Origin: Natrinema saccharevitans
Lineage (GTDB): Archaea > Halobacteriota > Halobacteria > Halobacteriales > Natrialbaceae
Assembly (NCBI RefSeq): GCF_001953745.1
Contig: NZ_LWLN01000001.1
Location: 1,364,001 to 1,428,000, forward strand
Direction: 5' to 3'
DNA length: 64,000 bases
Positions 1-64,000 of this stretch are shown piece by piece. Each line of letters starts with the position of its first letter. The first letter of the stretch is position 1. A model generated the notes under the pieces. That model was not told where the DNA came from. It did no database searches and saw only the letters and a list, made by a program, of their open reading frames with translations. A program made the position numbers and the translations under genes.

Positions 1-295
1 GGATCGCGCCGACGATCCCCGTCAGGTCTTCCTGCCGGGCGGGTCGGATATGGAACTCGAGGTCCGCCGAGACGTACTCCTCCTCGGCGCCGGCGTCGAT
101 CGTCACCCGGAGTTTGCCGTCACCTTTCTCGAGTCGGCCGTCGCGTTTGAGAATCGCGACGTGGTGTCGGAAGCCGCTCGAATCGATTCCCAACCGTTCC
201 CGTGTGTCCTCGGGATCGACCGCGCCGTGTCGCTCGACGTACTCGTAGATCCGCTTGCGGTCCTCGTGACCGAATTCGAGTTCCTCGGTAGCCAT
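1..295 (-). CDS. Winged-helix/GNAT acetyltransferase fusion, C-terminus beyond window edge
   Basis: Only the first 98 codons are inside the window. The visible part starts MATEELEFGHEDRKRIYEYV, forms a small winged-helix domain, then enters the first strand of a GNAT fold (FHIRPARQEDLTGIVGAI). It aligns along its whole visible length with the complete gene at 16441-17172 (RRLYEYVERHG, then VTVRPARQDDFDGLVETI), so the two are paralogs. GNAT enzymes transfer an acetyl group from acetyl-CoA to amines; the substrate here is unknown. The ATG at 295 is supported by a TATA-like element around 318-324 on this strand, about 26 bases upstream, giving a leaderless transcript. Family assignment is firm, function is inference. 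Confidence 0.8.
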   Translation of the reverse strand, partial: MATEELEFGHEDRKRIYEYVERHGAVDPEDTRERLGIDSSGFRHHVAILKRDGRLEKGDGKLRVTIDAGAEEEYVSADLEFHIRPARQEDLTGIVGAI

Positions 296-476
296 GATGC
301 ACGGTACCACAACACAATACTTAATCCTTACTTGCCGGACACGATTCGGATCGCGTCACGATCTTAAGGCGGCAACTGGTACAGGCGGAGTCCCTTGGAT
401 CGGTAGTTCATCGATCCGATCGCGTGAGACGATCGCCGCCCGGTTCAACCGGCGGCAGACGTGTCGCGCGTTCCCA

Positions 477-926
477 ATGATCGGCTCGGACGTGGTGGTT
501 GCTGGATCGGCCCTCGCGATCGCGGTAGCGGTCGGGCTGGTCGCCCACGAGTGGTCACACGCCGCGGTCCTGCAGCTCGCACGCGTCGAGTACGCCGTCA
601 CCTACTTTCCCGGTCGTGCCGACGGCCTGCTCGCGCTGGTCACGACGCGGCCCTGGGCGGCCGTCCACCCCCGACCGACCGGTACCGAACCGCCCTGGGC
701 GCTCCGCCTCGCGGCGCTCGCGCCCGCCCTGCTCGCCGTGCCCGTCTTCGGACTGGGACTGACCGGTCACCTGACCGCGGAGCCCCCCGTCGTCGCCGCG
801 GCAGCGATCGGGTGGCTCGCCTGTGCCCTGCCCAGTCCGCAGGACTTCTCGGTCGCCTTTCACGCCGGCCGACTCCTCGAGCGGTCCCGAGAGCGGACCG
901 GAACGGCCCCTTCCCGCGCCGATTGA
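477..926 (+). CDS. Membrane protein with HExxH motif, site-2-protease/DUF3267-like
   Basis: A 149-residue protein with about four hydrophobic segments. The first, residues about 5-35, contains HEWSH (HExxH), the usual zinc-binding and catalytic signature of intramembrane metalloproteases. A later PSPQDF segment near the last membrane helix sits where these families carry their third metal ligand (an Asp). I start it at the ATG at 477; the reading frame stays open further upstream, but that stretch lacks the hydrophobic, G/C-third-position character of the rest. A membrane-embedded zinc protease role is inferred from the motif and topology only; no substrate is suggested by the neighbours. It lies back-to-tail with the HTH gene at 955-1509. 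Confidence 0.7.
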   Translation: MIGSDVVVAGSALAIAVAVGLVAHEWSHAAVLQLARVEYAVTYFPGRADGLLALVTTRPWAAVHPRPTGTEPPWALRLAALAPALLAVPVFGLGLTGHLTAEPPVVAAAAIGWLACALPSPQDFSVAFHAGRLLERSRERTGTAPSRAD

Positions 927-954
927 CGGTCGTCGCCGGGCCGTTCCCGTCACG

Positions 955-1509
955 TTAGTCGGTCCACGCGTGTGCGGCCGTCACGGCCGCGAACGAAGCC
1001 AAAACGAGTCCCGCAGCGACGAGCCCGTCGATCGGAACGAACCCGGCTGCCACCGCGCCGAGGACCGCGGCACAGAGGCCGGCGGTCGCCCCGTACCGGC
1101 GGGGCCACGGGTCGCTCGCGGCCGTTCCGGTCGGCCCCTCGAGATACGGCTCGAACTGGGCGGTCCGCGGCGTCGAGTCGACCCGGCCGCGGTCCTTGTC
1201 GTATTCGATGATCCCGTGATTGTCGAGTTTCGGCAGGTGAGACTGGTACAGCGAGATGTAAACGCGCTGGCGCTCGTCGGATCGTAGCTCCTCGACGGTC
1301 GTCTCCTGCTCCCAGGCGGCGATCTGTTCGGCGAGTTCGCGCAGTCGGACCGGCTCCTCCGCGTCCCGCAGGTACCGCAGGACGTCCCGGCGACGCTTCG
1401 TCTGGAGGAGATGGTGGACGTCGTCCAGTGACAGGTCGGCGGGGATCGCCTCTCCGTCCGCGTCTCGGGCGGCGTCAGCGGGGTCGTCGGTCCGGCCGCG
1501 ATCGATCAC
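955..1509 (-). CDS. Haloarchaeal HTH protein with two C-terminal membrane helices (DUF7344-like)
   Basis: A 184-residue protein. Residues about 20-110 form a winged-helix domain with the signature seen in many haloarchaeal small regulators: LSLDDVHHLLQTKRRRDVLRYL, then YISLYQSHLPKLDNHGIIEYD. The last 45 residues are two hydrophobic segments ending VLASFAAVTAAHAWTD, so the regulator is probably membrane-tethered. The frame is open for 55 more codons upstream. I prefer the GTG at 1509 because a strong TATA-like element (TATATTTAT, 1539-1547 on this strand) would start transcription only a few bases before it. Target genes are unknown. A perfect inverted repeat lies about 220 bases upstream (1731-1752). 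Confidence 0.72.
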   Translation of the reverse strand: MIDRGRTDDPADAARDADGEAIPADLSLDDVHHLLQTKRRRDVLRYLRDAEEPVRLRELAEQIAAWEQETTVEELRSDERQRVYISLYQSHLPKLDNHGIIEYDKDRGRVDSTPRTAQFEPYLEGPTGTAASDPWPRRYGATAGLCAAVLGAVAAGFVPIDGLVAAGLVLASFAAVTAAHAWTD

Positions 1510-1538
1510 GTTCGTGTGACAGTATACCAGATGGACGG

Positions 1539-1547
1539 ATAAATATA
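1539..1547 (-). promoter_or_regulatory. TATA-like promoter element for the HTH gene at 955-1509
   Basis: The minus strand reads TATATTTAT, centred 34 bases before the GTG chosen as start. It is the most AT-rich stretch in an otherwise GC-rich upstream region and decides against the longer in-frame start. Confidence 0.55.
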
Positions 1548-1730
1548 CTGACCCCGATGGTGTGTCTCGGTGATCGACGGCAAAAACGAACGCTCGGGTC
1601 GTGAGCGACCCGATAGCAACGCGGTCACACAGCCACGAATGACCGCGAGTCGTGATTGAGTACGGGTGATCCACCGGCGCTTACAGCGACGGTCGGTCGT
1701 CGGGCGGTCGGCGTCTCGCCGACATGATCG

Positions 1731-1752
1731 TTATTGTCCTATCAGACAATAA
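1731..1752. repeat. Perfect 8-bp inverted repeat, operator-like
   Basis: TTATTGTC and its exact reverse complement GACAATAA are separated by six bases. The element sits in the 387-base gap between the HTH gene starting at 1509 and the regulator ending at 1897, and is far more AT-rich than its surroundings. Its size and spacing fit a binding site for a dimeric winged-helix regulator. The rest of the gap (1510-1896) shows no convincing gene. Confidence 0.6.
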
Positions 1753-1896
1753 AACTACCCCTTGGAACAAGATCTTCATCGTATGCCGGAGAAAGAACAC
1801 GATTTGATCACTATGGGCCGAAATAGTTTTGATACAGGTGGCTGTTTTCGTAGGATCGCGGCAAAATTGATAGCATGTCGAGCGGGACCCACGGCT

Positions 1897-2604
1897 TCAG
1901 GGATCGATCGCCATCGGTGCGGTCCGCTCGGAGAGTTCGGCACTGACCAGGGCCGCGTGGCTTCGGCGGAGCCGTTCGGACAGCGCCTGATGGGAGACGT
2001 CGAGTTCGGCCGCCAACTCCTTGAGCGTCACCCCCCTCGGCACGTCGAAATATCCCAGTTCGTGAGCCTTACAGATCGTCTCGTACTGGGTCTCGGTCAG
2101 CGGCGTCTGCGCACTCGCGAGATCGTCGACGCCGCTGATTCGGGTGACGGTCGCCCGGTACTCGTATTGCTCGAGCAGGTCGTGACACGCCGACACCGAC
2201 TCCCGATCGTGAAAGAGCAGTTTCACCAGCCACCGACCGTTCCGGCCCCGAGCGGTCAGGATCGCGCCGTCGTTGTCGGCCACGATTTCGGTGAACAGTT
2301 TCGCCGCATCCCCGAGCGCGATCCTGAACAGCCAGCGATCGCCCGGGCTGGCGTCCGGCCCAGCGCCTTCGGATGCGTCGGTCGGTGACTCCCTGCCGTC
2401 GCCGAGGCTGGCGATCACGTCGACCGACGGATCCGCCTCGAGCGCCCGAGCGACGGCGTCCCGATCCGGACCGCCGGCCCAGATCAGCGGCGGCGAATCG
2501 CCGATCATTCCCCCGACCTGAAACTCGAACGTCGATACTCGATCGAAGGTCCGGTCGAAGCCGAGTCGGGTTGCCGGAATCTCGAGTTCGACGACTGTGG
2601 TCAT
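1897..2604 (-). CDS. HTH_10 (bacterio-opsin activator type) transcriptional regulator
   Basis: A 235-residue protein. The C-terminal about 55 residues carry the helix-turn-helix typical of the haloarchaeal Bat/HTH_10 family: LTETQYETICKAHELGYFDV, then GVTLKELAAELDVSHQALSERLRR. The N-terminal about 160 residues resemble the Bat-associated sensor region (MTTVVELEIPATRLGFDRTF). Family members regulate targets such as bop, but most have unknown ligands and targets. ATG at 2604 is preferred because TCTATACG on this strand (2626-2633) lies about 25 bases upstream; an in-frame extension to 2793 is open but has no such signal. No neighbour suggests an operon. Confidence 0.85.
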   Translation of the reverse strand: MTTVVELEIPATRLGFDRTFDRVSTFEFQVGGMIGDSPPLIWAGGPDRDAVARALEADPSVDVIASLGDGRESPTDASEGAGPDASPGDRWLFRIALGDAAKLFTEIVADNDGAILTARGRNGRWLVKLLFHDRESVSACHDLLEQYEYRATVTRISGVDDLASAQTPLTETQYETICKAHELGYFDVPRGVTLKELAAELDVSHQALSERLRRSHAALVSAELSERTAPMAIDP

Positions 2605-2954
2605 CACCGAACCCCACCACGAAGACGTATAGACGGATTTCGTTACCGGTAGCCTTTCCCGCCACCCAACTCGGATGACTGTCAGGATCGCCCCAGTGTC
2701 AGCGGATCCGATCTCCGCCCGGTGACAGTCGTTTCGGACCGATCGTCGTGGATTCGAAACCGTCGGCTCGAGATCCGCGTCCGGTAGTGTCACTATCTCA
2801 ATAGCCGTCGCCTGAGTGAATTCTCAGTTCCTGTAACTTCCGGTCAGGTACAAGTCCGTCCGGGTCGTCGTTCCGGGTAGCCAATCACCGGTAGTTGGCT
2901 GACAGGGAATACAGGACCACGGCCCTCCGTTCTCGCCGTCTCGACGCGCAGTCG
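2605..2954. other. Intergenic region without a recognisable gene
   Basis: This 350-base stretch separates the head of the HTH_10 regulator from the end of the MutY gene. Apart from the TATA-like element at 2626-2633 I see no supported coding, repeat or RNA feature. Open frames on both strands are continuations of frames from neighbouring genes. Confidence 0.5.
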
Positions 2955-3878
2955 CTACCGTCGCAGACGGGCGACGGGGCCGTCCGCACCGTCACGGTCG
3001 AACTCGACCAGTCCGTCGTCCTCGAGGTCCGCGAGCAGGCCGGCCAGCCACTCGCGGCCGTACTCGCCGTCGGGGACGTAGTCGACGCGGATGCGGTGGC
3101 CGAGCGTATCGATCTCGAGTTCGCCGTGTTCCCGCAGGGTGCCGATCACGCGACCACGGAACTGCCGGCGGCTCCCCTCGAAACTCGGCTGGGTCGGGAC
3201 GTCGGGGGCGGTGAAGTCGCCGCTGGCGTAGGCAGAACACCACTCGCGCCACGGACAGCCGGCCTCGTCACACTTCGGCGTCTGTTCGCAGGCGACCCCG
3301 CCCAACTCCATAATCGCGTTGTTCCAGACCCGCGACCGGCCCGCCGGCATGAGGTCGCTCGCCGCGTCCTCGAACGCCGCGTCGTCGTCGGGCACGTCGA
3401 ACGCCCGATAGAGGACTCGCTTGACGTTCGTATCGACGACCGCGTCGCCGTTGTTGAACGCGAAGCTCGCGACCGCGTTGGCCGTGTACGGGCCGACACC
3501 CATCAGTTCCTGTAGCTCCGTGGGCGTCTCGGGGAACGCGCCGTCGTACTCTTCCTCGACCTGCCGGGCCGCCTCGTGGAGGTATTTCGCCCGGTTGTTG
3601 TAGCCCAGACTGTGGTCGGTCCAGAAGCCCACCACGTCTGCCCGGTCGGCCGCCGCGAGGTCGGCGGTCGTCGGCCACCGCTCGAGGAACCCCTCCCAGG
3701 CCTCGACGACTCGTCCGAGCTGGGTCTGCTGGCTCATCACTTCGCTGACGAGGATTTCATAGGGGTCGTCGGTCCGCCGCCACGGGAACTCCCGGTGGTC
3801 GTCCTCGTACCACTCGATCAGCGCCTCGCGAACCGCTCCGCGGTCGTCGGGGATCGTCTCCCCGTCCCCTGCTGTCAT
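2955..3878 (-). CDS. mutY: A/G-specific adenine glycosylase (MutY family)
   Basis: A 307-residue base-excision repair glycosylase that removes adenine mispaired with 8-oxoguanine or guanine. The HhH-GPD fold is complete: the catalytic Glu in EVMSQQTQ (about residue 46), the helix-hairpin-helix LMGVGPYTANAV (about 125-136) and the catalytic Asp in VVDTNVKRVL (about 149). The iron-sulfur loop has four cysteines (about 197, 203, 208, 214), but their spacing is C-x5-C-x4-C-x5-C rather than the classical C-x6-C-x2-C-x5-C. The C-terminal about 75 residues look like a short winged-helix-type tail rather than a full NUDIX-like MutY domain, and the protein is shorter than bacterial MutY (about 350). 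No partner genes adjoin it. Confidence 0.92.
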   Translation of the reverse strand: MTAGDGETIPDDRGAVREALIEWYEDDHREFPWRRTDDPYEILVSEVMSQQTQLGRVVEAWEGFLERWPTTADLAAADRADVVGFWTDHSLGYNNRAKYLHEAARQVEEEYDGAFPETPTELQELMGVGPYTANAVASFAFNNGDAVVDTNVKRVLYRAFDVPDDDAAFEDAASDLMPAGRSRVWNNAIMELGGVACEQTPKCDEAGCPWREWCSAYASGDFTAPDVPTQPSFEGSRRQFRGRVIGTLREHGELEIDTLGHRIRVDYVPDGEYGREWLAGLLADLEDDGLVEFDRDGADGPVARLRR

Positions 3879-4000
3879 CGACGGGGGTTACGCCGTCGGC
3901 TGTAAGTGGGTGTCGCAATGGGGCGGTCGGATGGCCGGTAACCGATCGAAGCCGGCTCGAACTGGAAAGGCCTATCCGGCCCGCTCGAGTCCCCACTCGT

Positions 4001-4324
4001 ATGAGCCTCGACGATCTCAACGAGGACGTGACGGCGTCGTACTCCGACATCGGCGACGAACTGGCGCTCTCGCTGGACCGCGAGACGCGCAACGAACTCG
4101 CCTTGCTCGAGACGGCCCTCGAGCCCGAGGAAACCGACGAACTCGTCCGGCGGGCGATCCACATGCTCTTTCAGTCCACCGTCGACACCGGGAAACTCGA
4201 CTTCCAGCTGCGGACGGCCTACGACGTGACCTACGACGAGTACCTCTCGGGGATGACCTTCGAGGAGATGACCGGCGCGGACCAGTACCCTTCGATGGAC
4301 GACGAGCGCCGCTATCAGTTCTGA
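4001..4324 (+). CDS. Conserved small acidic protein, function unknown
   Basis: A 107-residue, strongly acidic, predicted all-helical soluble protein starting MSLDDLNEDVTASYSDIGDE. I recognise the general type, found in haloarchaeal genomes, but cannot name a family. There are no cysteines, membrane segments or catalytic signatures. The ATG at 4001 is supported by an AT-rich GCCTATCC element about 27 bases upstream. The G/C-rich third positions match the housekeeping genes around it. It is a single gene between convergent neighbours. Confidence 0.7.
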   Translation: MSLDDLNEDVTASYSDIGDELALSLDRETRNELALLETALEPEETDELVRRAIHMLFQSTVDTGKLDFQLRTAYDVTYDEYLSGMTFEEMTGADQYPSMDDERRYQF

Positions 4325-4486
4325 ATTCGCGTGTCCGTCGCCAGTCGGCGACCGATCGGAATTTCCGACGTTCAGGCCGCTGAACTACTATGACCCCGAG
4401 GAACACGATATAATTTCACCGCCATAATAGGTGAGTTTATCAGCGCTCGACTCCTCGGTTCACACATAGCAATCTCCCAGCATTCA

Positions 4487-4594
4487 CTGGAATCCGAATA
4501 CCAGTGTCCCAACTGTTCGGGCGCGCTCTCGACCCGATACGAATCGATCGTCTGTGACGACTGCGGCTACACGCCGCGTCACGGTGCCGACTGA
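4487..4594 (+). CDS. Small double-CxxC zinc-ribbon ORF, start unclear
   Basis: The frame ending at TGA 4592-4594 encodes a compact zinc ribbon: YQCPNCSGALSTRYESIVCD followed by DCGYTPRHGAD, with two CxxC knuckles 13 residues apart. Such rubrerythrin-like zinc ribbons are common haloarchaeal small proteins. There is no ATG or GTG in frame between the preceding in-frame stop (4391) and the first CxxC; the coordinates use the CTG at 4487. It is either started at a non-standard codon, joined to an unseen 5' piece, or a relic whose start was lost. The remainder of the 4325-4744 interval shows nothing else. Confidence 0.45.
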   Translation: MESEYQCPNCSGALSTRYESIVCDDCGYTPRHGAD

Positions 4595-4744
4595 TCGGTC
4601 CGCGACAGTGTCGTAATCGAATCGATGACCGACCGCCCGGTTTTCAGTTCCCTCAACGCTCGAGAACGTCCGCTCAGCAGTCGGGACGTTTCACGCCGCA
4701 GTCGGTACGAAGCGCGGGCTCGATTCCCTCGGACCGTGCTCGAG

Positions 4745-5131
4745 TCACTCGTCTTTCCAAATGAGGCCTTCGGTCTCCGCGGTTAGGACGGTCTCACCGG
4801 CCGCGTTCTCACAGACGACGTCCGAGACGAATTCGTACCGGTCGTCTCGTTCTCTAACGGTGTCGAACGTCGAGCGACACGTGATCGGCTCGCCGGTGTA
4901 AACCGGCTGGTGGAAGTCAAACTCCATCGTACTGGCCAACACTTCGTTATCGCTTCCCAACTTCGTTGGCAGCGTCGCGGTCAACAACCCCTGAACCATC
5001 ACGCGACCATCGTCGTCCGGTTCGGTATGACGCGGTTGGTCGTCGCCGGAGAGGTCCGCGAACTGCTGTACATCGTCGGCGGTAAACGTTCGCTCGAACG
5101 TCCTCGTCTCGCCCTCGGTTGGGTGCGTCAT
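4745..5131 (-). CDS. MaoC-like hot-dog dehydratase/acyl-binding protein
   Basis: A 128-residue single-domain hot-dog fold protein of the MaoC/(R)-specific enoyl-CoA hydratase group. The hydratase-2 region is present but altered: FADLSGDDQPRHTEPD (usual D-x-x-x-x-H pattern, the dyad Asp and His) followed by VMVQGLLTATLPTKLG in place of the usual hxAHGhLTxxL. The C-terminal half (FDFHQPVYTGEPITCRSTF) is typical of MaoC-like proteins. A role in acyl-CoA or polyketide-like metabolism is the family expectation; substrate unknown. The ATG at 5131 is chosen because the longer frame adds 85 residues of low-complexity Arg/Ser/Ala unlike any MaoC N-terminus. Confidence 0.78.
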   Translation of the reverse strand: MTHPTEGETRTFERTFTADDVQQFADLSGDDQPRHTEPDDDGRVMVQGLLTATLPTKLGSDNEVLASTMEFDFHQPVYTGEPITCRSTFDTVRERDDRYEFVSDVVCENAAGETVLTAETEGLIWKDE

Positions 5132-5306
5132 CGGAACTGATCTCCGCGTTGAAACTACAACAAAATAGCGGTGCCGGGACGACGCGTCGGCTGCGACCGG
5201 TTCGTCGCGGCCCTCGCTCGAGTCGCGCCGGAATCCGGATCGCAACGGCCGTTCGTGTCCGCTCCGGTCTCGGACAACTCTCTCGGGAACTCCGTCTGCT
5301 AATCGC

Positions 5307-5597
5307 TCACTCGATCTCCAACTGGCCGTCGCTCCCGCCGCCCCCCTCGTTGCCGTCCTCGTTCCATTCGAGTTCGAACTCGACACTCAACTCACCGGGC
5401 CCGTTCGTTGGCCCCTCGCGTTCGGCTTTGACCTCGAACGTCGGGCGGGCCGGCGGCTCCATCGTCACGGACTCGGAACCGGATTTGAGCGTGACTGCAT
5501 CCCCCCGTTCGAGCTTGTCAGCGACGCGGCGGAGATACGACGCGATGTCCGCTCGGCTCTGGTCGCTCTCGGATTTGAACAGGACTTCTTCGGGCAT
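5307..5597 (-). CDS. Amphi-Trp domain-containing protein
   Basis: A 96-residue protein matching the small 'amphi-Trp' family found in haloarchaea and some bacteria: VLFKSESDQSRADIASYLRR at the start, a central LKSGSESVTMEPP strand, and the amphipathic FELEW motif with the family tryptophan near the end, followed by an acidic Gly-rich tail. The biochemical function of the family is not established. The ATG at 5597 is preceded by an AT-rich stretch (about 5617-5640 in plus coordinates). It is probably a single transcription unit between the MaoC-like and DHH genes, all on the minus strand. Confidence 0.8.
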   Translation of the reverse strand: MPEEVLFKSESDQSRADIASYLRRVADKLERGDAVTLKSGSESVTMEPPARPTFEVKAEREGPTNGPGELSVEFELEWNEDGNEGGGGSDGQLEIE

Positions 5598-5695
5598 AGT
5601 GGGTCACTACACCACCCGTACCGATAAATGTATTCGACGTACGTACCGCAAGTTCTACTGGACTAAAGAGGGGGCTCCTGCGACCGTCGGAGCCG

Positions 5696-7603
5696 TCAGT
5701 CGTCGATCGGGGCCGCGCTCGAGAGCGCCTCGTCGATGTCGGCCTCGGCCATCTTCTCGACCAGGGCGTCGATCACTTCCTCGCGTTTGCCGCTGACGAA
5801 CTTGATCGAGCCGACGACGAGGTGGCCGCCGCCGGAGACGCCGCCGCCCGCGATCTCGGCTTCCAGTTCCGAGACCATGTTCGGGATGTCGAGCCGGACG
5901 CCGTCACTGCGAAGGACGGCGAAATCGGGGCCGTAGCCGACCGTGATGACCGGATCGCCGGTCTCCTCGATCTTGCGGTCGTGGATCTCGCCGGTGGTCT
6001 TGCCCGGCGCGGGGTAGGTAAAGCGGTGCGCGTAGTTCTCCACGTCGATCCGGTAGAGGTGCGCGCCGTTCTCGAGGGTCTCGTGTTCGAGGTGGGGCAT
6101 GGCGGCCTCGAGTTGCTCGTCGACTTCCTCGCGGCCGCGCTCGGCGAAGAAGTCGACGAGTTCGCGGTGGCGGGCTTCGTCGTCGCTGTCGACCTGCAGC
6201 AGGTCCTGAATCAGCTGGTCGCCGGAGTTGTAGCGCAGCCAGAAGGCGGCGTAGTCGAGCGCCTCGCTGACGTCTTGCAGGCGGTCCTCGTCGTAGCCTT
6301 CCGCGGCGGCCAGCTCGAGGTAGTCGTCCATCGCGTCGGCCTTCGAGCGGTCCGAGAGGCCGGCGACGGCGGGGACGTGGCGGAGTTCCTCGCCAAGTTC
6401 GGGATAGATCATCCGCGCGAGTTCGACACAGAGCATCCCCGTCGTGATCCGGTAGTCCTCGTCGTGGAGGTAGGGGTTGACGTGGGTGTCGAGCAGGTCG
6501 CCGACCGCGTCGGGGTCGGGGTGGTGGTGGTCGACGGCGACGATGGGGATGTCGTAGTGGGCCAGCGTCTCGTAGGCCGGGACGTCCTCGGCCGTCGAGC
6601 CGTTATCGAGCATCAGCAACAGTGGGAGCTGCTGGCCGTGTTTCTCGCGGTCCTCGAGCGCGAAGTTCAGGTCCCGCGTCGCGTCCTCCATCTCGTAGAA
6701 CGGCGCTTTGGCCGGCAGCCGCTTGATGAGGTGGCGCGGCGCGTCCGCGTCCTCGTGGACGTCGGCGATGAAGTGCTGCAGCGCGATCTGGACGGGGACG
6801 GCGGCGCACATGCCGTCGCCGTCGGCGTGGTGCCGGACCCGGATCGGCCGTCCTTCGAGGACGGTCCGGCGCAGCAGTCGCGCGACCTCCTCTAAGTCCG
6901 ACCGGAGTTTCTCGAAGGCGGGCCAGTCGATCAGCGGCTCGACGTCGTGGGGTTCGGCCCGTTCCGCGAGCGCCGCCTCGAGGCGCTCGCGGGCCTGGTC
7001 GGCGTTTTCGCCCTCGAGCGTCGAGAGGCCCTCGACCTCGATCTGGACCGAGCCCTCGCGGTGTTCCGGCGTGCCGGTGACGCGGACGACGTCGCCGACC
7101 TCGACCTGCGGGTAGGCGCGGACGCCGGCCTCCTCGAAGGCGGCACAGGGGACGACCCCGTTCTCGTCGGCGACGTGAAAGATCGTCGGGCCGCCGGTCT
7201 GTTTGACCTGGGTCACTTCGCCCTCGAGGTGGATCTGCTCGCCGATCGAGGCCTCGAGGCCGTCGGTGCCGGTCAGCGAGTAGTCGCGGCTGACCGACTC
7301 GATCTCGTAGTCGTCGCCGACGTCGACCGGCTCGAAGGCCATGTCGCCGTTCTCGCGGACGCTCTCGAGTTCGACGACGAGTTCGTCGCCGACGGCGTAG
7401 GTGCCCTCGAGGACGGATTCGTGGACGAGTCCGGAGACGGAGTCGGAGAGATCGACGAAGACGCCGTAGTCGACGATACCGTTGATTTCGGCGAGATAGG
7501 GACGGCCTTGTTCGACGTCGTCGGCGGTACAGTCAGGGGCGAGATCGTAGACGACGGAATCCCCGTCGTCTGCGCCGGGTTCCCCGGCGGAGTCACGCGT
7601 CAT
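5696..7603 (-). CDS. S1-OB-DHH/DHHA1 phosphoesterase, archaeal RecJ-like
   Basis: A 635-residue protein. The domains in order are an S1 RNA-binding fold (about residues 33-92, GIVDYGVFVDLSDSVSGLVH), an OB-fold (about 122-195), a DHH phosphoesterase core with the motif I variant RHHADGDGMCAAV (about 257-269) and the metal-binding DHHHPD, and a DHHA1-type C-terminus with SGGGHLVVGS. This layout matches archaeal RecJ-like exonucleases and DHH phosphodiesterases that act on single-stranded nucleic acid or short oligonucleotides; the S1 domain points to RNA. Unlike some relatives there is no N-terminal DnaJ-type zinc finger. ATG 7603 is the first start that leaves an intact N-terminus; the 14-codon extension upstream is basic and unlike the family. 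Confidence 0.88.
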   Translation of the reverse strand: MTRDSAGEPGADDGDSVVYDLAPDCTADDVEQGRPYLAEINGIVDYGVFVDLSDSVSGLVHESVLEGTYAVGDELVVELESVRENGDMAFEPVDVGDDYEIESVSRDYSLTGTDGLEASIGEQIHLEGEVTQVKQTGGPTIFHVADENGVVPCAAFEEAGVRAYPQVEVGDVVRVTGTPEHREGSVQIEVEGLSTLEGENADQARERLEAALAERAEPHDVEPLIDWPAFEKLRSDLEEVARLLRRTVLEGRPIRVRHHADGDGMCAAVPVQIALQHFIADVHEDADAPRHLIKRLPAKAPFYEMEDATRDLNFALEDREKHGQQLPLLLMLDNGSTAEDVPAYETLAHYDIPIVAVDHHHPDPDAVGDLLDTHVNPYLHDEDYRITTGMLCVELARMIYPELGEELRHVPAVAGLSDRSKADAMDDYLELAAAEGYDEDRLQDVSEALDYAAFWLRYNSGDQLIQDLLQVDSDDEARHRELVDFFAERGREEVDEQLEAAMPHLEHETLENGAHLYRIDVENYAHRFTYPAPGKTTGEIHDRKIEETGDPVITVGYGPDFAVLRSDGVRLDIPNMVSELEAEIAGGGVSGGGHLVVGSIKFVSGKREEVIDALVEKMAEADIDEALSSAAPIDD

Positions 7604-7709
7604 CTTGAATCGTCGTTTGAGGCGGTCGCGTATAACCCTTGTCAAGAAGGGATGGCGGCTCGAGAAACCGTTTTCCGACGGCGGGCTGTACAGATCGGAG
7701 TGATACCAC

Positions 7710-7865
7710 GTGGACCGAAACGACGAGCCGACTGCGACGGACGGCGGTGATCCGTTCGAGAAACACCGCGGTACTGCCGATATCGAGGAGACGATGCTCG
7801 AGCGGATGCGTCAGCTTCGCGTCGAGTATCCTCGACCCGTCGCCGCGAAAAGAGACGACGAGTAG
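7710..7865 (+). CDS. Possible small hypothetical protein (51 aa)
   Basis: A GTG-started frame of 51 codons encoding a charged peptide with DPFEKHRGTADIEETMLERM and a C-terminal Arg-Pro-Ala-Lys segment. Codon choice and acidity fit local genes, and no larger gene overlaps it. It lies in the divergent gap between the DHH gene and the JAMM protein. There is no recognised domain, and the evidence that it is translated is weak. Confidence 0.4.
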   Translation: MDRNDEPTATDGGDPFEKHRGTADIEETMLERMRQLRVEYPRPVAAKRDDE

Positions 7866-7934
7866 GGCCGATCGACGTCCGAGACGAACCGACGCATCGG
7901 AACGTTTAGCAACCGCAAGGCCCCAGCGTAGACC

Positions 7935-8429
7935 ATGGGGCTGTTCGACGCGCTGTTTCGCTCGAGCGAGATCCTCGGCATCGCCGAGGAGACCCTCGAG
8001 TTCGCCCTCGAGTCCTCCGAGGAGACCCACCCGAACGAGTACATGGGGTTCCTCCGGGGGACCGAGGCCGACCGGCTGGGACTGGACCGCGAGGGCCTGG
8101 TCATCACCGATATTCTGGTGGTGCCCGGCACCGAGTCCAACAGCGTCAGCGCGACGGTCAAGACGAACCAGATTCCCAACGACGTGAAGGCGTTGGGAAG
8201 CGTCCACTCCCATCCGAACGGCGTCATCAGCCCGAGTAACGCGGACCTGGATACCTTCGGTCGCGGCAGCGTTCACGTCATCATCGGCGCGCCCTACCGC
8301 CGAACCGACTGGAAGGCGTTCGATTCGAAGGGGCAACCAACCCAGCTGAACGTGATCGACGTCGATCTGCCCGAGACCGAGGACTTCTTCGATTTCACGC
8401 AGGCGGATATCGACGAGGAACTGCGATGA
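7935..8429 (+). CDS. JAMM/MPN+ metalloprotease (desampylase-like)
   Basis: A 164-residue Mov34/MPN/PAD-1 protein with a complete JAMM motif: Glu at about residue 35 (NEYMGFLRG), then H-x-H-x7-S-x2-D in [17 protein letters not shown] (His 91 and 93, Ser 101, Asp 104). In haloarchaea such enzymes (HvJAMM1 type) cleave isopeptide-linked ubiquitin-like SAMP modifiers, so deconjugation of SAMP is the likely role; other archaeal JAMM proteins remain uncharacterised. ATG 7935 is supported by an AT-rich CGTTTAGC about 29 bases upstream. It is followed on the same strand by FAD synthase after 91 bases; a TATA-like element in that gap means the two may be transcribed separately. Confidence 0.88.
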
Positions 8430-8454
8430 CGAGACTCGCCATGCTCGAGACGAT

Positions 8455-8464
8455 GCTATATACC
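8455..8464 (+). promoter_or_regulatory. TATA-like element between the JAMM gene and ribL
   Basis: The gap reads GCTATATACC, the only AT-rich patch between the two genes. It is about 60 bases before the ribL ATG, so a transcript from it would carry a leader of roughly 30 bases, unlike most genes in this window. Confidence 0.4.
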
Positions 8465-8520
8465 GGACCGACGACGGGATCGACACGGAAACCACGCGCC
8501 GGATCGACCGCGAGGGCGAC

Positions 8521-8949
8521 ATGACCCGGACCGTCATCGCGCAGGGGACCTTCGACATCCTCCATCCCGGCCACGTCCACTATCTGGAGGAGGCCGCCGC
8601 GATGGGCGACGAACTGTACGTGATCGTCGCCCGCAAGGCGAACGTCGATCACAAGGAGAAGCCGATCTGTCCGGCGACCCAGCGCCGGGACGTGGTCGGC
8701 GCGCTCGCGGCCGTCGACGAGGCCCTGCTCGGCCACGAGGAGGACATCTTCGTTCCGATCGAGGAGATCGATCCGGACGTGATCGCGCTCGGCCACGACC
8801 AGCACCACGACGACGAGGCCATCGCGGCCGAACTCGAGCGACGGGGGATCGACTGCGAGGTCCGTCGCGCGAGCGGCCGCGAGACCGACGACGAGCAACT
8901 GCTCTCGACCCGGCTGATCATCGATCGGATCCTCGAGCGCCGCGGCTGA
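8521..8949 (+). CDS. ribL: Archaeal FAD synthase RibL
   Basis: A 142-residue single-domain nucleotidyltransferase of the cytidylyltransferase fold. [17 protein letters not shown] near the N-terminus is the HxGH-type nucleotide-binding motif, and [11 protein letters not shown] near the end is the ISSTxxR-like motif. Archaeal RibL transfers AMP from ATP (or CMP from CTP) to FMN to make FAD, replacing the bifunctional bacterial RibF. Size and motif order match the archaeal family. The upstream neighbour is the JAMM protease gene on the same strand; I know of no functional link. Confidence 0.88.
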
Positions 8950-8968
8950 GCGTGAGAGGGAAAAGCGG

Positions 8969-9124
8969 TCAGTTCTGGCGGATCACGGGCGGCGGCAGTC
9001 GCAGCGAATCGACCGTATGTCCCGTCTCGACGAAGTGTTCGATCGCCCTTTCAGACACTTCCTTTTCGGTGTAGCCGTCGGCGGTGCTGACCTGCCAGTC
9101 GCACTCGAGACAGTACTTACACAT
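8969..9124 (-). CDS. Small CxxC protein, function unknown
   Basis: A 51-residue protein starting MCKYCLECDWQVSTADGYTE, with CxxCxxC at the N-terminus and a His-containing helix VSERAIEHFVETGHTVDS. The three closely spaced cysteines plus C-terminal histidines could bind zinc, as in many haloarchaeal micro-proteins. The ATG at 9124 sits just before the cysteine cluster. It lies between ribL (convergent) and ilvD (same strand, upstream), about 100 bases after the ilvD stop, so it may be read through from ilvD. Confidence 0.65.
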   Translation of the reverse strand: MCKYCLECDWQVSTADGYTEKEVSERAIEHFVETGHTVDSLRLPPPVIRQN

Positions 9125-9228
9125 ACGCGGGTCTATTCGGTACTCTGTCGCAAGGGCGGGAAAGAACGGTGCAGGAAATCGAAGGGACCGGCCGCGCTGT
9201 CGAACGTGACGCGACTCGGCCGCGGTCG

Positions 9229-10956
9229 CTACTCGTCTTTGACGCCGGGGTTGGTCACGGCGCCGTTGGCCGCGGAGCCAAAGGCCTGGCCGTACTTCGC
9301 CAGCACGCCGCTGGTGTACTGGCGGTCGGGCTGCTCGCGGTCCGCGAGTCGTTGCTCGATCTCTTCGTCGGAGAGGTCGACGGAGAGTTCGAGGTCGTCG
9401 ATGTCGATGGTGATCGTGTCGCCGTCCTCGAGGGCGGCGATGGGGCCGCCGGCCGCGGCCTCGGGGGCGACGTGGCCGATGGAGAACCCGCGGGTCGCGC
9501 CGGAGAACCGCCCGTCGGTAAAGAGCGCGACGTCCTCGGCGTGGCCCTGGCCCGCAACGGCGCTCGTGACGCCGAGCATCTCGCGCATCCCGGGGCCGCC
9601 GCGGGGACCTTCGTTGCGGATGCCGATGACGTCGCCGGACTCGACGTTGCCCTCCTGGACGTAGGCCATCGCTTCCTCCTCGCGCTCGAAGATCCGGACG
9701 GGCCCCTCGTGGTGGAGGTGATCCTCGCCGGTGATCTTGATGACCGCGCCCTCGGGCGCGAGGTTGCCGGTGAGGATGCGGATGGCACCGCGCTCGTGGA
9801 TCGGATCGTCGACGGTGTGGAGGAAGTCGGCGTCGAGGTCCGAAATCGCGGGCGGATCGACCCGCTCTACGGCCTCGGCCATCGTCTCGCCGGTAACCGT
9901 CAGGGCGTCGCCATAGAGGAGGTCTGCCTCGAGCAGTTCGCGCAGGACGACGGGGACGCCGCCGACCTCGTGGAGGTCGTTCATCACGCGCTCGCCGCCG
10001 GGCTGGAGGTTGGCGATCTTCGGCGTGCGGGCGCTGATCTCGTTGAACGTCTCGATGTCTAAGTCGACGCCGGCCTCGGCGGCCATCGCCAGCAGGTGGA
10101 GGACGGCGTTGGTCGAGCCGCCGACGGCGACCTGTAGGGCGATCGCGTTCTCGAAGGACGCCTCGCTGAGGAAGTCGGAGGGTTTCCGCCCTGCCTCGAC
10201 GGCGTCGACGGCGATCTCGCCGGCCTCGCGGGCGACGTCGTAGCGGGACTCGTCCTCGGCGGGCGGGCTGGCGCTGCCAAGCGGCGCGAAGCCGATCGCT
10301 TCGGAGATCGAGGCCATCGTGTTCGCGGTGAACATGCCGCCACACGAGCCTGCGCCGGGACAGGCGTTGCGCTCCATCTCGTCGAGTTCGTCCGGGCTCA
10401 TCTCGCCGTCGGCGACGGCGCCGACGCCCTCGAAGAGGTTCTGAACGGTGACCTCCCGGCCCTCGTGTTCGCCGGGCATGATCGAGCCGCCGTAGAGAAA
10501 GACGGAGGGAAGATCGGTCCGGATCGCGGCCATCATCATCCCGGGCATGTTCTTGTCGCAACCGCCGACCGTGACCAGGCCGTCCATGCGCTCGCCGAAC
10601 GACACCAGTTCGACGGAGTCGGCGATCAACTCCCGCGAAATGAGTGAGGCCTTCATCCCCTCGGTCCCCATCGAGATGGCGTCCGAGATCGTGATCGTTC
10701 CGAACTCGATGGGCATCCCGCCCGTCTCGTCGATGCCCTCGAGGGCGGCGTCTGCGACGTCGTCCAGGTGGACGTTACACGGCGTGATGTCGGCCGCGGG
10801 ATTCGGAACGCCGATCATCGGCGCGCCGAAGTCCTCGTCGTCGAACCCCATCGCCCGGAACATCGCGCGGTGCGGGGCCTTGTCCGCGCCCTCGGTCACC
10901 TCGCGACTACGCAGTTCCTCGTCCTTGCCGTAGTCGAACTCGCTGTCGCTGCTCAT
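9229..10956 (-). CDS. ilvD: Dihydroxy-acid dehydratase
   Basis: A 575-residue enzyme that dehydrates 2,3-dihydroxy-isovalerate and 2,3-dihydroxy-3-methylvalerate to the 2-keto acids used for Val, Ile and Leu. Three conserved cysteines, Cys60 (TPCNVHLDD), Cys133 (GGCDKNMPG) and Cys205 ([12 protein letters not shown]), suggest a [2Fe-2S] cluster type. The C-terminal [16 protein letters not shown] is the conserved IlvD signature. An in-frame ATG exists five codons upstream (10971), but the TATA-like element at 10978-10986 lies about 26 bases from 10956, favouring the shorter form. It stands alone, apart from other ilv/leu genes; the related synthase gene is at 37034. Confidence 0.95.
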
Positions 10957-10977
10957 GGTCTCACGTCGCATCGAAAC

Positions 10978-10986
10978 GGTATAAGT
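10978..10986 (-). promoter_or_regulatory. TATA-like element for ilvD
   Basis: The minus strand reads ACTTATACC, centred about 26 bases from the ATG at 10956. This spacing predicts a leaderless ilvD mRNA and argues against the upstream ATG at 10971. Confidence 0.55.
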
Positions 10987-11088
10987 TACCCTTTCTCGGC
11001 CAATGGTTCGGAAACTCCGAAAAAGCCGAATACGTTCGCCCGCGGAGCGAACGGCGCGGATTCGGGACCGGAACACAGACTCGAGCGC

Positions 11089-11796
11089 TCAGAAGTACTC
11101 ACGCGTCGGCGACCGCCCCGGCAGGACGTACTCGAGGTAGCCGACCAGATACGTCAGGAACAGCCCCGCGTAGCCGACCCGTTCCTGTCGACGGGCCGAG
11201 GTCTCGACGGGGCAGGTCGGATCGTAGACGACCATCCCTTCGCGGCGCAGCCGCAGGGAGAGGTCGGTATCCTCGAGGAAACCCAGCGACTCGTCGAACC
11301 CCCCGACGGCCTCGAAGGCCGTCCGGCGCACGCTGCAGTTGGGGCCGGGCTGTTGGACGAACCCCAGCGGCCAGCAGGCCCGATACCACCAGTCCGAGAG
11401 CAGCCGAAAGCACAGCCGGTGGTGCGGGTCGTCCTCGAGCGGCCGGAGCGGCCCGCCGACGCCGACCACCTCGGGCGTGAGGTACTGCCGGCAGTGACGG
11501 CGGACCCAGTCGGGCGGGACGACGGTGTCGGCGTCGGTAAACAGCAGGACGTCACCGTCGGCCGCGTTCGCGCCCAGGTTCCGTGCCGGTCCCGGTCCGG
11601 CCCCTCGGCCGTCCACGAGTACCCGATCGACGGCCGGGTGCGCGCGGGCCGCGGCCACCGTCGGCTCCCCGTTGGCCGCGACGAGCACCTCGAGCCGGCC
11701 GTCGTAGCGCTGGCCCGCCAGCGAGTCGAGGCTCCGCTCGAGCCGGTCGGCCTCGTTGCGGGCCGGCACGATCACCGAGGCGTCGGGGTTCGCCAT
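11089..11796 (-). CDS. Family 2 glycosyltransferase
   Basis: A 235-residue GT-A fold protein. ASVIVPARNEADRLERSLDSL opens the nucleotide-sugar binding domain, FTDADT (about 87-92) is the metal-binding DxD, and GFLEDTDLSLRLRREG supplies the acceptor-side ED motif. A hydrophobic C-terminal segment (YAGLFLTYLVGYLEYVL) probably anchors it to the membrane. The sugar donor and acceptor cannot be read from sequence; a lipid or polysaccharide acceptor is typical. It is 133 bases downstream of ilvD in reverse order and divergent from beta-RFAP synthase, so it is probably its own unit. Confidence 0.85.
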   Translation of the reverse strand: MANPDASVIVPARNEADRLERSLDSLAGQRYDGRLEVLVAANGEPTVAAARAHPAVDRVLVDGRGAGPGPARNLGANAADGDVLLFTDADTVVPPDWVRRHCRQYLTPEVVGVGGPLRPLEDDPHHRLCFRLLSDWWYRACWPLGFVQQPGPNCSVRRTAFEAVGGFDESLGFLEDTDLSLRLRREGMVVYDPTCPVETSARRQERVGYAGLFLTYLVGYLEYVLPGRSPTREYF

Positions 11797-11942
11797 CGTG
11801 GAAGCGTGTCCGCGGAACCGGTAAAACGTCTGCGTCCCGTCGATCGAACTCCGGCCCGGCGGGCGCGACTGCCCGAGTCGTCGTCAGTCATTGTCACCGT
11901 CGAAACCCCCTTCCCGGGGAGGTTCGTAGCGGGCCCACGATC

Positions 11943-12929
11943 ATGCCGAACGCGACCGTCAGCACCGGAGCGCGACTCCACGTCGGTTTTCAGAACCTGT
12001 CGCTCGCCCGCGAGCGGCTCTACGGCGGCATCGGCGTCGGGCTCGCGGAGCCGCGGGCGACCGTCACCGCCGAACCCGCCGACGGCGTCGTGACCGGCGA
12101 CCCGCTCGTCGCGGAGTACGCCCGCCGCGCCGTCGACGTGCTGGATCTCCCCGGCGTCGCGGTCGCCCTCGAGGAGCGGTTGCCGCGCCACGTCGGCCTC
12201 GGGAGCGGTACCCAGCTCGCGCTGGCGGTGCTGACGGCGACCGCGCGGGCCCACGGACTCGAGCCGCGGATCCGCGAGAACGCGCCCGCGATGGGGCGGG
12301 GCGGACGCAGCGGCGTCGGCGTCGCGACCTTCGAAGCCGGCGGGTTCGTCGTCGACGCCGGCCATCCGACGAACCGCTTTACCACGGAGCCGCCGGCGGA
12401 AGGCAACTGGACGGTCCCGCCGGTCGTCGCCCGTCACGACCTGCCCGCAGACTGGCGATTTCTGGTCGTCGTCCCCGACGCCGAGCCCGGCCGCAGCGGC
12501 GACGACGAGGACGCGAGTATGCGCGCGGTCGTCGAGCGGGCCGACCCCGCGATCGCCGACGAGATCGCCGGCGTCGTCACCCGGAAACTGCTGCCCGCCG
12601 CGGCCGGGGGCAGCCTCGAGCCCTTCGGCGAGGCAGTCGCCGAGATCGGCCGCAAGAACGGGGCCTGGTACGCCGACGCACAGGGCGGGGTCTTCCGGCC
12701 GCCCGCTGGCGAACTCGTCGAGGCGCTCGAGGACTGTCCGGTCCTCTCGGGCGTCGGCCAGTCGTCGTGGGGACCGGTCGTCTACGGCCTGACCGATACC
12801 CGCCACGCCGAGGAGGCCGCGGCCGCGGCTCGGGACGCGCTCGCGGAGCGCGGGCTCGAGGGTCGAGTGATCCTCGCCGAAGCGGCCGAGAGCGGGGCTC
12901 GAATCGAGACGGGTATCGATCGCCGATAG
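11943..12929 (+). CDS. Beta-ribofuranosylaminobenzene 5'-phosphate synthase family protein
   Basis: A 328-residue GHMP-kinase-fold protein of the beta-RFAP synthase family, which joins 4-aminobenzoate or 4-hydroxybenzoate to PRPP with loss of CO2 and PPi in the first committed step of methanopterin synthesis. The glycine-rich GHMP motif is seen as PRHVGLGSGTQLALAV (about 81-96), and RENAPAMGRGGRSGVGVATF is family-typical. Haloarchaea do not make methane, and what pterin or folate-like product is formed here is not settled. ATG 11943 is used; the frame is open far upstream, opposite the glycosyltransferase, but that part is low-complexity Arg/Pro. Confidence 0.87.
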   Translation: MPNATVSTGARLHVGFQNLSLARERLYGGIGVGLAEPRATVTAEPADGVVTGDPLVAEYARRAVDVLDLPGVAVALEERLPRHVGLGSGTQLALAVLTATARAHGLEPRIRENAPAMGRGGRSGVGVATFEAGGFVVDAGHPTNRFTTEPPAEGNWTVPPVVARHDLPADWRFLVVVPDAEPGRSGDDEDASMRAVVERADPAIADEIAGVVTRKLLPAAAGGSLEPFGEAVAEIGRKNGAWYADAQGGVFRPPAGELVEALEDCPVLSGVGQSSWGPVVYGLTDTRHAEEAAAAARDALAERGLEGRVILAEAAESGARIETGIDRR

Positions 12930-12950
12930 TGAGAGAGAGAGAACGAAAGC

Positions 12951-12967
12951 GCGGCGCGTAGCGCCGC
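12951..12967. repeat. Perfect 7-bp hairpin with GTA loop downstream of the beta-RFAP synthase gene
   Basis: GCGGCGC, loop GTA, GCGCCGC. It begins 21 bases after the beta-RFAP synthase stop codon. It could serve as a transcript 3'-end structure, but there is no T-tract. Its stem length and GTA loop match the hairpin inside the polX coding strand (30841-30857). Confidence 0.6.
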
Positions 12968-13106
12968 GGTAAGACGAGCGGACCGACGGGACCCAGCGCA
13001 TGACTGTTGTCGGTCGCTGTCGATCGACTATCCCATCAAGTTACGAAGAAGCTATTGACTAACTCACGCCACAAATATAATATTGATCGAATGGGGAGTG
13101 AAGTAT

Positions 13107-13565
13107 ATGCCCACCCGACGACCTATCCTATCAACTGTGGTATCAACCACAGTAGCCGGCCTTTCTGGATGTATCTCATCAATTTATTCTAGTAGCCAGT
13201 CCGTTCTCAGTTGTATTGAGATAGCTAGTGCAGATACCCAGTCTCATACTATTCATGTGCGTGTTGATTACGAAAACGAAGAAATATTTTCTAATTCATA
13301 CGACATCGAGAATCGCAATGAATCAGGACCACTCCAGCATCAATGGATCGATCAAGATTGGCCGGATGAGCCGGGACATTTCCGCGTTCACATGCGTATG
13401 GACGGCGATTCAGAGGGGACGACGGTTGACTCTAAAGAAGTATCCGACGAATATGCCCTCCAAGTCGCCTATTGGATTGGGAGGGACGGCTCAGGAATAC
13501 CGTACTGGGAAACAATTGACTCCGAGAGCTATGAAGAAGATCGTAAAGAATCAATTATAATATGA
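13107..13565 (+). CDS. Putative Tat-exported lipoprotein in AT-rich DNA
   Basis: A 152-residue protein. The N-terminus MPTRRPILSTVVSTTVAGLS followed by GC is a lipoprotein signal: twin arginines, a short hydrophobic stretch and an LSGC lipobox, fitting a Tat-exported haloarchaeal lipoprotein anchored outside the membrane. The mature part has beta-rich segments (SHTIHVRVDYENEEIFSNSY, then PGHFRVHMRMDG) seen in many haloarchaeal secreted proteins of unknown function. ATG 13107 is chosen because it places the signal at the N-terminus. Base composition is strikingly AT-rich with unusual codons compared with both neighbours, suggesting recent acquisition. Confidence 0.7.
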   Translation: MPTRRPILSTVVSTTVAGLSGCISSIYSSSQSVLSCIEIASADTQSHTIHVRVDYENEEIFSNSYDIENRNESGPLQHQWIDQDWPDEPGHFRVHMRMDGDSEGTTVDSKEVSDEYALQVAYWIGRDGSGIPYWETIDSESYEEDRKESIII

Positions 13566-13754
13566 TTCTAGATCTTATGTCGATGGTGTAGACGATTTCG
13601 TGCTGGTGGTCGAATATCCTGAGGCATTCGGCGGACTCGACCAGTTCCGGTAGCGGACTCTGTCGACCTTTTGCCGGGCGACCGAGCGACGCGAGGGAGC
13701 GGAGCGCAAACGGTCGGCCGCAATCGGTAAACGGACGCGAGCAAACGACCCCGT

Positions 13755-14591
13755 ATGGAACGGATGCCGCTCGGCGTCTCACGGCTCGATCGGATGATCG
13801 GCGGCGGCGCGCCGGCCGGCAGCGTCGTCCTGCTGGCCGGAGAGTCCGGTGCCGGCGCACAGGAGTTCTGCTACACCAGCGCCGTAATGAACGGGCTCGT
13901 CGAGGCCGACCCCGATCTCTTCGACCTCTACTACGGCGACCTCGAGCCGGACGTAACCCTCCCCGAGGCCATCCACTACGTCTCCTTTACCGACGAACCG
14001 AACGCCGTCGTCGACGAGATGGCGTTCGTCATGGACGACGACCTCGTCGACGCGGGGATGGACGACGTCCGGTTCGTCGAACTCGCCGAGGAGTACTTCC
14101 AGCTGACGCCGGTGCCAACCGACTGGTACGCCGACGGGATGGCCGACATCACCGAACTCGGCAGCCACAACGAGCGCACCGACGTCCTCGAGGCGCTCGG
14201 CGAGTACCTGACCGATCACGCGACGGACAACCTCGTCGTGATCGACTCGATCACCGATCTGGTGGCGGCGGCCGACGACCGGCTGGGCTGGTCGGACCTG
14301 ACCGTCCTGCTGAAGGGACTCAAACGCGCCTCGCATCGCTGGGGCGGGGTCATCCTCCTGCTGGTCAACTCGGAACTGCTCGGGTCGACGGAACTCGGCC
14401 GGCTCAAGGAGGCCACAGACGGCACGCTGTTGTTCGAGTGGGAAAGCGGCGGCTCCGAGCGCGCCCGGACCCTCGTCGTCGAGCAGTTCCGGGGCGTCCT
14501 CTCCCGGCTCGAGGACGAGGACATCGTCCGCTTCGAGACGGAGATCCACGACGGCGGCTTCGACATCAGCAACGTCCGCAAGATCAGGTGA
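13755..14591 (+). CDS. RecA/KaiC-superfamily protein with degenerate Walker A ('HTR-like')
   Basis: A 278-residue single RecA-fold domain. LGVSRLDRMIGGGAPAGSVV matches the start of KaiC/RadA-type domains and VVIDSITDLVAAADDRLGWS matches Walker B. The P-loop, however, reads GESGAGAQEF: the GK[ST] lysine and serine/threonine are replaced by Gln-Glu, so ATP hydrolysis is doubtful. Similar proteins are annotated in haloarchaea as HTR-like or KaiC-like, without known function. A sensory or regulatory scaffold role is inference. ATG 13755 has a CGGTAAACGG element about 26 bases upstream. It is followed 66 bases later by the coiled-coil zinc-ribbon gene, which has its own TATA-like signal. Confidence 0.8.
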   Translation: MERMPLGVSRLDRMIGGGAPAGSVVLLAGESGAGAQEFCYTSAVMNGLVEADPDLFDLYYGDLEPDVTLPEAIHYVSFTDEPNAVVDEMAFVMDDDLVDAGMDDVRFVELAEEYFQLTPVPTDWYADGMADITELGSHNERTDVLEALGEYLTDHATDNLVVIDSITDLVAAADDRLGWSDLTVLLKGLKRASHRWGGVILLLVNSELLGSTELGRLKEATDGTLLFEWESGGSERARTLVVEQFRGVLSRLEDEDIVRFETEIHDGGFDISNVRKIR

Positions 14592-14657
14592 GGCGGCGCG
14601 GCTCACCCCTCGAGTTCGGACCAATCCTTATACGCCCGATATCCCAAATACGGATAG

Positions 14658-15542
14658 ATGTCCAGCCGGAACCACGACGACCGCGCCGTCTCCTTTGCCG
14701 TCCCCGACGAGGCCGACGAGTGGCTGGCCGACGAAGCCGCCCGGCGCGGCGAGAGCCGCGACGAGATCTGTCGGCGGCTGGTGACCGCCGCGGCCGCGGT
14801 CGCGACCGACGACGACCTCGAACTGGCCGACCGCGACGAACTCGCCGCCGTCCGCGGGCAGCTCGCGACCCACCGCGAGGAGTTCGAGGCCCACCTCGAC
14901 GACGTCCGCGAGCGAGTCATCCAGGTCAAACGCGAGGCCGACGCCAAGGCCCCGGCCGATCACGACCACGCCGGCTACCCGACGGACGGCGACCTCGCGG
15001 CCGTCCGGGCGGACCTCGAGACGCTCGGGGAGACCGTCGACCGCGGCTTCGAGAACTTCGAGACCGTCCTCGAGGACCTCCTCGGGGACGTCGACGACCT
15101 AGCTGAGCGGTCGACTCTGCTGGCCGCGGCGGTGGTCGACCTCCGGGAGCGCGACGACGACCGAGCCGACCGACGCCGTCGCCGAGCTGTGACCGACGAC
15201 CTCAAACTGGCGGCCAACCGACTGGGCGTGCGCGCGGCGACCTGCGAGGACTGCGGCTCGAGCGTCGATATCGCGTTGCTGACCGCCCCGGAGTGTCCCC
15301 ACTGTGGGAACGCCGTCACCGACGTCGCCGAGCGGGCGTCGATCTTCGGCTCGCATCGGCTCCTGACCGGCGACCCGCCGGCGCTCGAGGGCTCGTCCGC
15401 GGAGTCGGGCGGACCTGATTCGGACGCGCTACGCGGGATCGCCGACGAAGACGCGAAGTCAACGGTCGAACTGACCGACTCGAGGGCGGAGACGTTCGAC
15501 GACGACAGCGATTCCGACACCGGCGGTGAGTCCGATGACTGA
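14658..15542 (+). CDS. RHH/CopG-like, coiled-coil, zinc-ribbon protein
   Basis: A 294-residue protein. Residues about 8-50 look like a ribbon-helix-helix or CopG-type segment (VSFAVPDEADEWLADEAARR, then GESRDEICRRLV). About 55-175 is a long charged helical region likely to form a coiled coil. About 195-230 is a zinc ribbon with two CxxC pairs (CEDCGSS, CPHCGNA). The tail is very acidic and probably disordered. I know no characterised homologue; a DNA- or RNA-associated scaffold is a guess from the parts. CCTTATACGC lies about 28 bases before the ATG, so transcription can start here. The next gene's ATG lies inside its last codons. Confidence 0.75.
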   Translation: MSSRNHDDRAVSFAVPDEADEWLADEAARRGESRDEICRRLVTAAAAVATDDDLELADRDELAAVRGQLATHREEFEAHLDDVRERVIQVKREADAKAPADHDHAGYPTDGDLAAVRADLETLGETVDRGFENFETVLEDLLGDVDDLAERSTLLAAAVVDLRERDDDRADRRRRRAVTDDLKLAANRLGVRAATCEDCGSSVDIALLTAPECPHCGNAVTDVAERASIFGSHRLLTGDPPALEGSSAESGGPDSDALRGIADEDAKSTVELTDSRAETFDDDSDSDTGGESDD

Positions 15543-15966
15543 CGATACCCGAGGCGATGACGACGAGATCGAGTTCGAAGAGGCCGACGGTCCCGAATCG
15601 GACGACAGCGCCGACCCCCTCGGTGACCTCGCCTCGGCCGTCGCGGAGTCGGCCGGCGACGAACCGGACGCGGAGACGGCCGCGTTCGACGACCTGTTCG
15701 ATCGACAGGACACCGCCGAGATCGACGCCGACCGGCTCTGGGCGGAACTCGAGGGCGACGACCTGCCGGCGTCGACGGACGCCAGCGAGGTCCGCGAGGT
15801 CGACAAGCGAGCCTACTGTCAGGGCTGTGACTACCTCGCCGAGCCGCCCGACGTCGCCTGCACCCACGCCGACGCCGAGATTCTGGCGGTGCCGACGATC
15901 GAAACGGTGCGGGTCGCGGACTGTCCGTTCGTCCTCGCGGACGAGGCCGACGACCGGGAGCGGTGA
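15535..15966 (+). CDS. Acidic protein with C-terminal Cys/His metal site, coupled to upstream gene
   Basis: A 143-residue protein: an acidic, disordered N-terminal half (MTDDTRGDDDEIEFEEADG) and a C-terminal domain with cysteines in YCQGCDYLAEPPDVACTHAD and a later DCPFV, compatible with one zinc ion. No characterised family is recognised. Its ATG overlaps the end of the preceding gene by eight bases (stop at 15540-15542), a classic sign of translational coupling, so the two products probably act together. Codon use is normal for the region. TFS follows after 48 bases. Confidence 0.75.
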   Translation: MTDDTRGDDDEIEFEEADGPESDDSADPLGDLASAVAESAGDEPDAETAAFDDLFDRQDTAEIDADRLWAELEGDDLPASTDASEVREVDKRAYCQGCDYLAEPPDVACTHADAEILAVPTIETVRVADCPFVLADEADDRER

Positions 15967-16014
15967 CTCGCCGATCTCGAGTGTTTTTGCCGCTCGGGCA
16001 CGTACCGGTCGGGT

Positions 16015-16344
16015 ATGCAATTTTGCGACGACTGCGGCTCGATGATGAAAGCGCAGGGCGATCGCATGGTCTGTACGAACGACGACTGCGGGGCCTCGAG
16101 CGAGCGCGACCGCGAGCAGGAAGACGCCTTCGTCACGACGGAGTCCCAGACCGACGACGACGTGATCGAGTCCGACGAGAACGCCAACTTCGAGGGGAAG
16201 CCGAAGGCGAACGACGTGATCTGTGACGAGTGTGGTGCCGAGGAGGCGTGGTACACGCTCAAACAGACCGCGTCGGCCGACGAGCCGCCGACGCGGTTTT
16301 TCAAGTGTACCGAGTGCGGGAATCGGTGGCGGGAGTACAACTGA
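16015..16344 (+). CDS. Transcription factor S (TFS), transcript-cleavage factor
   Basis: A 109-residue archaeal homologue of TFIIS/RPB9. It binds RNA polymerase and stimulates cleavage of backtracked transcripts. The N-terminal zinc ribbon reads MQFCDDCGSMM, then CTNDDCG; the C-terminal ribbon reads ICDECGAEEAWY, then FFKCTECGNRW. The catalytic acidic hairpin is in the loop SADEPPTRFF, where the DE pair is the active dipeptide of TFIIS-type factors. Length and layout match archaeal TFS closely. A GTGTTTTTGCC element about 28 bases before the ATG suggests independent, leaderless expression. Confidence 0.94.
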   Translation: MQFCDDCGSMMKAQGDRMVCTNDDCGASSERDREQEDAFVTTESQTDDDVIESDENANFEGKPKANDVICDECGAEEAWYTLKQTASADEPPTRFFKCTECGNRWREYN

Positions 16345-16440
16345 CTACGCTGCCGGGTCCGTTCGACGTTTCCAGCCGGATCGTTGTGACAATAGACACC
16401 AATGGGCAAGGAATAAGCACCGGTTCCCCGTAGCGGGCGT

Positions 16441-17172
16441 ATGGACGCGCTCGAGCGGCCGACGTTCGACTCCGAGGCCAGCCGGCGTCTCTACGAGTAC
16501 GTCGAGCGACACGGGACCGTCGAACGGCACAAACTGCGCGAGATCGTCACCCTCCCGGCCGAGGAGTTCCAGACCCGCCTCGAGAAGCTGAAGACGGACG
16601 GCTATCTCGCAGAGGACGGCGGGACCCTCCGGCTCGCGCTCGAGTTCGGGGCCGTCGAGAAACACGCGCTGGACGAGTTCACCGTCACCGTCCGACCCGC
16701 CAGACAGGACGACTTCGACGGGCTCGTCGAGACGATCAGGGACGTCACGGCCGAGGAGACCTACGTCGTCGCCGAGACGGTCGCCGAGCAACTGCTCTAC
16801 GACGACACCGTCACCAGACACAACGCGGTCGAGACCCGCCAGTTCTTCGTCGCGACCGTCGACGGCGACGTGGTCGGCTGGACCCACCTCGACCTCCGTC
16901 GGGTCGAACCGGTCCGGGAGGTCGCCCAGCAGACCGTCGGCGTCCGCGAGGCCTACCGGGGTCACGGGATCGGGAGTACGCTCCTGCAACGCGGGATCGA
17001 GTGGGCCGAGGCCAACGGCTACCGGAAGCTCTACAACAGCGTTCCCGTGGTCAACGACACCGCGCTCGAGTTCCTGACCGTCCACGGCTGGGACACCGAG
17101 GCGATCCGCAAGGACCACTACACGATCGACGGCGAGTACGTCGACGAGGTGATGATGGCCTACGAGCTGTAG
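16441..17172 (+). CDS. Winged-helix/GNAT N-acetyltransferase fusion
   Basis: A 243-residue protein: an N-terminal winged helix (about 1-75, SRRLYEYVERHGTVERHKLR) fused to a full GNAT domain (about 80-243). The acetyl-CoA binding motif is QQTVGVREAYRGHGIGSTLL (motif A, R/Q-x-x-G-x-G/A), and the late NDTALEFLTVHGWDTEA is the usual GNAT motif B. Substrate unknown; the HTH may sense a nucleic acid or may simply be a structural wing. The gene at 1-295 is a clear paralog. An AAGGAATAAGC element about 27 bases upstream supports ATG 16441. Confidence 0.85.
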   Translation: MDALERPTFDSEASRRLYEYVERHGTVERHKLREIVTLPAEEFQTRLEKLKTDGYLAEDGGTLRLALEFGAVEKHALDEFTVTVRPARQDDFDGLVETIRDVTAEETYVVAETVAEQLLYDDTVTRHNAVETRQFFVATVDGDVVGWTHLDLRRVEPVREVAQQTVGVREAYRGHGIGSTLLQRGIEWAEANGYRKLYNSVPVVNDTALEFLTVHGWDTEAIRKDHYTIDGEYVDEVMMAYEL

Positions 17173-17253
17173 CGGCGGCGATCCGGGCGGACCGCGGCCG
17201 CCGACGGCGGACGCAACGTTCACGTCGATCCGGACGAATCGACCGGTAGACGA

Positions 17254-18561
17254 ATGTCCGACGGGCCGCGGCTGCCGGGCGTCGAACGCCAGGTCGACGA
17301 GGACCGCATCGTCTGTCACGTCGACGCCGACTGCTTCTACGCCTCCTGCGAGCGGCTGCGCGAGCCCGAACTCCGGGGCGAACCCGTCGTCGTCGGCATG
17401 GGGTACGAACCCGGCGAGACCGTCGGGGCCGTCGCCACCGCCAGCTACGAGGCCCGCGAGTTCGGCGTCGAGAGCGCCCAGGCGATTTCGACGGCCCTCG
17501 AGCGACTGCCCAGGCGCGCGGCGTACGAGGCCGGCGATCTCGACGGGGCGACGGACCGCGGGGAGACCGGCCACTACCGCCCCGTCGACATGGACTACTA
17601 CGAGTCGGTCGCGGCCGACGTCCGGGAAATCCTTCACGACTGCGCCGACGTGGTCCGGGAGGTCAGCATCGACGAGGCCTACCTCGACGTAACCGAGCGC
17701 ACGGCGTGGGAGGTCGCCGACGGCTTCGCCCGGCACATCAAAGACCGCATCCGACGGGAAGTCGGTGTGGCCGTCAGCGTCGGCGTCGCGCCGACGATGA
17801 GTACGGCCAAGATCGCCAGCGACTTCGACAAGCCCGACGGGCTCACCGTCGTCCGGCCCGACGAGATCCGGGACTTCCTCGCCCCGCTCGAGGTCGACCT
17901 GCTGCACGGCGTCGGCCCGGTGACCGCCCGCGAGCTTCGGGAGATGGGCCTCGAGACGGCCGGCGACGTGGCGGCGACCGACCCGGAGCCGCTGGTCGAG
18001 CGGTTCGGCGAGCGCGGCCGAGAACTGTACGACCGCGCGCGCGGCGACGACGACCGCCGCGTCGAGCCAAAGGGCGACCCCAAGAGCTTCTCTCGGGAGT
18101 CGGCCTTCGCCGAGGCCGTCGCCGAGCCCGAGCCGAAGTACGACCAGATCGAGACGCTCGCGGCGGCCGTCGCCGACCGCGCTCGCCGGGAGGGCGCGCT
18201 CTACCGGACCATCGGCGTCAAGGCGGTTACGCCGCCGTACGACGTCAATACGCGCGAGCGGTCCCTGCCCGGCCCCGTCGACGACCCCGAACTGGTCGAC
18301 CGCGTGGCGCGCGACCTCTTCGCCGAGTTCGAGCGCGAGCCCGTCCGCAAGGTCGGCGTCCGCGTCGCCAACCTCGAGTTCGCGGCCGCCGACCAGGCCA
18401 GCCTCGAGAGTTGGGAGGGAGACGGGGGCGGTCCCGACGGGCGGTCGAACCCCGAGTCAGCCGACGACGAAGCCGCCGACGCGACCGACGACGAGCCGGA
18501 CCCGGGAACGCTCGGCGGCGATCGCTCGAGCGGGCAGTCGTCGCTCGCGGACTTCTCGTGA
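17254..18561 (+). CDS. dinB: DNA polymerase IV (Y-family translesion polymerase)
   Basis: A 435-residue Y-family polymerase for translesion synthesis. Catalytic carboxylates are visible in VCHVDADCFYASCERLREPE (palm motif I) and EVSIDEAYLDVTE (SIDE motif). The thumb helix-hairpin-helix is LLHGVGPVTARELREMGL, and the little-finger domain follows (about 270-390). The tail is an acidic linker ending GQSSLADFS, which fits a PCNA-interacting peptide (Q-x-x-L-x-x-F) with the last aromatic replaced by Ser. The protein is longer than Sulfolobus Dpo4 (about 350) because of this linker. It is alone in its unit between the GNAT fusion and the J-domain gene. Confidence 0.95.
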   Translation: MSDGPRLPGVERQVDEDRIVCHVDADCFYASCERLREPELRGEPVVVGMGYEPGETVGAVATASYEAREFGVESAQAISTALERLPRRAAYEAGDLDGATDRGETGHYRPVDMDYYESVAADVREILHDCADVVREVSIDEAYLDVTERTAWEVADGFARHIKDRIRREVGVAVSVGVAPTMSTAKIASDFDKPDGLTVVRPDEIRDFLAPLEVDLLHGVGPVTARELREMGLETAGDVAATDPEPLVERFGERGRELYDRARGDDDRRVEPKGDPKSFSRESAFAEAVAEPEPKYDQIETLAAAVADRARREGALYRTIGVKAVTPPYDVNTRERSLPGPVDDPELVDRVARDLFAEFEREPVRKVGVRVANLEFAAADQASLESWEGDGGGPDGRSNPESADDEAADATDDEPDPGTLGGDRSSGQSSLADFS

Positions 18562-18705
18562 CCACCCGTCCGTGTCCGCTCCGACCGGCGGCGGCCACAA
18601 CGCACTCGACGCTCGAGACCGAGCTTCCGCCCGGATCGGCAAGAACATTGAAACTATAACCCCTCCCCCACAACTCGGGGACAGACCATCCCGCCCGACG
18701 CTCAT

Positions 18706-20037
18706 ATGACAGAGGACTTCTACGATCTACTCGAGGTCTCGCCCGACGCCGATCAGGACGAGATCAAAGACGCCTACCGCGAACAGGTCCGTGTCTATCA
18801 TCCCGACGTGAACGACGACGATCGCGCACAGGCGCAGTTCACCGCCGTCAAAACCGCCTACGACATCCTCGGCGATCCCGTCGAGCGACAGGCCTACGAC
18901 CGACTCGGTCACGAGGACTACGTCGCCAAACGGACCAGCGGCCTTCCTTCCCCCGACGTCTGGCAGAGCGACGACGGTGACGACGGCGACGACGGCGGAA
19001 CGGAGGTGAGCTACTCGGAATCGGAGACGGCCTCCGCGTCGGCATCGGCCGCCGGAGCGTCGGCGGCCGGCGCCGCGGGCAGCGACTCGAGGCACTCGAG
19101 TCGCGGCTCGGCGTCGACTTCGACTTCGAGCGCCGGTGCGAGCGCGACCGGCTCGGCCGCCGGAACCGGTGGCACTGGCTCGAGTACGGGCACGTCGGCG
19201 GCCGGCGCGACCGCCGACGCCTCGAGCGCGACCGCAACCGAGACCGCGACGGGGACCGGCGGCGGGACGGGGTCGGGAACGAGCGACCGGACCGGCGGGT
19301 CGAGCGACACCGCCGGCGGTGCCGACCGATCACGGACGACCGACGCCGACGGCGCGTCGACGGCCAATCCGATCGCCCGCTGGTGGCGGCGACGGAACGT
19401 CTCGCTGCCGCTGCTGTGGCTGTCGGTGGTCGTCTACGTCGCCGGCCTCGTCCAGTTCGGACTCGCGAACGAGGGCGCGCTCCGCTCGCTCCGGGCCGAA
19501 CTGGCCGGGATCGGTGCCGACCCGCAGGGGCTCTGGACCGCACTCTCGGCCGACCGCGGGGGCGTCGAGACGACCGTCGCGTTCATGCGCGGGCTCGAGG
19601 TCGTGACCCCGCCCCTCGAGCGGCCGCTGTGGTACGGCGCGCTGGCGGGCGTCGTCGCCGTCGCGTTCCTCGGTCTGCTCGTCTCGCGGATCGTCCGCCG
19701 GGAGGAGACCTGGGGACCGGTGACGATCGACGAGACGATCGTCGTCGCGCTGTCGGTGGCGGTGCCGACGACGCTGGTCGGCGGCCCGCTGCTCGCCGGC
19801 GCGGTCCTCATGCCGCTGCTGTTCGGCGTCGTCGTTCGGCACACGCGGCGCGGCCCGGGCTGGACGCCGTCGTATCTCTACGTCCTTCCCGTCCTCGCGC
19901 CGCTCGCGGCCATCGGCGCGGCGGCGGCGGGCGTTGCCAGCCTCCCGATCGACATCGCGGCGGTCGTCGTCCTGCCGTTGCTCGGCGGGCTGGGGCTGCC
20001 GTTGCGGGCGACGATCAGGAAACGGTTCGGGCGCTGA
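18706..20037 (+). CDS. J-domain protein with low-complexity linker and membrane C-terminus
   Basis: A 443-residue protein. Residues about 4-70 are a canonical J domain with the HPD tripeptide (VRVYHPDVNDDDRA), the part that stimulates Hsp70 ATPase. About 90-220 is a Ser/Ala/Thr/Gly low-complexity linker. About 225-443 contains roughly six hydrophobic segments (LLWLSVVVYVAGLVQFGLAN onward). There is no Cys-rich or client-binding DnaJ core, so this is a type III J protein anchored to the membrane, perhaps recruiting DnaK there. The function of the membrane half is unknown. Start at ATG 18706 gives the J domain directly at the N-terminus. Confidence 0.85.
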   Translation: MTEDFYDLLEVSPDADQDEIKDAYREQVRVYHPDVNDDDRAQAQFTAVKTAYDILGDPVERQAYDRLGHEDYVAKRTSGLPSPDVWQSDDGDDGDDGGTEVSYSESETASASASAAGASAAGAAGSDSRHSSRGSASTSTSSAGASATGSAAGTGGTGSSTGTSAAGATADASSATATETATGTGGGTGSGTSDRTGGSSDTAGGADRSRTTDADGASTANPIARWWRRRNVSLPLLWLSVVVYVAGLVQFGLANEGALRSLRAELAGIGADPQGLWTALSADRGGVETTVAFMRGLEVVTPPLERPLWYGALAGVVAVAFLGLLVSRIVRREETWGPVTIDETIVVALSVAVPTTLVGGPLLAGAVLMPLLFGVVVRHTRRGPGWTPSYLYVLPVLAPLAAIGAAAAGVASLPIDIAAVVVLPLLGGLGLPLRATIRKRFGR

Positions 20038-20127
20038 TCGCCCGCCGAACCGTCGGCAACCCGCTTTTCGCTCGACGGACTGCTACGCTACCGAACCGTT
20101 GAAATGCAGCAGATGCCAAACGTCCGC

Positions 20128-20649
20128 ATGGCCAAATACTCGACCGGTTCGTCCGGCGGTGGCGGCGGGACGAACTGCGAACTCTGTGGTACCGAGAGCG
20201 ACTCGCTGACGCTCGCGTCGGTCGCCGGCGCCGAACTCGAGGTCTGCCCGGACTGTGCGCCACACGACGATTCGACGGCCCACGGCGACAGGGACCGACG
20301 CCGGAGCGAGCAGGACGCCGCGTCGAACGACGAACCCAGCCGCAGGCAGAGGGCGGCCCAGAACGTCGCGAAGGCCAACCCGGTGTGGGACGGCGACTCC
20401 GAACACTGGGAGAGCGAGGGCACCAACTACGACGACGACCCCCTGCCCTACCTCGTCTCGGACTACGGCGAGGCCCTCGTCGAGGCCCGACGGGAGGCCG
20501 GCCTCCAGCGTGAGGAACTCGCCGAGGAACTCGGCGCGCCCGAGAAAGACGTCCTCGCGGTCGAACAGGGGCGGGCGGCTCAGGCCGGCGTCGGCGGCGG
20601 GCTGATCGAGGCCCTCGAGGAGCGACTGGACGTAACGCTGGCGGAGTGA
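20128..20649 (+). CDS. Archaeal multiprotein-bridging factor 1 homologue (aMBF1)
   Basis: A 173-residue protein. The N-terminal zinc ribbon has CELCGTESDS and VCPDCAPHD. After a charged linker, the C-terminal Cro/C1-type HTH reads YGEALVEARREAGLQREELA, then EELGAPEKDVLAVEQG. This matches archaeal MBF1, a ribosome- and transcription-associated factor whose eukaryotic homologue bridges TBP to activators. Two ATGs lie eight codons apart (20104 and 20128); I take the one before AKYSTGSSGG, but the upstream one cannot be excluded. It is a single gene between the J-domain and AlaX genes. Confidence 0.88.
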   Translation: MAKYSTGSSGGGGGTNCELCGTESDSLTLASVAGAELEVCPDCAPHDDSTAHGDRDRRRSEQDAASNDEPSRRQRAAQNVAKANPVWDGDSEHWESEGTNYDDDPLPYLVSDYGEALVEARREAGLQREELAEELGAPEKDVLAVEQGRAAQAGVGGGLIEALEERLDVTLAE

Positions 20650-20691
20650 GCGACCGGTAGTTTTCGGGTCGGGCGACGGTCTCGGCGAGCA

Positions 20692-20699
20692 GACTTTTA
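20692..20699 (+). promoter_or_regulatory. TATA-like element deciding the AlaX start
   Basis: GACTTTTAG precedes the ATG at 20724 by about 29 bases. An in-frame GTG at 20700 lies inside this presumed promoter, so the shorter start is preferred. Confidence 0.5.
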
Positions 20700-20723
20700 G
20701 TGACCGAGGACCGACTGCAACCG

Positions 20724-21593
20724 ATGACCGGGCAACGGGCGGCGGCGGAGCCGTACGCGACGCGGTTCGAGACCGAGGTGACGTCGATCGACGGGCGGCG
20801 AGTCTGGCTCGAGCGCAGTCACTTCTTCGGGGCGAGCGCCGGCCAGCCGGCCGACCGCGGGACGGTCAGCGATATCGAAGTCACCGACGTGGAGCTGGTC
20901 GACGGCGAGCAGGTCCACGTGCTGGCGGCAGAGCCGTCGTTTTCGGTCGGCCACCGCGTCCTCTGTTCGGTCGACTGGTCCTTCCGAATGTACTGCATGC
21001 GGGCCCACACCGCCAGTCACGTCCTGCTCGGGGTCGCCGACCGGTCGCTCGAGGGCGCGTCGTACGCCGGCCTCGAGATCGGCCCCGAGACGGTCCGGGT
21101 CGACCTCGAGACGACGGCGACGGTCGACGACGAGCGCCTGCTCGAACTCGACGAGGCGGTCAACCGCGTGGTCTGGGAGTCCCGACCGGTGTCGTGGGAC
21201 GACGAGCCGGTGTCGGCGGTCCGCGAGCGCGACGCCGTCGTCTTCGACGACCACGCCGACGACGCCGCCGTGGAGAAAGGGCGCGTCCGAACCGTCTCGA
21301 TCGAGGACGAGAAGGACCGCCAGCGAACGGGTCGATTCACCGCGACGACCGGCTCTCCGGAGCCGTGGGACGCGCGGGCCTGCGGCGGCACCCACGTCCG
21401 CAACACCCGCGAAATCGGCCCCGTTACGATACTGGGGGCCTCGAGCCCCGGCGAGGACGTGACCCGGATCGAACTCGCCGTCGGACCGGCGGCGATCGAA
21501 CGGCGAACGGCCGAGAAGCGGGCCGCATTCGCCGCGATGGAGACGACCGACGCCGCCCTCGAGGACGTGCCCGACGATCTCGAGGGCCCGTGA
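20724..21593 (+). CDS. AlaX-type alanyl-tRNA editing protein
   Basis: A 289-residue free-standing homologue of the AlaRS editing domain, expected to hydrolyse Ser-tRNA(Ala) (or Gly-tRNA(Ala)) in trans. The N-terminal beta-barrel has SHFFGASAGQPADRGTV in place of the usual YPxGGGQPxDxG. Zinc ligands are complete: RAHTASHVL (His95, His99) and ACGGTHVRNTREIG (Cys220, His224). The size corresponds to the longer AlaX class. There is no synthetase gene nearby, as expected for trans-editing enzymes. The last 40 residues form a short helical tail. Confidence 0.87.
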   Translation: MTGQRAAAEPYATRFETEVTSIDGRRVWLERSHFFGASAGQPADRGTVSDIEVTDVELVDGEQVHVLAAEPSFSVGHRVLCSVDWSFRMYCMRAHTASHVLLGVADRSLEGASYAGLEIGPETVRVDLETTATVDDERLLELDEAVNRVVWESRPVSWDDEPVSAVRERDAVVFDDHADDAAVEKGRVRTVSIEDEKDRQRTGRFTATTGSPEPWDARACGGTHVRNTREIGPVTILGASSPGEDVTRIELAVGPAAIERRTAEKRAAFAAMETTDAALEDVPDDLEGP

Positions 21594-21689
21594 CCGCCGC
21601 GGTTTCGGCCCCGGGCCCCCTGCGACGGTCGAGTCGACCCGCCGACGGCAGGTGACAGCTATTACTACCGTGCGAGTGAACGTCCGTCC

Positions 21690-22928
21690 ATGGGAGTCGA
21701 TTACTCGAGGCTGCACGACCCGAACGCCGAGTACACGATGCGGGACCTCTCGGCGGAGACGATGGGGGTCACGCGCGAGCGCGGCGGCGGCCGGGACGTC
21801 GAGATCACCGACGTCCAGACGACGATGGTCGACGGCAACTTCCCGTGGACGCTGGTCCGAATCTACACGGACGCGGGGATCGTCGGCACCGGCGAGGCCT
21901 ACTGGGGGGCCGGCGCGCCGGAACTGATCGAGCGGATGAAACCCTTCCTGCAGGGGGAGAACCCGTTAGACATCGACCGGCTGACCGAACACCTCGTCCA
22001 GAAGATGTCCGGCGAGGGCTCGATCGGCGGCGTCACGGTGACGGCGATTTCGGGCATCGAGGTCGCCCTGCACGACCTGGCCGGGAAGATCCTCGAGGTG
22101 CCGGCCTACCAGCTCCTCGGTGGCAAGTACCGCGACGAAGTGCGGGTCTACTGTGACTGTCACACCGAAGCGGAGGCCGACCCGATCGCCTGCGCGGACG
22201 AGGCCGAACGCGTCGTCGAGGAACTGGGCTACGACGCCCTGAAGTTCGACCTCGACGTGCCCAGCGGCCACGAGAAGGACCGCGCGAACCGCCACCTCCG
22301 CGAACCGGAGATCGAACACAAGGCCTCGATCGTCGAGGCGGTCACCGAGCGCGTGGGCTCGCGCGCCGACGTGGCCTTCGACTGTCACTGGAGCTTCTCG
22401 GCCGGTAGCGCCAAGCGACTCGCGAAGCGCCTCGAGGAGTACGACGTCTGGTGGCTCGAGGACCCCGTGCCGCCGGAGAACCACGACGTTCAGCGCGAAG
22501 TCACGCAGTCGACGACGACGCCGATCACCGTCGGCGAGAACGTCTACCGGAACCACGGTCAGCGCCGCCTGCTCGAGGAACAGGCCGTCGACATCATCGC
22601 GCCCGATATGCCGAAGGTCGGCGGGATGCGCGAGACGCGCAAGATAGCGGATCTCGCGGACATGTACTACGTCCCGGTCGCGATGCACAACGTCGCCTCG
22701 CCGGTCGCGACGGTCGCCAGCGCCCACGTCGGCGCGGCGATTTCGAACGCCCTGGCCGTCGAGTACCACTCCTACGAACTCGGCTGGTGGGCGGATCTGA
22801 TCGAGGAGACAGTTATCGAGGACGGTTCGATCGAGATTCCCGAGGAGCCCGGACTGGGCGTCACGCTCGATATGGACGCCGTCGCGGAGCATCTGGTCGA
22901 CGGCGAGGAACTCTTCGACGAGGCGTAA
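21690..22928 (+). CDS. Sugar-acid dehydratase, mandelate racemase/enolase superfamily
   Basis: A 412-residue enolase-superfamily enzyme. Metal ligands are Asp231 (VAFDCHWSF), Glu257 (WWLEDPVPPE) and Glu283 (ITVGENVYR); candidate acid/base residues are the KFD lysine near 185, His233 and His333 (VAMHNVASP). The N-terminal DPNAEYTMRDLSAETMGV followed by DVEITDVQTTMVDGNFPWT closely resembles what I remember of the haloarchaeal D-xylonate/D-gluconate dehydratases (XacD/GnaD of Haloferax), which make 2-keto-3-deoxy sugar acids. Which substrate it uses cannot be read from sequence. A clear paralog lies at 27259-28482. A CTATTAC element about 29 bases upstream supports ATG 21690. Confidence 0.87.
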   Translation: MGVDYSRLHDPNAEYTMRDLSAETMGVTRERGGGRDVEITDVQTTMVDGNFPWTLVRIYTDAGIVGTGEAYWGAGAPELIERMKPFLQGENPLDIDRLTEHLVQKMSGEGSIGGVTVTAISGIEVALHDLAGKILEVPAYQLLGGKYRDEVRVYCDCHTEAEADPIACADEAERVVEELGYDALKFDLDVPSGHEKDRANRHLREPEIEHKASIVEAVTERVGSRADVAFDCHWSFSAGSAKRLAKRLEEYDVWWLEDPVPPENHDVQREVTQSTTTPITVGENVYRNHGQRRLLEEQAVDIIAPDMPKVGGMRETRKIADLADMYYVPVAMHNVASPVATVASAHVGAAISNALAVEYHSYELGWWADLIEETVIEDGSIEIPEEPGLGVTLDMDAVAEHLVDGEELFDEA

Positions 22929-22971
22929 GTTCGCCGATCGCCGCCCCGACGGCTGCTCCTGCCGGCTTCCG

Positions 22972-22978
22972 TTTTATA
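22972..22978 (+). promoter_or_regulatory. TATA box of the HtrA gene
   Basis: TTTTATA is centred 28 bases before the GTG at 23003. It decides in favour of this GTG, which also places the Tat signal at the N-terminus, over the much longer open frame reaching back into the dehydratase gene. Confidence 0.65.
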
Positions 22979-23002
22979 TCGTTCGTCGGGGTGGCTACCC
23001 GC

Positions 23003-24151
23003 GTGTCATCGAACGAACGGACGCGACGGCGGTTCGTACGGGCGGTCGGAACGATCGGTACCGCCACGGTACTGGGCCTCGGCGGGACGGGAACCGGCGC
23101 TGCACAGGACGACGGCGACTCGAGCGCGTCGGGCGACGGCCCCGATGTCGACAGCGAGTATGCGGCGGTGTACGAGGAGTCGATCGACTCCGTCGTGCTG
23201 GTGTCCATCGCCGGGACCGGCGGTCCTGGCGGCGGGCGAGGCGGTCTCGGCACCGGGTTCGTCCTCGAGAACGGATCCGTCCTGACGAACAACCACGTCG
23301 TCGAGACCGCCGCCGAGGGCGGGATCGAACTCCAATTCAACGACGGCGAGTGGCGGACGGCCTCAGTCGTCGGTACCGACGTCTACAGCGATCTCGCCGT
23401 CCTCGAGGCCGAGGACCTGCCCGGGATCGCCGACGGTCTCTCGCTCGCCGACGCGGAGCCGGTGATCGGCCAGGAGGTTCTCGCGATCGGCAATCCGCTG
23501 GGGCTCGACGCCTCCGTCTCGCAGGGGATCGTCAGCGGACTCGATCGGGCGCTCCCCAGTCCGACCGGGTTCTCGATCCCGGCCGCGATCCAGACCGACG
23601 CGCCGATCAACCCCGGCAACAGCGGCGGGCCGCTGGTGAGTCTCGACAACGAGGTGCTTGGAGTCGTTTTCGCCGGAGTCGGCCAGACCATCGGCTTCGC
23701 GATCACTGCGCAACTGGCGAACCGGGTCGTCCCCGCCCTCATCGAGGACGGTGACTACGAACATCCCTACATGGGCGTGGGCGTCCGACCGGTCGGCCCG
23801 AGCATCGCCGACGAGATCGGTCTCGAGGACGCGACCGGCGTGCTGGTCGCCGAAGTGGTTCCGAACTCTCCCGCGGACGGCGTCCTCGAGCCGGCGACAA
23901 CGGGACGGCCCGAGACCGGCGACGTGATCGTCGCTATCGAGGGGACGCCGATCCCCACGCAGGACCAACTCTCCTCGTCTCTTGCGCTCGAGGCGTCGCC
24001 GGACGAGACGGTCGACGTCGAGATCGTTCGCGACGGCGAGCGGAGGACCGTCGAACTGACGCTCGGCACCCGCCCGGAGCCGGACCGACCGCGACTCCCG
24101 ATACCCGGCGGTCCGGGTCCGGGCGAACGACCATCAGGGCCCCGTCCCTGA
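23003..24151 (+). CDS. Tat-exported HtrA/DegP-like serine protease
   Basis: A 382-residue trypsin-fold protease with a PDZ domain. The N-terminus NERTRRRFVRAVGTIG is a Tat signal (RRRFV) followed by a hydrophobic segment and an Ala-rich cleavage area. The catalytic triad is His98 (LTNNHVV), Asp130 (VYSDLAVL) and Ser207 (NPGNSGGPL). PDZ spans about 255-350 (VLVAEVVPNSPADGVL). A Pro/Gly-rich tail ends the protein. The family degrades or refolds damaged extracytoplasmic proteins; here it should act outside the membrane, folded before export. It starts at GTG, 74 bases after the dehydratase stop, with its own promoter. Confidence 0.92.
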   Translation: MSSNERTRRRFVRAVGTIGTATVLGLGGTGTGAAQDDGDSSASGDGPDVDSEYAAVYEESIDSVVLVSIAGTGGPGGGRGGLGTGFVLENGSVLTNNHVVETAAEGGIELQFNDGEWRTASVVGTDVYSDLAVLEAEDLPGIADGLSLADAEPVIGQEVLAIGNPLGLDASVSQGIVSGLDRALPSPTGFSIPAAIQTDAPINPGNSGGPLVSLDNEVLGVVFAGVGQTIGFAITAQLANRVVPALIEDGDYEHPYMGVGVRPVGPSIADEIGLEDATGVLVAEVVPNSPADGVLEPATTGRPETGDVIVAIEGTPIPTQDQLSSSLALEASPDETVDVEIVRDGERRTVELTLGTRPEPDRPRLPIPGGPGPGERPSGPRP

Positions 24152-24245
24152 TCCGTCGGCGCTCTCGCGGTCACAAACGTCGGGTTCGAATCCAGTCACT
24201 CCCGTTTCCGGACCCGTCCCGTCGCGATCGGCGACTCGTCCGACC

Positions 24246-24440
24246 TCATTCCTCCTCGGCCTCGCCTTCCGCCTCCTCGAGGGTCTCTGCGTCCTCGCGG
24301 GGTGCGTTCTGCGTCCCGAGGGCACCGTCGCCGTCGTCGACTTCGTCGGGATCGCGGTCGATCCGCTCGAGTTCGTCTTCGATCTCGGCTTCTCGTTCGG
24401 CCTCGTACTCGTCGGTTCTGTCGGTGTCGTCTTCGGCCAT
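24246..24440 (-). CDS. Highly acidic small protein, unknown function
   Basis: A 64-residue protein, about half Asp/Glu (MAEDDTDRTDEYEAEREAEI and onward), probably helical then disordered, without cysteines or hydrophobic segments. It diverges from secE and overlaps no other supported gene. Such acidic peptides recur beside haloarchaeal secE-spt5, but I cannot assign a function. ATG 24440 is the first start that gives this composition; upstream codons are Arg/Pro-rich. Confidence 0.55.
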   Translation of the reverse strand: MAEDDTDRTDEYEAEREAEIEDELERIDRDPDEVDDGDGALGTQNAPREDAETLEEAEGEAEEE

Positions 24441-24596
24441 GCGGAGGCGCTTGGTGGTCGAACGGGTTGGACGCGGGGCCGTCGACTGCAACGTCGATGG
24501 CGGCCTCGAGTCGGCCCGCCGAGCGGGGTCGATCGTGGCAACCCTTCGGCTGACACGAAAGACAGATAAAAGACCCCGCGCTGTGAATAGACAGAT

Positions 24597-24776
24597 ATGG
24601 ACGTTCCCTACGACCTCACCTCGTACGTTCGGGTGTTGAAAATGGCGACGACACCCACGACCGAGGAGTTCCTCCAAGTGTCGAAGATCGCCGGTGCGGG
24701 GATCTTCCTGGTCGGCCTCGTCGGCTTCATCATCGGCGCGATCATGCTGTTCATCTCGGGCGGTGGTGGCATCTAA
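24597..24776 (+). CDS. secE: Protein translocase SecE/Sec61-gamma subunit
   Basis: A 59-residue single-spanning protein: [20 protein letters not shown], an amphipathic helix with [11 protein letters not shown], then one membrane helix ([18 protein letters not shown]). This is the archaeal SecE/Sec61 gamma pattern, clamping the two halves of SecY in the translocon. The ATG at 24597 lies about 28 bases after GATAAAAG (about 24565-24572). Its stop overlaps the spt5 start (TAATG), the usual archaeal secE-spt5 operon that links protein export and transcription elongation genes. Confidence 0.93.
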
Positions 24777-25213
24777 TGGGGATCTACGCTGTCAAAACGA
24801 CGGCGAGTCAAGAACGAACCGTCGCCGACATGATCATCAACCGCGAGGAACCGGAGATCCACGCGGCGCTGGCCCCCGACTCGCTGACCTCCTACGTGAT
24901 GGTCGAAGCCGAGGGCGACGCCGTCCTCAACCGCGTCCTCGAGGACATTCCCCACGCCCGCAGCATCGTCCCCGGCGAGTCAGACATTTCGGAAGTCGAA
25001 CATTTCCTCTCGCCGAAGCCGGACGTCGAGGGGATCGCCGAGGGCGACATCGTCGAACTCATCGCCGGTCCGTTCAAGGGCGAGAAGGCACAGGTTCAGC
25101 GCATCGACGAGGGCAAGGATCAGGTGACCGTCGAACTGTACGAGGCGACGGTTCCGATTCCGGTGACGGTTCGGGGCGACCAGATTCGCGTGCTGGATTC
25201 CGACGAGCGGTAG
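24776..25213 (+). CDS. spt5: Transcription elongation factor Spt5 (NusG family)
   Basis: A 145-residue protein with an N-terminal NGN domain ([20 protein letters not shown], about 1-85) and a C-terminal KOW domain (about 90-145) centred on [20 protein letters not shown]. It binds the RNA polymerase clamp as a processivity factor; the archaeal form normally pairs with Spt4 (not in this window). The ATG shares one base with the secE stop, so translation is probably coupled. Length and layout match archaeal Spt5. Confidence 0.94.
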
Positions 25214-25408
25214 CGAGTCGGTTCGCTCGACGCGAGCGCTGGAGGGTCTCGGAACGCGAACGGGGAGGAACGACCCGCGTGCAGCGAGCATCGAGGGGTT
25301 TCATGCTACATTTTGCGAGGCGCGGTAACGACGGACGCGGCTGTCCACGGACATCCGACATCGCGACAAAACCGGGCGAGCGGTATCCGTCGTCAACCCA
25401 GCCGCGGG

Positions 25409-25857
25409 AGTTCAGCCGAAGCGAGCGCTCGAGACACCGGCGACGCCTTCGCCGCCTGGCTCGACGACTACACGAACCGAACCCGGACACGACGATCCGC
25501 ACCCTCGGCCACTCGATGGGCGGGATCGTCCAGCTGGAGACGCTCGCGGCTGTCGGCGGTTCGTTCACGATCGCGACGGCCGACAGCATCGGCTCCGACG
25601 AGGCGGACGACGCTCCCTGTGAGAGCGGGGACTTCTCCGACGCCATCGAGTCCTCGGTCAGCGAGGTTCATAACTACTACTCGACCAACGACAGCATCGC
25701 CCGACTCGGGAGCGGCCCGGCCGACTGCGGCGGCTGGTTCTCCGACGGGGAGACGGCGAGCAACTACGCGGACGTCGACGTGAGCGACGCCGTTCCCGAC
25801 CACACCTCCTACAAGGAGAGCTCCGGCTGCGTCTCGGCGATCATCGACAACTACTGA
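25409..25857 (+). pseudogene. Frameshifted fragment of an alpha/beta-hydrolase lipase
   Basis: Two overlapping frames together encode the middle and end of a lipase/esterase. The first carries DTGDAFAAWLDDYTN; the second, one base shifted, continues NPDTTIRTLGHSMGGIVQLE with the GHSMGG nucleophile elbow and runs to a plausible C-terminus. Joining them needs one inserted base at about 25479, giving a continuous protein through the junction. The N-terminal domain with the oxyanion strand is absent upstream, where only 195 bases separate it from spt5. It is therefore a decayed gene, unless the shift is a sequencing error and the 5' part was lost separately. Confidence 0.7.
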
Positions 25858-25923
25858 CGGCGCTACGACGCGACTCGAGCGGACGACGAGCGAGGGGACG
25901 GCGGGACAGGGACGACCGCCTTG

Positions 25924-26211
25924 CTACCGCTTCAGTTCGGTCGCGATCGCTTTCATGTCCGCGACCGATTCGATCTCCTCGAGCAGTTCCTCGCGTTCCC
26001 GGACCGCTTCGGAGCTGGCGCCGTAGGCGCGGACGTACTCGGCGCGGCTATGTTCGGTGAAGGCGTGTCGGATCGCGAGGTAGCCGTCGGGGACGACGGT
26101 GCCACAGACCTTACACTCGCGGCGCTGGTGTTCCGTCGCCTGATGGACGACGGCCGACTCGACGTCTTCGAAGACCGATCCACAGCCGTCGATTCCGCAT
26201 TCCCAGGCCAT
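25924..26211 (-). CDS. Double C2H2-like zinc-finger protein
   Basis: A 95-residue protein with two zinc-finger units: MAWECGIDGCGSVFEDVESA ending in HQATEH (C-x4-C...H-x4-H), then CKVCGTVVPDGYLAIRHAFTEH (split here as CKVCG and HAFTEH; C-x2-C...H-x4-H). A Glu-rich helix closes the protein. Small proteins of this type are frequent in haloarchaea and are presumed DNA-, RNA- or protein-binding. The ATG at 26211 has an AT-rich GATGATTAGG on this strand about 28 bases upstream. No operon partner is seen. Confidence 0.78.
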   Translation of the reverse strand: MAWECGIDGCGSVFEDVESAVVHQATEHQRRECKVCGTVVPDGYLAIRHAFTEHSRAEYVRAYGASSEAVREREELLEEIESVADMKAIATELKR

Positions 26212-26348
26212 TCGATACCGGAACTCGCACGGCCGCCCTAATCATCCTTTCGCAGCCGAGCCCATCGGTCGGAAGACACGTGTCCGAGCGGCCGCCGAAT
26301 CAGAATTCATAACTCGGCTGTCCCGAAAGTGGGGGGCGTGATCGAGGA

Positions 26349-27101
26349 GTGACGTACCGAGTCGACCCCCACGTGAAGGTGCTGACCGATCGCGTCGTCG
26401 AGCGGGCGAAGCAGGCCGACCTCGATGCGATCGTCTACGCACCGCATTTCACCCGGCTTCCGGAGATCCGCGAGCGGGCGGCGGCCTACTCCGACGACGA
26501 CCTGCTGGTGATCCCCGCCCGCGAGGTGTTCACCGGGACGTGGCGGAACCGCAAACACGCCCTCGCGTTGGGCCTCGAGGAACCGGTTCCCGATTTCATC
26601 CCGCTCGAGACGGCGATGGCCGAGTTCGAGCGCCAGGGGGCGACGGTCCTCGTCCCGCATCCGGAGTTCGCGAACGTGAGCCTCGCCGAGTCGGATCTGC
26701 GCCGGTACGCCGACGTGATCGACGCCGTCGAAATATTCAACTCGCGGCACTTCCCGTGGGACAACCGACGCGCCCGGGACCTCGCTGACTCCCTCTCGCT
26801 GCCGCCTTTCACGTCGTCGTACGCGCACCTCCCGCGGTCCGTCGGGGTCGCTCACACCGCCCTCGAGGCCGCCATCGAGACGGAAGCCGACCTCCTCGAG
26901 GCGTTCGAGGACGGGGTCGCCCGCCGCGTGATCTACGACAATGGGCCGTATCGCTGGTCGACGACCGCCTCGGAACTCGGCCACCTCGTCTACGAGAACA
27001 CCTGGAAGAAGGTCGACCGACTCTTCCTCTCGGGGACCGAACCGACCCATCCACAGCACATCGCCTACGACGGGCGGTTCGACGACGTCGCCGTCTATTA
27101 G
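26349..27101 (+). CDS. PHP-domain phosphoesterase-like protein
   Basis: A 250-residue protein of the PHP superfamily (histidinol phosphatase/TrpH-like). YRVDPHVKVLTDRVVERAKQ corresponds to the first metal-binding strand (D-x-H), VYAPHFTRL to the second, and LVPHPEFANVS and FNSRHFPWDNRRARDLA to later ligand loops. SYAHLPRSVGVAHTALEA replaces the usual GSDAH: the Asp-Ala-His is altered to Tyr-Ala-His, so one metal ligand may be missing. A nucleotide or phosphate ester is the family-typical substrate. It starts at GTG 26349, which gives the D-x-H motif at the very N-terminus. It is followed by the second sugar-acid dehydratase. Confidence 0.72.
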   Translation: MTYRVDPHVKVLTDRVVERAKQADLDAIVYAPHFTRLPEIRERAAAYSDDDLLVIPAREVFTGTWRNRKHALALGLEEPVPDFIPLETAMAEFERQGATVLVPHPEFANVSLAESDLRRYADVIDAVEIFNSRHFPWDNRRARDLADSLSLPPFTSSYAHLPRSVGVAHTALEAAIETEADLLEAFEDGVARRVIYDNGPYRWSTTASELGHLVYENTWKKVDRLFLSGTEPTHPQHIAYDGRFDDVAVY

Positions 27102-27258
27102 TACCGCTCGGGCCGCGTGGCCTCCGCCACCGACGCTCGACCGGTGGTTTGACGTGTGGGCGTGTGCCAGTATTTCTCACGATGTCCTCGAGGTCCCGTT
27201 CCACCGCGCCGTCGTCCACTTCGGAAACCGACACCGCCGTCGACGGGGAGGACCGACG

Positions 27259-28482
27259 GTGAGGGACTTCTCGAACCACGCCACGGAGCGACCCGAAGGA
27301 CAGGACGTCGAGATCACCGACATCGAGTCGGCGGTCGTCGACGGGAACTTCGAGTGGAACCTCGTGAAGGTCCACACGGACGCGGGCGTGACGGGGATCG
27401 GCGAGGCCTACCGCGGGGGCGGCGTCCCGGAGCTGATCGAGTACGCGAACCGGTTTCTGGTCGGCGAGAACCCATTGGACGTCGAGCGACTGTTCCGGCG
27501 CATCGTGCAGGAGACGTCGGGCCACGGCGGGACGACGGGCAAAGTCGTCACCGCAGCCTCGGGCATCGAGATCGCGCTCTGGGACGCCGCCGGGAAAATC
27601 CTGGACCTGCCGGTCTACCAGTTGCTGGGCTCGCGCTACCGCGACCGGATTCGAATCTACTGCGACTGCCACGCTGGCGAGGCCTACGCGGTCGGCGACA
27701 GCGGGTTCACCGAGTACGCCGACGCGGCGGCCTACTCCCCCGAGGCCTACGCCGCCGAGGCCGAACGCGTCGTCGACATGGGCTTCGACGCGATCAAGTT
27801 CGACCTCGACATGGAACGGGACAACGAGCCCGATCCCTACAACGGCCGACTCACCAACGCCGCGATCGACCACAAAGTCTCGGTCGTCGAGGCCGTCCGC
27901 GACGCCGTCGGGCGCGAGGTCGACCTCGCCTTCGACTGCCACTGGGACTACACCGTCGAGAGTGCAACTCGGCTCGCCCGCACACTCGAACCCTACGACC
28001 TCATGTGGCTCGAGGACCTCGTCCCGCCGGAGGAGACCGACGCCCAGCGGGAGGTCGCCCGGCGGACCGCGACGCCGCTCGCGACGGGCGAGAACCGGTT
28101 CCGCATCCACGAACTGAGCGACCTGCTCGACGAGTACGCGGTCGACGTGATCACGCCCGATCCGACCACCTGCGGCGGCCTCGCCGAGTCGAAACGGATC
28201 GCCGAACGCGCCGAGGAACGGTACATCCCGTTCTCGCCGCACAACGTCTGTAGCCCCGTCGGCACGATGGCCTGCGTCCACCTCTGTGCCGCCGTCCCCA
28301 ACGCCGACGTGCTGGAATATCACGCCCTCGAGGTGGACTGGTGGGACGATCTGCTCGCACGCGAGGGGCCGCTCATCGAGGGCGGCTACATCGACGTGCC
28401 GACCGAGCCGGGGCTGGGGATCGAACTGGACGAGGGCGTTCTCGAGGCGCATCTGCTGCCCGGGACCGACGGCTTCGACTGA
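27259..28482 (+). CDS. Second sugar-acid dehydratase, mandelate racemase/enolase superfamily
   Basis: A 407-residue paralog of the 21690 protein. The same active-site frame is present: Asp226 and His228 (LAFDCHWDY), Glu in MWLEDLVPPEE, Glu in ATGENRFRIH and His in SPHNVCSPVG. Differences are a shorter N-terminus and an insert of about 15 residues after YCDCH (GEAYAVGDSGFTEYADAAAY), near where these enzymes shape the substrate pocket, so substrate preference probably differs. The GTG at 27259 matches the position of an internal RDLS in the paralog; a 26-codon upstream ORF (27182-27262) overlaps it by GTGA. D-gluconate or D-xylonate-type dehydration to a 2-keto-3-deoxy acid is inferred. Confidence 0.84.
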   Translation: MRDFSNHATERPEGQDVEITDIESAVVDGNFEWNLVKVHTDAGVTGIGEAYRGGGVPELIEYANRFLVGENPLDVERLFRRIVQETSGHGGTTGKVVTAASGIEIALWDAAGKILDLPVYQLLGSRYRDRIRIYCDCHAGEAYAVGDSGFTEYADAAAYSPEAYAAEAERVVDMGFDAIKFDLDMERDNEPDPYNGRLTNAAIDHKVSVVEAVRDAVGREVDLAFDCHWDYTVESATRLARTLEPYDLMWLEDLVPPEETDAQREVARRTATPLATGENRFRIHELSDLLDEYAVDVITPDPTTCGGLAESKRIAERAEERYIPFSPHNVCSPVGTMACVHLCAAVPNADVLEYHALEVDWWDDLLAREGPLIEGGYIDVPTEPGLGIELDEGVLEAHLLPGTDGFD

Positions 28483-28720
28483 GCGACGCGCAACTACTAG
28501 TTATTGTAGTAGGTGGTGCTGAATTTTTCAGCTAGGATGGGTGAAAAACTTTGTAGGCTATAACCTGGATTACGTCCACGACAATCCGGATACGATCGTC
28601 AGTGACCACACCGAAGAGTCCTGAGGCGTGAACAGCGCGCCGGCGCTTCCGAAATGGCCTGTTCGAGGGGTGGTCCCCCCACCCCGCCAAGTTAATACAG
28701 ATGGCCTACACATGTTTAAC
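28483..28720. other. Degenerate intergenic stretch with a possible gene tail
   Basis: The stretch is mixed in base composition. A short frame (28541-28624, 27 codons, VKNFVGYNLDYVHDNPDTIV and on to TGA) has protein-like composition but no upstream coding continuation, so it could be the tail of a lost gene. AGTTAATACAG at about 28690-28700 is a promoter for the next small gene. I see no insertion-sequence ends. Confidence 0.35.
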
Positions 28721-28867
28721 ATGACATCAACACTACTCGTCTTAATCGGCTGTTTCGTTTCTGGATGGATCGCAGGCGCACTTTCCGTCCCCTGCTATCA
28801 GTTCGGGTACAGAAAGGGGCGAAAATACCAGATCGCACCGGCGCGAATCGATACGAAGGGCCGTTGA
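28721..28867 (+). CDS. Small single-spanning membrane protein
   Basis: A 48-residue protein: one membrane helix near the N-terminus (STLLVLIGCFVSGWIAGALS) and a basic tail (GYRKGRKYQIAPARIDTKGR). Two ATGs are in frame (28712, 28721); the TATA-like GTTAATAC at 28691-28698 is about 26 bases before the second, so I use that one. No family is recognised. The composition is less GC-rich than that of long neighbouring genes, and the surrounding 28.5-29.2 kb looks like accessory DNA. Confidence 0.5.
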   Translation: MTSTLLVLIGCFVSGWIAGALSVPCYQFGYRKGRKYQIAPARIDTKGR

Positions 28868-28957
28868 GAATAACTGCAAATACCTATCCAGCAAATTCCC
28901 CCATAGATCATGTCCAACAAATAGCATTATGTGTCTGGGATTCGAAATTCGTGTTGC

Positions 28958-29230
28958 ATGCCCTCTCAAAGGACAGTCGGCGCTGCGCCGTTGATCACGG
29001 GAATATTGCTCGCCTTCCAGTCGGCCGGCACGCTAGTCCAAAGCGGACTTGCGCTGTGGTCGGTCCTCGGTCTCGTTGGTGGTTGTGCTGCCATCGTCAT
29101 CGGTCTCGGAACGCTGCGTGGATGGGACGCGTTCGAACGGGAGACGATCGGGAACGATCGGCCTTCGGTGGCCGTTCTCGGACTCGCCGCCGCCGCGTTC
29201 TTCGCCGGTGTAGCGATCGCCATCGCGTAA
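28958..29230 (+). CDS. Small three-helix membrane protein
   Basis: A 90-residue protein with three hydrophobic segments (PLITGILLAFQSAGTLVQSG; LWSVLGLVGGCAAIVIGL; VAVLGLAAAAFFAGVAIAIA) joined by a charged loop WDAFERETIGNDR. It resembles many uncharacterised haloarchaeal membrane proteins. A GTG nine codons upstream is also in frame; ATG 28958 is preferred since the extension is Cys/Arg-rich and the AT-rich TAGCATTATG lies at about the right promoter distance. Confidence 0.55.
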   Translation: MPSQRTVGAAPLITGILLAFQSAGTLVQSGLALWSVLGLVGGCAAIVIGLGTLRGWDAFERETIGNDRPSVAVLGLAAAAFFAGVAIAIA

Positions 29231-29448
29231 TCCGACCGCGAACGAGATCCCCCGTATTCTCGAGACGGACACCGTGTTCGCATCGAGTTGCAGGCGATCG
29301 AGACCGATACTATATAGCCGCTGCAACGATTCACACACTGATCGCAGCGCCGTCATGCGATCAGATGTGCAATGACTTTCAGTGGCTACTATAGTGCGCT
29401 GGGACGCACGCACACGTAGTTGACTCCGTTCCGAACGGCGAACCCGTA

Positions 29449-29913
29449 CTACTGCGTCCCGTCGGCGTCGCGGACTCGAGCGAGCGTCGCTTCGACCCGG
29501 TCCCAGTGGCTCCCCCGCCAGAAGTGCTGCCCGCAGTCCCGACAGATCCACGTCTCGACTGCCGTCGGATCGGGCGCGTACTCCGGCGTCGACGCGGTCG
29601 GATCGACCGACTCGAGCGGGCCGTTACACCGCCCGCAGAAGCGGGGGCCGTCGGCCAGCGTGAGATCGACGCCCGCCGCGTCGAGTTCCGCGAGTTGGGC
29701 CTCGACGTCGCGGGCCTCGAGGATGACCGACTCGTCGGCGCGGGCCGCCACGTCGACGTCTCGCGTGACGACGGTTCGGTCCTCCTCGCTGGCGACGGCG
29801 AGGAGGTCGTCGTCGGCCTCGAGCCCGCGGTCACCCGCGTAGACGGTGTCGTGGTTACACATCCGCAGATAGGACCGGAGTCCGCCGCACATGAGATCGA
29901 GGAGGAGTCGCAT
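29449..29913 (-). CDS. Mut7-C RNase-domain protein with zinc ribbon
   Basis: A 154-residue protein. Residues about 1-90 are the Mut7-C (PIN-like, formerly DUF82) domain: MRLLLDLMCGGLRSYLRMCN, the acidic TVVTRDVDVAARADES, and GVDL. About 92-140 is a zinc ribbon with FCGRCNGPLE and WICRDCGQHFWRGSHW. The domain is predicted to be a ribonuclease from its relation to the Mut-7 C-terminus; the RNA substrate is unknown. Only 17 bases separate it from the upstream polX gene, so DUF5788, polX and this gene probably form one transcript. Confidence 0.87.
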   Translation of the reverse strand: MRLLLDLMCGGLRSYLRMCNHDTVYAGDRGLEADDDLLAVASEEDRTVVTRDVDVAARADESVILEARDVEAQLAELDAAGVDLTLADGPRFCGRCNGPLESVDPTASTPEYAPDPTAVETWICRDCGQHFWRGSHWDRVEATLARVRDADGTQ

Positions 29914-29930
29914 GGTGTAGCGGGGACGTG

Positions 29931-31727
29931 TCAGTGGAGGAACTGCCGTAACGCGGCGAGCTCCCAGGTGTTGATCACGTCCGCGGGCTCGGCCCAGCCC
30001 CGCCGCGCGGTGTGGACGCCCCAGCGCACGTACTCGAGCGTCGCGGGCCGATGGGCGTCGGTGTTGACGGCGATCACCGCGCCCTCGTCTATGGCGGCCT
30101 GAACGGCGCTGCCCCAGAGGTCGAGCCGCCGGGGATTGCTGTTGACCTCGAGGGCGGTGTCGTGGTCGGCGGCGGCCGCCCCGAGCGCGGTCGCGTCGAA
30201 CTCGAGGCCGGAGCGCTCGTTGAGCAGGCGGCCGCTTGGGTGGCCCAACACGTCGATCGCCGGGTTCTCGACGGCGCGGACGAGCCGCTCGGTCGCGGCC
30301 TCGGCGTCTTGGCTCAGGGCGCTGTGGGTCGAGGCGACGATCACGTCCAGCGCGTCGATCACGTCGTCGGAGAGGTCGATCTCGCCCGCGGCGTCGACGT
30401 TGGCCTCGATCCCCGCGAAGACCTCGATTTCGGCGTCGTCGCCGACCGCGCGGATTTCTTCGACCTGCTCGAGGATGTCGTCGTCGGCAAGCCCCATGTC
30501 GCCGACGACGCCCGGGCCCTCTGCGTGGTCGGCGATCCCGAAGTAGTCGTAGCCCCGATCAGCGGCGGCCTCGACCATCGCCTCGACCGAGGTGTTGCCG
30601 TCGGACCACTCGGTGTGGGTGTGCAGGTCGCCGCGGATATCGTCGCGCTCGAGCAAGGCCGGTAACTCCCCGGCCGCCGCGGCTTCGATCTCGCCGCGAT
30701 CGGTCCGGAGTTCGGGCGGAATCCAGTCCAGCCCGAGCGCCTCGTACATCCCTTCCTCGGTATCGCCTGCGACGCGGTCACCGACGCGCTGGTCCACCTC
30801 GTGGTCTTCGACGTCGTTGTCGGACTCCGTCCGACTGCTCGAGGCGCTACGCGCCTCGCTGCTGACGTCGAAGGCCCCGTACTCGTTTAGCTTCATCCCG
30901 CGGTCGATCGCGTAGTTGCGCAGGGCGACGTTGTGGTCCTTGCTCCCGGTGAAGTACTGCAGCGCCGAGCCGAACTCCGCGGGGACGACGACCCGCAGGT
31001 CGACGCGGCTCTCGCCGACGCGGACGCTGGCCTTCTCGGGGCCGGATTCGATCTCGTCGTCGACGGAGTCCCACGCGAGCAAGCCCTCGACGACCGCCTC
31101 GCCGTCCGCGGTCGACGCGAGGACGTCCACGTCGCCGATCGTCTCGCGCCACCGGCGGATCGAGCCGGCGACCTCGCAGCGCTCGACCGCCTCGAGGCCC
31201 TCGAGGTACGCGAGGACGTCGTCGGCCAGCGGCCGGGCCTCCCCCAGGAGCTGGCGCTGGCCGACCGTTCGGGCGAACTCGAGGTTCTCGAGGATGTTCT
31301 GCTCGGTCTTCGGTCCGAACCCCTTGACTTCCTGCACCTCGCCGTCCTCGGCCGCTTCCTCGAGGTCGTCTAGCGTCTCGACCCCGAGTTCCCGATACAG
31401 CTTCCCCGCGGTCTTGGGGCCGACGCCCTCGATACGGGTGATGTCGGCGATGTCGATCGGCAGCTCGCCCCGCAGCTCCTCGAGTTCTTCGATCCCGCCG
31501 GTCTCGACGTACTCGCCGATCTTCGCCGAGATGGCGTCGCCGACGCCGTCGATGTTCTCGAGGACCTCGCGGTCGCCGGCCGCGACCCGGTCGGCGATCG
31601 GCGAGGGGTGGGCCCGGACGTTCTCGGCCGCCCGCCGGTAGGCGCGGGGCTTGTACTCGACGTCGTCGGCCTCGAGCAGGTCGGCGAACTCCTCGAGTCG
31701 GGCCGCGATCTCGGCGTTGGTCGTCAT
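29931..31727 (-). CDS. polX: X-family DNA polymerase/3'-5' exonuclease with PHP domain
   Basis: A 598-residue repair enzyme. The order is 8-kDa-like domain and helix-hairpin-helix repeats (about 1-150: ENIDGVGDAISAKIGEYVET, ITRIEGVGPKTAGKLYRELG), nucleotidyltransferase palm (GSIRRWRETIGDVDVLAST), thumb with GSKDHNVALRNYA, and a C-terminal PHP exonuclease (GDLHTHTEWSDG, ASTHSALS, LGHPSGRLL, NTDAHRP). It fills short gaps and trims 3' ends. Between thumb and PHP sits a Ser/Asp-rich insert (about 288-322) encoded partly by a double hairpin (30819-30857), so not all of the protein is ancestral. The start overlaps the upstream DUF5788 stop by ATGA. Confidence 0.93.
   Translation of the reverse strand: MTTNAEIAARLEEFADLLEADDVEYKPRAYRRAAENVRAHPSPIADRVAAGDREVLENIDGVGDAISAKIGEYVETGGIEELEELRGELPIDIADITRIEGVGPKTAGKLYRELGVETLDDLEEAAEDGEVQEVKGFGPKTEQNILENLEFARTVGQRQLLGEARPLADDVLAYLEGLEAVERCEVAGSIRRWRETIGDVDVLASTADGEAVVEGLLAWDSVDDEIESGPEKASVRVGESRVDLRVVVPAEFGSALQYFTGSKDHNVALRNYAIDRGMKLNEYGAFDVSSEARSASSSRTESDNDVEDHEVDQRVGDRVAGDTEEGMYEALGLDWIPPELRTDRGEIEAAAAGELPALLERDDIRGDLHTHTEWSDGNTSVEAMVEAAADRGYDYFGIADHAEGPGVVGDMGLADDDILEQVEEIRAVGDDAEIEVFAGIEANVDAAGEIDLSDDVIDALDVIVASTHSALSQDAEAATERLVRAVENPAIDVLGHPSGRLLNERSGLEFDATALGAAAADHDTALEVNSNPRRLDLWGSAVQAAIDEGAVIAVNTDAHRPATLEYVRWGVHTARRGWAEPADVINTWELAALRQFLH
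30819..30857. repeat. In-frame double hairpin inside polX
   Basis: Two perfect 7-bp stems with 3-base loops lie side by side: GTCGGAC TCC GTCCGAC, then TGCTC, then GAGGCGC TAC GCGCCTC (plus strand). They encode part of the linker SEARSASSSRTESDNDVED between the polymerase and PHP domains. The architecture and the TGCTCGA junction recur in the HNH gene at 35592-35635. Confidence 0.75.
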
Positions 31728-32164
31728 CGCCCCCTCCGCGACGCTCCGTCGTCCTCCCGCCCCAGCGCCTTCTTCAGGAAGGACATCCAGCGCTTGCGGT
31801 CCTGGGCCTGCTTGGCCTGCTGTTCGCGCTCGAGGTCCGTCGGGCCGAGGCTCTCGAGGGCGTTTAACGCCCGGTCGATGCCGATGATGCTCCCCGCGAG
31901 TTCCTCGCCCTCCTCGCGGCTGATCTCACCCTCTTCGATCCGCTCGAGTCGCTCGAGTCGCTCGCGTCGCAGATTCCGCTTGGCCTGCTCGACGCGGTCG
32001 CGTTCGCCGGCGGGCACCGTCTCGCGGCGCTTGATCTCGAAGACGAAGGTCCGGAGATCGATCTCCTCGCCCTGGACCGAGATCGTCTCGGGGATGTCCG
32101 CGCCGACGGTCGCGCCCTCGCGCTCGACGCGCTCGAGCAGTTGCTTGCGCTCGTACTCTTGCAC
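31724..32164 (-). CDS. DUF5788-like charged helical protein upstream of polX
   Basis: A 146-residue, highly charged, mostly helical protein: YERKQLLERVEREGATVGAD, ISVQGEEIDLRTFVFEIKRR, then a long Glu/Arg-rich helix and RKRWMSFLKKALG. I associate it with the haloarchaeal DUF5788 family from memory; no function is established. GTG 32164 is used because an AT-rich ACATTTTTG on this strand lies about 29 bases upstream. The stop overlaps the polX ATG, so the pair is translationally coupled, which hints at a connection with repair. Confidence 0.72.
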   Translation of the reverse strand: MQEYERKQLLERVEREGATVGADIPETISVQGEEIDLRTFVFEIKRRETVPAGERDRVEQAKRNLRRERLERLERIEEGEISREEGEELAGSIIGIDRALNALESLGPTDLEREQQAKQAQDRKRWMSFLKKALGREDDGASRRGR

Positions 32165-32309
32165 GCCCGGATATGGGGGCCGGGCGGGCAAAAATGTACA
32201 GTCCGCCGGGAAGGCAGTGACCGCCGGCGACCGCCGCCACACCTGACAGCGCTTCGAAACTAGTGACAAACCCCAAATCCCTTAGCGACGCCGCACATAC
32301 CCCCGGTCA

Positions 32310-33254
32310 ATGGCGAAGTGCGACGTGTGTGGGAACGACGAAAATATGCCGTACAACTGTCGTCACTGCGGCGGCACCTACTGTGGCGACCATCGGCTGC
32401 CCGAGAATCACGACTGCTCGGGACTCGAGAACTGGAACGACCCGCAGGGCGTCTTCGACAGCGGGTTCGACGACGGCGTCGGTTCCGGCGAGAGTACGTC
32501 CCGGGCCGCCGGAATCGTGGACAAACTCCCGATCGACACCGGTCCGGGCGGCCCGCTGGCGTACTTCCGCGGGAACATGACCTACACGTTCCTCGCGCTG
32601 ATGTGGCTCACGTTCGCTGCCCAGTTCGTCGTCGGTACTTTCTTCGGAACCGAAACGATGCGAACTCTGTTCGTCCTCCGACCCTACTATCCCGAATACG
32701 TCTGGACATGGGTTACGTCGATCTTCGCCCACGGCGGTTTCTACCATATCGTCGGTAACAGCATCGTACTGTTCTTCTTCGGTCCGCTGGTCGAACGATA
32801 CATCGGATCCAGAAAATTCGCAATTCTCTTTCTGGTAAGCGGTGCCCTCGCCGGACTCGGGCAGATTACCATCCAGACGCTCCAGACCGCAATGGTGACC
32901 CCGCTCACCCCGGGCGTCGTCGGCGCGAGCGGGGCCGCACTCGCGATTTTGGGTGTCCTGACGATCCTGAATCCGGACCTCAAGGTGTATCTCTACTTCA
33001 TCCTCCCCGTTCCGATCTGGGTACTCACCGGTGGCTATGCACTGTTCAGTATCTTCTTCCTCAGTACCGGGGGTGGCGGAAACATCGCACACATGGCCCA
33101 CCTCGTCGGCCTCGTGATCGGGCTCGCCTACGGCCAGTACGTCAAACAGAACCGCAACGTCAGCGCGCCCAGTCGCCTCGAGTTCGGCGGTGGCGGTCCG
33201 GGCGGTCCCGGGGGCCCCGGTGGTCCGGGCGGTCCCGGCCGCGGTCGGTTCTGA
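32310..33254 (+). CDS. Rhomboid-family intramembrane protease with AN1-type zinc finger
   Basis: A 314-residue protein. The N-terminus is an AN1-type zinc finger (CDVCGNDENMPYNCRHCGGT, YCGDHRLPENHDC). About six membrane helices follow, with the rhomboid Ser in VVGASGAALAILG and His in HMAHLVGLVIGLAYG; HGGFYHIVGNSIVLFFFG is the conserved H-x-x-x-N region of helix 2. Rhomboids cleave single-spanning membrane substrates; in haloarchaea such proteins have been linked to surface-glycoprotein processing. The C-terminal tail is tandem Pro-Gly-Gly repeats ending GRGRF. The promoter is not obvious. A single gene. Confidence 0.93.
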   Translation: MAKCDVCGNDENMPYNCRHCGGTYCGDHRLPENHDCSGLENWNDPQGVFDSGFDDGVGSGESTSRAAGIVDKLPIDTGPGGPLAYFRGNMTYTFLALMWLTFAAQFVVGTFFGTETMRTLFVLRPYYPEYVWTWVTSIFAHGGFYHIVGNSIVLFFFGPLVERYIGSRKFAILFLVSGALAGLGQITIQTLQTAMVTPLTPGVVGASGAALAILGVLTILNPDLKVYLYFILPVPIWVLTGGYALFSIFFLSTGGGGNIAHMAHLVGLVIGLAYGQYVKQNRNVSAPSRLEFGGGGPGGPGGPGGPGGPGRGRF

Positions 33255-33314
33255 CTCCCGAACCCGTCGCAGGACCCCGCAACTGATTTTCGCGCGGCGT
33301 CTACCCTCGATCCA

Positions 33315-34106
33315 ATGCACCAGTCCCGTCCCGACCTCGCTCCCGACGGCTCGCTCTCGCGCGCGGAGATGGAGTCCCTTCAGCGCGAGATCGCTGCCGT
33401 CGCGACCTTCGAGGACGACTTCTCGTTCGATCACACAGTGCTGTCGAACCCGCTCGAGGCCGCGGCGAGCGGCGACGAGCAGCCGGTCGTCGTCGGCGTC
33501 GACCAGTCCTTCCTGACGAACGCCGAGGGCGAGCAGGACCGCGCCCTGAGCGCCGTGGTCGCCACCCGCGGCGGCGAGGTGATCGAGCGCGTCCACGCGG
33601 TGACGCCGCTCGAGATCCCCTACATCCCCGGTCTGCTCTCCTTCCGCGAGGGGCGGCCGATCCTCGCGGCGCTCGAGGAGTTGGCCGTCGAACCCGACCT
33701 GCTGCTGTTCGACGGCAGCGGCCGCATCCACTTCCGGCAGGCCGGGATCGCGACCCACATGGGCGTGGTCCGGGACGTCCCCAGCATCGGCGTCGCCAAG
33801 AGCCTGCTCTGTGGCACCCCTCGAGCGGACACCGACGACCTCCCGGAGGGAGCGACGATCGGTATCGAGTCGAACTCGCGGGTCGACGCGCCCGACGGCA
33901 CCCTACTGGGCTACGCGGTCCAGACGCGCCAGTACGACTCGCCGAACCGGTACATCAATCCGCTGTACGTCAGTCCCGGCCACCGCGTTGGTCCCGAGAC
34001 GGCGGCCGACGTTGCGCTCGCCCTCACTACCTCGTACAAGCTCCCCGAGCCGGTCCGACTCGCCGACAACTACGCCGACGAGGCCAAGGGGGAGATCGAC
34101 GCGTAG
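33315..34106 (+). CDS. nfi: Endonuclease V (deoxyinosine endonuclease)
   Basis: A 263-residue EndoV that nicks DNA one base 3' of deoxyinosine, the product of adenine deamination. Catalytic and family signatures: VVVGVDQSF (Asp of strand 1), LEIPYIPGLLSFREGRPIL (PYIPG wedge motif), DLLLFDGSGRIHFRQAGIAT (second Asp, equivalent of DGHG, here DGSG), and SIGVAKSLLCG. It is slightly longer than E. coli Nfi (223) because of N-terminal and mid-protein additions. It sits 60 bases after the rhomboid gene and before an inverted-repeat element; no operon partner with a repair role. Confidence 0.93.
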   Translation: MHQSRPDLAPDGSLSRAEMESLQREIAAVATFEDDFSFDHTVLSNPLEAAASGDEQPVVVGVDQSFLTNAEGEQDRALSAVVATRGGEVIERVHAVTPLEIPYIPGLLSFREGRPILAALEELAVEPDLLLFDGSGRIHFRQAGIATHMGVVRDVPSIGVAKSLLCGTPRADTDDLPEGATIGIESNSRVDAPDGTLLGYAVQTRQYDSPNRYINPLYVSPGHRVGPETAADVALALTTSYKLPEPVRLADNYADEAKGEIDA

Positions 34107-34163
34107 CCGATTCGCCGCTCCACCGGCGACGGCCTCCCGATCAGCCGCCCGCGGCGGGTGGGA

Positions 34164-34274
34164 CTGAAAGGGGCCGGATCGATCGACTCGCGCGCCTCGG
34201 TGCGCTCCTCGCTCCCGACGGTCGCTCCGGTGATTCCGTCGTCGTGCTTCGTCGATCGATTCGGGGGCTTTCAG
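34164..34274. repeat. Imperfect long inverted repeat, possible MITE-like element or structured RNA
   Basis: Two 24-base arms (34164-34187 and 34251-34274) match as inverted repeats at 20 of 24 positions: CTGAAAG at the outer end and ATCGATCGAC at the inner end are perfect, with a GGG/CCC mismatch block between. The 63-base interior has no open gene. It lies between nfi and the SDR gene. Confidence 0.6.
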
Positions 34275-34356
34275 GTCGGTTGCCGTCTCGAGACGATCGG
34301 TAGGGCCGGCCGAACTCGAATCCGATCCGAACAGTACGATCAGCGCGACAAACCAT

Positions 34357-34372
34357 CGATACTTAGGTATCG
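34357..34372 (+). promoter_or_regulatory. Palindrome over the TATA position of the SDR gene
   Basis: CGATAC TTAG GTATCG is a perfect 6-bp inverted repeat with a 4-base centre. Its AT-rich core lies about 27 bases before ATG 34392, where the TATA box should be. A repressor bound here would block TBP/TFB. Confidence 0.55.
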
Positions 34373-34391
34373 TCGCACGAACCGGTCGGGT

Positions 34392-35348
34392 ATGGCTACC
34401 GATGCGGACGTCGAGAGGACAGCAGACGACGGCTCCGACGGGACCGTCGTCGAGGACGACCCCGGCCGCGAGACCGCCGCGGACGATGCAGGCCCCGCAG
34501 GCGACGCCGATCGCTACACGCGCAAGCGGTCGGTACTCATCACCGGCTGCTCGTCCGGCATCGGTCGCGCGACCGCTCGCGCTTTCCTCGACGACGACTG
34601 GCAGGTCTTCGCCACGGCACGCGACGTCGACGACATCGCGGACCTCGCGGACGAGGGCTGTGAGACTCTCGAACTGGACGTCACCGACCCCGAGCAGGTC
34701 GCCCGGACCGTCGAGGCGGTCGTCGACGACGCCGGCGCGATCGACTGCGTGGTCAACAACGCCGGCTACGCCCAGATGGGGCCGCTCGAGGACGTCTCGA
34801 CGAGCGACCTCCACCGGCAGTTCGACGTCAACGTCTACGGTCCCCACCGACTGACCCGTGCCGCTCTCCCGCACATGCGAGCCCAGGGCGAGGGCCGGAT
34901 CGTCAACGTCTCGAGCGTCTCCGGCCGGATCTCGATGCCCGGCTCGGGCGCGTACGCCGGCTCGAAGTTCGCCCTCGAGGGAATGAGCGACGCGCTGCGG
35001 GCCGAAGTCGACGAGTTCGACATCGACGTGGTGCTGATCGAGCCCGGCCCGGTCGAGACGGCGTTCACGAACCGCGTCGACGAGGAACTCCCGGAGAACG
35101 AGCGGACGGCCGACTACGAGTCGCTGTACGAACTCTACGACGACGCGCAACTGATCGGCGGCGGCAGCGGCGGCCCCTTCGCCTCCGAGGCCGAGGACGT
35201 CGCCGAGGCGATCCTCGAGTCGGCGACCAGTCCCGACCCGCCGGCCCGATACCCGGTCGGTCCCCTCGCGCAGTACGGGCTGTACGCCCGGTTTCTCCCG
35301 GCCTCGATTCGCGACAGGCTCTACGGACTGCTGCGCAAACTGGTCTGA
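34392..35348 (+). CDS. Short-chain dehydrogenase/reductase
   Basis: A 318-residue classical SDR. After an acidic 45-residue N-terminal extension, the NAD(P)-binding motif is VLITGCSSGIGRATARAF (TGxxxGIG). The structural motif is VVNNAGYAQMG, and the active site is Ser (NVSSVSGRISM), Tyr-x-x-x-Lys (AYAGSKFALEG). The substrate is not predictable; relatives include retinol and steroid-type dehydrogenases. ATG 34392 follows a palindromic promoter (34357-34372), suggesting specific control; the longer frame upstream crosses the inverted repeat and is not coding-like. Confidence 0.9.
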   Translation: MATDADVERTADDGSDGTVVEDDPGRETAADDAGPAGDADRYTRKRSVLITGCSSGIGRATARAFLDDDWQVFATARDVDDIADLADEGCETLELDVTDPEQVARTVEAVVDDAGAIDCVVNNAGYAQMGPLEDVSTSDLHRQFDVNVYGPHRLTRAALPHMRAQGEGRIVNVSSVSGRISMPGSGAYAGSKFALEGMSDALRAEVDEFDIDVVLIEPGPVETAFTNRVDEELPENERTADYESLYELYDDAQLIGGGSGGPFASEAEDVAEAILESATSPDPPARYPVGPLAQYGLYARFLPASIRDRLYGLLRKLV

Positions 35349-35376
35349 ACGCCGTCCGCCGGCCGCACGCGGCCGC

Positions 35377-35958
35377 CTACCGCTCCGAGTCGTCGTATCG
35401 CTCCGCCGCCGACTCGAACCCCAGTTCCGACTGTTCGCGCCCGCGACGCTGCTCGAGGGCCGCGATCGCGTCGGGGTCGGGCGCGGCGTCGTCGGTGATC
35501 CGCGCCCACGAGTCGTGGACCTTCGAGTGGCACCAGCGACAGAGATAAACCGTGATCTCGTGGGAGAGGGTCTCGCCGTCGCGGTCGTCTTCAGAACGCG
35601 GAGCGTTCTGATTGCTCGATGGACGCTGTCCATCGTTGTAGGAGAGGTGATGTTCCTCGAGCAGCGGCCGCTCGTCGTCGTGGGCCATGCGCTTTTCGGC
35701 GAGGCCGCAGCGAACGCACTCCCGATCGCGGTTTCGCGACCGGAAGTGCGGACAGTCGGCCCACGACCAGTCGGACTCGGGGTCGACGACGGGACACTCG
35801 TAGTCGTCGTCAGCGCGCTCGCGGGCGAACTCGGGGTCGTGTTCGTAGTGGTCGACGGCGTACCGACATTTCCCCTCGCCGGTGAGGTGATCGCAGACGC
35901 CCGCGAACTCGTAGGGGTCGTCGACGCCGACCGAGGTCCCCTGCGGCGTTTTCTCCAT
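35377..35958 (-). CDS. HNH-nuclease-like protein with Cys-rich N-terminus (DUF7097-like)
   Basis: A 193-residue protein. The first about 70 residues contain GVCDHLTGEGKCRYAVDHYE, YECPVV and ADCPHFRSR, a haloarchaeal Cys/His pattern. It then enters an HNH-type fold: RECVRCGLAE, LLEEHHLSY (the HH pair of the HNH motif), and YLCRWCHSKVHDSWARI (zinc knuckle and final His). Cleavage activity is inferred from the motif only. Between the two HNH halves lies an insert (QRPSSNQNAPRSEDDRDG) encoded by a double hairpin at 35592-35635. ATG 35958 is used; a GTG four codons upstream is also possible. DUF7097 is recalled, not checked. Confidence 0.75.
   Translation of the reverse strand: MEKTPQGTSVGVDDPYEFAGVCDHLTGEGKCRYAVDHYEHDPEFARERADDDYECPVVDPESDWSWADCPHFRSRNRDRECVRCGLAEKRMAHDDERPLLEEHHLSYNDGQRPSSNQNAPRSEDDRDGETLSHEITVYLCRWCHSKVHDSWARITDDAAPDPDAIAALEQRRGREQSELGFESAAERYDDSER
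35592..35635. repeat. In-frame double hairpin inside the HNH gene
   Basis: Two perfect 8-bp stems with 3-base loops: CAGAACGC GGA GCGTTCTG, spacer ATTGCT, CGATGGAC GCT GTCCATCG (plus strand). On the coding strand it encodes DGQRPSSNQNAPRSED. Layout, loop size and the TGCTCGA junction match the polX element. Confidence 0.8.
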
Positions 35959-36075
35959 CGTCGCCGACACGTAGGGTCCCGGGGGTGTTGAATCGCCCGC
36001 CGTGCGGCCGAGGCGATCGGCCGTCGGCCATCGCCGTCGATGGGATTTTGCCCCCGGCCCGCGTCACCGCCGACC

Positions 36076-36426
36076 GTGCTTCCGACCGACGATTCCGACA
36101 CCCTCCTCTCGACCGACGACGTCCTCGCGGCCGTCGACGCGATCGGCGACCGCGAGCAGTTTGCGGTCGCGTACGCGGTGTACGCACACCCGGACGACGG
36201 CGTGACCGTTCCCGAGATCGCGGCCGAACTGGACCGCGGGGAGGCGGCGATCGAACCCGCGATCGATGCGCTCGTCGACGGCGGTGTCCTCGCCGAGCGG
36301 ATGCTCTGCCTCGTCGACCCGTCGGTCGACGGCCCCGAGTACGAACTGACCGAGTTCGGCCGACTCCTGCTCGAGGAAGGCGTACTGGCGGCGTTCGACA
36401 CCGCGGCGACGGTCGAGGACCTGTAA
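36076..36426 (+). CDS. Small winged-helix transcriptional regulator
   Basis: A 116-residue protein that is almost entirely a winged helix: LSTDDVLAAVDAIGDREQFA, VTVPEIAAELDRGEAAIEPA (recognition helix region), ALVDGGVLAERML, and YELTEFGRLLLEEGVLAAFD. The layout is like the ArsR/MarR-related HTH proteins common in haloarchaea. The start is GTG 36076, about 30 bases after GGGATTTT. Its stop is 41 bases before the DUF192 gene, which has its own TTTTT promoter patch. Ligand and targets unknown. Confidence 0.72.
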   Translation: MLPTDDSDTLLSTDDVLAAVDAIGDREQFAVAYAVYAHPDDGVTVPEIAAELDRGEAAIEPAIDALVDGGVLAERMLCLVDPSVDGPEYELTEFGRLLLEEGVLAAFDTAATVEDL

Positions 36427-36467
36427 CGGCCGAGGGGTTTTTCTCGTCGCCGGCCCCACTCGAGGGC

Positions 36468-36848
36468 GTGCGAGTAGTCCACCAGCCCGTTCCCGACGCC
36501 GCGGATCCCGGGTGCGACGAGCGCGACCCCGAGGTGCTGGCGACGACCGTCGAGGTCGCGGACTCGTTGCTGAGTCGGGCCCGAGGGCTCATGTTCCGCC
36601 GGTCGATCCCGGACGACTACGCGCTGGCGTTTCCCTTCGATTCGGCCGAGACCCGCGACCTCCACATGCTGTTCGTCCCGTTCCCCATCGACGCCGTCTG
36701 GGTCGTCGACGGCGTCGTCCGGCGCGTCGAACGGCTCCGGCCCTGGCGAAGCGTCGCCCGCGCGGAGGCCGACCTGATCCTCGAGTTGCCGGCCGGCCGC
36801 GGGGCCGCGGTCGACCCCGGCGACCGACTGCGACTCGAGGACGCCTGA
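36468..36848 (+). CDS. DUF192 family protein
   Basis: A 126-residue protein matching DUF192: EVADSLLSRARGLMFRRSIP (the R-GLM-R signature), YALAFPFDSAETRDLHMLFV (F-F...H-x-x-F-V), PIDAVWVVDGVVRRVERLRP and ILELPAGRGAAVDPGDRLRL. Several bacterial members are exported, but this one lacks a clear signal peptide. The family function is not established. GTG 36468 is chosen since the AT-rich GGTTTTTC lies about 28 bases upstream. It may be paired with the upstream regulator. Confidence 0.8.
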   Translation: MRVVHQPVPDAADPGCDERDPEVLATTVEVADSLLSRARGLMFRRSIPDDYALAFPFDSAETRDLHMLFVPFPIDAVWVVDGVVRRVERLRPWRSVARAEADLILELPAGRGAAVDPGDRLRLEDA

Positions 36849-36906
36849 CGGATCGGTATCCGAACCGGCGGTTTTAAGACACCGTGATACGTTGTGACGG
36901 GATACA

Positions 36907-36987
36907 ATGGCACGCCATACGCCATCTGACGAGGATAGAGGAAGTCGGGGCGACCCGGCTGGGCGTGAAATTCTCCGACGAGTATAA
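36907..36987 (+). other. Upstream ORF in the leader of the citramalate/isopropylmalate synthase gene
   Basis: A 26-codon frame starts at ATG 36907 (MARHTPSDEDRGSRGDP...) and ends TAA 36985-36987, 46 bases before the TTG proposed for the synthase. GGTTTTAAGAC at about 36870-36880 would start transcription just before it. Its last residues are REILRRV, with Ile, Leu and Val close to the stop. Whether it is translated is unknown. Confidence 0.35.
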
Positions 36988-37033
36988 CCACCGTTCCGAC
37001 GAAGACACCCGCAGTTCCCGGAATTCACCACTC

Positions 37034-38566
37034 TTGCCTGTAACTCACTCACCCGAACAGACGATCGCATCGGACCGTACAGTACGCCTGCTGGACACGA
37101 CGCTTCGCGACGGCGAACAAGCGCCGGGCGTCTCGCTCTCGCCGGACGAGAAGGTCGAGATCGCCCGCTCGCTCGAGCGCGCGGGCGTCTCGGTCATCGA
37201 AGCCGGCAGCGCCTGTACCGGTGCGGGTGAGCGACAGGCCATCTCGCGGGTGACCGATCTCGATCTCGACGCCCGCGTCACCAGTTTCTGTCGCGGGATG
37301 AAAGGCGACATCGACCTCGCGCTCGACTGTGACGTCGACGGCGTCCACATCGTCGTCCCCGCCAGCGATCGCCACGTCGAGGGCAAGGTCGGCACCTCCC
37401 GCGAGGACAACCTCGAGAACACCGCCGAACTGGTCGCCTACGCCAAAGACCACGACCTCTGGGTCGAAGTCATCGGGGAGGACGGCTCGCGAGCGGATCT
37501 CGACTACCTCGAGCGACTGGCCGAGACCTCGCTCGAGGCCGGCGCGGACCGCTTTTGTTTCGCCGACACCGTCGGCCACACCGGGCCGGAACACACCCAC
37601 GAGGCCGTCTCCCGGCTCGCCGACCTCGGCCCGGTCAGCGCCCACACCCACGACGACCTCGGACTGGGCGTCACGAACGCGCTCGCGGCCGTCTCGGCGG
37701 GGGCCGACCTGGTCCACTGCACGGTCGACGGCCTCGGCGAACGCGCCGGCAACGTCGCCTTGGAGGAGGTCGCGATCGCGCTCGATCACGTCTACGACGT
37801 CGAGACGCTCGACCTGGAGGAAGTGTACGACCTCGCCCAGATCGTCGCCCGGGCGACGGGCGTCCAGCTCCCGCCGAACAAGGCCGTCATCGGCGAGAAC
37901 GCCTTCACCCACGAGAGCGGGATTCACACCGACGGCACGCTCAAAGACGACAAGATGTACGAGCCCTACGCGCCCGAGACGGTCGGGCGCGAACGCCGGC
38001 TCGCGCTGGGGAAACACACCGGCCGCGCGGGCGTCAGGGCCGCCCTCGAGGAACACGGCGTCGAGGCCGACGACGACGAGGTCGCCGAGATCGCGACCCG
38101 CGTGACGGAACTGGGCGACCGCGGCCGCCGGGTCACCGACGCCGACCTGCTGGCGATCGCCGAGGACGTGACCGGCGACGACCGCGACCGGGTCGTCGAC
38201 CTGCTCGACCTCTCTGCCACCAGCGGCGGGGCGGTCCCCACGGCCAGCGTCAGGCTGTCCGTCGACGGCGAGGAACGCGTCGCCAGCGGCACCGGTTCCG
38301 GCCCCGTCGACGCCGCCGTCTCGGCCGTCCGCGAGGCGCTTGGCTCGATGGCCGACGCCGAACTCGAGTCCTACCACGTCGACGCCGTGACCGGCGGCAC
38401 CGACGCCGTCGTCACCGTCGAGGTGACGATGGTCCGCGACGACCGCTCGGTGACGGTCGCCCGCAGCGAGGCCGACATCACTCGCGCGAGCGTGACGGCG
38501 ATGGTCGACGCGCTCGATCGGCTGCTCGCGGCCGACCAGCAACCGCTCGCACCGGCCGACGACTGA
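37034..38566 (+). CDS. 2-isopropylmalate/(R)-citramalate synthase family enzyme
   Basis: A 510-residue DRE-TIM metallolyase that condenses acetyl-CoA with 2-oxoisovalerate (leucine route) or pyruvate (isoleucine route). Signatures: RLLDTTLRDGEQAPGVSLS (DRE-TIM), VSAHTHDDLGLGVTNALAAV (HxH metal site), GERAGNVALEEVAIAL and NAFTHESGIHTDGTL. The C-terminal about 120 residues are the LeuA allosteric domain, so end-product feedback is expected. LeuA and CimA cannot be told apart safely by eye. The start is uncertain: TTG 37034 gives a normal N-terminus, while GTG 36884 is also open. A short upstream ORF precedes it. Confidence 0.9.
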   Translation: MPVTHSPEQTIASDRTVRLLDTTLRDGEQAPGVSLSPDEKVEIARSLERAGVSVIEAGSACTGAGERQAISRVTDLDLDARVTSFCRGMKGDIDLALDCDVDGVHIVVPASDRHVEGKVGTSREDNLENTAELVAYAKDHDLWVEVIGEDGSRADLDYLERLAETSLEAGADRFCFADTVGHTGPEHTHEAVSRLADLGPVSAHTHDDLGLGVTNALAAVSAGADLVHCTVDGLGERAGNVALEEVAIALDHVYDVETLDLEEVYDLAQIVARATGVQLPPNKAVIGENAFTHESGIHTDGTLKDDKMYEPYAPETVGRERRLALGKHTGRAGVRAALEEHGVEADDDEVAEIATRVTELGDRGRRVTDADLLAIAEDVTGDDRDRVVDLLDLSATSGGAVPTASVRLSVDGEERVASGTGSGPVDAAVSAVREALGSMADAELESYHVDAVTGGTDAVVTVEVTMVRDDRSVTVARSEADITRASVTAMVDALDRLLAADQQPLAPADD

Positions 38567-38633
38567 GGAGTTCCGGAGCCGACTCGGTTTTCGCGGTTCG
38601 ATCCACCGGAGAGCGGCGGCATCGGCGCTGCGT

Positions 38634-38834
38634 CTAGTCCTGCCGGAACGGATCGCTCACGACGTTCCACGGGTCGAGCGCGTAGACGGCGGCCAGAAAC
38701 AGGGCGACGGCCACGACGAACAGGCGAGCGACCGCGCTCGCAGACGTTGGCACACCGAGATCGAGGGTCGTCGCCATCACGAGTGCGACCCCGATCCAGA
38801 GCGAGCTGACGATCGCTCGTTTTCGACGGTCCAT
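38634..38834 (-). CDS. Small two-helix membrane protein
   Basis: A 66-residue protein: a basic N-terminus MDRRKRAIVSSLWIGVALVM, two hydrophobic segments and the tail LDPWNVVSDPFRQD. Such 'two-helix' proteins are frequent in haloarchaea and have no assigned function. It is convergent with the synthase gene, 67 bases away. The following 38835-39062 shows no further gene. Confidence 0.6.
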   Translation of the reverse strand: MDRRKRAIVSSLWIGVALVMATTLDLGVPTSASAVARLFVVAVALFLAAVYALDPWNVVSDPFRQD

Positions 38835-39062
38835 AGTCGCTCGTTCGGCTCGAGTCGCTTGAATGCGTGGGGTTTCGAACGGATCGGTCCCGTAAGCCGT
38901 CTCGAGTGCGGCGTGTCCGGGACGACCGCAACCATACGGACCGCTATCGGTCGATAGCGACGCGCCTGTGACCCGCTCCGTGACATCGGATCGCGTAATG
39001 CCCGGGGAACCGCACATCCTGAGTATTCCCGTCGGATCCGTCACTTTCGGGGCAAAGGGAGA

Positions 39063-40721
39063 TCAAGACGAGTCGATCGGCCCGAGGCCGACGGTCCGCT
39101 CCTCGAGGGCGTCCTGACGCCTATTGAGCATGCCGACGTCCTCGTACGAGACCGGTCCGCGAACCTGCTCGGCTTCGGGCCCGGGTTGGTGGCCGAGGTA
39201 GTCGACGTTCGGATTCGTTCCGATATCCGCGAGCAGCTCGAACTCGTTTTGGGGCGCGTTGACGTAATCCTCGAACAGTTCCTGTGCGACCTCCGCCGTG
39301 TCGGCGACCTGGACGTCCTGGCTCGGCCCCTCGAACTGGTCGGGCAGCAGCTCGAGTTCTCGGCGCACCTCGTCGCTTTCGAGGTCGAGACCGGTGTCTT
39401 CGATCGCGCTGACGACCTCGAGGATACCCGCTTCCTTGTCCGGGAGCGAATCGCCCGGCGGCGCTTCCTCCTCGTACTCCTCTTGGGTAATTTGGATCCC
39501 CGTCGCGAGCGCGATTCGCCGCCTCGTGAACTCGTCGACGGCATCGATGACCGCGTCCAGGTCGCCGCTGACGCCCTCGAGCGACGACGAAACCGAATCC
39601 GCGGACGGAAGCTCCGCATTCAGGTTGATGATCGTTCGCGATCGAGCCGGGTTCTCCCTGTACCGTTCGGGATCGCTTGCGGGGTTGTTCTTGTCGCCGA
39701 ACTGGATCACGTTCGGGGGACAAGCGACCTCGCAGGCGACCGTGCCGACGTTGCCCTCGCCGAAGTTACCGTCCTGACGGGCGGGATCGAAGACGCACTT
39801 CGACATGACGCCGCGAGGGGCGCGAGCGCTGACGCGCCGGTCGCGATAGTCGTAGACCATGTCCGCATCGAGTTCGTCCTCGTCGGTTTCCGGTTCCTCC
39901 CACTGGAAGTAGTTGACGCCGTACGGGCAGGCAACCTGACAGTACCGGCAGCCGATGCAGACGTCGTAGTCGGTCAGTACCATCCCGCCTCTCTCGCGGG
40001 TATGACGGGCCGTCGTCGGACAGACTTTCTCGCAGGGCGCGTCGGTGCAGTGCTGACACGGGCGGACGAGGTAGTTGAAATCGTGAACGGCCGGGTCATC
40101 CCTGGCGCTCTCGGGATCGACATCGAGGGTGTCGGGATCCGGGGACTCGACCGCGCCGTCCTCGAAGGCGAGGACGTACATCCAGTTTGACCCCAGATCC
40201 CAGTTGTGTTCCTGATTACAGGCGGTCACGCAGGAGAGACAGCCGTCACAGTTCTCGAGGTCGATCGTCATCCCCCACTGGGTCCCCTCGTCCGTATCCT
40301 GAACTTCCCCCGTCTCCTCGACGGCGGGTTCCGGCTCCTGCTGATCGACCGCACCCCAGCCGAGGCTCGCGAATCCCAGCCCGGCCCCGGTCTTTTTGAG
40401 CATCTCACGACGGGAGCCGTCGCCGTTGGCGAGTTGCAACAGCGTCGACCCGATACCCTCCGCTTCGTCGTCTACATCGTCCGGGCTGGCGATCGGCCGG
40501 TCGTCCTCGCCGAACTCCGCGACTACGTCGTCGTGATACCGCTCGTGGAACTCCGCCTCCGAGAGTTCCCCCTTCGTGACCCGCATGGCGTCTCTCCCCA
40601 TCTCCATCCCGAGTTCGGTGTCGTACTCGGTGTCGTCGAGCATCTCCTCGAGGTCGTCCTGCCACGACTCGCCGAGGGGATGAAACACCTCGTCGTCCGA
40701 GGTGTCGTCGTCGAAACTCAT
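39063..40721 (-). CDS. Polyferredoxin subunit of a DMSO/polysulfide-reductase-type complex
   Basis: A 552-residue iron-sulfur protein of the DmsB/NrfC/PsrB type. Cysteine clusters: NCDGCLSCVTACNQEH, CQHCTDAPCEKVCP, CIGCRYCQVACPYG and a last set with SKCVFDP and VACEVACPP, enough for four [4Fe-4S] clusters that pass electrons between a molybdopterin subunit and a quinone-reactive membrane subunit. An unusual 110-residue acidic N-terminus precedes a Tat-like motif (SRREMLKKTGAGLGFASLGW), and a roughly 190-residue C-terminal extension follows the clusters. This recalls ActB of alternative complex III. The catalytic and membrane partners are not adjacent. ATG 40721 starts the acidic region. Confidence 0.83.
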   Translation of the reverse strand: MSFDDDTSDDEVFHPLGESWQDDLEEMLDDTEYDTELGMEMGRDAMRVTKGELSEAEFHERYHDDVVAEFGEDDRPIASPDDVDDEAEGIGSTLLQLANGDGSRREMLKKTGAGLGFASLGWGAVDQQEPEPAVEETGEVQDTDEGTQWGMTIDLENCDGCLSCVTACNQEHNWDLGSNWMYVLAFEDGAVESPDPDTLDVDPESARDDPAVHDFNYLVRPCQHCTDAPCEKVCPTTARHTRERGGMVLTDYDVCIGCRYCQVACPYGVNYFQWEEPETDEDELDADMVYDYRDRRVSARAPRGVMSKCVFDPARQDGNFGEGNVGTVACEVACPPNVIQFGDKNNPASDPERYRENPARSRTIINLNAELPSADSVSSSLEGVSGDLDAVIDAVDEFTRRRIALATGIQITQEEYEEEAPPGDSLPDKEAGILEVVSAIEDTGLDLESDEVRRELELLPDQFEGPSQDVQVADTAEVAQELFEDYVNAPQNEFELLADIGTNPNVDYLGHQPGPEAEQVRGPVSYEDVGMLNRRQDALEERTVGLGPIDSS

Positions 40722-40891
40722 CGTTGCCACCGTTTCGGTGTCGCTCGAGTACCGTTCATTGTGGTTCGTGTTCCCACTCCTATCACCGGTCCTCGCAAAG
40801 ATACCCAGCCTGCAAATGACGGGTGGCCGGCTCCCGGAGCGGGACGTTCTCGATGGCGGAGGAATAGCTACGCTCACCGTCTTGTGCTGCC

Positions 40892-40922
40892 GCAAAAGCG
40901 CCGAGAGGGAGATTCGAACTCC
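40892..40922 (+). repeat. Duplicated tRNA-Ser 3' end (att-site-like)
   Basis: This 31-base stretch matches 41055-41085 at 30 of 31 positions. It covers the T-arm, the acceptor 3' strand and 8 bases of 3' flank of tRNA-Ser(CGA). The single difference lies in the T-loop. It is the signature of a tRNA-targeted integrase att pair, with only about 130 bases left between the copies; a broken tandem tRNA is the alternative. Confidence 0.65.
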
Positions 40923-41001
40923 GCCGAGACGTTCCGGGTCGTTCGCTCCGCTCACTTCCCGGGCTGCGACTCGTCTCGTTCAAATCGTCCGTAATCGGTT
41001 C

Positions 41002-41056
41002 GCAGCAACGGACGTTGATTCGCGCCGCCACGCGGCGCTCATCGGTTTGTTGCTGC
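41002..41056 (-). repeat. Nested hairpin directly downstream of tRNA-Ser
   Basis: Outer arms GCAGCAAC (41002-41009) and GTTGCTGC (41049-41056) are perfect inverted repeats; an inner stem GCGCCGC CAC GCGGCGC (41022-41038) lies between them. It begins right after the tRNA 3' end and a TTTT tract, in the tRNA transcription direction. Confidence 0.6.
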
Positions 41057-41061
41057 AAAAG

Positions 41062-41146
41062 CGCCGAGAGGGAGATTTGAACTCCCGAGTCCGTGAGGAC
41101 AGCAGATTTCGAATCTGCCGCCTTGGCCGGGCTAGGCTATCTCGGC
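41062..41146 (-). tRNA. tRNA-Ser (anticodon CGA)
   Basis: An 85-base class II tRNA. Acceptor GCCGAGA pairs with TCTCGGC, discriminator G; D-arm GCC...GGC; anticodon arm GCAGA TTCGAAA TCTGC with anticodon CGA (plus 41109-41111), reading UCG serine codons; a long variable arm of 15 bases; T-arm GGGAG TTCAAAT CTCCC. CCA is not encoded. A second copy of the 3' part lies at 40892-40922. Confidence 0.95.
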
Positions 41147-41170
41147 TCACTCCTCTCTACTCGAGTGACG

Positions 41171-41177
41171 TTTTTAC
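41171..41177 (-). promoter_or_regulatory. Promoter element of tRNA-Ser
   Basis: The minus strand reads GTAAAAA, centred about 28 bases upstream of the tRNA 5' end, in a region otherwise rich in C and T. Confidence 0.45.
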
Positions 41178-41255
41178 CCGTTTCGATTTTTCCGCCCCGT
41201 GCGAACGGTTCGCCATCGATCGCCCGAAGGCGACGACGCCTCGAGTCCCGGCGTG

Positions 41256-43946
41256 TTACCCAGTGTTTTTCATCCCGGCGGCGATTCCCTTGACGGTCAG
41301 TCGCAACGTTCGCTCCTCGATGTCGGTCCGGTGGGTTCGATCGAGCAGGTAGACCTGGAGCATGTTCAGGGGGTCGACGTAGGGGTTTCGCCGCTCTAAG
41401 TTCTCGCCGAGCCAGTCGCGGGTGTGTAACTGCTCGCGCTGGCCGATTTCGGTGATCAGGTCGGTCGCCCGCTCGTACTCGCCGGTTACCCGAGGGAAGA
41501 ACCGCTCCCGGAGGTCGTCGTCGGCCATCTCGGCGTAGCGCTCGGCGATCTCGAGCTCGGTTCGGGACAGCGAGAGCGCGGCGTTGTCCAGCGTCGTCCG
41601 GAAGAACGGCCACTCCTCGTACATCCCCTGCAGGGTTTCCATCGAGCCGCCGTCCTCGAGATAGCTGTCCACGCCCGTCGCGAGCGCGTACCAACCCGGG
41701 AGGATACACCGCGACTGGGTCCACGAGAACACCCACGGAATCGCCCGCAGGTCCTCGACCGTGCGCTCGCCGCTGCGGGAGGCCGGCCGCGAGCCCAGAT
41801 CAAGATCCTCGATGACGGTGATCGGCGTCGCCTGCTCGAAGTAGCGGACGAACCCGTCGCTCTCGAGGAAGTCCCGGTACTCCCGGCGGGCGGCGTCGGC
41901 CATCGTTTCCATCGCGTCGACCCACTCCTCGGAGACCTCCTCTTCGGGCTGGTCCAGCGCCTGCTTGCGCGCCCGCAGTTGCGCGTTGAGCATCTGTTCG
42001 ATGTTGCGCTCGGCGATGCGAGGGTTGGCGTACTTCTCGGCGATGGCCTCGCCTTGCTCGGTAAACTTGACCTGGCCCGTCACGGTGGAGTTCGGCAGGG
42101 CCAGCAGCGCCTCGTTCATCGGGCCGCCGCCCCGCGAAATCGAGCCGCCGCGGCCGTGGAACAGCCGCATCGTCACGTCGTGATCGTCGCAGATCTCGCC
42201 GAGTCGGCGCTGGTTCTTGTACAGCGACCAGTTGGCCGCGAGGAAGCCGTTCTCCTTGTTCGAGTCGGAGTAGCCCAGCATGATCTCCTGAGTCTGCCCG
42301 CGGGCCGCCAGCGCCTGCGCGTAGGCCTCGTTCTCGAACAGCGTCCCCATGATCCGGCGAGCCCCCGAGAGGGCGTACTCGGTCTCGAGCAGCGGGACGA
42401 TGTCGAGTCCCGAGTGTTCGGGCAGGGAGACGACGCCGGCCTGATCCGCGAGGAAGAGTACCTCGAGGACGTGGCTCGGCTCCTCGGTCATCGAGATACA
42501 GTAGGTGTCGATCGCGTGGCTGCCGTACTCGGTCTGCCACGCCGCGAGCCGATCGAACAGTTCGAGGACGCGAGCGGCGTCGTCCGAGAGGTTCTCCGTC
42601 CGCTCGAGGTCGATCACGGGCTCGTCCTGCAACACAGCGTCGGTCAGGAACTCGACGCGTTCGTCCTCCGAGAGGCCGTGGTAGTCGATCCCCTCCCGCT
42701 CGAGGGCCTCGGCGATGGCGTCGGTGTGTTCCTGCTGGTGGTCCCGCAGGTCCAGGCTCGCCAGCGAGAAGCCGAAGGTCGCGACCCGCCGCCGGATCGG
42801 ATCGACGTGGGCGTCGACGACGCTTTCGGCCCCGTTGTTGCGGAGGCTCTCGGCGATGACCCCGAGGTCGTCGCGCAGGCCCTCGACCGCCTCGTAGCCG
42901 CCGGGGCGAACGTCGCCGACCCGACGGAGCCGCTCGCGCATCAGCTTGAGCTTCTGTCGGTACGGCTCGTCGGGGTAACGCTCCTCGGCCGTCCGGGCGG
43001 TACCCGGTAGCCGCTCGCGGTCTTCCTCGAGCGAGGCCTGGAACGCCGACCCGGCGTCGATCCGGCTGCCGTCCTGACTCAACACGCCGGAGAGACGCTT
43101 GAGCTGATCGCGGTACTGCTCCAGGACGACCGAACGCTGCCGTTCGAGGGTGTTCGCGGTTACCCCGGGGGTGACGTAGGGGTTGCCGTCGCGGTCGCTG
43201 CCGGCCCACGACCGGAACTCGAAGAGCTTCGGAATCTCGAGACTGCCGGGAACCTCTTCGTCGATCGCGTCGGCGAGTTCGTCGTAGACCTCGCCGACCA
43301 CGTCGAACAGCGTGTTCTCGAGGTACCACTGGACGTTGCGCGCCTCGTCTTCGGGTTCTGGCTGGCGATTACGGACCTGCGGGGTCTGCCAGAGGCTCGT
43401 GACCTCCGCGTCGATATCCCGCCAGACCTGCCCCTCCTCCTTGTCGGTCAGCAGCCGCTCGTCGATGGTCTCGAGCGACGTCGAGATCTCCCGCAGTTTC
43501 GACTTGACCGTCTTCCGGCGGGCCTCGGTCGGGTGGGCGGTAAACGTCGGCTCGATCAGGACGTCGTCGAGTACCTGCCGGACGGTCTCGACGTCGGCCT
43601 CACCCAACTCGGCGGCCGCGGTCTCGAGGCTATCTTCGAGGGTCCCCTCCTGAGACGCGGTCCGAATGGTCCGAACCCGCTCGCGCTCCTCGGCGAGATT
43701 GATCAACTCGAAGTAGGTGGTAAACGCCCGGGCGACGATCCGTTGCTGGTGGGGCGACAGTCCCTCGAGTTCCGCGATCAGCGGCTCCCGGGACTCGAGG
43801 TCGCCCGACCGGTACTCGATCGCGGTACGACGACAGGACTCGACGGTCTCGAACGCGCGCCGTGAGGTCTGGCCCTCGAGGACGTCGCCGAGCAACGCCC
43901 CGAGTTCGCGGACGTCCTGGCGGACGTTCCTGTTGTGGAGTCGCAT
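41256..43946 (-). CDS. ppc: Phosphoenolpyruvate carboxylase
   Basis: An 896-residue bacterial-type PEPC that adds bicarbonate to PEP to form oxaloacetate, an anaplerotic feed to the TCA cycle. Signatures: EPTFTAHPTEARRKTV (catalytic His), FEFRSWAGSDRDGNPYVTPG, MLGYSDSNKENGFLAANWSL and the mobile loop FHGRGGSISRGGGP; the C-terminus ends GMKNTG as in typical enzymes. Full length against bacterial forms (about 880-950), distinct from the short archaeal PEPC type. ATG 43946 (MRLHNRNVRQDVRELG) matches bacterial N-termini; the 42-codon upstream extension is not family-like. It ends 109 bases from tRNA-Ser. Confidence 0.96.
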   Translation of the reverse strand: MRLHNRNVRQDVRELGALLGDVLEGQTSRRAFETVESCRRTAIEYRSGDLESREPLIAELEGLSPHQQRIVARAFTTYFELINLAEERERVRTIRTASQEGTLEDSLETAAAELGEADVETVRQVLDDVLIEPTFTAHPTEARRKTVKSKLREISTSLETIDERLLTDKEEGQVWRDIDAEVTSLWQTPQVRNRQPEPEDEARNVQWYLENTLFDVVGEVYDELADAIDEEVPGSLEIPKLFEFRSWAGSDRDGNPYVTPGVTANTLERQRSVVLEQYRDQLKRLSGVLSQDGSRIDAGSAFQASLEEDRERLPGTARTAEERYPDEPYRQKLKLMRERLRRVGDVRPGGYEAVEGLRDDLGVIAESLRNNGAESVVDAHVDPIRRRVATFGFSLASLDLRDHQQEHTDAIAEALEREGIDYHGLSEDERVEFLTDAVLQDEPVIDLERTENLSDDAARVLELFDRLAAWQTEYGSHAIDTYCISMTEEPSHVLEVLFLADQAGVVSLPEHSGLDIVPLLETEYALSGARRIMGTLFENEAYAQALAARGQTQEIMLGYSDSNKENGFLAANWSLYKNQRRLGEICDDHDVTMRLFHGRGGSISRGGGPMNEALLALPNSTVTGQVKFTEQGEAIAEKYANPRIAERNIEQMLNAQLRARKQALDQPEEEVSEEWVDAMETMADAARREYRDFLESDGFVRYFEQATPITVIEDLDLGSRPASRSGERTVEDLRAIPWVFSWTQSRCILPGWYALATGVDSYLEDGGSMETLQGMYEEWPFFRTTLDNAALSLSRTELEIAERYAEMADDDLRERFFPRVTGEYERATDLITEIGQREQLHTRDWLGENLERRNPYVDPLNMLQVYLLDRTHRTDIEERTLRLTVKGIAAGMKNTG

Positions 43947-44161
43947 ATCCCGTCCGTACGGGGCCCACGGGAAAAACCCTCGGTGGCACACTCGGACGGA
44001 ACGACGGTGACGGCCGGGGGCCATGTATTCCGGTAGCTGTAGGGGGTTGGGGTGACGACGGTTCCGATTCACTAATCGCGCGTCTCATCCGTGTGAGAAT
44101 AGATAGCAGGATAGAACGTCAGCCACAAGAATAATATCATCCTACTACTGTCAGTACCGAC

Positions 44162-45340
44162 ATGAGTATCCGTTCTGCAGTGGTTCTCGCCGCAGGGGAG
44201 GGGAAACGGCTGCGGCCGCTGACGACACATCGGCCGAAGCCGATGCTCCCTGCGGCGACCAAACCGATCCTCGAGCACGTCTTCGACGCGCTCGTCGACG
44301 CCGGGATCACGGAGATCACCGTCGTCGTCGGGTACGGCAGGACACACGTGCAATCTCATTTCGGGTCGACGTACCGAGACGCGTCGCTCGACTACGTGAT
44401 TCAGGACAAGCAACTCGGCAGCGGTCACGCCCTGCTAGCCGCTGAATCCGAGGTGTCGGAACCTCGTCTCGTCGTCAACGGTGATCAGCTCGTTGCCCAG
44501 CGGATCATCACGGACGTTCGCGAAGCACACGTCGGGACCGACGCGATCGCGACGCTCGGACTCATTCGAGACGCGGCCGTCGAGGAGTACGGCGGGGTGA
44601 TCCTCGACGACGACGGCCAGATCGCGGAGGTCGTCGAACGGCCCCGCGACGATCGCAGCTATCACCTCAATGCTGGGGTCTACGCGTTCGAGCCGGCCCT
44701 GTTCGAGTACCTCCGCGGCCCGGAACCGCACCTGAACGAGTACTCGCTTGTCGATGGACTCGCGAATGCGATCGCCGCCGACGAGTCCGTCCGCGGTATC
44801 CCGTCCGACGGGATCTGGATCGACGCCACGTATCCGTGGGATCTCCTCGACGTGACGGCGACGCTCCTCGAGAGCAACGACGGCGTCGAGAGTCGAGTCT
44901 CGCCCGACGCGCAGGTCCACGAGTCGGCGACACTCCTCGAGCCGGTCGTGATCGGGCCCGACTGTGTCGTCGGGCCCGGTGCCGTCGTCGGGCCGACCGT
45001 CGCTCTCGGCGAAAACGCGACGATCGGAGCCAATGCCGTCGTCGAGAACAGCGTCGTCGACGCCGATGCCCGCGTCGGTGCGAACGCGACGCTCGTCGAC
45101 TGTGTCACCGGGCGGCGCGTCCGGATCGGCGCCGGTTCGACCGTCGTCGGTGGACCCGGCGACGTTCGCGTGGGAAGCACTATCTACGAGGACGCACCGC
45201 TGGGTGCCGTGATCGCCGACCGGGTTCACGACGACGGTGGCGTCACCTACGCGCCGGGGACGATCATCGGTCCCAATGCGGACCTCACGGCTGGAACGCG
45301 CGTGGCAGGCGTGATCGACGGTGGGGCGGAGGTGCAGTGA
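44162..45340 (+). CDS. Bifunctional sugar-1-phosphate nucleotidylyl/acetyltransferase (GlmU-like)
   Basis: A 392-residue two-domain enzyme. The N-terminal nucleotidyltransferase has AVVLAAGEGKRLRPLTTHRP and KPMLPAATKPILEH (nucleotide loop and Lys), GSGHALLAAE and NGDQLV. The C-terminal half is a left-handed beta-helix of hexapeptide repeats (VIGPDCVVGPGAVVGPTVAL and on). Archaeal homologues make UDP-GlcNAc from GlcN-1-P, acetylating then uridylylating, or act on related sugars. It is immediately upstream of glmS with one base between stop and ATG, so the pair supplies amino-sugar precursors for surface glycans. An AATAATATC box about 27 bases upstream supports a leaderless start at 44162. Confidence 0.92.
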   Translation: MSIRSAVVLAAGEGKRLRPLTTHRPKPMLPAATKPILEHVFDALVDAGITEITVVVGYGRTHVQSHFGSTYRDASLDYVIQDKQLGSGHALLAAESEVSEPRLVVNGDQLVAQRIITDVREAHVGTDAIATLGLIRDAAVEEYGGVILDDDGQIAEVVERPRDDRSYHLNAGVYAFEPALFEYLRGPEPHLNEYSLVDGLANAIAADESVRGIPSDGIWIDATYPWDLLDVTATLLESNDGVESRVSPDAQVHESATLLEPVVIGPDCVVGPGAVVGPTVALGENATIGANAVVENSVVDADARVGANATLVDCVTGRRVRIGAGSTVVGGPGDVRVGSTIYEDAPLGAVIADRVHDDGGVTYAPGTIIGPNADLTAGTRVAGVIDGGAEVQ

Positions 45341-45341
45341 G

Positions 45342-47144
45342 ATGTGCGGGATCGTTGGCTACGTCGGTGCGCCGGATGGGGCCGCTGCCGTCGACATCGT
45401 GCTCGACGGCCTGTCGACCCTCGAGTACCGCGGCTACGACTCCGCCGGCCTCGCCGTGCCGTCACCGTCGCTGGCAGTCCACAAGGCAAAGGGCGAACTC
45501 GAGGCGCTCGAGGACACGGTTCCTCGTGGCGACCTCGCGGGTGCACTGACGGGAATCGGCCATACTCGCTGGAGTACGCACGGCGAACCGTCGGACGTCA
45601 ACGCACATCCCCACACCGACGAGGCGGGTCGGGTCGCCGTCGTCCACAACGGCATCATCGAGAACTACCAGCGCCTGCGCGACGATCTCACGGAGGCCGG
45701 TGTCGCGTTCCGCAGCGAGACCGACACCGAAGTCGTCCCGCACCTGATCGGCCGGTATCTCGACCGCGGGGCCGCTCCCGAAGACGCGTTCCGCCGGTCG
45801 ATCGATCAGCTCGAGGGCAGTTACGCAATCGCGGCCGTCTTCGATGGATCCGAGACAGTGTACGCGGCCCGGCAGGACTCCCCGCTCGTCGTCGGCGTCG
45901 GCGAGACCGGGACCTACCTCGCGAGCGACGTACCCGCGTTCGTCCGGCACACCGACCGCGTCTGCTATCTCGAAAACGGGGACTTCGCACGGCTGACCGG
46001 TAATAAGGCGGTTATCACTGACGACGACGGGAACCCCGTCGATCGACCGACCGAAACCGTAGCGTGGGATCCCGAGGACGCCGAAAAGAGCGGCTACGAC
46101 CACTACATGCTCAAGGAGATCCACGAGCAGCCGTCGGCCCTCCGTCAGTGTCTCCGCGGCCGCATCGACGACCTCGAGGGGACAGTTACACTAGAGGACC
46201 TCGACGGTCTCGCCCACGACGGGCCGGTCCAGTTCGTCGCCTGCGGGACGTCGTACCACGCGGCGCTGGTCGGCGCGGAACGGCTCCGGCGGACCGGCAT
46301 TCCTGCACAGGTGTTTCTCGCCAGCGAGTACGCGACCGACCGCGTGCCCGTCGGCGCGGACACGCTGGTCGTCGGCGTCACCCAGAGCGGCGAGACCGCC
46401 GACACGTTACGCGCGCTTCGGGAGGCCGCTCGCGCTGGGGCGACAACGCTGGCCGTGACCAATACCGTAGGGAGTTCCGCCGCCCGCGAGTGTGATCACG
46501 CACTCTACATCCGGGCCGGCCCCGAGATCGGCGTCGCCGCAACGAAGACCTTCGCGAGCCAGCAGCTCGCGCTCGACCTGTTGGCGGCGGCGCTCGGTGA
46601 CGGCTCGGATCGTGCGGCCCTCAAGGCGCTCCGGGATATCCCCGGCCAGGTTCAGACGATCCTCGAGACGAGCGACGCCAGAGCCGTCGCCGAGGCGTTC
46701 GTCGACGCCGACGGCTACTTCTTCATCGGTCGGGGCTACCACTACCCGGTCGCGCTCGAGGGCGCGCTCAAAATGAAAGAGATCACGTATCGGCACGCCG
46801 AGGGGTTCGCCGCCGGCGAGCTGAAACACGGCCCGCTCGCGCTCGTGACCGAGAACACGCCGGTGTTCGCCGTCGTCACCGGTGACGACGAGGCCGCCCG
46901 GAAGACGATCGGCAACGTGAAAGAAGTCGAAGCTCGCGACGCGCCCGTCGTCGCGATCACTGACGGCGAATCCGACGTGACTCGCTATGCCGACCACGTC
47001 CTCGAGATTCCCGCCATTGACGAACTGAGCGCGTCGGTACTTGCGAACGTCCAGCTACAGTTGGTCGCCTACTGGGTCGCGAACCAGTTGGGGCGGTCGA
47101 TCGACAAACCGCGGAACCTCGCGAAAAGCGTGACTGTCGAATGA
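45342..47144 (+). CDS. glmS: Glutamine-fructose-6-phosphate aminotransferase (isomerizing)
   Basis: A 600-residue enzyme making glucosamine-6-phosphate from fructose-6-phosphate and glutamine. The Ntn glutaminase domain starts with the catalytic Cys (MCGIVGYVG) and includes LEYRGYDSAGLAV, GHTRWSTHGEPSDVNAHPH and HNGIIENY. Two SIS domains follow (VACGTSYHAALVGAERL, VTQSGETADTLRAL, GEL-KHGPLAL) and the C-terminal RNLAKSVTVE loop matches the E. coli enzyme. With the GlmU-like protein directly upstream it forms the first steps of UDP-GlcNAc synthesis. Full length, no oddities. Next is the lipid-diphosphate phosphatase gene with its own promoter. Confidence 0.96.
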   Translation: MCGIVGYVGAPDGAAAVDIVLDGLSTLEYRGYDSAGLAVPSPSLAVHKAKGELEALEDTVPRGDLAGALTGIGHTRWSTHGEPSDVNAHPHTDEAGRVAVVHNGIIENYQRLRDDLTEAGVAFRSETDTEVVPHLIGRYLDRGAAPEDAFRRSIDQLEGSYAIAAVFDGSETVYAARQDSPLVVGVGETGTYLASDVPAFVRHTDRVCYLENGDFARLTGNKAVITDDDGNPVDRPTETVAWDPEDAEKSGYDHYMLKEIHEQPSALRQCLRGRIDDLEGTVTLEDLDGLAHDGPVQFVACGTSYHAALVGAERLRRTGIPAQVFLASEYATDRVPVGADTLVVGVTQSGETADTLRALREAARAGATTLAVTNTVGSSAARECDHALYIRAGPEIGVAATKTFASQQLALDLLAAALGDGSDRAALKALRDIPGQVQTILETSDARAVAEAFVDADGYFFIGRGYHYPVALEGALKMKEITYRHAEGFAAGELKHGPLALVTENTPVFAVVTGDDEAARKTIGNVKEVEARDAPVVAITDGESDVTRYADHVLEIPAIDELSASVLANVQLQLVAYWVANQLGRSIDKPRNLAKSVTVE

Positions 47145-47193
47145 CTGGCGTCGGGTCATTCGGTGGGTGCGGACGGCGACACGAATTGGGATT

Positions 47194-47200
47194 TCTTAAG
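47194..47200 (+). promoter_or_regulatory. TATA-like element deciding the uppP start
   Basis: TCTTAAG is centred about 29 bases before GTG 47226. It makes the 21-codon longer frame (starting 47163) unlikely, since that start would lie upstream of the promoter. Confidence 0.55.
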
Positions 47201-47225
47201 TGATAGCGATGGCGCAGTGGGACCA

Positions 47226-48053
47226 GTGAGCCGTATCGAGTTGCTCGTTGCGATCCTCGCCGGGATCGTCCAAGGAATCGTCGAGTGGTTACCCGTCTCG
47301 AGCCAGGGAAATCTCGCTCTGTTTCTGACGGTCGTGGGGACTGATCCCGGAGTTGCGGTCCAGTTAGCGCTGTTCATGCAGGTCGGGACGACGCTGTCGG
47401 CCGCGACGTACTACCGCGCGGAAATCGCGGCGGCCGTCAGGGCGGTCCCCAGCTGGCGGCCCGACGCCGCCTACGACGGGGCGAATGCGATCCCGTCGTA
47501 CATCGTCGTCGCGACGGCGATGACCGGCCTCGTCGGGATTCCCCTCTACGTCTTCGCGGTCGATCTCGCCGGTCGGCTCACCGGCGGCGTCTTCATCGCC
47601 GCGATCGGCGTCCTGCTGGTACTGACCGGCGTCCTCCAACTGGTGTCGGAGTCCGTCTCGATGGGTATCCGCGACGCGCCGACCCTCTCGGACTCGGTGC
47701 TCGTCGGGGCCGTGCAGGGCGTCGCGATCCTCCCCGGGATCTCGCGGTCGGGCGTGACGACGAGCGCATTGCTCTTTCGGAGTTACGATCCACCGGCCGC
47801 GTTCCGCCTGTCGTTTCTGCTGTCGATCCCCGCCAGCCTGGGGGCGGCCGCGCTCACCATGGCGGGTGCCGGCGGCCTGCCGGGCATCGAACCGGTCCCG
47901 GCGCTGGCGGCTCTCGGAGTGAGCGCCGTCGTCGGCTACCTGACGATCGACGCGCTCATGCGGATCGTCGATCGCGTCCCGTTCTGGCTCGTCTGTTTCG
48001 GTCTCGGCGGGCTGGCGATCGTCGGCGGGGGCGTCGTCGCCGTCGTCGTGTGA
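47226..48053 (+). CDS. uppP: Undecaprenyl-diphosphatase family protein (UppP/BacA-like)
   Basis: A 275-residue polytopic membrane phosphatase of the BacA/UppP family. Both signature loops are present: VEWLPVSSQGNLALFL (usual EWLPISSSGH; the His is Asn here) and AILPGISRSGVTTSALLFRS (PGISRSG). About seven to eight hydrophobic segments. In archaea the substrate would be dolichyl or similar polyprenyl diphosphate, recycled after glycan transfer. Its place between the amino-sugar genes and the AglB-like transferase fits lipid-carrier recycling in N-glycosylation. It starts at GTG. The His-to-Asn change in motif 1 could lower or alter activity. Confidence 0.88.
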   Translation: MSRIELLVAILAGIVQGIVEWLPVSSQGNLALFLTVVGTDPGVAVQLALFMQVGTTLSAATYYRAEIAAAVRAVPSWRPDAAYDGANAIPSYIVVATAMTGLVGIPLYVFAVDLAGRLTGGVFIAAIGVLLVLTGVLQLVSESVSMGIRDAPTLSDSVLVGAVQGVAILPGISRSGVTTSALLFRSYDPPAAFRLSFLLSIPASLGAAALTMAGAGGLPGIEPVPALAALGVSAVVGYLTIDALMRIVDRVPFWLVCFGLGGLAIVGGGVVAVVV

Positions 48054-48319
48054 GATAGCGTTTCTCCCGTCGGAACAGTACCGTGTATCGAAACGCGTCG
48101 GTAGCTTGCCCCGTATCAGGATAGCTGCCGTCTCCGACCGTCGGCACCGTGGCAAACAGGCTCTTTCGCAAGCGGACGGTCGACAGTGGCCGATCCGCTC
48201 GAGCGGAGGGGGCTCTCTCATTACTGAAAGCCGTTTCGCCGTCTCGGTCGCAACGGCTCGGCAGCGGACTCAGTCCGCACAAAAAGACTATATACGAATC
48301 CTGAATTGGTGCCACCGAG

Positions 48320-48484
48320 ATGCAACTGACGAACGATGAGACGGGCACCTACCCGGTCCTGGAGGCCCTCGAAGGGGAACGCTGCTCGTTCTGTGACCGA
48401 GGCCGACTCGTGCGAGGGAGCTACAAGGGAAACGCGGCCGTGATCTGTGACACGTGCGAGACGCCGGGCGCGCAACTCTGGTAG
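48320..48484 (+). CDS. Small zinc-finger protein (HVO_A0556-type)
   Basis: A 54-residue protein ending in a compact zinc site: LEALEGERCSFCDRGRLVRG, then VICDTCETPGAQLW, two CxxC pairs 20 residues apart. It matches a small haloarchaeal zinc-finger family that I know as 'HVO_A0556 family', without a defined function. A clear TATA box, GACTATATACG (48287-48297), lies about 28 bases before the ATG. It sits just upstream of the AglB-like gene with 48 bases between, and could be co-transcribed with it. The 48054-48319 gap otherwise holds nothing recognisable. Confidence 0.8.
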   Translation: MQLTNDETGTYPVLEALEGERCSFCDRGRLVRGSYKGNAAVICDTCETPGAQLW

Positions 48485-48532
48485 GCGGCGTCGGTAACGA
48501 AAGCATGATACTCCCGCATACTTACCTGCCGG

Positions 48533-51064
48533 ATGATGCCTACTGACGACGACGCGGACCACCTCGGGGACGCGACCGCGTCGTTTCTCGCGGATCATGA
48601 GGATGGCGAGGGTGCACTCGAGGCCGCCCTCGCGGTCGACGCCGACCACGAGACGTGGACGTTCGACGATGTGGATCTAGACTCCGGCACGTTCGGCGAA
48701 CTCGTCTCTCGCGGGATCGTCGAAACGGTCGACGACGAGTATCGGGTTGCGGACGCCGACGTCGTCGGGGCGGTCCTGACGGGTGACGAACTCGAGTCGG
48801 CGGCGGGAGACGACGGGGTCACGGTCGACCTCGGCCTCGAGCAGTTCCGGAACGCCGTCGATCCGCGGGCGCTGGCGGCGCTGCTGGGGGCCCTACTGGT
48901 TGTCGCAGCGGCCCGGATGACGGCCTATCGGTCGGTGTTCCAGCAGGGGTACGTGGTGTCGCCGGGGAACGACCCGTACTACTTCCGGTACTGGATGGAG
49001 CGACTCGTGGCGGAGACCTCGGGGCCGACGGAGTACGGGATACTGGTGGATCCCCCTCACAGCGTCGCAATAAAGCGACCGTTCGCCCACGCGACGAACT
49101 GGTTCGTCGCCGAGTTACTCGGCGGTGGACAGGGGGCAGCCGACACCGTCGCGGCCTGGCTCCCCGTCGTCGCGTCCGTCGCGCTCGGGCTCGTTATCTA
49201 CAAGATCACTGTTCTGCTGACTCGAGACGTTCGCGTCGGGATCTCCTCGGTCCTCGTCTTCGCCGTGACGCCGATCCACGCGGTCTACACGGGGTTGGGG
49301 TTCATCGACCACCAGCTCCACCAGTACTTCTGGCTCGGCATCACGCTGCTGACGCTGACGTGGCTCGCCGTCGACCTTCAGCGGCGGCTCGAGGCCGGAG
49401 CCGAGCCGCAGGCGAGCGTGCGGGCACAGCTTCGAACGCCGCTGACGTGGGTCGTCGCGCTCGTCTTCGGCTGCTCGGTCGCGGCTGGAATCCACGCCTG
49501 GGGCGGCTCGCCGTTACTGCTGCTCCCGCTCGCGGGCTACGTCGCGTTGCGGGTCGCGATGGACGCTCGAGCGAACGTTTCGCCCGTCCTCGCGAACCTG
49601 CCGTTACTCGCGGGGCTCGCGCTCGGGAGCTGGCTCTCGCTGGCGCTGCATCACCGCTGGGGCTGGCACGCGGAGTTCGTCGCGACCACGCCGGCGCTGG
49701 TGCTCGGTGGTGCGATCGCCGTCGTCGCGGTCGGCGAGCTGTGGCGGCGCGTCGATTTTCATTACGGCGGGTTGCTCGCGCTCGAGGCTCTCGTCGGAGC
49801 CGGTGGTCTCTACGCGTTCAAGCGACTACAGCCCGAGGAGTGGGCGGAAGCGATGACGCGCGTCGACGATCTGTTCTTTCGCGAGGGGGCGACCGAGACG
49901 GCGTCGCTGTTTGCGACGGAGTATTTCGTGATCTTCGGGCCGATGTACCAGCTCGGGATGGGGTTTTACCTCGCGCTCGCGGTGTTGGGCTGGGTCGCGT
50001 GGTTCGTCTCTCGGCGGTACGAGCCCGGCTGGTTGCTCGTCGGGACGTACACGGGGTATCTGCTCGTACTGGCGGGGATTCAGGTCCGCTTCGCCGGGCA
50101 GCTGGCGATCCCGCTGGCCGTACTGACGGGGCTCGGCGTCGTCCAGTTGCTCGCCGTCGTCGATCTGGCACGGACGCCGGTCCCGTTCCGCGGCTCGGAC
50201 GGATCGGACGCCGGGGCTCGAGCTCGTGGGCCAGTCGCTGCCGACGGTGGTGAACGAACCGACGGTGAGAGCGAGCGAAGCGAGCGCGATCCGCATCGGA
50301 ACGCTTTGCGTTCCGAGGACGGCGGGCGATCGATCGACACCTCGATCACGCTGCCGGACGGTCGGCGGATCGGCTACCTGTGCGGGATCGGGCTGCTCGT
50401 GTTCGGGCTGAGCCTGATCTACGTGCCCGGCCTGACGGCGGACGTGACACACGGTGAGGCGAAGATCGACGCGGTCAGCGCGATCGACGACCACGCCGAG
50501 ACGGCGAACCGGTCCTACCCCGAAAACTACGTGTTGAGCGAATGGGGCGACAACCGTATGTACAACCACTTCGTGAACGGCGAGTCACGGAATTACGGGT
50601 ATGCACGGGGTAATTACGGAGAGTTCCGGGCTAGTTCGGATCCAGATAGCCGGTACGAACAGTTCGACGGCCGGGTCGGCTACGTCGTGATCACCGACGT
50701 CGACAGCGAAGCACCGGCCGAGAGCGCGCAGATGCAGTTGCTCGAGGAGCACGGCGCGGGCGGTGAAAGCACTGACGGGTTGGCTCACTACCAGGCCCTG
50801 GCCGTCGACGACGAGGCTGCGGCGTTCGCCGTGGTTCCGGGGGCGACGCTCGAGATGCCCGGTGAGCTGGAATCGAACGTGACCGCGAGTACGACGGTCT
50901 CCGTGTCGGGCGACTCGTTCACCTACGAGCGATCAGTTGCCGTTGGAGACGATGGGCAGGCAGCAGTGACGGTTCCGTATGCCGGCGAGTACAGCGTCGG
51001 TAATCGAACGGCGACCGTCACTGAGGACGACGTACTGAACGGGAGCACTGTCGCACTCGAGTGA
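48533..51064 (+). CDS. AglB-like oligosaccharyltransferase (STT3 family), divergent
   Basis: An 843-residue GT-C membrane protein. About 110 soluble N-terminal residues precede 12-13 membrane helices; the first external loop has PGNDPYYFRYWMERL (site of the usual metal-binding D/E-x-D) and a later loop GLGFIDHQLHQYFW. The extracytoplasmic domain carries EWGDNRMYNHFVNGESRNYG where STT3 has WWDYG, so the acceptor-site motif is strongly altered. It should move a lipid-linked glycan to protein or another acceptor; canonical N-glycosylation is not certain. A linker before the last helix contains an in-frame hairpin (50297-50315). It leads the glycan locus; starts at 48533 or 48536. Confidence 0.85.
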   Translation: MMPTDDDADHLGDATASFLADHEDGEGALEAALAVDADHETWTFDDVDLDSGTFGELVSRGIVETVDDEYRVADADVVGAVLTGDELESAAGDDGVTVDLGLEQFRNAVDPRALAALLGALLVVAAARMTAYRSVFQQGYVVSPGNDPYYFRYWMERLVAETSGPTEYGILVDPPHSVAIKRPFAHATNWFVAELLGGGQGAADTVAAWLPVVASVALGLVIYKITVLLTRDVRVGISSVLVFAVTPIHAVYTGLGFIDHQLHQYFWLGITLLTLTWLAVDLQRRLEAGAEPQASVRAQLRTPLTWVVALVFGCSVAAGIHAWGGSPLLLLPLAGYVALRVAMDARANVSPVLANLPLLAGLALGSWLSLALHHRWGWHAEFVATTPALVLGGAIAVVAVGELWRRVDFHYGGLLALEALVGAGGLYAFKRLQPEEWAEAMTRVDDLFFREGATETASLFATEYFVIFGPMYQLGMGFYLALAVLGWVAWFVSRRYEPGWLLVGTYTGYLLVLAGIQVRFAGQLAIPLAVLTGLGVVQLLAVVDLARTPVPFRGSDGSDAGARARGPVAADGGERTDGESERSERDPHRNALRSEDGGRSIDTSITLPDGRRIGYLCGIGLLVFGLSLIYVPGLTADVTHGEAKIDAVSAIDDHAETANRSYPENYVLSEWGDNRMYNHFVNGESRNYGYARGNYGEFRASSDPDSRYEQFDGRVGYVVITDVDSEAPAESAQMQLLEEHGAGGESTDGLAHYQALAVDDEAAAFAVVPGATLEMPGELESNVTASTTVSVSGDSFTYERSVAVGDDGQAAVTVPYAGEYSVGNRTATVTEDDVLNGSTVALE
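50297..50315. repeat. In-frame hairpin inside the AglB-like gene
   Basis: CGGAACGC TTT GCGTTCCG, a perfect 8-bp stem with a 3-base loop, followed by GAGGAC. It encodes RNALRSED; the HNH-gene element encodes QNAPRSED from CAGAACGC TCC GCGTTCTG. It lies in the low-complexity linker GERTDGESERSERDPHRNAL. Confidence 0.75.
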
Positions 51065-51132
51065 ATCGCCGGCTCGAGAGGGCTCCGTTTTGATCATGAG
51101 TGACGATTCCGTTCTTGTGTAGGGGAAGTGAC

Positions 51133-51154
51133 ACACATAAGATCTTCGTAGATC
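51133..51154 (+). promoter_or_regulatory. Promoter and small palindrome before the AbrB-type gene
   Basis: ACACATAAG, with its centre about 27 bases before ATG 51165, is the likely TATA region. GATCT TCGT AGATC (51141-51154) overlaps the transcription start area and could be the AbrB-type protein's own operator. Confidence 0.45.
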
Positions 51155-51164
51155 ATGGAAGGGG

Positions 51165-51605
51165 ATGTCCGTGATCGAAGACGCGACGATCACGAGTAAA
51201 GGCCAGATCACCATTCCGAAACGGATCCGCGACAGACTCAAACTCGAGGAAGGAACAGAGGTAGAGTTCGTATTCGACGATAATGGCGGACTCGAATTCC
51301 GACAGAAAGAATCGGCGATGGTACGGATCCGCGACGTCCAGCGGACGCTCTCGTCGCACGATGTCGACCTTGAGGAGTTGCGTCGGGACCCTCGCGATCC
51401 GGCAGTCGGTAATAGATCCGGCCGTCGTCCTTGGCGATCCGCTCGAGTCGCCTTCAGGAGTGTCAACCTGAGCGCCGAGATCGTCCGTCCGCGACTCGAG
51501 GGTCGAGTCAGTCACGACGTTCACCTCCCTCCTCTCGGTCGGCTCCGTCGTCACTGTCGTCGCGATGACGGAACGCCTCCAGCGCCGCCTCGAGAAGACT
51601 CCTAA
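51165..51605 (+). CDS. SpoVT/AbrB-domain antitoxin-like regulator with replaced C-terminus
   Basis: The first about 70 codons are a normal AbrB/MazE-type swapped-hairpin domain: DATITSKGQITIPKRIRDRL, KLEEGTEVEFVFDDNGGLEF, and the haloarchaeal tail VQRTLSSHDVDLEELRRD. From about 51375 the frame runs into Arg/Pro-rich residues that are the antisense of another gene fragment (see 51372-51524). The natural end of the protein is therefore lost and the annotated stop is accidental. Relatives are usually paired with a VapC/PIN toxin, which is absent here. The promoter looks intact, so a truncated DNA-binding domain may still be made. Confidence 0.65.
   Translation: MSVIEDATITSKGQITIPKRIRDRLKLEEGTEVEFVFDDNGGLEFRQKESAMVRIRDVQRTLSSHDVDLEELRRDPRDPAVGNRSGRRPWRSARVAFRSVNLSAEIVRPRLEGRVSHDVHLPPLGRLRRHCRRDDGTPPAPPREDS
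51372..51524 (-). pseudogene. Broken fragment of a minus-strand gene
   Basis: Two frames separated by a one-base shift contain protein-like sequence: VNVVTDSTLESRTDDLGAQV (from GTG 51524) and, in the neighbouring frame, RLERIAKDDGRIYYRLPDRE. The second segment looks like the end of a winged-helix or swapped-hairpin protein. Neither continues; the fragment stops at the junction with the AbrB-type gene near 51372. Confidence 0.5.
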
Positions 51606-51729
51606 CGGTCGTGATTCTTCCCGCCCGCGGGCCGCTTGTCGAGTCGCGACACCCGTCGGTCTCAAGCAGTCGCCGGAGCGCGGCGAGTTCGACCTGGAGT
51701 TCGCGACAGTGGCGTTTCACCGCGCCCAT
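51508..51729 (-). CDS. Small hypothetical protein, possibly a relic
   Basis: A 73-residue frame: MGAVKRHCRELQVELAALRR, a linker with CRDSTSGPRAGR, then VRSLLEAALEAFRHRDDSDD and an acidic end. Helical, haloarchaeal codon use, but no known family. Its ATG overlaps the end of the 51717-51890 frame (AAATGG...TGA), and its end overlaps the next fragment, so the three look like a former minus-strand operon now decaying. Confidence 0.4.
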   Translation of the reverse strand: MGAVKRHCRELQVELAALRRLLETDGCRDSTSGPRAGRITTVRSLLEAALEAFRHRDDSDDGADREEGGERRD

Positions 51730-51890
51730 TTGGTCGCCGACTCGAGCCGGTCGTCGGCCGCGATCGACTCGCGCAGATTGGCCGTGTGGGTGTCGATCGC
51801 CTCGAGGATCGGTCGGTAGTCGGTTGCGTCTCCGTCGCTCAGGGTTTTTATTACCCCGCGAAGCCACTCTATCGGAATCTGAACCGACAT
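51717..51890 (-). CDS. Small hypothetical protein with accidental N-terminus
   Basis: A 57-residue frame: residues from about 13 on (VIKTLSDGDATDYRPILEAI, then DTHTANLRESIAADDRLESA) have normal haloarchaeal protein character, but the first twelve residues are antisense to the truncated winged-helix gene at 51846-52046. The junction near 51850 joins two unrelated gene ends. It may be translated, but probably not as the original protein. Confidence 0.4.
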   Translation of the reverse strand: MSVQIPIEWLRGVIKTLSDGDATDYRPILEAIDTHTANLRESIAADDRLESATKWAR

Positions 51891-52046
51891 GGCCACGAGA
51901 TCGGTTATTCGACGGTTCGCCAGCGACTCCGCGAACTCAAGGTCAACGGCCTCCTCAAAAGAGTCGATGAAGCGGACTACTATCAGGTTAGTCAGAAAGG
52001 GAAGGACTATCTCGAGGGCGTACTCGATATTGAGGACCTTGAGTGA
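51846..52046 (+). pseudogene. Truncated winged-helix (PhiH1-repressor-like) gene
   Basis: The C-terminal about 60 residues of a winged helix: PAKPLYRNLNRHGHEIGYST, VRQRLRELKVNGLLKRVDEA, DYYQVSQKGKDYLEGVLDIE. The N-terminal part of the domain (first helices) is missing; in that place the frame is antisense to the fragment above. It is moderately AT-rich, the first sign of the base-composition change that continues to about 62,100. The rest, 52047-52086, is AT-rich spacer. Confidence 0.6.
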
Positions 52047-52086
52047 ATCAGAGAAGGATATTTAGATTATGTCTTGGAAATACACA

Positions 52087-53598
52087 TCACCCCACAATAT
52101 TAATAAAATGCCTAACATAACGCCTCACCGAATGTGGGAGGTGTTGAGTGAATTCATCCACTTCCTGTGGAGATACTACCATTAATTTTATTAACAAAGC
52201 TACGTAGACAGCAAAGCCGATAGGTGGTACGACAATAAGGGAAAGAAAGGACGAATTTATAATTGAGGAAATGCCAAAAATAATCCCCCCAGATAGTACA
52301 ACAGTACTTGTGATGTTTTTTATTTTTAAGTTTGATATTGGATTGAAACCTATTTTCTGTGCTGCGAATATATGGAACACTGCCATTGAACCGTAACTGA
52401 TACTTGTTGCAATCGCAGCACCTGCAGTGCCATAGCGTGGAATGAGCAAAATGTTCAGACAAAAGTTGAGCAATGCAGAGCCACCAGTTGCTACGATTAA
52501 TATTCGGATATCTCCCTTTCCTTGTCCTACAGCAAATATCGGACGAGCAAGGGCGAAGCCAAGCACACCAGGCAGTAGCAATAATAAGGGGAGAACAGCA
52601 GGCTCAAATTCAGAGCCAAAATACAGTGGTATAATGTCACTAGCAAGGGCTGCAAGCCCAAGTGCAAGTAAAATAACGAGCGAAAGATTATATCGTGTTA
52701 TCCTAGACACGATATTCGTGATTTGATCCGTTTTGTTATCTGCCCACAATTCCGAAGTGGAGTGTAAGAGAACCATCTGTAGTGAAGTTGGAACAAACCA
52801 CAAAAATTCAGCAATAACGAGCGCAGCACGGTAGTATCCAGTTTCCTCACTCCCAACAATTGATCTCAATAAAAGAATATCGACATGATAAAGTGATGCA
52901 GTCAAAAGGATCAAAACTACACTAAGAGTATTAAACGAGAGCAATTCTCGCTTCGGAATGCTAGACGGAATCCGACTGAAAACAACTCTACTGTCCATTT
53001 TTTGATGGAGTAGAGCAAATGCTATGGTTGCGATAGTAAAACTCGCAACGATATGTCCGATAAGCACTCCGGCAACCCCATAACCAAGATAGGCGAGTGA
53101 AAGACTAACAAGGCCAAAAAAGACCTTTTTGAAGACGCTCAGTGGTTCACTTCGATCTTCAAGTCCTAGACCCATCAAACCTCCACGAACAACAGAGTAC
53201 GCTTGACGACTGATAATTAATACTCCAAGAAGATAAAAATACACAGTGAAATCTTCGCCAAACAGTTGCTTTGAAAATCCACCCCACGAGAGGGCCATGT
53301 ATATGAACGATATAGCTAAAGCTAACCCAAAACCCATACGTATATAGAATCCAAAGACATGTTCAATCCAGTTTGGTTGTTCTCTGTCCTCTGCGATATA
53401 TTTTCGCGTCCCATCGAAAATACCTGCATTAGCGACAATCATTGTAAGACTTAAAATAGAAAGAAGAAACGCATAATCTCCATATTGTGAACTTCCAAGA
53501 AATCTGACAAGGAATGGTGTTGTTAGGAAACTAATGAGTAATATAGTGACCTGTGCTCCGAGAATGGAGAGAAATCCCTGAAGAATATTTCTTCTCAT
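52087..53598 (-). CDS. Polysaccharide/lipid-linked oligosaccharide flippase (MATE-like)
   Basis: A 503-residue protein of the Wzx/RfbX flippase type with about 12-14 membrane helices. The N-terminus NILQGFLSILGAQVTILLIS, LVRFLGSSQYGDYAFLLSIL and the repeated GVAGVLIGHIVAS and GTAGAAIATSISYGSMAV segments are typical. It should flip a lipid-linked glycan built in the cytoplasm to the outer face, before transfer by the AglB-like enzyme. Codon use is AT-rich, unlike genes outside the island. It follows the FkbM gene by only 9 bases, last of a minus-strand series. Confidence 0.9.
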   Translation of the reverse strand: MRRNILQGFLSILGAQVTILLISFLTTPFLVRFLGSSQYGDYAFLLSILSLTMIVANAGIFDGTRKYIAEDREQPNWIEHVFGFYIRMGFGLALAISFIYMALSWGGFSKQLFGEDFTVYFYLLGVLIISRQAYSVVRGGLMGLGLEDRSEPLSVFKKVFFGLVSLSLAYLGYGVAGVLIGHIVASFTIATIAFALLHQKMDSRVVFSRIPSSIPKRELLSFNTLSVVLILLTASLYHVDILLLRSIVGSEETGYYRAALVIAEFLWFVPTSLQMVLLHSTSELWADNKTDQITNIVSRITRYNLSLVILLALGLAALASDIIPLYFGSEFEPAVLPLLLLLPGVLGFALARPIFAVGQGKGDIRILIVATGGSALLNFCLNILLIPRYGTAGAAIATSISYGSMAVFHIFAAQKIGFNPISNLKIKNITSTVVLSGGIIFGISSIINSSFLSLIVVPPIGFAVYVALLIKLMVVSPQEVDEFTQHLPHSVRRYVRHFINIVG

Positions 53599-53607
53599 CT
53601 CAGGTGA

Positions 53608-54450
53608 TTATTTGATTGCTCGAATAAAGATTTCATTACCGCGCTCCGAGAGCTGTTCTATGTCAAATCCTGAATTTTCAAGAAATGCTTCCACTTCAGA
53701 TACTGTATCTCCGAATTGCGGTAGCTTCTCTGGATGTACTTCGAGATAGATTAGCCGAACGTGTTCTTGAATTGCTTCCTGCAAGCCATGTAAGACCGAC
53801 ATTTCTGCACCCTCAACATCGATTTTTAGAACCGTTGGAGTAGGTAATTCACGTTGTTCAATAACTGAATCACCACTTTCCATCGCGACTTCAATCGTTT
53901 CTGTATCCTGTCCTGTAGCCATCGCATGTTCACCCTCGCCAGTTTCATCACCTGAAAGTGCAAAATCAACGGTCCCACTGGCATTTGAAAGCGCAACCTC
54001 AATGATCTCAGCGTTAAGATTGTTTACCTTAAGGTTTTCATGCAATCGTTTTACGTTCTGCGGCTCCGGCTCAAAAGCAACTGTTTGTTTCTCACCCACC
54101 TTTGAAGATACAAAACAAGTGTAGGTGCCAACATTTGCACCAATATCGTAAACAACGTCATTTGGCTTAAGTGATTTAAGGAAATCCTCTAAGATAGCCC
54201 GTTCGCCAGCAAGATTCTGGAAACGTATGAATTCGGTGAGGGTTTCCGTTTTGAATTCGATTCTATTCCCATTTATCGTATAAGATTGCACATCTCCTGA
54301 AAATTTATGGACCAATCTCCAGTATGGATTAAAGAGGAGTTTATCAAGACCAATTCGATCAATTATATGCCGGGTACGACCGCTATATATTATGCCTTTT
54401 ACTTTCCGTAATAGTGCTTCTGGATTCACAATAGATAGCATATTCGCCAT
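53608..54450 (-). CDS. FkbM-family SAM-dependent methyltransferase
   Basis: A 280-residue protein with the FkbM methyltransferase fold: NDVVYDIGANVGTYTCFVSS (SAM-binding motif I), VAFEPEPQNVKRLHENLKVN (motif II acidic residue), TVLKIDVEGAEMSVLHGLQE (FkbM signature KIDVEGAE) and LIYLEVHPEKLPQFG. In glycan loci such enzymes O-methylate sugars. The acceptor here is unknown. AT-rich codons. The first ATG is 54450, with a second three codons in. A 232-base gap without a recognisable gene (54451-54682) separates it from the upstream glycosyltransferase and contains AT-rich promoter-like sequence. Confidence 0.9.
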   Translation of the reverse strand: MANMLSIVNPEALLRKVKGIIYSGRTRHIIDRIGLDKLLFNPYWRLVHKFSGDVQSYTINGNRIEFKTETLTEFIRFQNLAGERAILEDFLKSLKPNDVVYDIGANVGTYTCFVSSKVGEKQTVAFEPEPQNVKRLHENLKVNNLNAEIIEVALSNASGTVDFALSGDETGEGEHAMATGQDTETIEVAMESGDSVIEQRELPTPTVLKIDVEGAEMSVLHGLQEAIQEHVRLIYLEVHPEKLPQFGDTVSEVEAFLENSGFDIEQLSERGNEIFIRAIK

Positions 54451-54682
54451 GGTTTAAGGGAAGTATGCAAGTTAATCGTTGTAAGGTTTGGCATGCTGGC
54501 CAGAGGAGATGGTCCCATTTATCTGATTGTTAAACAGAACAAGATACTACGGGTCCACTGTTTGCCATATGTCAAATATGTTTTCTGAAGCACAGTTCCT
54601 GAAGATAATTCTTAGTTTGGAGACGAAAAGCGTGGGATCCATACAATATAGGTAGTTTTCAATCGATATACTTGAACTTAGT

Positions 54683-55837
54683 CTACTTTTTATCTACGAC
54701 GGACTCAAGAATGCCTTTGGCCATTCCTTTCCAAGTGAAGTTCTTACACACGTAAGATCGTCCAACACGCCCAGCATCACGCCGTTCGTCTCTCGATTGT
54801 GTCTGGAGGCGTTCAATAGCCACTTGTACTTCGTCAACAGACACTGAATCAACAACAACACCTGCATCAATCTCCCTTACAAACTCAAATTCCTCTTTCT
54901 GGCTTGTGATCACTGGCCGCTCACAAGAGAGATATTCGTAGCACTTGATCGGATTAGATGCTTTACCCGGACTAACAACACCATAGCCGGCATCAAAGGC
55001 AGCAATATACTTTGGTACGTTTTCATGATCAACTCTACCCGTAAACGTCACACGATTAGTTATTCCAAGGTCCGTTGCAAACTGTTCTAAGTTGTCTCGG
55101 AGTGTACCATCGCCGACGATTAAGAGATACACGTTATCGATACGTGCAGCCGCCTTAAACAACGTAGAGAGTTCGTGCCGTGGGGCTAACGACCCGACAA
55201 ATCCGATAACGAACTTGTCTGTATTGATCCTGACTTCGGAGCGACTCTCCTCAAGAGGTTTCGGAGAAAATAGATTGGGATCAACTGCGTTTGGCAGTAC
55301 TTTGACTGACGATTGTGATTCATCACGGTATGAGTCAACCCACTCTTTGAGTTCGTCGAACGCAACGTATACATGACTAGAGTTCCTTACATTCATTTTA
55401 ACTATCTGCTCGATTAATCGACCAAACTTTGTCTCTCCGCGCTCATCGAATCGCCGAACCCAACCTCTGATTAGCAGAACATGAGAAATATCAAATATCC
55501 TGCATAAAGGTGCTGGGAAAATTGTGGAAGGAGACAACCGAGTCACCAGAAGGGATGGATCCTCTTCTCGAAGGAGTTGCCAGAGTTTTCGAAGGATACT
55601 AAATTCTACTTTAAGATGCCAGTATGGTGATCCTGGATTCGTCCTTGCTGGTAAAAGCACAAATTTGTCGACAGATTCTTTGAGTCGCTCCGGAACCTCT
55701 TCTTTAGGCTCAGGACAGAGAACAACAAGTGACTCATCTGAGACCGCACTAATACCTCTAATAATTTCGCGTGTAGCTACCCCACTTCCGGTGGTTTTTG
55801 AGAGATCAGCAACCGTCACGAAAACTATGCCACTCAT
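54683..55837 (-). CDS. Family 4 glycosyltransferase
   Basis: A 384-residue GT-B retaining glycosyltransferase. VADLSKTTGSGVATREIIRG opens the acceptor domain; the donor domain has FVIGFVGSLAPRHELSTLFK, LIVGDGTLRDNLEQF and VTFTGRVDHENVPKYIAAFD; the E-x7-E-like segment is NPIKCYEYLSCERPVITS. Donor sugar not predictable. The ATG overlaps the stop of the preceding sulfatase-fold gene (ATGA), so the two are cotranslated. Part of the AT-rich island. Confidence 0.9.
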   Translation of the reverse strand: MSGIVFVTVADLSKTTGSGVATREIIRGISAVSDESLVVLCPEPKEEVPERLKESVDKFVLLPARTNPGSPYWHLKVEFSILRKLWQLLREEDPSLLVTRLSPSTIFPAPLCRIFDISHVLLIRGWVRRFDERGETKFGRLIEQIVKMNVRNSSHVYVAFDELKEWVDSYRDESQSSVKVLPNAVDPNLFSPKPLEESRSEVRINTDKFVIGFVGSLAPRHELSTLFKAAARIDNVYLLIVGDGTLRDNLEQFATDLGITNRVTFTGRVDHENVPKYIAAFDAGYGVVSPGKASNPIKCYEYLSCERPVITSQKEEFEFVREIDAGVVVDSVSVDEVQVAIERLQTQSRDERRDAGRVGRSYVCKNFTWKGMAKGILESVVDKK

Positions 55838-56754
55838 TTGTATCCTAGGTCCTTTAATCGCTCTTCGACAATATCATCAGCGATTTTACTCTCAGTTTCC
55901 ACTTGTTCCTCTACGAGAATCTCCCGGCGTTCTCCATCAACTACGAGCCAGGGAACCTTCACTAACTCTTTTGTGTAGATTCCGCGAGGATGACCCCACT
56001 CACGGATAGGGAATGGTGATGCCCGTTCTCCCACCATATTCCCATGGTCAGAAGTGATAACCGACTTTCCTTCTATATTGTTGATGAGATCTTTAACTGA
56101 TGGGAGCGCTCGTTTTAGAGTCGTTATGTAGGCTTCCCAAAGCGAAGATCTATCGACTTCAAGTATTCCTTTCATTACTTCATCCCAACTAGCTGCTTCA
56201 TCGGGCTTGAGAAACAGTTGGCTGTTATCAAATCCGACTTCTTCGTCAATGAGAAAGGGATAGTGTGGTTGAATATAGTGTACGATGAGTCGCTTATCAG
56301 GGTGTTCAGCAGCGGCTTCTATTGCATGCTCAGTAGTTGTTTCGGGCATGACAGTTTGATATTTGTCGTCCCAACCTTCCTGTTGCCAGATGTGACGGAC
56401 TTCGTGGAACTGGACATCAAGCCAATCGCGGTGCCTATATAATTGTGGATTCGCTGTAACATAGACAGTATCTAGAAGATCACGTCCCTGAAAATTGGCC
56501 TTGAGAAATTCTCGTGTGCTTGAACTTCTGGACTGGCGTGACTCGAACTGACCTGGTAAATCCGCATGCTCCTCAAACATATCATATCGGCACGCGTCCA
56601 AAATAAGCAGATTATCCCAATCTTCTTTGAATATATCGACACCAGATGTATTATAGGAGCGCGTGTTCAATCGCCGATGATATAAGCGATTAAGTTCACG
56701 GAAAAATAGGTTCGGGTTCGAAAGCCCTCGTCGAAGTTGCGATAGCGAGTACAT
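55834..56754 (-). CDS. Alkaline-phosphatase/sulfatase-fold enzyme
   Basis: A 306-residue protein. WDNLLILDACRYDMFEEHAD gives the first metal Asp and the Cys/Asp region; STREFLKANFQGRD, VYVTANPQLYRHRDW, PHYPFLIDEE and VITSDHGNMVGERASPFPIR (DHG metal site) follow the alkaline-phosphatase superfamily order. The end, DDIVEERLKDLGYK, is the short tail also seen in the other sulfatase genes here. Sulfate or phosphate ester hydrolysis, or phospho-group transfer on a glycan, are all possible. ATG 56754 is chosen because TTTTATATGG lies 26 bases upstream; TTG 56808 is the longer alternative. Overlaps the next gene by four bases. Confidence 0.82.
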   Translation of the reverse strand: MYSLSQLRRGLSNPNLFFRELNRLYHRRLNTRSYNTSGVDIFKEDWDNLLILDACRYDMFEEHADLPGQFESRQSRSSSTREFLKANFQGRDLLDTVYVTANPQLYRHRDWLDVQFHEVRHIWQQEGWDDKYQTVMPETTTEHAIEAAAEHPDKRLIVHYIQPHYPFLIDEEVGFDNSQLFLKPDEAASWDEVMKGILEVDRSSLWEAYITTLKRALPSVKDLINNIEGKSVITSDHGNMVGERASPFPIREWGHPRGIYTKELVKVPWLVVDGERREILVEEQVETESKIADDIVEERLKDLGYK

Positions 56755-56775
56755 ACCCAGAATGGATTCCTCGTG

Positions 56776-56784
56776 TTTTATATG
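56776..56784. promoter_or_regulatory. Divergent promoter region of the glycan island
   Basis: TTTTATATG lies 26 bases before ATG 56754 on the minus strand and about 35 bases before ATG 56816 on the plus strand. One AT-rich core may serve both divergent operons. Confidence 0.55.
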
Positions 56785-56815
56785 GTTTTGCACTTGATCC
56801 TTGGACAAGACTATA

Positions 56816-57928
56816 ATGCACGTCTGCTACCTCATTAATCAGCTTGCTCCCGGCGGAGCACCGACACTTATTCTCGATATTATCAAAAACACAGACGATG
56901 ATGTCACATATACCGTTTGTTACATTGAAGGCGACGACAGTCTCGTGAGTAATCTCGAAAATGCCGGTGCAGAAGTCGTTGATTTCGGTGCAACATTTAA
57001 ATTCGACCCCCGCGCTCTCTATCGGATGGCAAACTTCTTCCGAAACCGAAAATTCGATGTTCTTCATACACACCTCCCGTATGCTCAGACGTTAGGGCGA
57101 CTCGCCAGTCGTATCGGCGACGTTGACGCCGTTGTCAGTACACAGCACAACGTTCCTGAGAACTATCATCCGGTTACGCGAACGCTCGAACGGGCGACGC
57201 GGGGAATAGACGACGCGACCGTTGCTGTTTCTGAAGGTGTTGAACGAGCATTCCGGAACAATTCGCATCGATTCGACGGATCACTCGACGACGGCTGGTG
57301 TACTATTTACAATGGCCTCAACGTCGAAGAGTACAATAAAGCTGTAAAGGAAGCTGACCCGAAGGCAATTTCCGCTGATATTGATCCAGATACAGTCGTA
57401 TATCTCAATATCGCCCGATACGTTCCGGCGAAGGCCCAAACAGATCTTATAGATGCGATGAATATCCTTACAGAGTCAGAACCGAATGCACATCTGTTCG
57501 TTGTCGGATGGGGAGAGGAAGAGAATGCAATTCGGGAGCGAGTATCTGAACATGGACTCGAAGATTCGGTAACCGTGACGGGACGCGTTCCGTCAGTCTA
57601 CGAGTATTATGGGTTCGCAGATGTCTTCGTCTCTTCTTCGATATTCGAAGGTCTTCCTATAACACATCTTGAAGCAATGGCAGCAGAACTCCCGCTCGTA
57701 ACGACTGAGATACCAGGTGTCAAGGAAATGGTCGTTGATGAGAAAACAGGTTATCTTGTTCCACCAGAGTCGCCCGAAAATCTCGCCGATGCGATGAAAC
57801 AACTCGCTGAGAAGGATACTCGCGAAAAGATGGCTGCTGCGGGGTTCAATCGAGTGTCAGAGCTATTTAGCATTGAAGATATCGTTGAGTATCATTTGCA
57901 ACTGTACCGATTGGCCATTGAATCATGA
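56816..57928 (+). CDS. Family 4 glycosyltransferase
   Basis: A 370-residue GT-B enzyme. MHVCYLINQLAPGGAPTLIL begins the acceptor domain with the glycine-rich GGA motif, VLHTHLPYAQTLGRLAS and VSTQHNVPENYHP follow; the donor domain has LNIARYVPAKAQTDLIDAM, LFVVGWGEEENAIRERV, VTVTGRVPSVYEYYGFADVF and the E-x7-E segment SSIFEGLPITHLEAMAAELP. Donor and linkage unknown. First gene of the plus-strand half of the island, 73 bases before the membrane protein. Confidence 0.92.
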   Translation: MHVCYLINQLAPGGAPTLILDIIKNTDDDVTYTVCYIEGDDSLVSNLENAGAEVVDFGATFKFDPRALYRMANFFRNRKFDVLHTHLPYAQTLGRLASRIGDVDAVVSTQHNVPENYHPVTRTLERATRGIDDATVAVSEGVERAFRNNSHRFDGSLDDGWCTIYNGLNVEEYNKAVKEADPKAISADIDPDTVVYLNIARYVPAKAQTDLIDAMNILTESEPNAHLFVVGWGEEENAIRERVSEHGLEDSVTVTGRVPSVYEYYGFADVFVSSSIFEGLPITHLEAMAAELPLVTTEIPGVKEMVVDEKTGYLVPPESPENLADAMKQLAEKDTREKMAAAGFNRVSELFSIEDIVEYHLQLYRLAIES

Positions 57929-58001
57929 AATCCATAACATCGAATACTATCTCACGCACACCGTATAGGGAATCCACGGATCAAAGGTTAGAATCATAGT
58001 T

Positions 58002-59132
58002 ATGAAATATTGGTCGAAACACGATACAATTGTTGTCTTCTTCGTGGCGCTCTTCATTCGTTTGATATCTGTCTTGATTACGACGATAACATCGCTGAAT
58101 GTCTATTCACAGGCTGATGCAAACCATTTCGCAATTCACGCTGAGTGGATCGCGACTACAGTTCTCAGTGGATCAATTCCACCGTTAAACTTCGACGATA
58201 TCTACCACGTGTGGGGTGCTATGCTCTCTCCGTTCTGGATCATACCGGGCCCGAGTCGGATCTATGCTCGAGTTGGAATAGCAATTCTTGGCGCAATTGC
58301 GGTCTATAATGTCTACATAATAGTACGTCACTATCATTCTAGATATGCAGGCGTACTAGCAGTTCTTCCGATGCTCTTCTACCCGAGTTTTTTATTCCTT
58401 CACGCAGCGATCCTTCGAGAAGCTATGATTCTATTTGGATTGACGAGTGCTGCGAGACTGCTTCTAACTCCAAGTCCGAAATTGAATACGATCTCGACAT
58501 ACACGCTAGCAGCGTTCTTCATATCTATTGCGACTATTCTACGAGATGATAACTTGCCGGTCTATCTGTTGGTTCTCGTTATCGCTGCGTTCCTCGTATT
58601 GAAGCCGTGGCAACGGTACAAGAAACTCACAGCGACAGCGGTTGGAATCGGTACGGCAACGGCACTGGCCGTCATAGTCATTTACGGACGTCAAATGCTC
58701 GAATACTTTATCTATCTCCGTCAAGCACGTTCCCGTGGCCGAACCGGGTATTTAGGATCGGTTCTTCCAGATACACTTCCTCCAGCGATTGCGTTTAGCT
58801 GGGTCGGTGCGATGTACTTCTTGTTTACCCCGTTCCCTTGGATGATATCCCATAGTATGGATTTCGTAATACTGGGTGAGAGTATAACGAATCTCATCTA
58901 TGCGGTAGCAGCGATCTCTGGCGCTCGAATTCTCGCCAAGAAAACGCTGGCAGGGACGGTAGCTTTAATCTTAGGTATTGTTGTCGGGACATTGTTATAT
59001 GGCCTTGGAACCGTTAACGTTGGAACGGCAGTACGGCATCGACAGATGGTTCTCTGGGCAATCTTCTTGCTTGGGGGTATCGGAATCGCACAATACATCT
59101 GCATCCGGATGAGTAGTATTCAGCACTCATGA
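58002..59132 (+). CDS. Polytopic membrane protein, GT-C or polymerase-like
   Basis: A 376-residue protein with about nine to ten membrane helices. The first loop after helix 1 has YSQADANHFAIHAEWIATTV, with DAN where GT-C enzymes have their catalytic D/E-x-D, and the loop ILREAMILFGLT is typical of ArnT/PMT-like or oligosaccharide-polymerase-type proteins. I cannot decide between glycosyltransferase (GT39-like) and a repeat-unit polymerase. Its stop overlaps the sulfatase ATG by four bases (ATGA), and so the two are translationally coupled. Confidence 0.65.
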   Translation: MKYWSKHDTIVVFFVALFIRLISVLITTITSLNVYSQADANHFAIHAEWIATTVLSGSIPPLNFDDIYHVWGAMLSPFWIIPGPSRIYARVGIAILGAIAVYNVYIIVRHYHSRYAGVLAVLPMLFYPSFLFLHAAILREAMILFGLTSAARLLLTPSPKLNTISTYTLAAFFISIATILRDDNLPVYLLVLVIAAFLVLKPWQRYKKLTATAVGIGTATALAVIVIYGRQMLEYFIYLRQARSRGRTGYLGSVLPDTLPPAIAFSWVGAMYFLFTPFPWMISHSMDFVILGESITNLIYAVAAISGARILAKKTLAGTVALILGIVVGTLLYGLGTVNVGTAVRHRQMVLWAIFLLGGIGIAQYICIRMSSIQHS

Positions 59133-60589
59133 ACCGAAACGTTGCTGTCATCGTTATGGACACGATGCGAGCTTCTAGTGTCGATTCTGTCTCTCTTGGT
59201 TCAGGGTCATTCGCGTCACTTGATGAGAATCATGATAAGATAGTGAACATCAACAATGCTTTTACGTCTGCACCTTGGACTCTCCCCTCTCACGCTTCTC
59301 TGTTCACTGGAACCACCCCCTCGAAACATGGGGCCCATGCTGGCCATAAACAGCTCAATGATACCCACACAACATTAGCAGAAGTCCTCGCAAATGAGGG
59401 CTATGAGACCGTCGCCGTATCGAATAACACCTGGGTCAGTGAGGAGTTCGGCTTCAATCAGGGGTTCGAGACCTTCTACAAGACATGGCAGTACGTCCAG
59501 TCGGACACCGATCTCGGTAAGATCTCACAGACTTACGATGGATTCAACATGTTATGGGAAGCGACAAAAACCGTCTTCAAAGGCAATCCCGTAACTAATG
59601 TTACAAACGCAATTTATGGTCAGTTCTTTCGGCGAGCGAACGACGATGGGGCTACCCGCACTAACAAGTGGATAAAGAATTGGCTCACCAGTAGAGATGA
59701 CTCCCGCCCGTTTTTCCTGTTTGTCAATTATCTCGAACCTCACCTTGAGTACCGCCCCCCAAAAGCACACGCTGAAGAACACCTGCCTGAAGGCGTTACC
59801 TACGAGGAGGCGATGGAAGTATCTCAAGACGCCTGGGGCTATATTGCTGGCAGAGTTGAACTGTCCCGCGAGGACTTCGAAGTCCTCCGTGCGCTCTACC
59901 GAGCAGAAATAGCTTATCTTGAAGAGAAGATTGAGGAGGTCATTGACCTTCTGAAAGCAGTGAACGAGTGGGAAGAGACGCTGTTCATCCTCACGAGCGA
60001 TCACGGTGAGAACATCGGCGACCACAACCTGATGGATCATCAGTATGCACTTTACGATACCCTGCTACACGTCCCGCTTTACGTCCGTGACAGTTCCTTC
60101 GAAGACTGCGAAATAGACGATATCGTTCAACTCATTGATATTCCTCCGACAATTCTGGACATCCTTGACATCGACGCCTCTGATGCACGCGAACAGTTCC
60201 AAGGAATCTCCTTTTATCCCGATGCTGATGAAACCCGCAAGTACGCTGTCGCTGAATACATGGCACCACAACCGTCGATGGATGCTCTGGAAACAAAAAT
60301 TGGAGATCTATCCGAACATGTCTACGACTACGATCGATCGCTCCGGTCAATCCGTACAGACCAGTATAAATACATTCGTGGATCTGATGGCTCGCAAGAA
60401 CTTTATGATATCCAGCGTGATCCCCAGGAACGAAACGACCTTACAGCATCCAAAGAGGATATTGTCGGTCAGTTTGATGCGACGCTTGACGAATGGCTCA
60501 ACTCATTCGAACAAACTGAAGACACAGATAGTGTATCGATGGACGAAGATACGAAATCCCGACTCGAAGACCTAGGGTATTTACAATAA
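59129..60589 (+). CDS. Sulfatase-family enzyme
   Basis: A 486-residue type I sulfatase-fold protein. NVAVIVMDTMRASSVDSVSL gives the first metal Asp; PWTLPSHASLFTGTTPSKHG is the active-site segment, where Cys/Ser-x-Pro-x-Arg is replaced by Thr-Leu-Pro-Ser-His, so formylglycine formation at a Cys is not possible and a Thr nucleophile, as in phosphoethanolamine transferase-like or phosphatase relatives, is more likely. FILTSDHGENIGDHNLMDHQ is the DHG metal site. The C-terminus ends KSRLEDLGYLQ. It may act on sulfate or phosphate groups of the surface glycan. AT-rich codons. Confidence 0.85.
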   Translation: MNRNVAVIVMDTMRASSVDSVSLGSGSFASLDENHDKIVNINNAFTSAPWTLPSHASLFTGTTPSKHGAHAGHKQLNDTHTTLAEVLANEGYETVAVSNNTWVSEEFGFNQGFETFYKTWQYVQSDTDLGKISQTYDGFNMLWEATKTVFKGNPVTNVTNAIYGQFFRRANDDGATRTNKWIKNWLTSRDDSRPFFLFVNYLEPHLEYRPPKAHAEEHLPEGVTYEEAMEVSQDAWGYIAGRVELSREDFEVLRALYRAEIAYLEEKIEEVIDLLKAVNEWEETLFILTSDHGENIGDHNLMDHQYALYDTLLHVPLYVRDSSFEDCEIDDIVQLIDIPPTILDILDIDASDAREQFQGISFYPDADETRKYAVAEYMAPQPSMDALETKIGDLSEHVYDYDRSLRSIRTDQYKYIRGSDGSQELYDIQRDPQERNDLTASKEDIVGQFDATLDEWLNSFEQTEDTDSVSMDEDTKSRLEDLGYLQ

Positions 60590-60603
60590 TTCTAGTGTAG
60601 CAC

Positions 60604-61998
60604 TCACACCTTACTAATTACTGCCCTGAACTTTCCGGAAGACGTCTTCGGGATTTCATCAAGTAATTTCACTTCGACGGAAATATCTTCGCCAACACGG
60701 TCTTTCAGTTTTTCCGTAACGAGATCAGCCTGATCGTCAGTATACCCATCGCCTGGAACGATCCGTAATACGAATTCGTCAACGGATTCCTGGACGATCT
60801 GAGACTCTTCAATGCCTTCGGCGTATTTGAAAACATTATAACTCAACATCGGGATCCGTCGGCCATCTGCTGTGATCACCACTTCGTCTTCTCGCCCGAT
60901 AATTTCCTCGATAACGGGCGTATTCCAACCGCAGTCACACGCTTCATACCGCGGCGGACCTCGTGCCATATCACCGATACGGTACCGGATCAACGGCATC
61001 GCTTTGTTGTTCAGTCCCGTCAATACCAGTTCGCCAATTTCCCCCTCCGTAACCGGTTCCCCGTCCTCATCGAGAACTTCTACGATTCCAATCTCCGGAT
61101 TGACGTGCCAGTTTCCGTTCGGACACTCCGTAATGAGGGCAGCACTCTCGGTCGACCCATACTGGTTGTACACCTGCGTCGAGAATCCCTCTTCGATCAA
61201 CTCTCGATCCTCCTCTCGAAGTGTTTCAGCTGTCGGGAACGCAGCAGGGATGCGAATGTCTCGATTCGTCTCGAGAGCCCGCTGTGCACAATAACTAATT
61301 GAGGAAGGATAGCCGTCGATATAGTCCGGTTGGAACTGTTCGATCTCGTCGAGATAGTCGTCGACAGTGTTTTCTCCGAGATGGTAGCTAGACATGAGAT
61401 AACGGTTGTTCGCTCGGTCATAGCGGCCGTATGGACCGGTCGTCTCCCCTGTCGGGACGATTTTGTTACCTGTAAACGACAATCGTCGGTCTCCATAACG
61501 AACCCCGCCGCGTCGGTAAAATCGGTTCATCGCTGCCCAGTACTTCCGCTGTGACTCGAGCGTATGGTACGTCGTCTTCGGCGTCCCCGTGGTCCCGCTC
61601 GTGCTATGACTAATACAGTCAGAGAGATCGACTATATTCGATACGAGACTTTTCGGTTGAGATTTAATCGTTTCGCCCGACAGAAACGGTAACCCATCCA
61701 TTTGATCTTCTGGTGGCCGACTCGTATCTAACTCGAACTCGTTCGGTAGAGTTTGATAGTGCTCCGTTGTCTCTCTAGCGAGTGAGACTATGTGAGAAAG
61801 TTTCTTGTGTTGATGTTCAATCCAGAACGATTTGTCTTCCCACTGCTGTCTAGCATAGCTCTCTGATAACTTTTGGAATGAAGAGTTGTACCGCTGGTAT
61901 CGGATTCGCGCTCCAAGCACAGAAATTGCGCCAGATTGGAGAAAAGCCGGAGATGCTGCATATATATGTTGCAATACCGAGTTACTCTGAAGACCCAT
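60604..61998 (-). CDS. CapK-like adenylate-forming enzyme (phenylacetate-CoA ligase family)
   Basis: A 464-residue AMP-forming ligase of the PaaK/CapK group. Core motifs: CISHSTSGTTGTPKTTYHTL (P-loop A3), YNQYGSTESAALITECPNG (A5), MPLIRYRIGDMARG (A7-A8) and KTSSGKFRAVISKV (A10 Lys). CapK-like proteins recur in capsule and O-antigen loci, probably activating an acyl or amino acid for glycan decoration. Start: ATG 61998 has TTTAAAAT about 28 bases upstream on this strand (62022-62029); the longer ATG 62022 overlaps that box. It is convergent with the sulfatase gene, 14 bases apart. Confidence 0.87.
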   Translation of the reverse strand: MGLQSNSVLQHIYAASPAFLQSGAISVLGARIRYQRYNSSFQKLSESYARQQWEDKSFWIEHQHKKLSHIVSLARETTEHYQTLPNEFELDTSRPPEDQMDGLPFLSGETIKSQPKSLVSNIVDLSDCISHSTSGTTGTPKTTYHTLESQRKYWAAMNRFYRRGGVRYGDRRLSFTGNKIVPTGETTGPYGRYDRANNRYLMSSYHLGENTVDDYLDEIEQFQPDYIDGYPSSISYCAQRALETNRDIRIPAAFPTAETLREEDRELIEEGFSTQVYNQYGSTESAALITECPNGNWHVNPEIGIVEVLDEDGEPVTEGEIGELVLTGLNNKAMPLIRYRIGDMARGPPRYEACDCGWNTPVIEEIIGREDEVVITADGRRIPMLSYNVFKYAEGIEESQIVQESVDEFVLRIVPGDGYTDDQADLVTEKLKDRVGEDISVEVKLLDEIPKTSSGKFRAVISKV

Positions 61999-62065
61999 AC
62001 CGTGGCGTAGTGACTCTCGCATTTAAAATCGACGACATCCGAATCAATCTCGAGACGGTCTTTGA

Positions 62066-62161
62066 GAAGCATTTGGCAGCTTTGAATACCCAATTGACAC
62101 GTATGGGTTCATGAATAGTGATACAATAGAACGACTCGAGGACCTGGGTTACCTTCAGTAG
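62066..62161 (+). pseudogene. Orphan C-terminal tail of a sulfatase-type gene
   Basis: The frame ending TAG 62159-62161 reads MNSDTIERLEDLGYLQ. The last ten residues are nearly the same as the end of the 59129-60589 sulfatase (KSRLEDLGYLQ) and like the 55834 protein (EERLKDLGYK). Upstream of about 62066 the frame is stopped, so the rest of the gene is gone. It lies exactly at the AT-rich/GC-rich boundary. Confidence 0.65.
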
Positions 62162-63246
62162 GCGATCGAGCGGAGGTGCTCGGTCGTCCGTTCGACGGTC
62201 GTCCGCCACGCGTAGTCGTCGTCGAGACCCGGGACCCGCTCGTCCGTTCCGAGCCACTCGGTGACCTGCGCCGCGATCGACTCGCCGGCGTCGATATCGA
62301 CCAGCGAACCCCGACCGGCGACCAGGTCCTCGAGTTGGTCGAGCTGCGAGCAGACGACCGGCAGTCCCGAACTGACGGCCTCGAGGACCGTCCGCGGGAC
62401 GCCCTCCGCTCGGCTCGGAAGCACGAGCGCGTCCCCGCTGCGGTAGATCTTGGGCATCTCGTCGTAGGGTACGTGGCCCAGAAAGTGGACCGAGTCGTCG
62501 ATATCCAACTCTCGAGCGAGTGCCTCGAGGTCGTCCCGCAACGGCCCGTCACCGCACAGATAGAGGTGAGCGTCGGGGTATTCCCGCTGGATCCGCGGCA
62601 ACGCCTCGAGCGCCACTGATGGGCGTTTGCCGTCCACTAATCGACCGACGAAGAGGACGACCGGACTCGTCTCGTCGATCGATGCGCTCGGCTCCCCCTC
62701 GGGGGTGAACCGCTCCGTATCGATCCCGTTCGAGACGACGTCGATCCGACTCGAGACGCCGAACTCCCGTACTCGCTCCCGATCCGTGTCAGTATAACAG
62801 AACACCACGTCGGCCTGATCGAACGTCCACCGACCGAGCGTTCGCAGGTACAGCCGGAAGACGTTCTCGGGGGCGCTTTGCGAGTAGAGGCCGTGGTTCG
62901 TAATCGCCAGCGGGAGATCTCCGAAACGGCGTTTCAGTGCCGCCAGATTCGTTGAGAAGTACAGGTGCGAGTGAGCGTGGACGACATCGAACGCGTCGGC
63001 CGTCGCCAGATAGTTGGCGACGCCGGGGCTGATGTCGTTCCCCAGCAACGTCGCCGCCGGATCGTACCGGACCACCGTATACCCGTCCCGGGTTTCGACG
63101 TGGGGGAGGTCGGGATCCGACCGCACCGTTAGGACGGTCACGTCGTGACCCATCGCCGCCTGATCGCGACTCATCGCGTGGACGTGATACTGTCCACCGC
63201 CCTTCGTATCGGGATAGAGTTTCTGTGCGACGCGAAGAATACGCAT
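62155..63246 (-). CDS. Family 4 glycosyltransferase
   Basis: A 363-residue GT-B enzyme. MRILRVAQKLYPDTKGGGQY holds the glycine-rich acceptor loop; VVHAHSHLYFSTNLAALKRR and ITNHGLYSQSAPENV follow; the donor domain has VVLFVGRLVDGKRPSVALEA, LYLCGDGPLRDDLEALAREL, VHFLGHVPYDEMPKIYRSGD and the E-x7-E segment RAEGVPRTVLEAVSSGLPVV. GC-rich, unlike the island next to it, so it belongs to the stable flank. Its stop overlaps the orphan sulfatase tail by seven bases. Donor and acceptor unknown. Confidence 0.92.
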   Translation of the reverse strand: MRILRVAQKLYPDTKGGGQYHVHAMSRDQAAMGHDVTVLTVRSDPDLPHVETRDGYTVVRYDPAATLLGNDISPGVANYLATADAFDVVHAHSHLYFSTNLAALKRRFGDLPLAITNHGLYSQSAPENVFRLYLRTLGRWTFDQADVVFCYTDTDRERVREFGVSSRIDVVSNGIDTERFTPEGEPSASIDETSPVVLFVGRLVDGKRPSVALEALPRIQREYPDAHLYLCGDGPLRDDLEALARELDIDDSVHFLGHVPYDEMPKIYRSGDALVLPSRAEGVPRTVLEAVSSGLPVVCSQLDQLEDLVAGRGSLVDIDAGESIAAQVTEWLGTDERVPGLDDDYAWRTTVERTTEHLRSIAY

Positions 63247-63335
63247 TCGTTAGGGAGTCTAAATCGAACACGTATGAGTATGCTGATCTATTATAACCTA
63301 GTCCAAACATTTATAATTAATTTCTTTGCGGAAGG

Positions 63336-63342
63336 TTATAAA
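63336..63342 (+). promoter_or_regulatory. TATA box before the epimerase gene
   Basis: TTATAAA in an AT-rich stretch (63280-63345), about 63 bases before ATG 63402. Transcripts from it would have a leader of roughly 35-40 bases. The same AT-rich region may serve the divergent glycosyltransferase gene. Confidence 0.5.
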
Positions 63343-63401
63343 GCGGTCGCGCATAGGCCGGAACGGTTAAGCGGGTGTATTCATAGAGAGAAGAATAGTT
63401 A

Positions 63402-64000
63402 ATGCGCATACTCGTAACTGGAGGATGCGGTTTTATCGGCTCTCATCTGGTTGATTTCGTGCTCGAGAGAACGAATCACGACATCGTGGTTCTCGATAAC
63501 TTCTCGACGGGAACGAAAACCAACTTGCCGGACTCGGATCGACTCGAGGTCGTCGATGGCGATGTCTGTGACGACCGAGTGGTCTCGAAACAGGTCGGCC
63601 GCGCGGATACCGTGTACCACCTCGCGGCCGCCGTCGGCGTCCAGAAGATCATCGATTCACCGCTTGACTCCCTGCGGACGAACCTACGCGGAACCGAACT
63701 GGTACTCGAGACCGCAGCCGAAGACGAAACGCAGGTGTTTATCGCGTCGTCGTCCGAGGTGTACGGGAAGTCCGAAGCGGTTCCGTTCGCGGAGTCGGAC
63801 GACCGAGTGCTCGGTCCGACTGAGAGCCTCCGCTGGAGTTACGCCTCCGCAAAGGCAGTCGACGAGGCGTTGGCGCTCGCGTACAACCGGAAACGCGAGC
63901 TCCCCGTTGTCGTCGGACGGTACTTCAACATCGTCGGCCCACGTCAGACGGGCCAGTACGGGATGGTCATCCCGACGTTCGTCGAGCAAGCGCTTACAGG
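63402..64000 (+). CDS. NAD-dependent nucleotide-sugar epimerase/dehydratase, truncated by window
   Basis: About 199 codons of an extended-SDR nucleotide-sugar enzyme are visible; it runs off the right edge. MRILVTGGCGFIGSHLVDFV is the NAD-binding GxxGxxG, VVLDNFSTG the ribose-binding Asp, HLAAAVGVQKIIDSP and IASSSEVYGKSEAVPF the catalytic Ser/Thr region, and WSYASAKAVDEALAL the YxxxK. GRYFNIVGPRQTGQYG follows. Relatives include UDP-glucose/GlcNAc 4-epimerases and UDP-glucuronate decarboxylases; the reaction cannot be fixed from this part. It fits the surface-glycan theme of the region. Confidence 0.9.
   Translation, partial: MRILVTGGCGFIGSHLVDFVLERTNHDIVVLDNFSTGTKTNLPDSDRLEVVDGDVCDDRVVSKQVGRADTVYHLAAAVGVQKIIDSPLDSLRTNLRGTELVLETAAEDETQVFIASSSEVYGKSEAVPFAESDDRVLGPTESLRWSYASAKAVDEALALAYNRKRELPVVVGRYFNIVGPRQTGQYGMVIPTFVEQALT

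Follow-up and report, generated by a model that had tools for sequence, protein, structure and literature searches.

An in-frame two-hairpin insert in a haloarchaeal DUF7097/HNH gene, a module of a dispersed repeat family

The window analysed here, a 64,000-nucleotide stretch of the Natrinema saccharevitans genome, carries in a DUF7097 gene a 51-nt insert which is one module of a dispersed, previously unnamed two-hairpin family of Halobacteriales. We lean, if slightly, towards regarding this in-frame insert as a non-autonomous REP/RPE-like palindromic module that spreads, or is reshaped, through fold-back template switching. The features of the locus are the following:

35377..35970, minus strand: host gene, a 197-aa ORF for a DUF7097 protein with an HNH-like zinc motif (EEHH ... 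CRWCH).
35587..35637, minus strand: inserted 51-nt module AACGATGGAC...TCTGAAGAC, 17 codons NDGQRPSSNQNAPRSED, missing at exactly these codons in most orthologs.
35617..35635, minus strand: first hairpin (HP1), CGATGGAC-AGC-GTCCATCG, 8 bp with a 3-nt loop, the stem being locus-specific.
35612..35616, minus strand: linker AGCAA joining both hairpins (family consensus AGCRR).
35591..35611, minus strand: second hairpin (HP2), TCAGAACGC-TCC-GCGTTCTGA, 9 bp, the stem conserved across the order and the loop variable.

The sequence-only reading of this locus had described two perfect 8-bp stems with 3-base loops, placed between the two halves of an HNH domain. Both palindromes are present and they do lie between EEHHLSY and CRWCHSKVH of the ORF, with the EEHH and CRWCH motifs on either side of the insert; the stem at 35617-35635 has the 8 bp described, whereas that at 35591-35611 has 9 bp. 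On the minus strand, the insertion site reads TAC/AACGATGGACAGCGTCCATCGAGCAATCAGAACGCTCCGCGTTCTGAAGAC/GACCGCGACGGCGAG. As DNA or as RNA, the module folds into exactly two hairpins (z = -5.9 for DNA, a fold equalled in stability by 0 of 200 shuffles; z = -4.4 for RNA), and double hairpins of at least 8 bp lying at most 10 nt apart were observed once in 464 kb of the same genome versus 0.02 expected, and not at all in 8 shuffles. A spliced intron was considered and dropped: the hairpins are plain, with 3-nt loops, the archaeal bulge-helix-bulge motif is absent and the frame is open. The same reading had proposed an insertion forming a surface loop. The insertion is borne out by the existence both of orthologs that have precisely these 17 codons and of orthologs that lack them, while the loop is plausible only from the position in the HNH beta-hairpin, the AlphaFold model of the host protein being too poor to place the insert (pLDDT 42); the insert probably occupies a surface-exposed part of the protein.

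The comparison of orthologs with and without the insert, proposed as a check, covered 75 sequences (47 from named genomes and 28 congeners) and revealed both kinds, so that the 17 codons are not residues common to all orthologs. Most of the 75 are empty and read EEHHLSY-(A/D/E)RDGE-..HEIT, whereas the 51-nt, 17-codon insert is found at the identical point in the window genome, Natrialba aegyptia, Natrialba asiatica, Natrinema pallidum, Natrinema gari and the MAG QS_9_68_17. Empty alleles are also found in genomes G062, whose gene is identical to that of N. mahii, and G075, whose gene is identical to that of N. thermotolerans, the encoded proteins being 97% and 96% identical, respectively, to that of the window. 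The HNH module is thus an insertion/deletion polymorphism. On a gene tree built with the insert left out, the filled/empty label needs five changes, gains or losses, a pattern which may reflect a single old insertion with subsequent precise losses, recurrent insertion at the same site, or recombinational transfer. Some stem changes are paired and keep the pairing, and the covariation of the HNH stems alone across strains is not significant; in the N. pallidum and N. gari copies HP2 is decaying with the frame still open.

The layout shared by the family is a variable HP1, the linker AGCRR, HP2 (TCRGAACGC-NNN-GCGTTCYGA) and the sequence NRAY. Taking as search pattern the linker plus HP2, with loops left free, and the reversed pattern as a control, we retrieved about 80 places in 52 of 125 genomes of the host's taxonomic family (one match with the reversed pattern) and, across Halobacteriales, matches in 76 of 392 genomes, belonging to 34 of the 95 genera (no match with the reversed pattern). 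Of 60 copies, 77% have a hairpin immediately upstream of the linker; at control positions the figure is 5%. HP1 has a different stem at nearly every locus, more than 30 among these 60 copies, and is still perfectly paired. Several unrelated genes nevertheless carry a similar HP1, CGTCGAGC-AAA-GCTCGACG, which suggests that HP1 may partly travel with the module rather than being copied from the target.

In-frame modules were found in Hef (locus L123), a DUF255/YyaL-like protein (L106), PurA (L113), histidine kinases (L103, L254-L257, L260, L262) and others, gene names besides PolX, DUF7097 and AglB having been assigned by reading the sequence, without a profile search. The peptide encoded by these in-gene modules is S-x-Q-N-A-x-R-S-[DE]-D, so the N-A-x-R-S-E coding pattern expected by the sequence-only reading does recur in unrelated proteins of other genomes. 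In Hef, the 51-nt insert is carried by G062 only (1 of 29 genomes) and missing in 28 congeners; the DUF255 gene is filled in G016 only, among the relatives read. Exact HP2 gave no match in viral contigs, leaving a viral origin unsupported, and in plasmid records the intergenic element described below gave partial matches only. Searched against Rfam, the modules matched no family at gathering score; the sub-threshold matches to Bp1_781 and CRISPR-DR20 were judged to be chance.

Two further hairpin features of the window concern PolX and AglB:

30816..30860, minus strand: second module, a 45-nt in-frame insert in PolX (SEARSASSSRTESDN), with HP1 CGAGGCGC-GTA-GCGCCTCG and HP2 TCGGAC-GGA-GTCCGA.
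50296..50316, plus strand: HP2-like single hairpin in AglB (RNALRSED), CGGAACGC-TTT-GCGTTCCG, without AGCRR linker and without HP1.

The TGCTCGA junction said to be common to the HNH and polX elements is confirmed at 30819-30858, where the same succession of hairpin, AGCA and hairpin occurs. The PolX module represents a second HP2 subtype, TCGGAC-NNN-GTCCGA, and three of 29 Natrinema-group genomes searched (G000, G062 and G076) carry its 45-nt insert, the congeners read being empty. As for AglB, the claimed resemblance of QNAPRSED to RNALRSED holds for one hairpin and stops there, with neither linker nor HP1; since this hairpin sits in a length-variable stretch, it is not established as an insert, and AglB is unsupported as a third module. 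Within the window genome, an exact search for the whole module returned the HNH copy itself only, and PolX is the sole further module of the HNH type in 464 kb, other linker-anchored double hairpins not exceeding the reversed controls. The only two clear two-hairpin modules of these 464 kb, at 30816-30860 and 35587-35637, are less than 5 kb apart.

Multi-copy intergenic elements with four hairpins and near-inverted ends GTGGTTCGA/TCGAACGAC were also observed in other Halobacteriales families (L283-L302). In three other families of the order they read CGTGGTTCGA [HPa] TCGTCATYGC [HPb] TAGCAG [HP2] CGACATCA [HPd] TCGAACGACAGC, and four of them (L284, L285, L287 and L298) contain one additional two-hairpin module. 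Seen in the context of these elements, an in-gene insert amounts to about one module, and the four-hairpin elements with inverted ends are likely to be the reservoir of the family. Modules occur in tandem both within these elements and at the icd stop codon. At its 3' end, icd has a hot spot of such tandem hairpin units (L228, L230, L243, L104); the gene end recurs in each unit as a synonymous variant, and L228 shows at least three near-identical 56-nt units.

It is at icd and the histidine kinases that the order of the parts can be read as X-X'-linker-HP2-X, HP1 consisting of a local gene sequence X and its reverse complement X'. At the icd end (..NIEKLS/A-stop) of many genomes, an X' complementary to the gene's own codons is followed by the linker, a hairpin and the gene-end copy again, with up to three or more such units in tandem. 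A perfect arm of at least 8 nt matching their own X is present in 20 of 44 gene-end units, while an arm fits the X of another unit in just 40 of 380 comparisons; several module-free icd genes have no complementary arm after the stop. Differences in the downstream icd copies are mostly synonymous, a pattern suggestive of allelic recombination rather than of simple duplication. In the histidine kinases, the N-box AVEHG acts as X; its repeats are written in different codons, and behind each stands an arm complementary to that repeat. At L254-L257, two or more repeats of AVEHG occur with the hairpin-encoded linkers STSNQNAxRSDD, an arrangement likely to be a source of misaligned kinase domains. 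Over 33 dissimilar loci, the flanks before and after the module are more alike than mismatched pairs (0 of 5000 permutations), mainly owing to icd and the kinases. Short target-site duplications had been suggested for the ends of the HNH insert; no clear classical one was found, its own flank pair ranking second of 33. The flank repeats that can be drawn at HNH, Hef and PolX (e.g. CGAYGG, GACGAG) are too short to convince in GC-rich, repetitive coding DNA.

In related copies, one loop is often the reverse complement of the other. The PolX HP1 loop is GTA in G000 and TAC in G062 and G076, and, among the places listed, distinct HP2 loops within genomes form eight reverse-complement pairs, where 2.2 would be expected (p = 0.0002). 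Documented in yeast genes, polymerase template switching from one short inverted repeat to the other homogenises arms and inverts spacers (PMC8604942). The process we envisage for the module resembles it in combining arm homogenisation and spacer inversion in coding DNA, and differs from it in that template switching is a mutational process acting on existing repeats, whereas the module belongs to a dispersed insertion family.

From these observations, we infer that the module would move, or be built anew, while DNA is being replicated or repaired. At the target, a 3' end would fold back and copy itself, giving X'; copying would then switch to a module template, giving the linker and HP2, and return upstream of X, which would thereby be duplicated. 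Later template switching from arm to arm would keep stems perfect while flipping loops. Within genes, the survivors would be only those inserts whose length is a multiple of 3 nt and whose frame, S-x-Q-N-A-x-R-S-[DE]-D, is open; read in another frame, the conserved TGA of HP2 would be a stop. A stricter form of this scheme, which we put forward only tentatively and consider doubtful as a whole, is that the module brings no more than a short linker and one hairpin and, whenever it inserts, makes the other anew by copying the target in a fold-back, the repeated target restoring the icd stop region and the histidine-kinase N-box. We know of no other small repeat with such a target-templated mode of insertion.

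Alternatively, these could be old insertions kept for a function, as a structured RNA or a charged surface loop, patchiness resulting from losses and homologous recombination and perfect stems from selection. Haloarchaea recombine often, the same HNH site is filled in several lineages with the five gains or losses noted above, paired changes preserve some stems and the linkers are conserved in the intergenic elements, all of which this explanation would accommodate. It nonetheless seems unlikely in view of the close relatives that lack the HNH module, of the two Natrinema copies whose HP2 decays in an open frame, of the occurrence of modules in unrelated proteins, of loop inversion, which is a mutational signature, and of the failure of the modules to match any Rfam family at gathering score.

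A second alternative is that the module is a minimal IS200/IS605-type end-pair (PATE) or a RAYT-mobilised REP, which a Y1 (HUH) transposase would move in the form of single-stranded hairpin DNA. The PATEs and SMRs of Haloquadratum are described as palindromic, transposase-free mobile haloarchaeal repeats (PMC3119063). Subterminal hairpins, very small size and a haloarchaeal host are common to PATEs and the module, 52-bp terminal-only PATE forms exist (PMC3119063), and Y1 transposases are encoded in most Halobacteriales genomes tested. Copy number does not, however, track the presence of Y1_Tnp: it was not found in the copy carriers G241 (25 copies, 77% complete), G366, G048, G373, G165 and G246, some copy-rich genomes being incomplete, and is present in copy-free genomes. 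Moreover, PATEs are described as palindromes related to IS605 ends and lacking target duplication (PMC3119063), in contrast to the repeated target sequence at the icd and histidine-kinase loci; the GTAG tag is missing, the linker being AGCRR, and a locus-specific HP1 is not expected from a fixed transposon end. Set against PATEs in this way by description, transposase-driven movement appears quite improbable. SMR-A has inverted ends and an unknown mobiliser (PMC3119063), and by description the intergenic elements resemble it in their near-inverted ends. Neither for PATEs nor for SMRs do the sections consulted mention single modules placed in frame within genes, or stems that are specific to a locus.

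Finally, chance palindromes in low-complexity, GC-rich coding DNA have a negligible probability, for although single 8-bp hairpins are common in the window genome (43, against about 33 in shuffles), the number of adjacent double hairpins expected in 464 kb is 0.02, the reversed family pattern gives no matches across the order, and the empty/filled alleles already refute this explanation.

Our preferred reading, a non-autonomous palindromic module subject to fold-back template switching, invites comparison with bacterial repeats. Rickettsia palindromic elements are short palindromes tolerated in frame within unrelated proteins (PMC10969869, PMC3733652), and in-frame palindrome insertion is likewise seen in the empty/filled pairs of HNH, Hef and PolX. 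By description, the archaeal module is set apart from these elements, which are about 100-150 bp long and found in Rickettsia, by its length of about 45-54 nt, its two hairpins, its locus-specific HP1 and the repeated target at some loci. The CGTC and GTAG superfamilies of REPs have 8-9 bp stems, hairpin pairs and intergenic and intragenic copies, including in DNA-repair genes, and no transposase is known for the CGTC type; REPs are reported for bacterial phyla, haloarchaea not being named (PMC3733652). Stem length, hairpin pairs and a position inside and between genes are thus shared with the module. REPs differ in their unpaired GTAG or CGTC tag and, for the CGTC type, in loops of 4-5 nt. 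Our linker tally gave AGCRR/GCAG and no GTAG; as to the CGTC tag, many of the intergenic and icd copies have GACG as their HP2 foot, which is CGTC on the opposite strand, but the HNH copy has GAAG, and the loops are of 3 nt. The BOX elements of Streptococcus pneumoniae lie between genes, are built of stem-loop modules and vary in how many internal modules they contain, and they share with the present family their modular stem-loops; we know of no BOX element that builds a stem from its target, and the two are set apart by description. No published description of the module family was found in a search that left subscription journals mostly outside, so an earlier description is possible.

The discovery of the Rickettsia elements raised the question, still open, of how short palindromes get into protein-coding genes and remain there. 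In the archaeal family, clean empty/filled sites can be compared between close relatives and lie in well-conserved genes (Hef, PolX, PurA, icd), and its hosts are close to genetically tractable haloarchaea, in which mobility and template switching are directly testable. The module also accounts for odd insert motifs of haloarchaeal proteins (SNQNAxRSDD, DAVEHGSTSN), which could mislead alignment and annotation.

Elsewhere in the window, a leuA-Halobacteria cis-regulatory RNA (RF03001, 73 bits) was detected at 36924-36976 on the plus strand, within the ORF 36884-38566; accordingly, this leuA-like gene probably has its true start downstream of the RNA.
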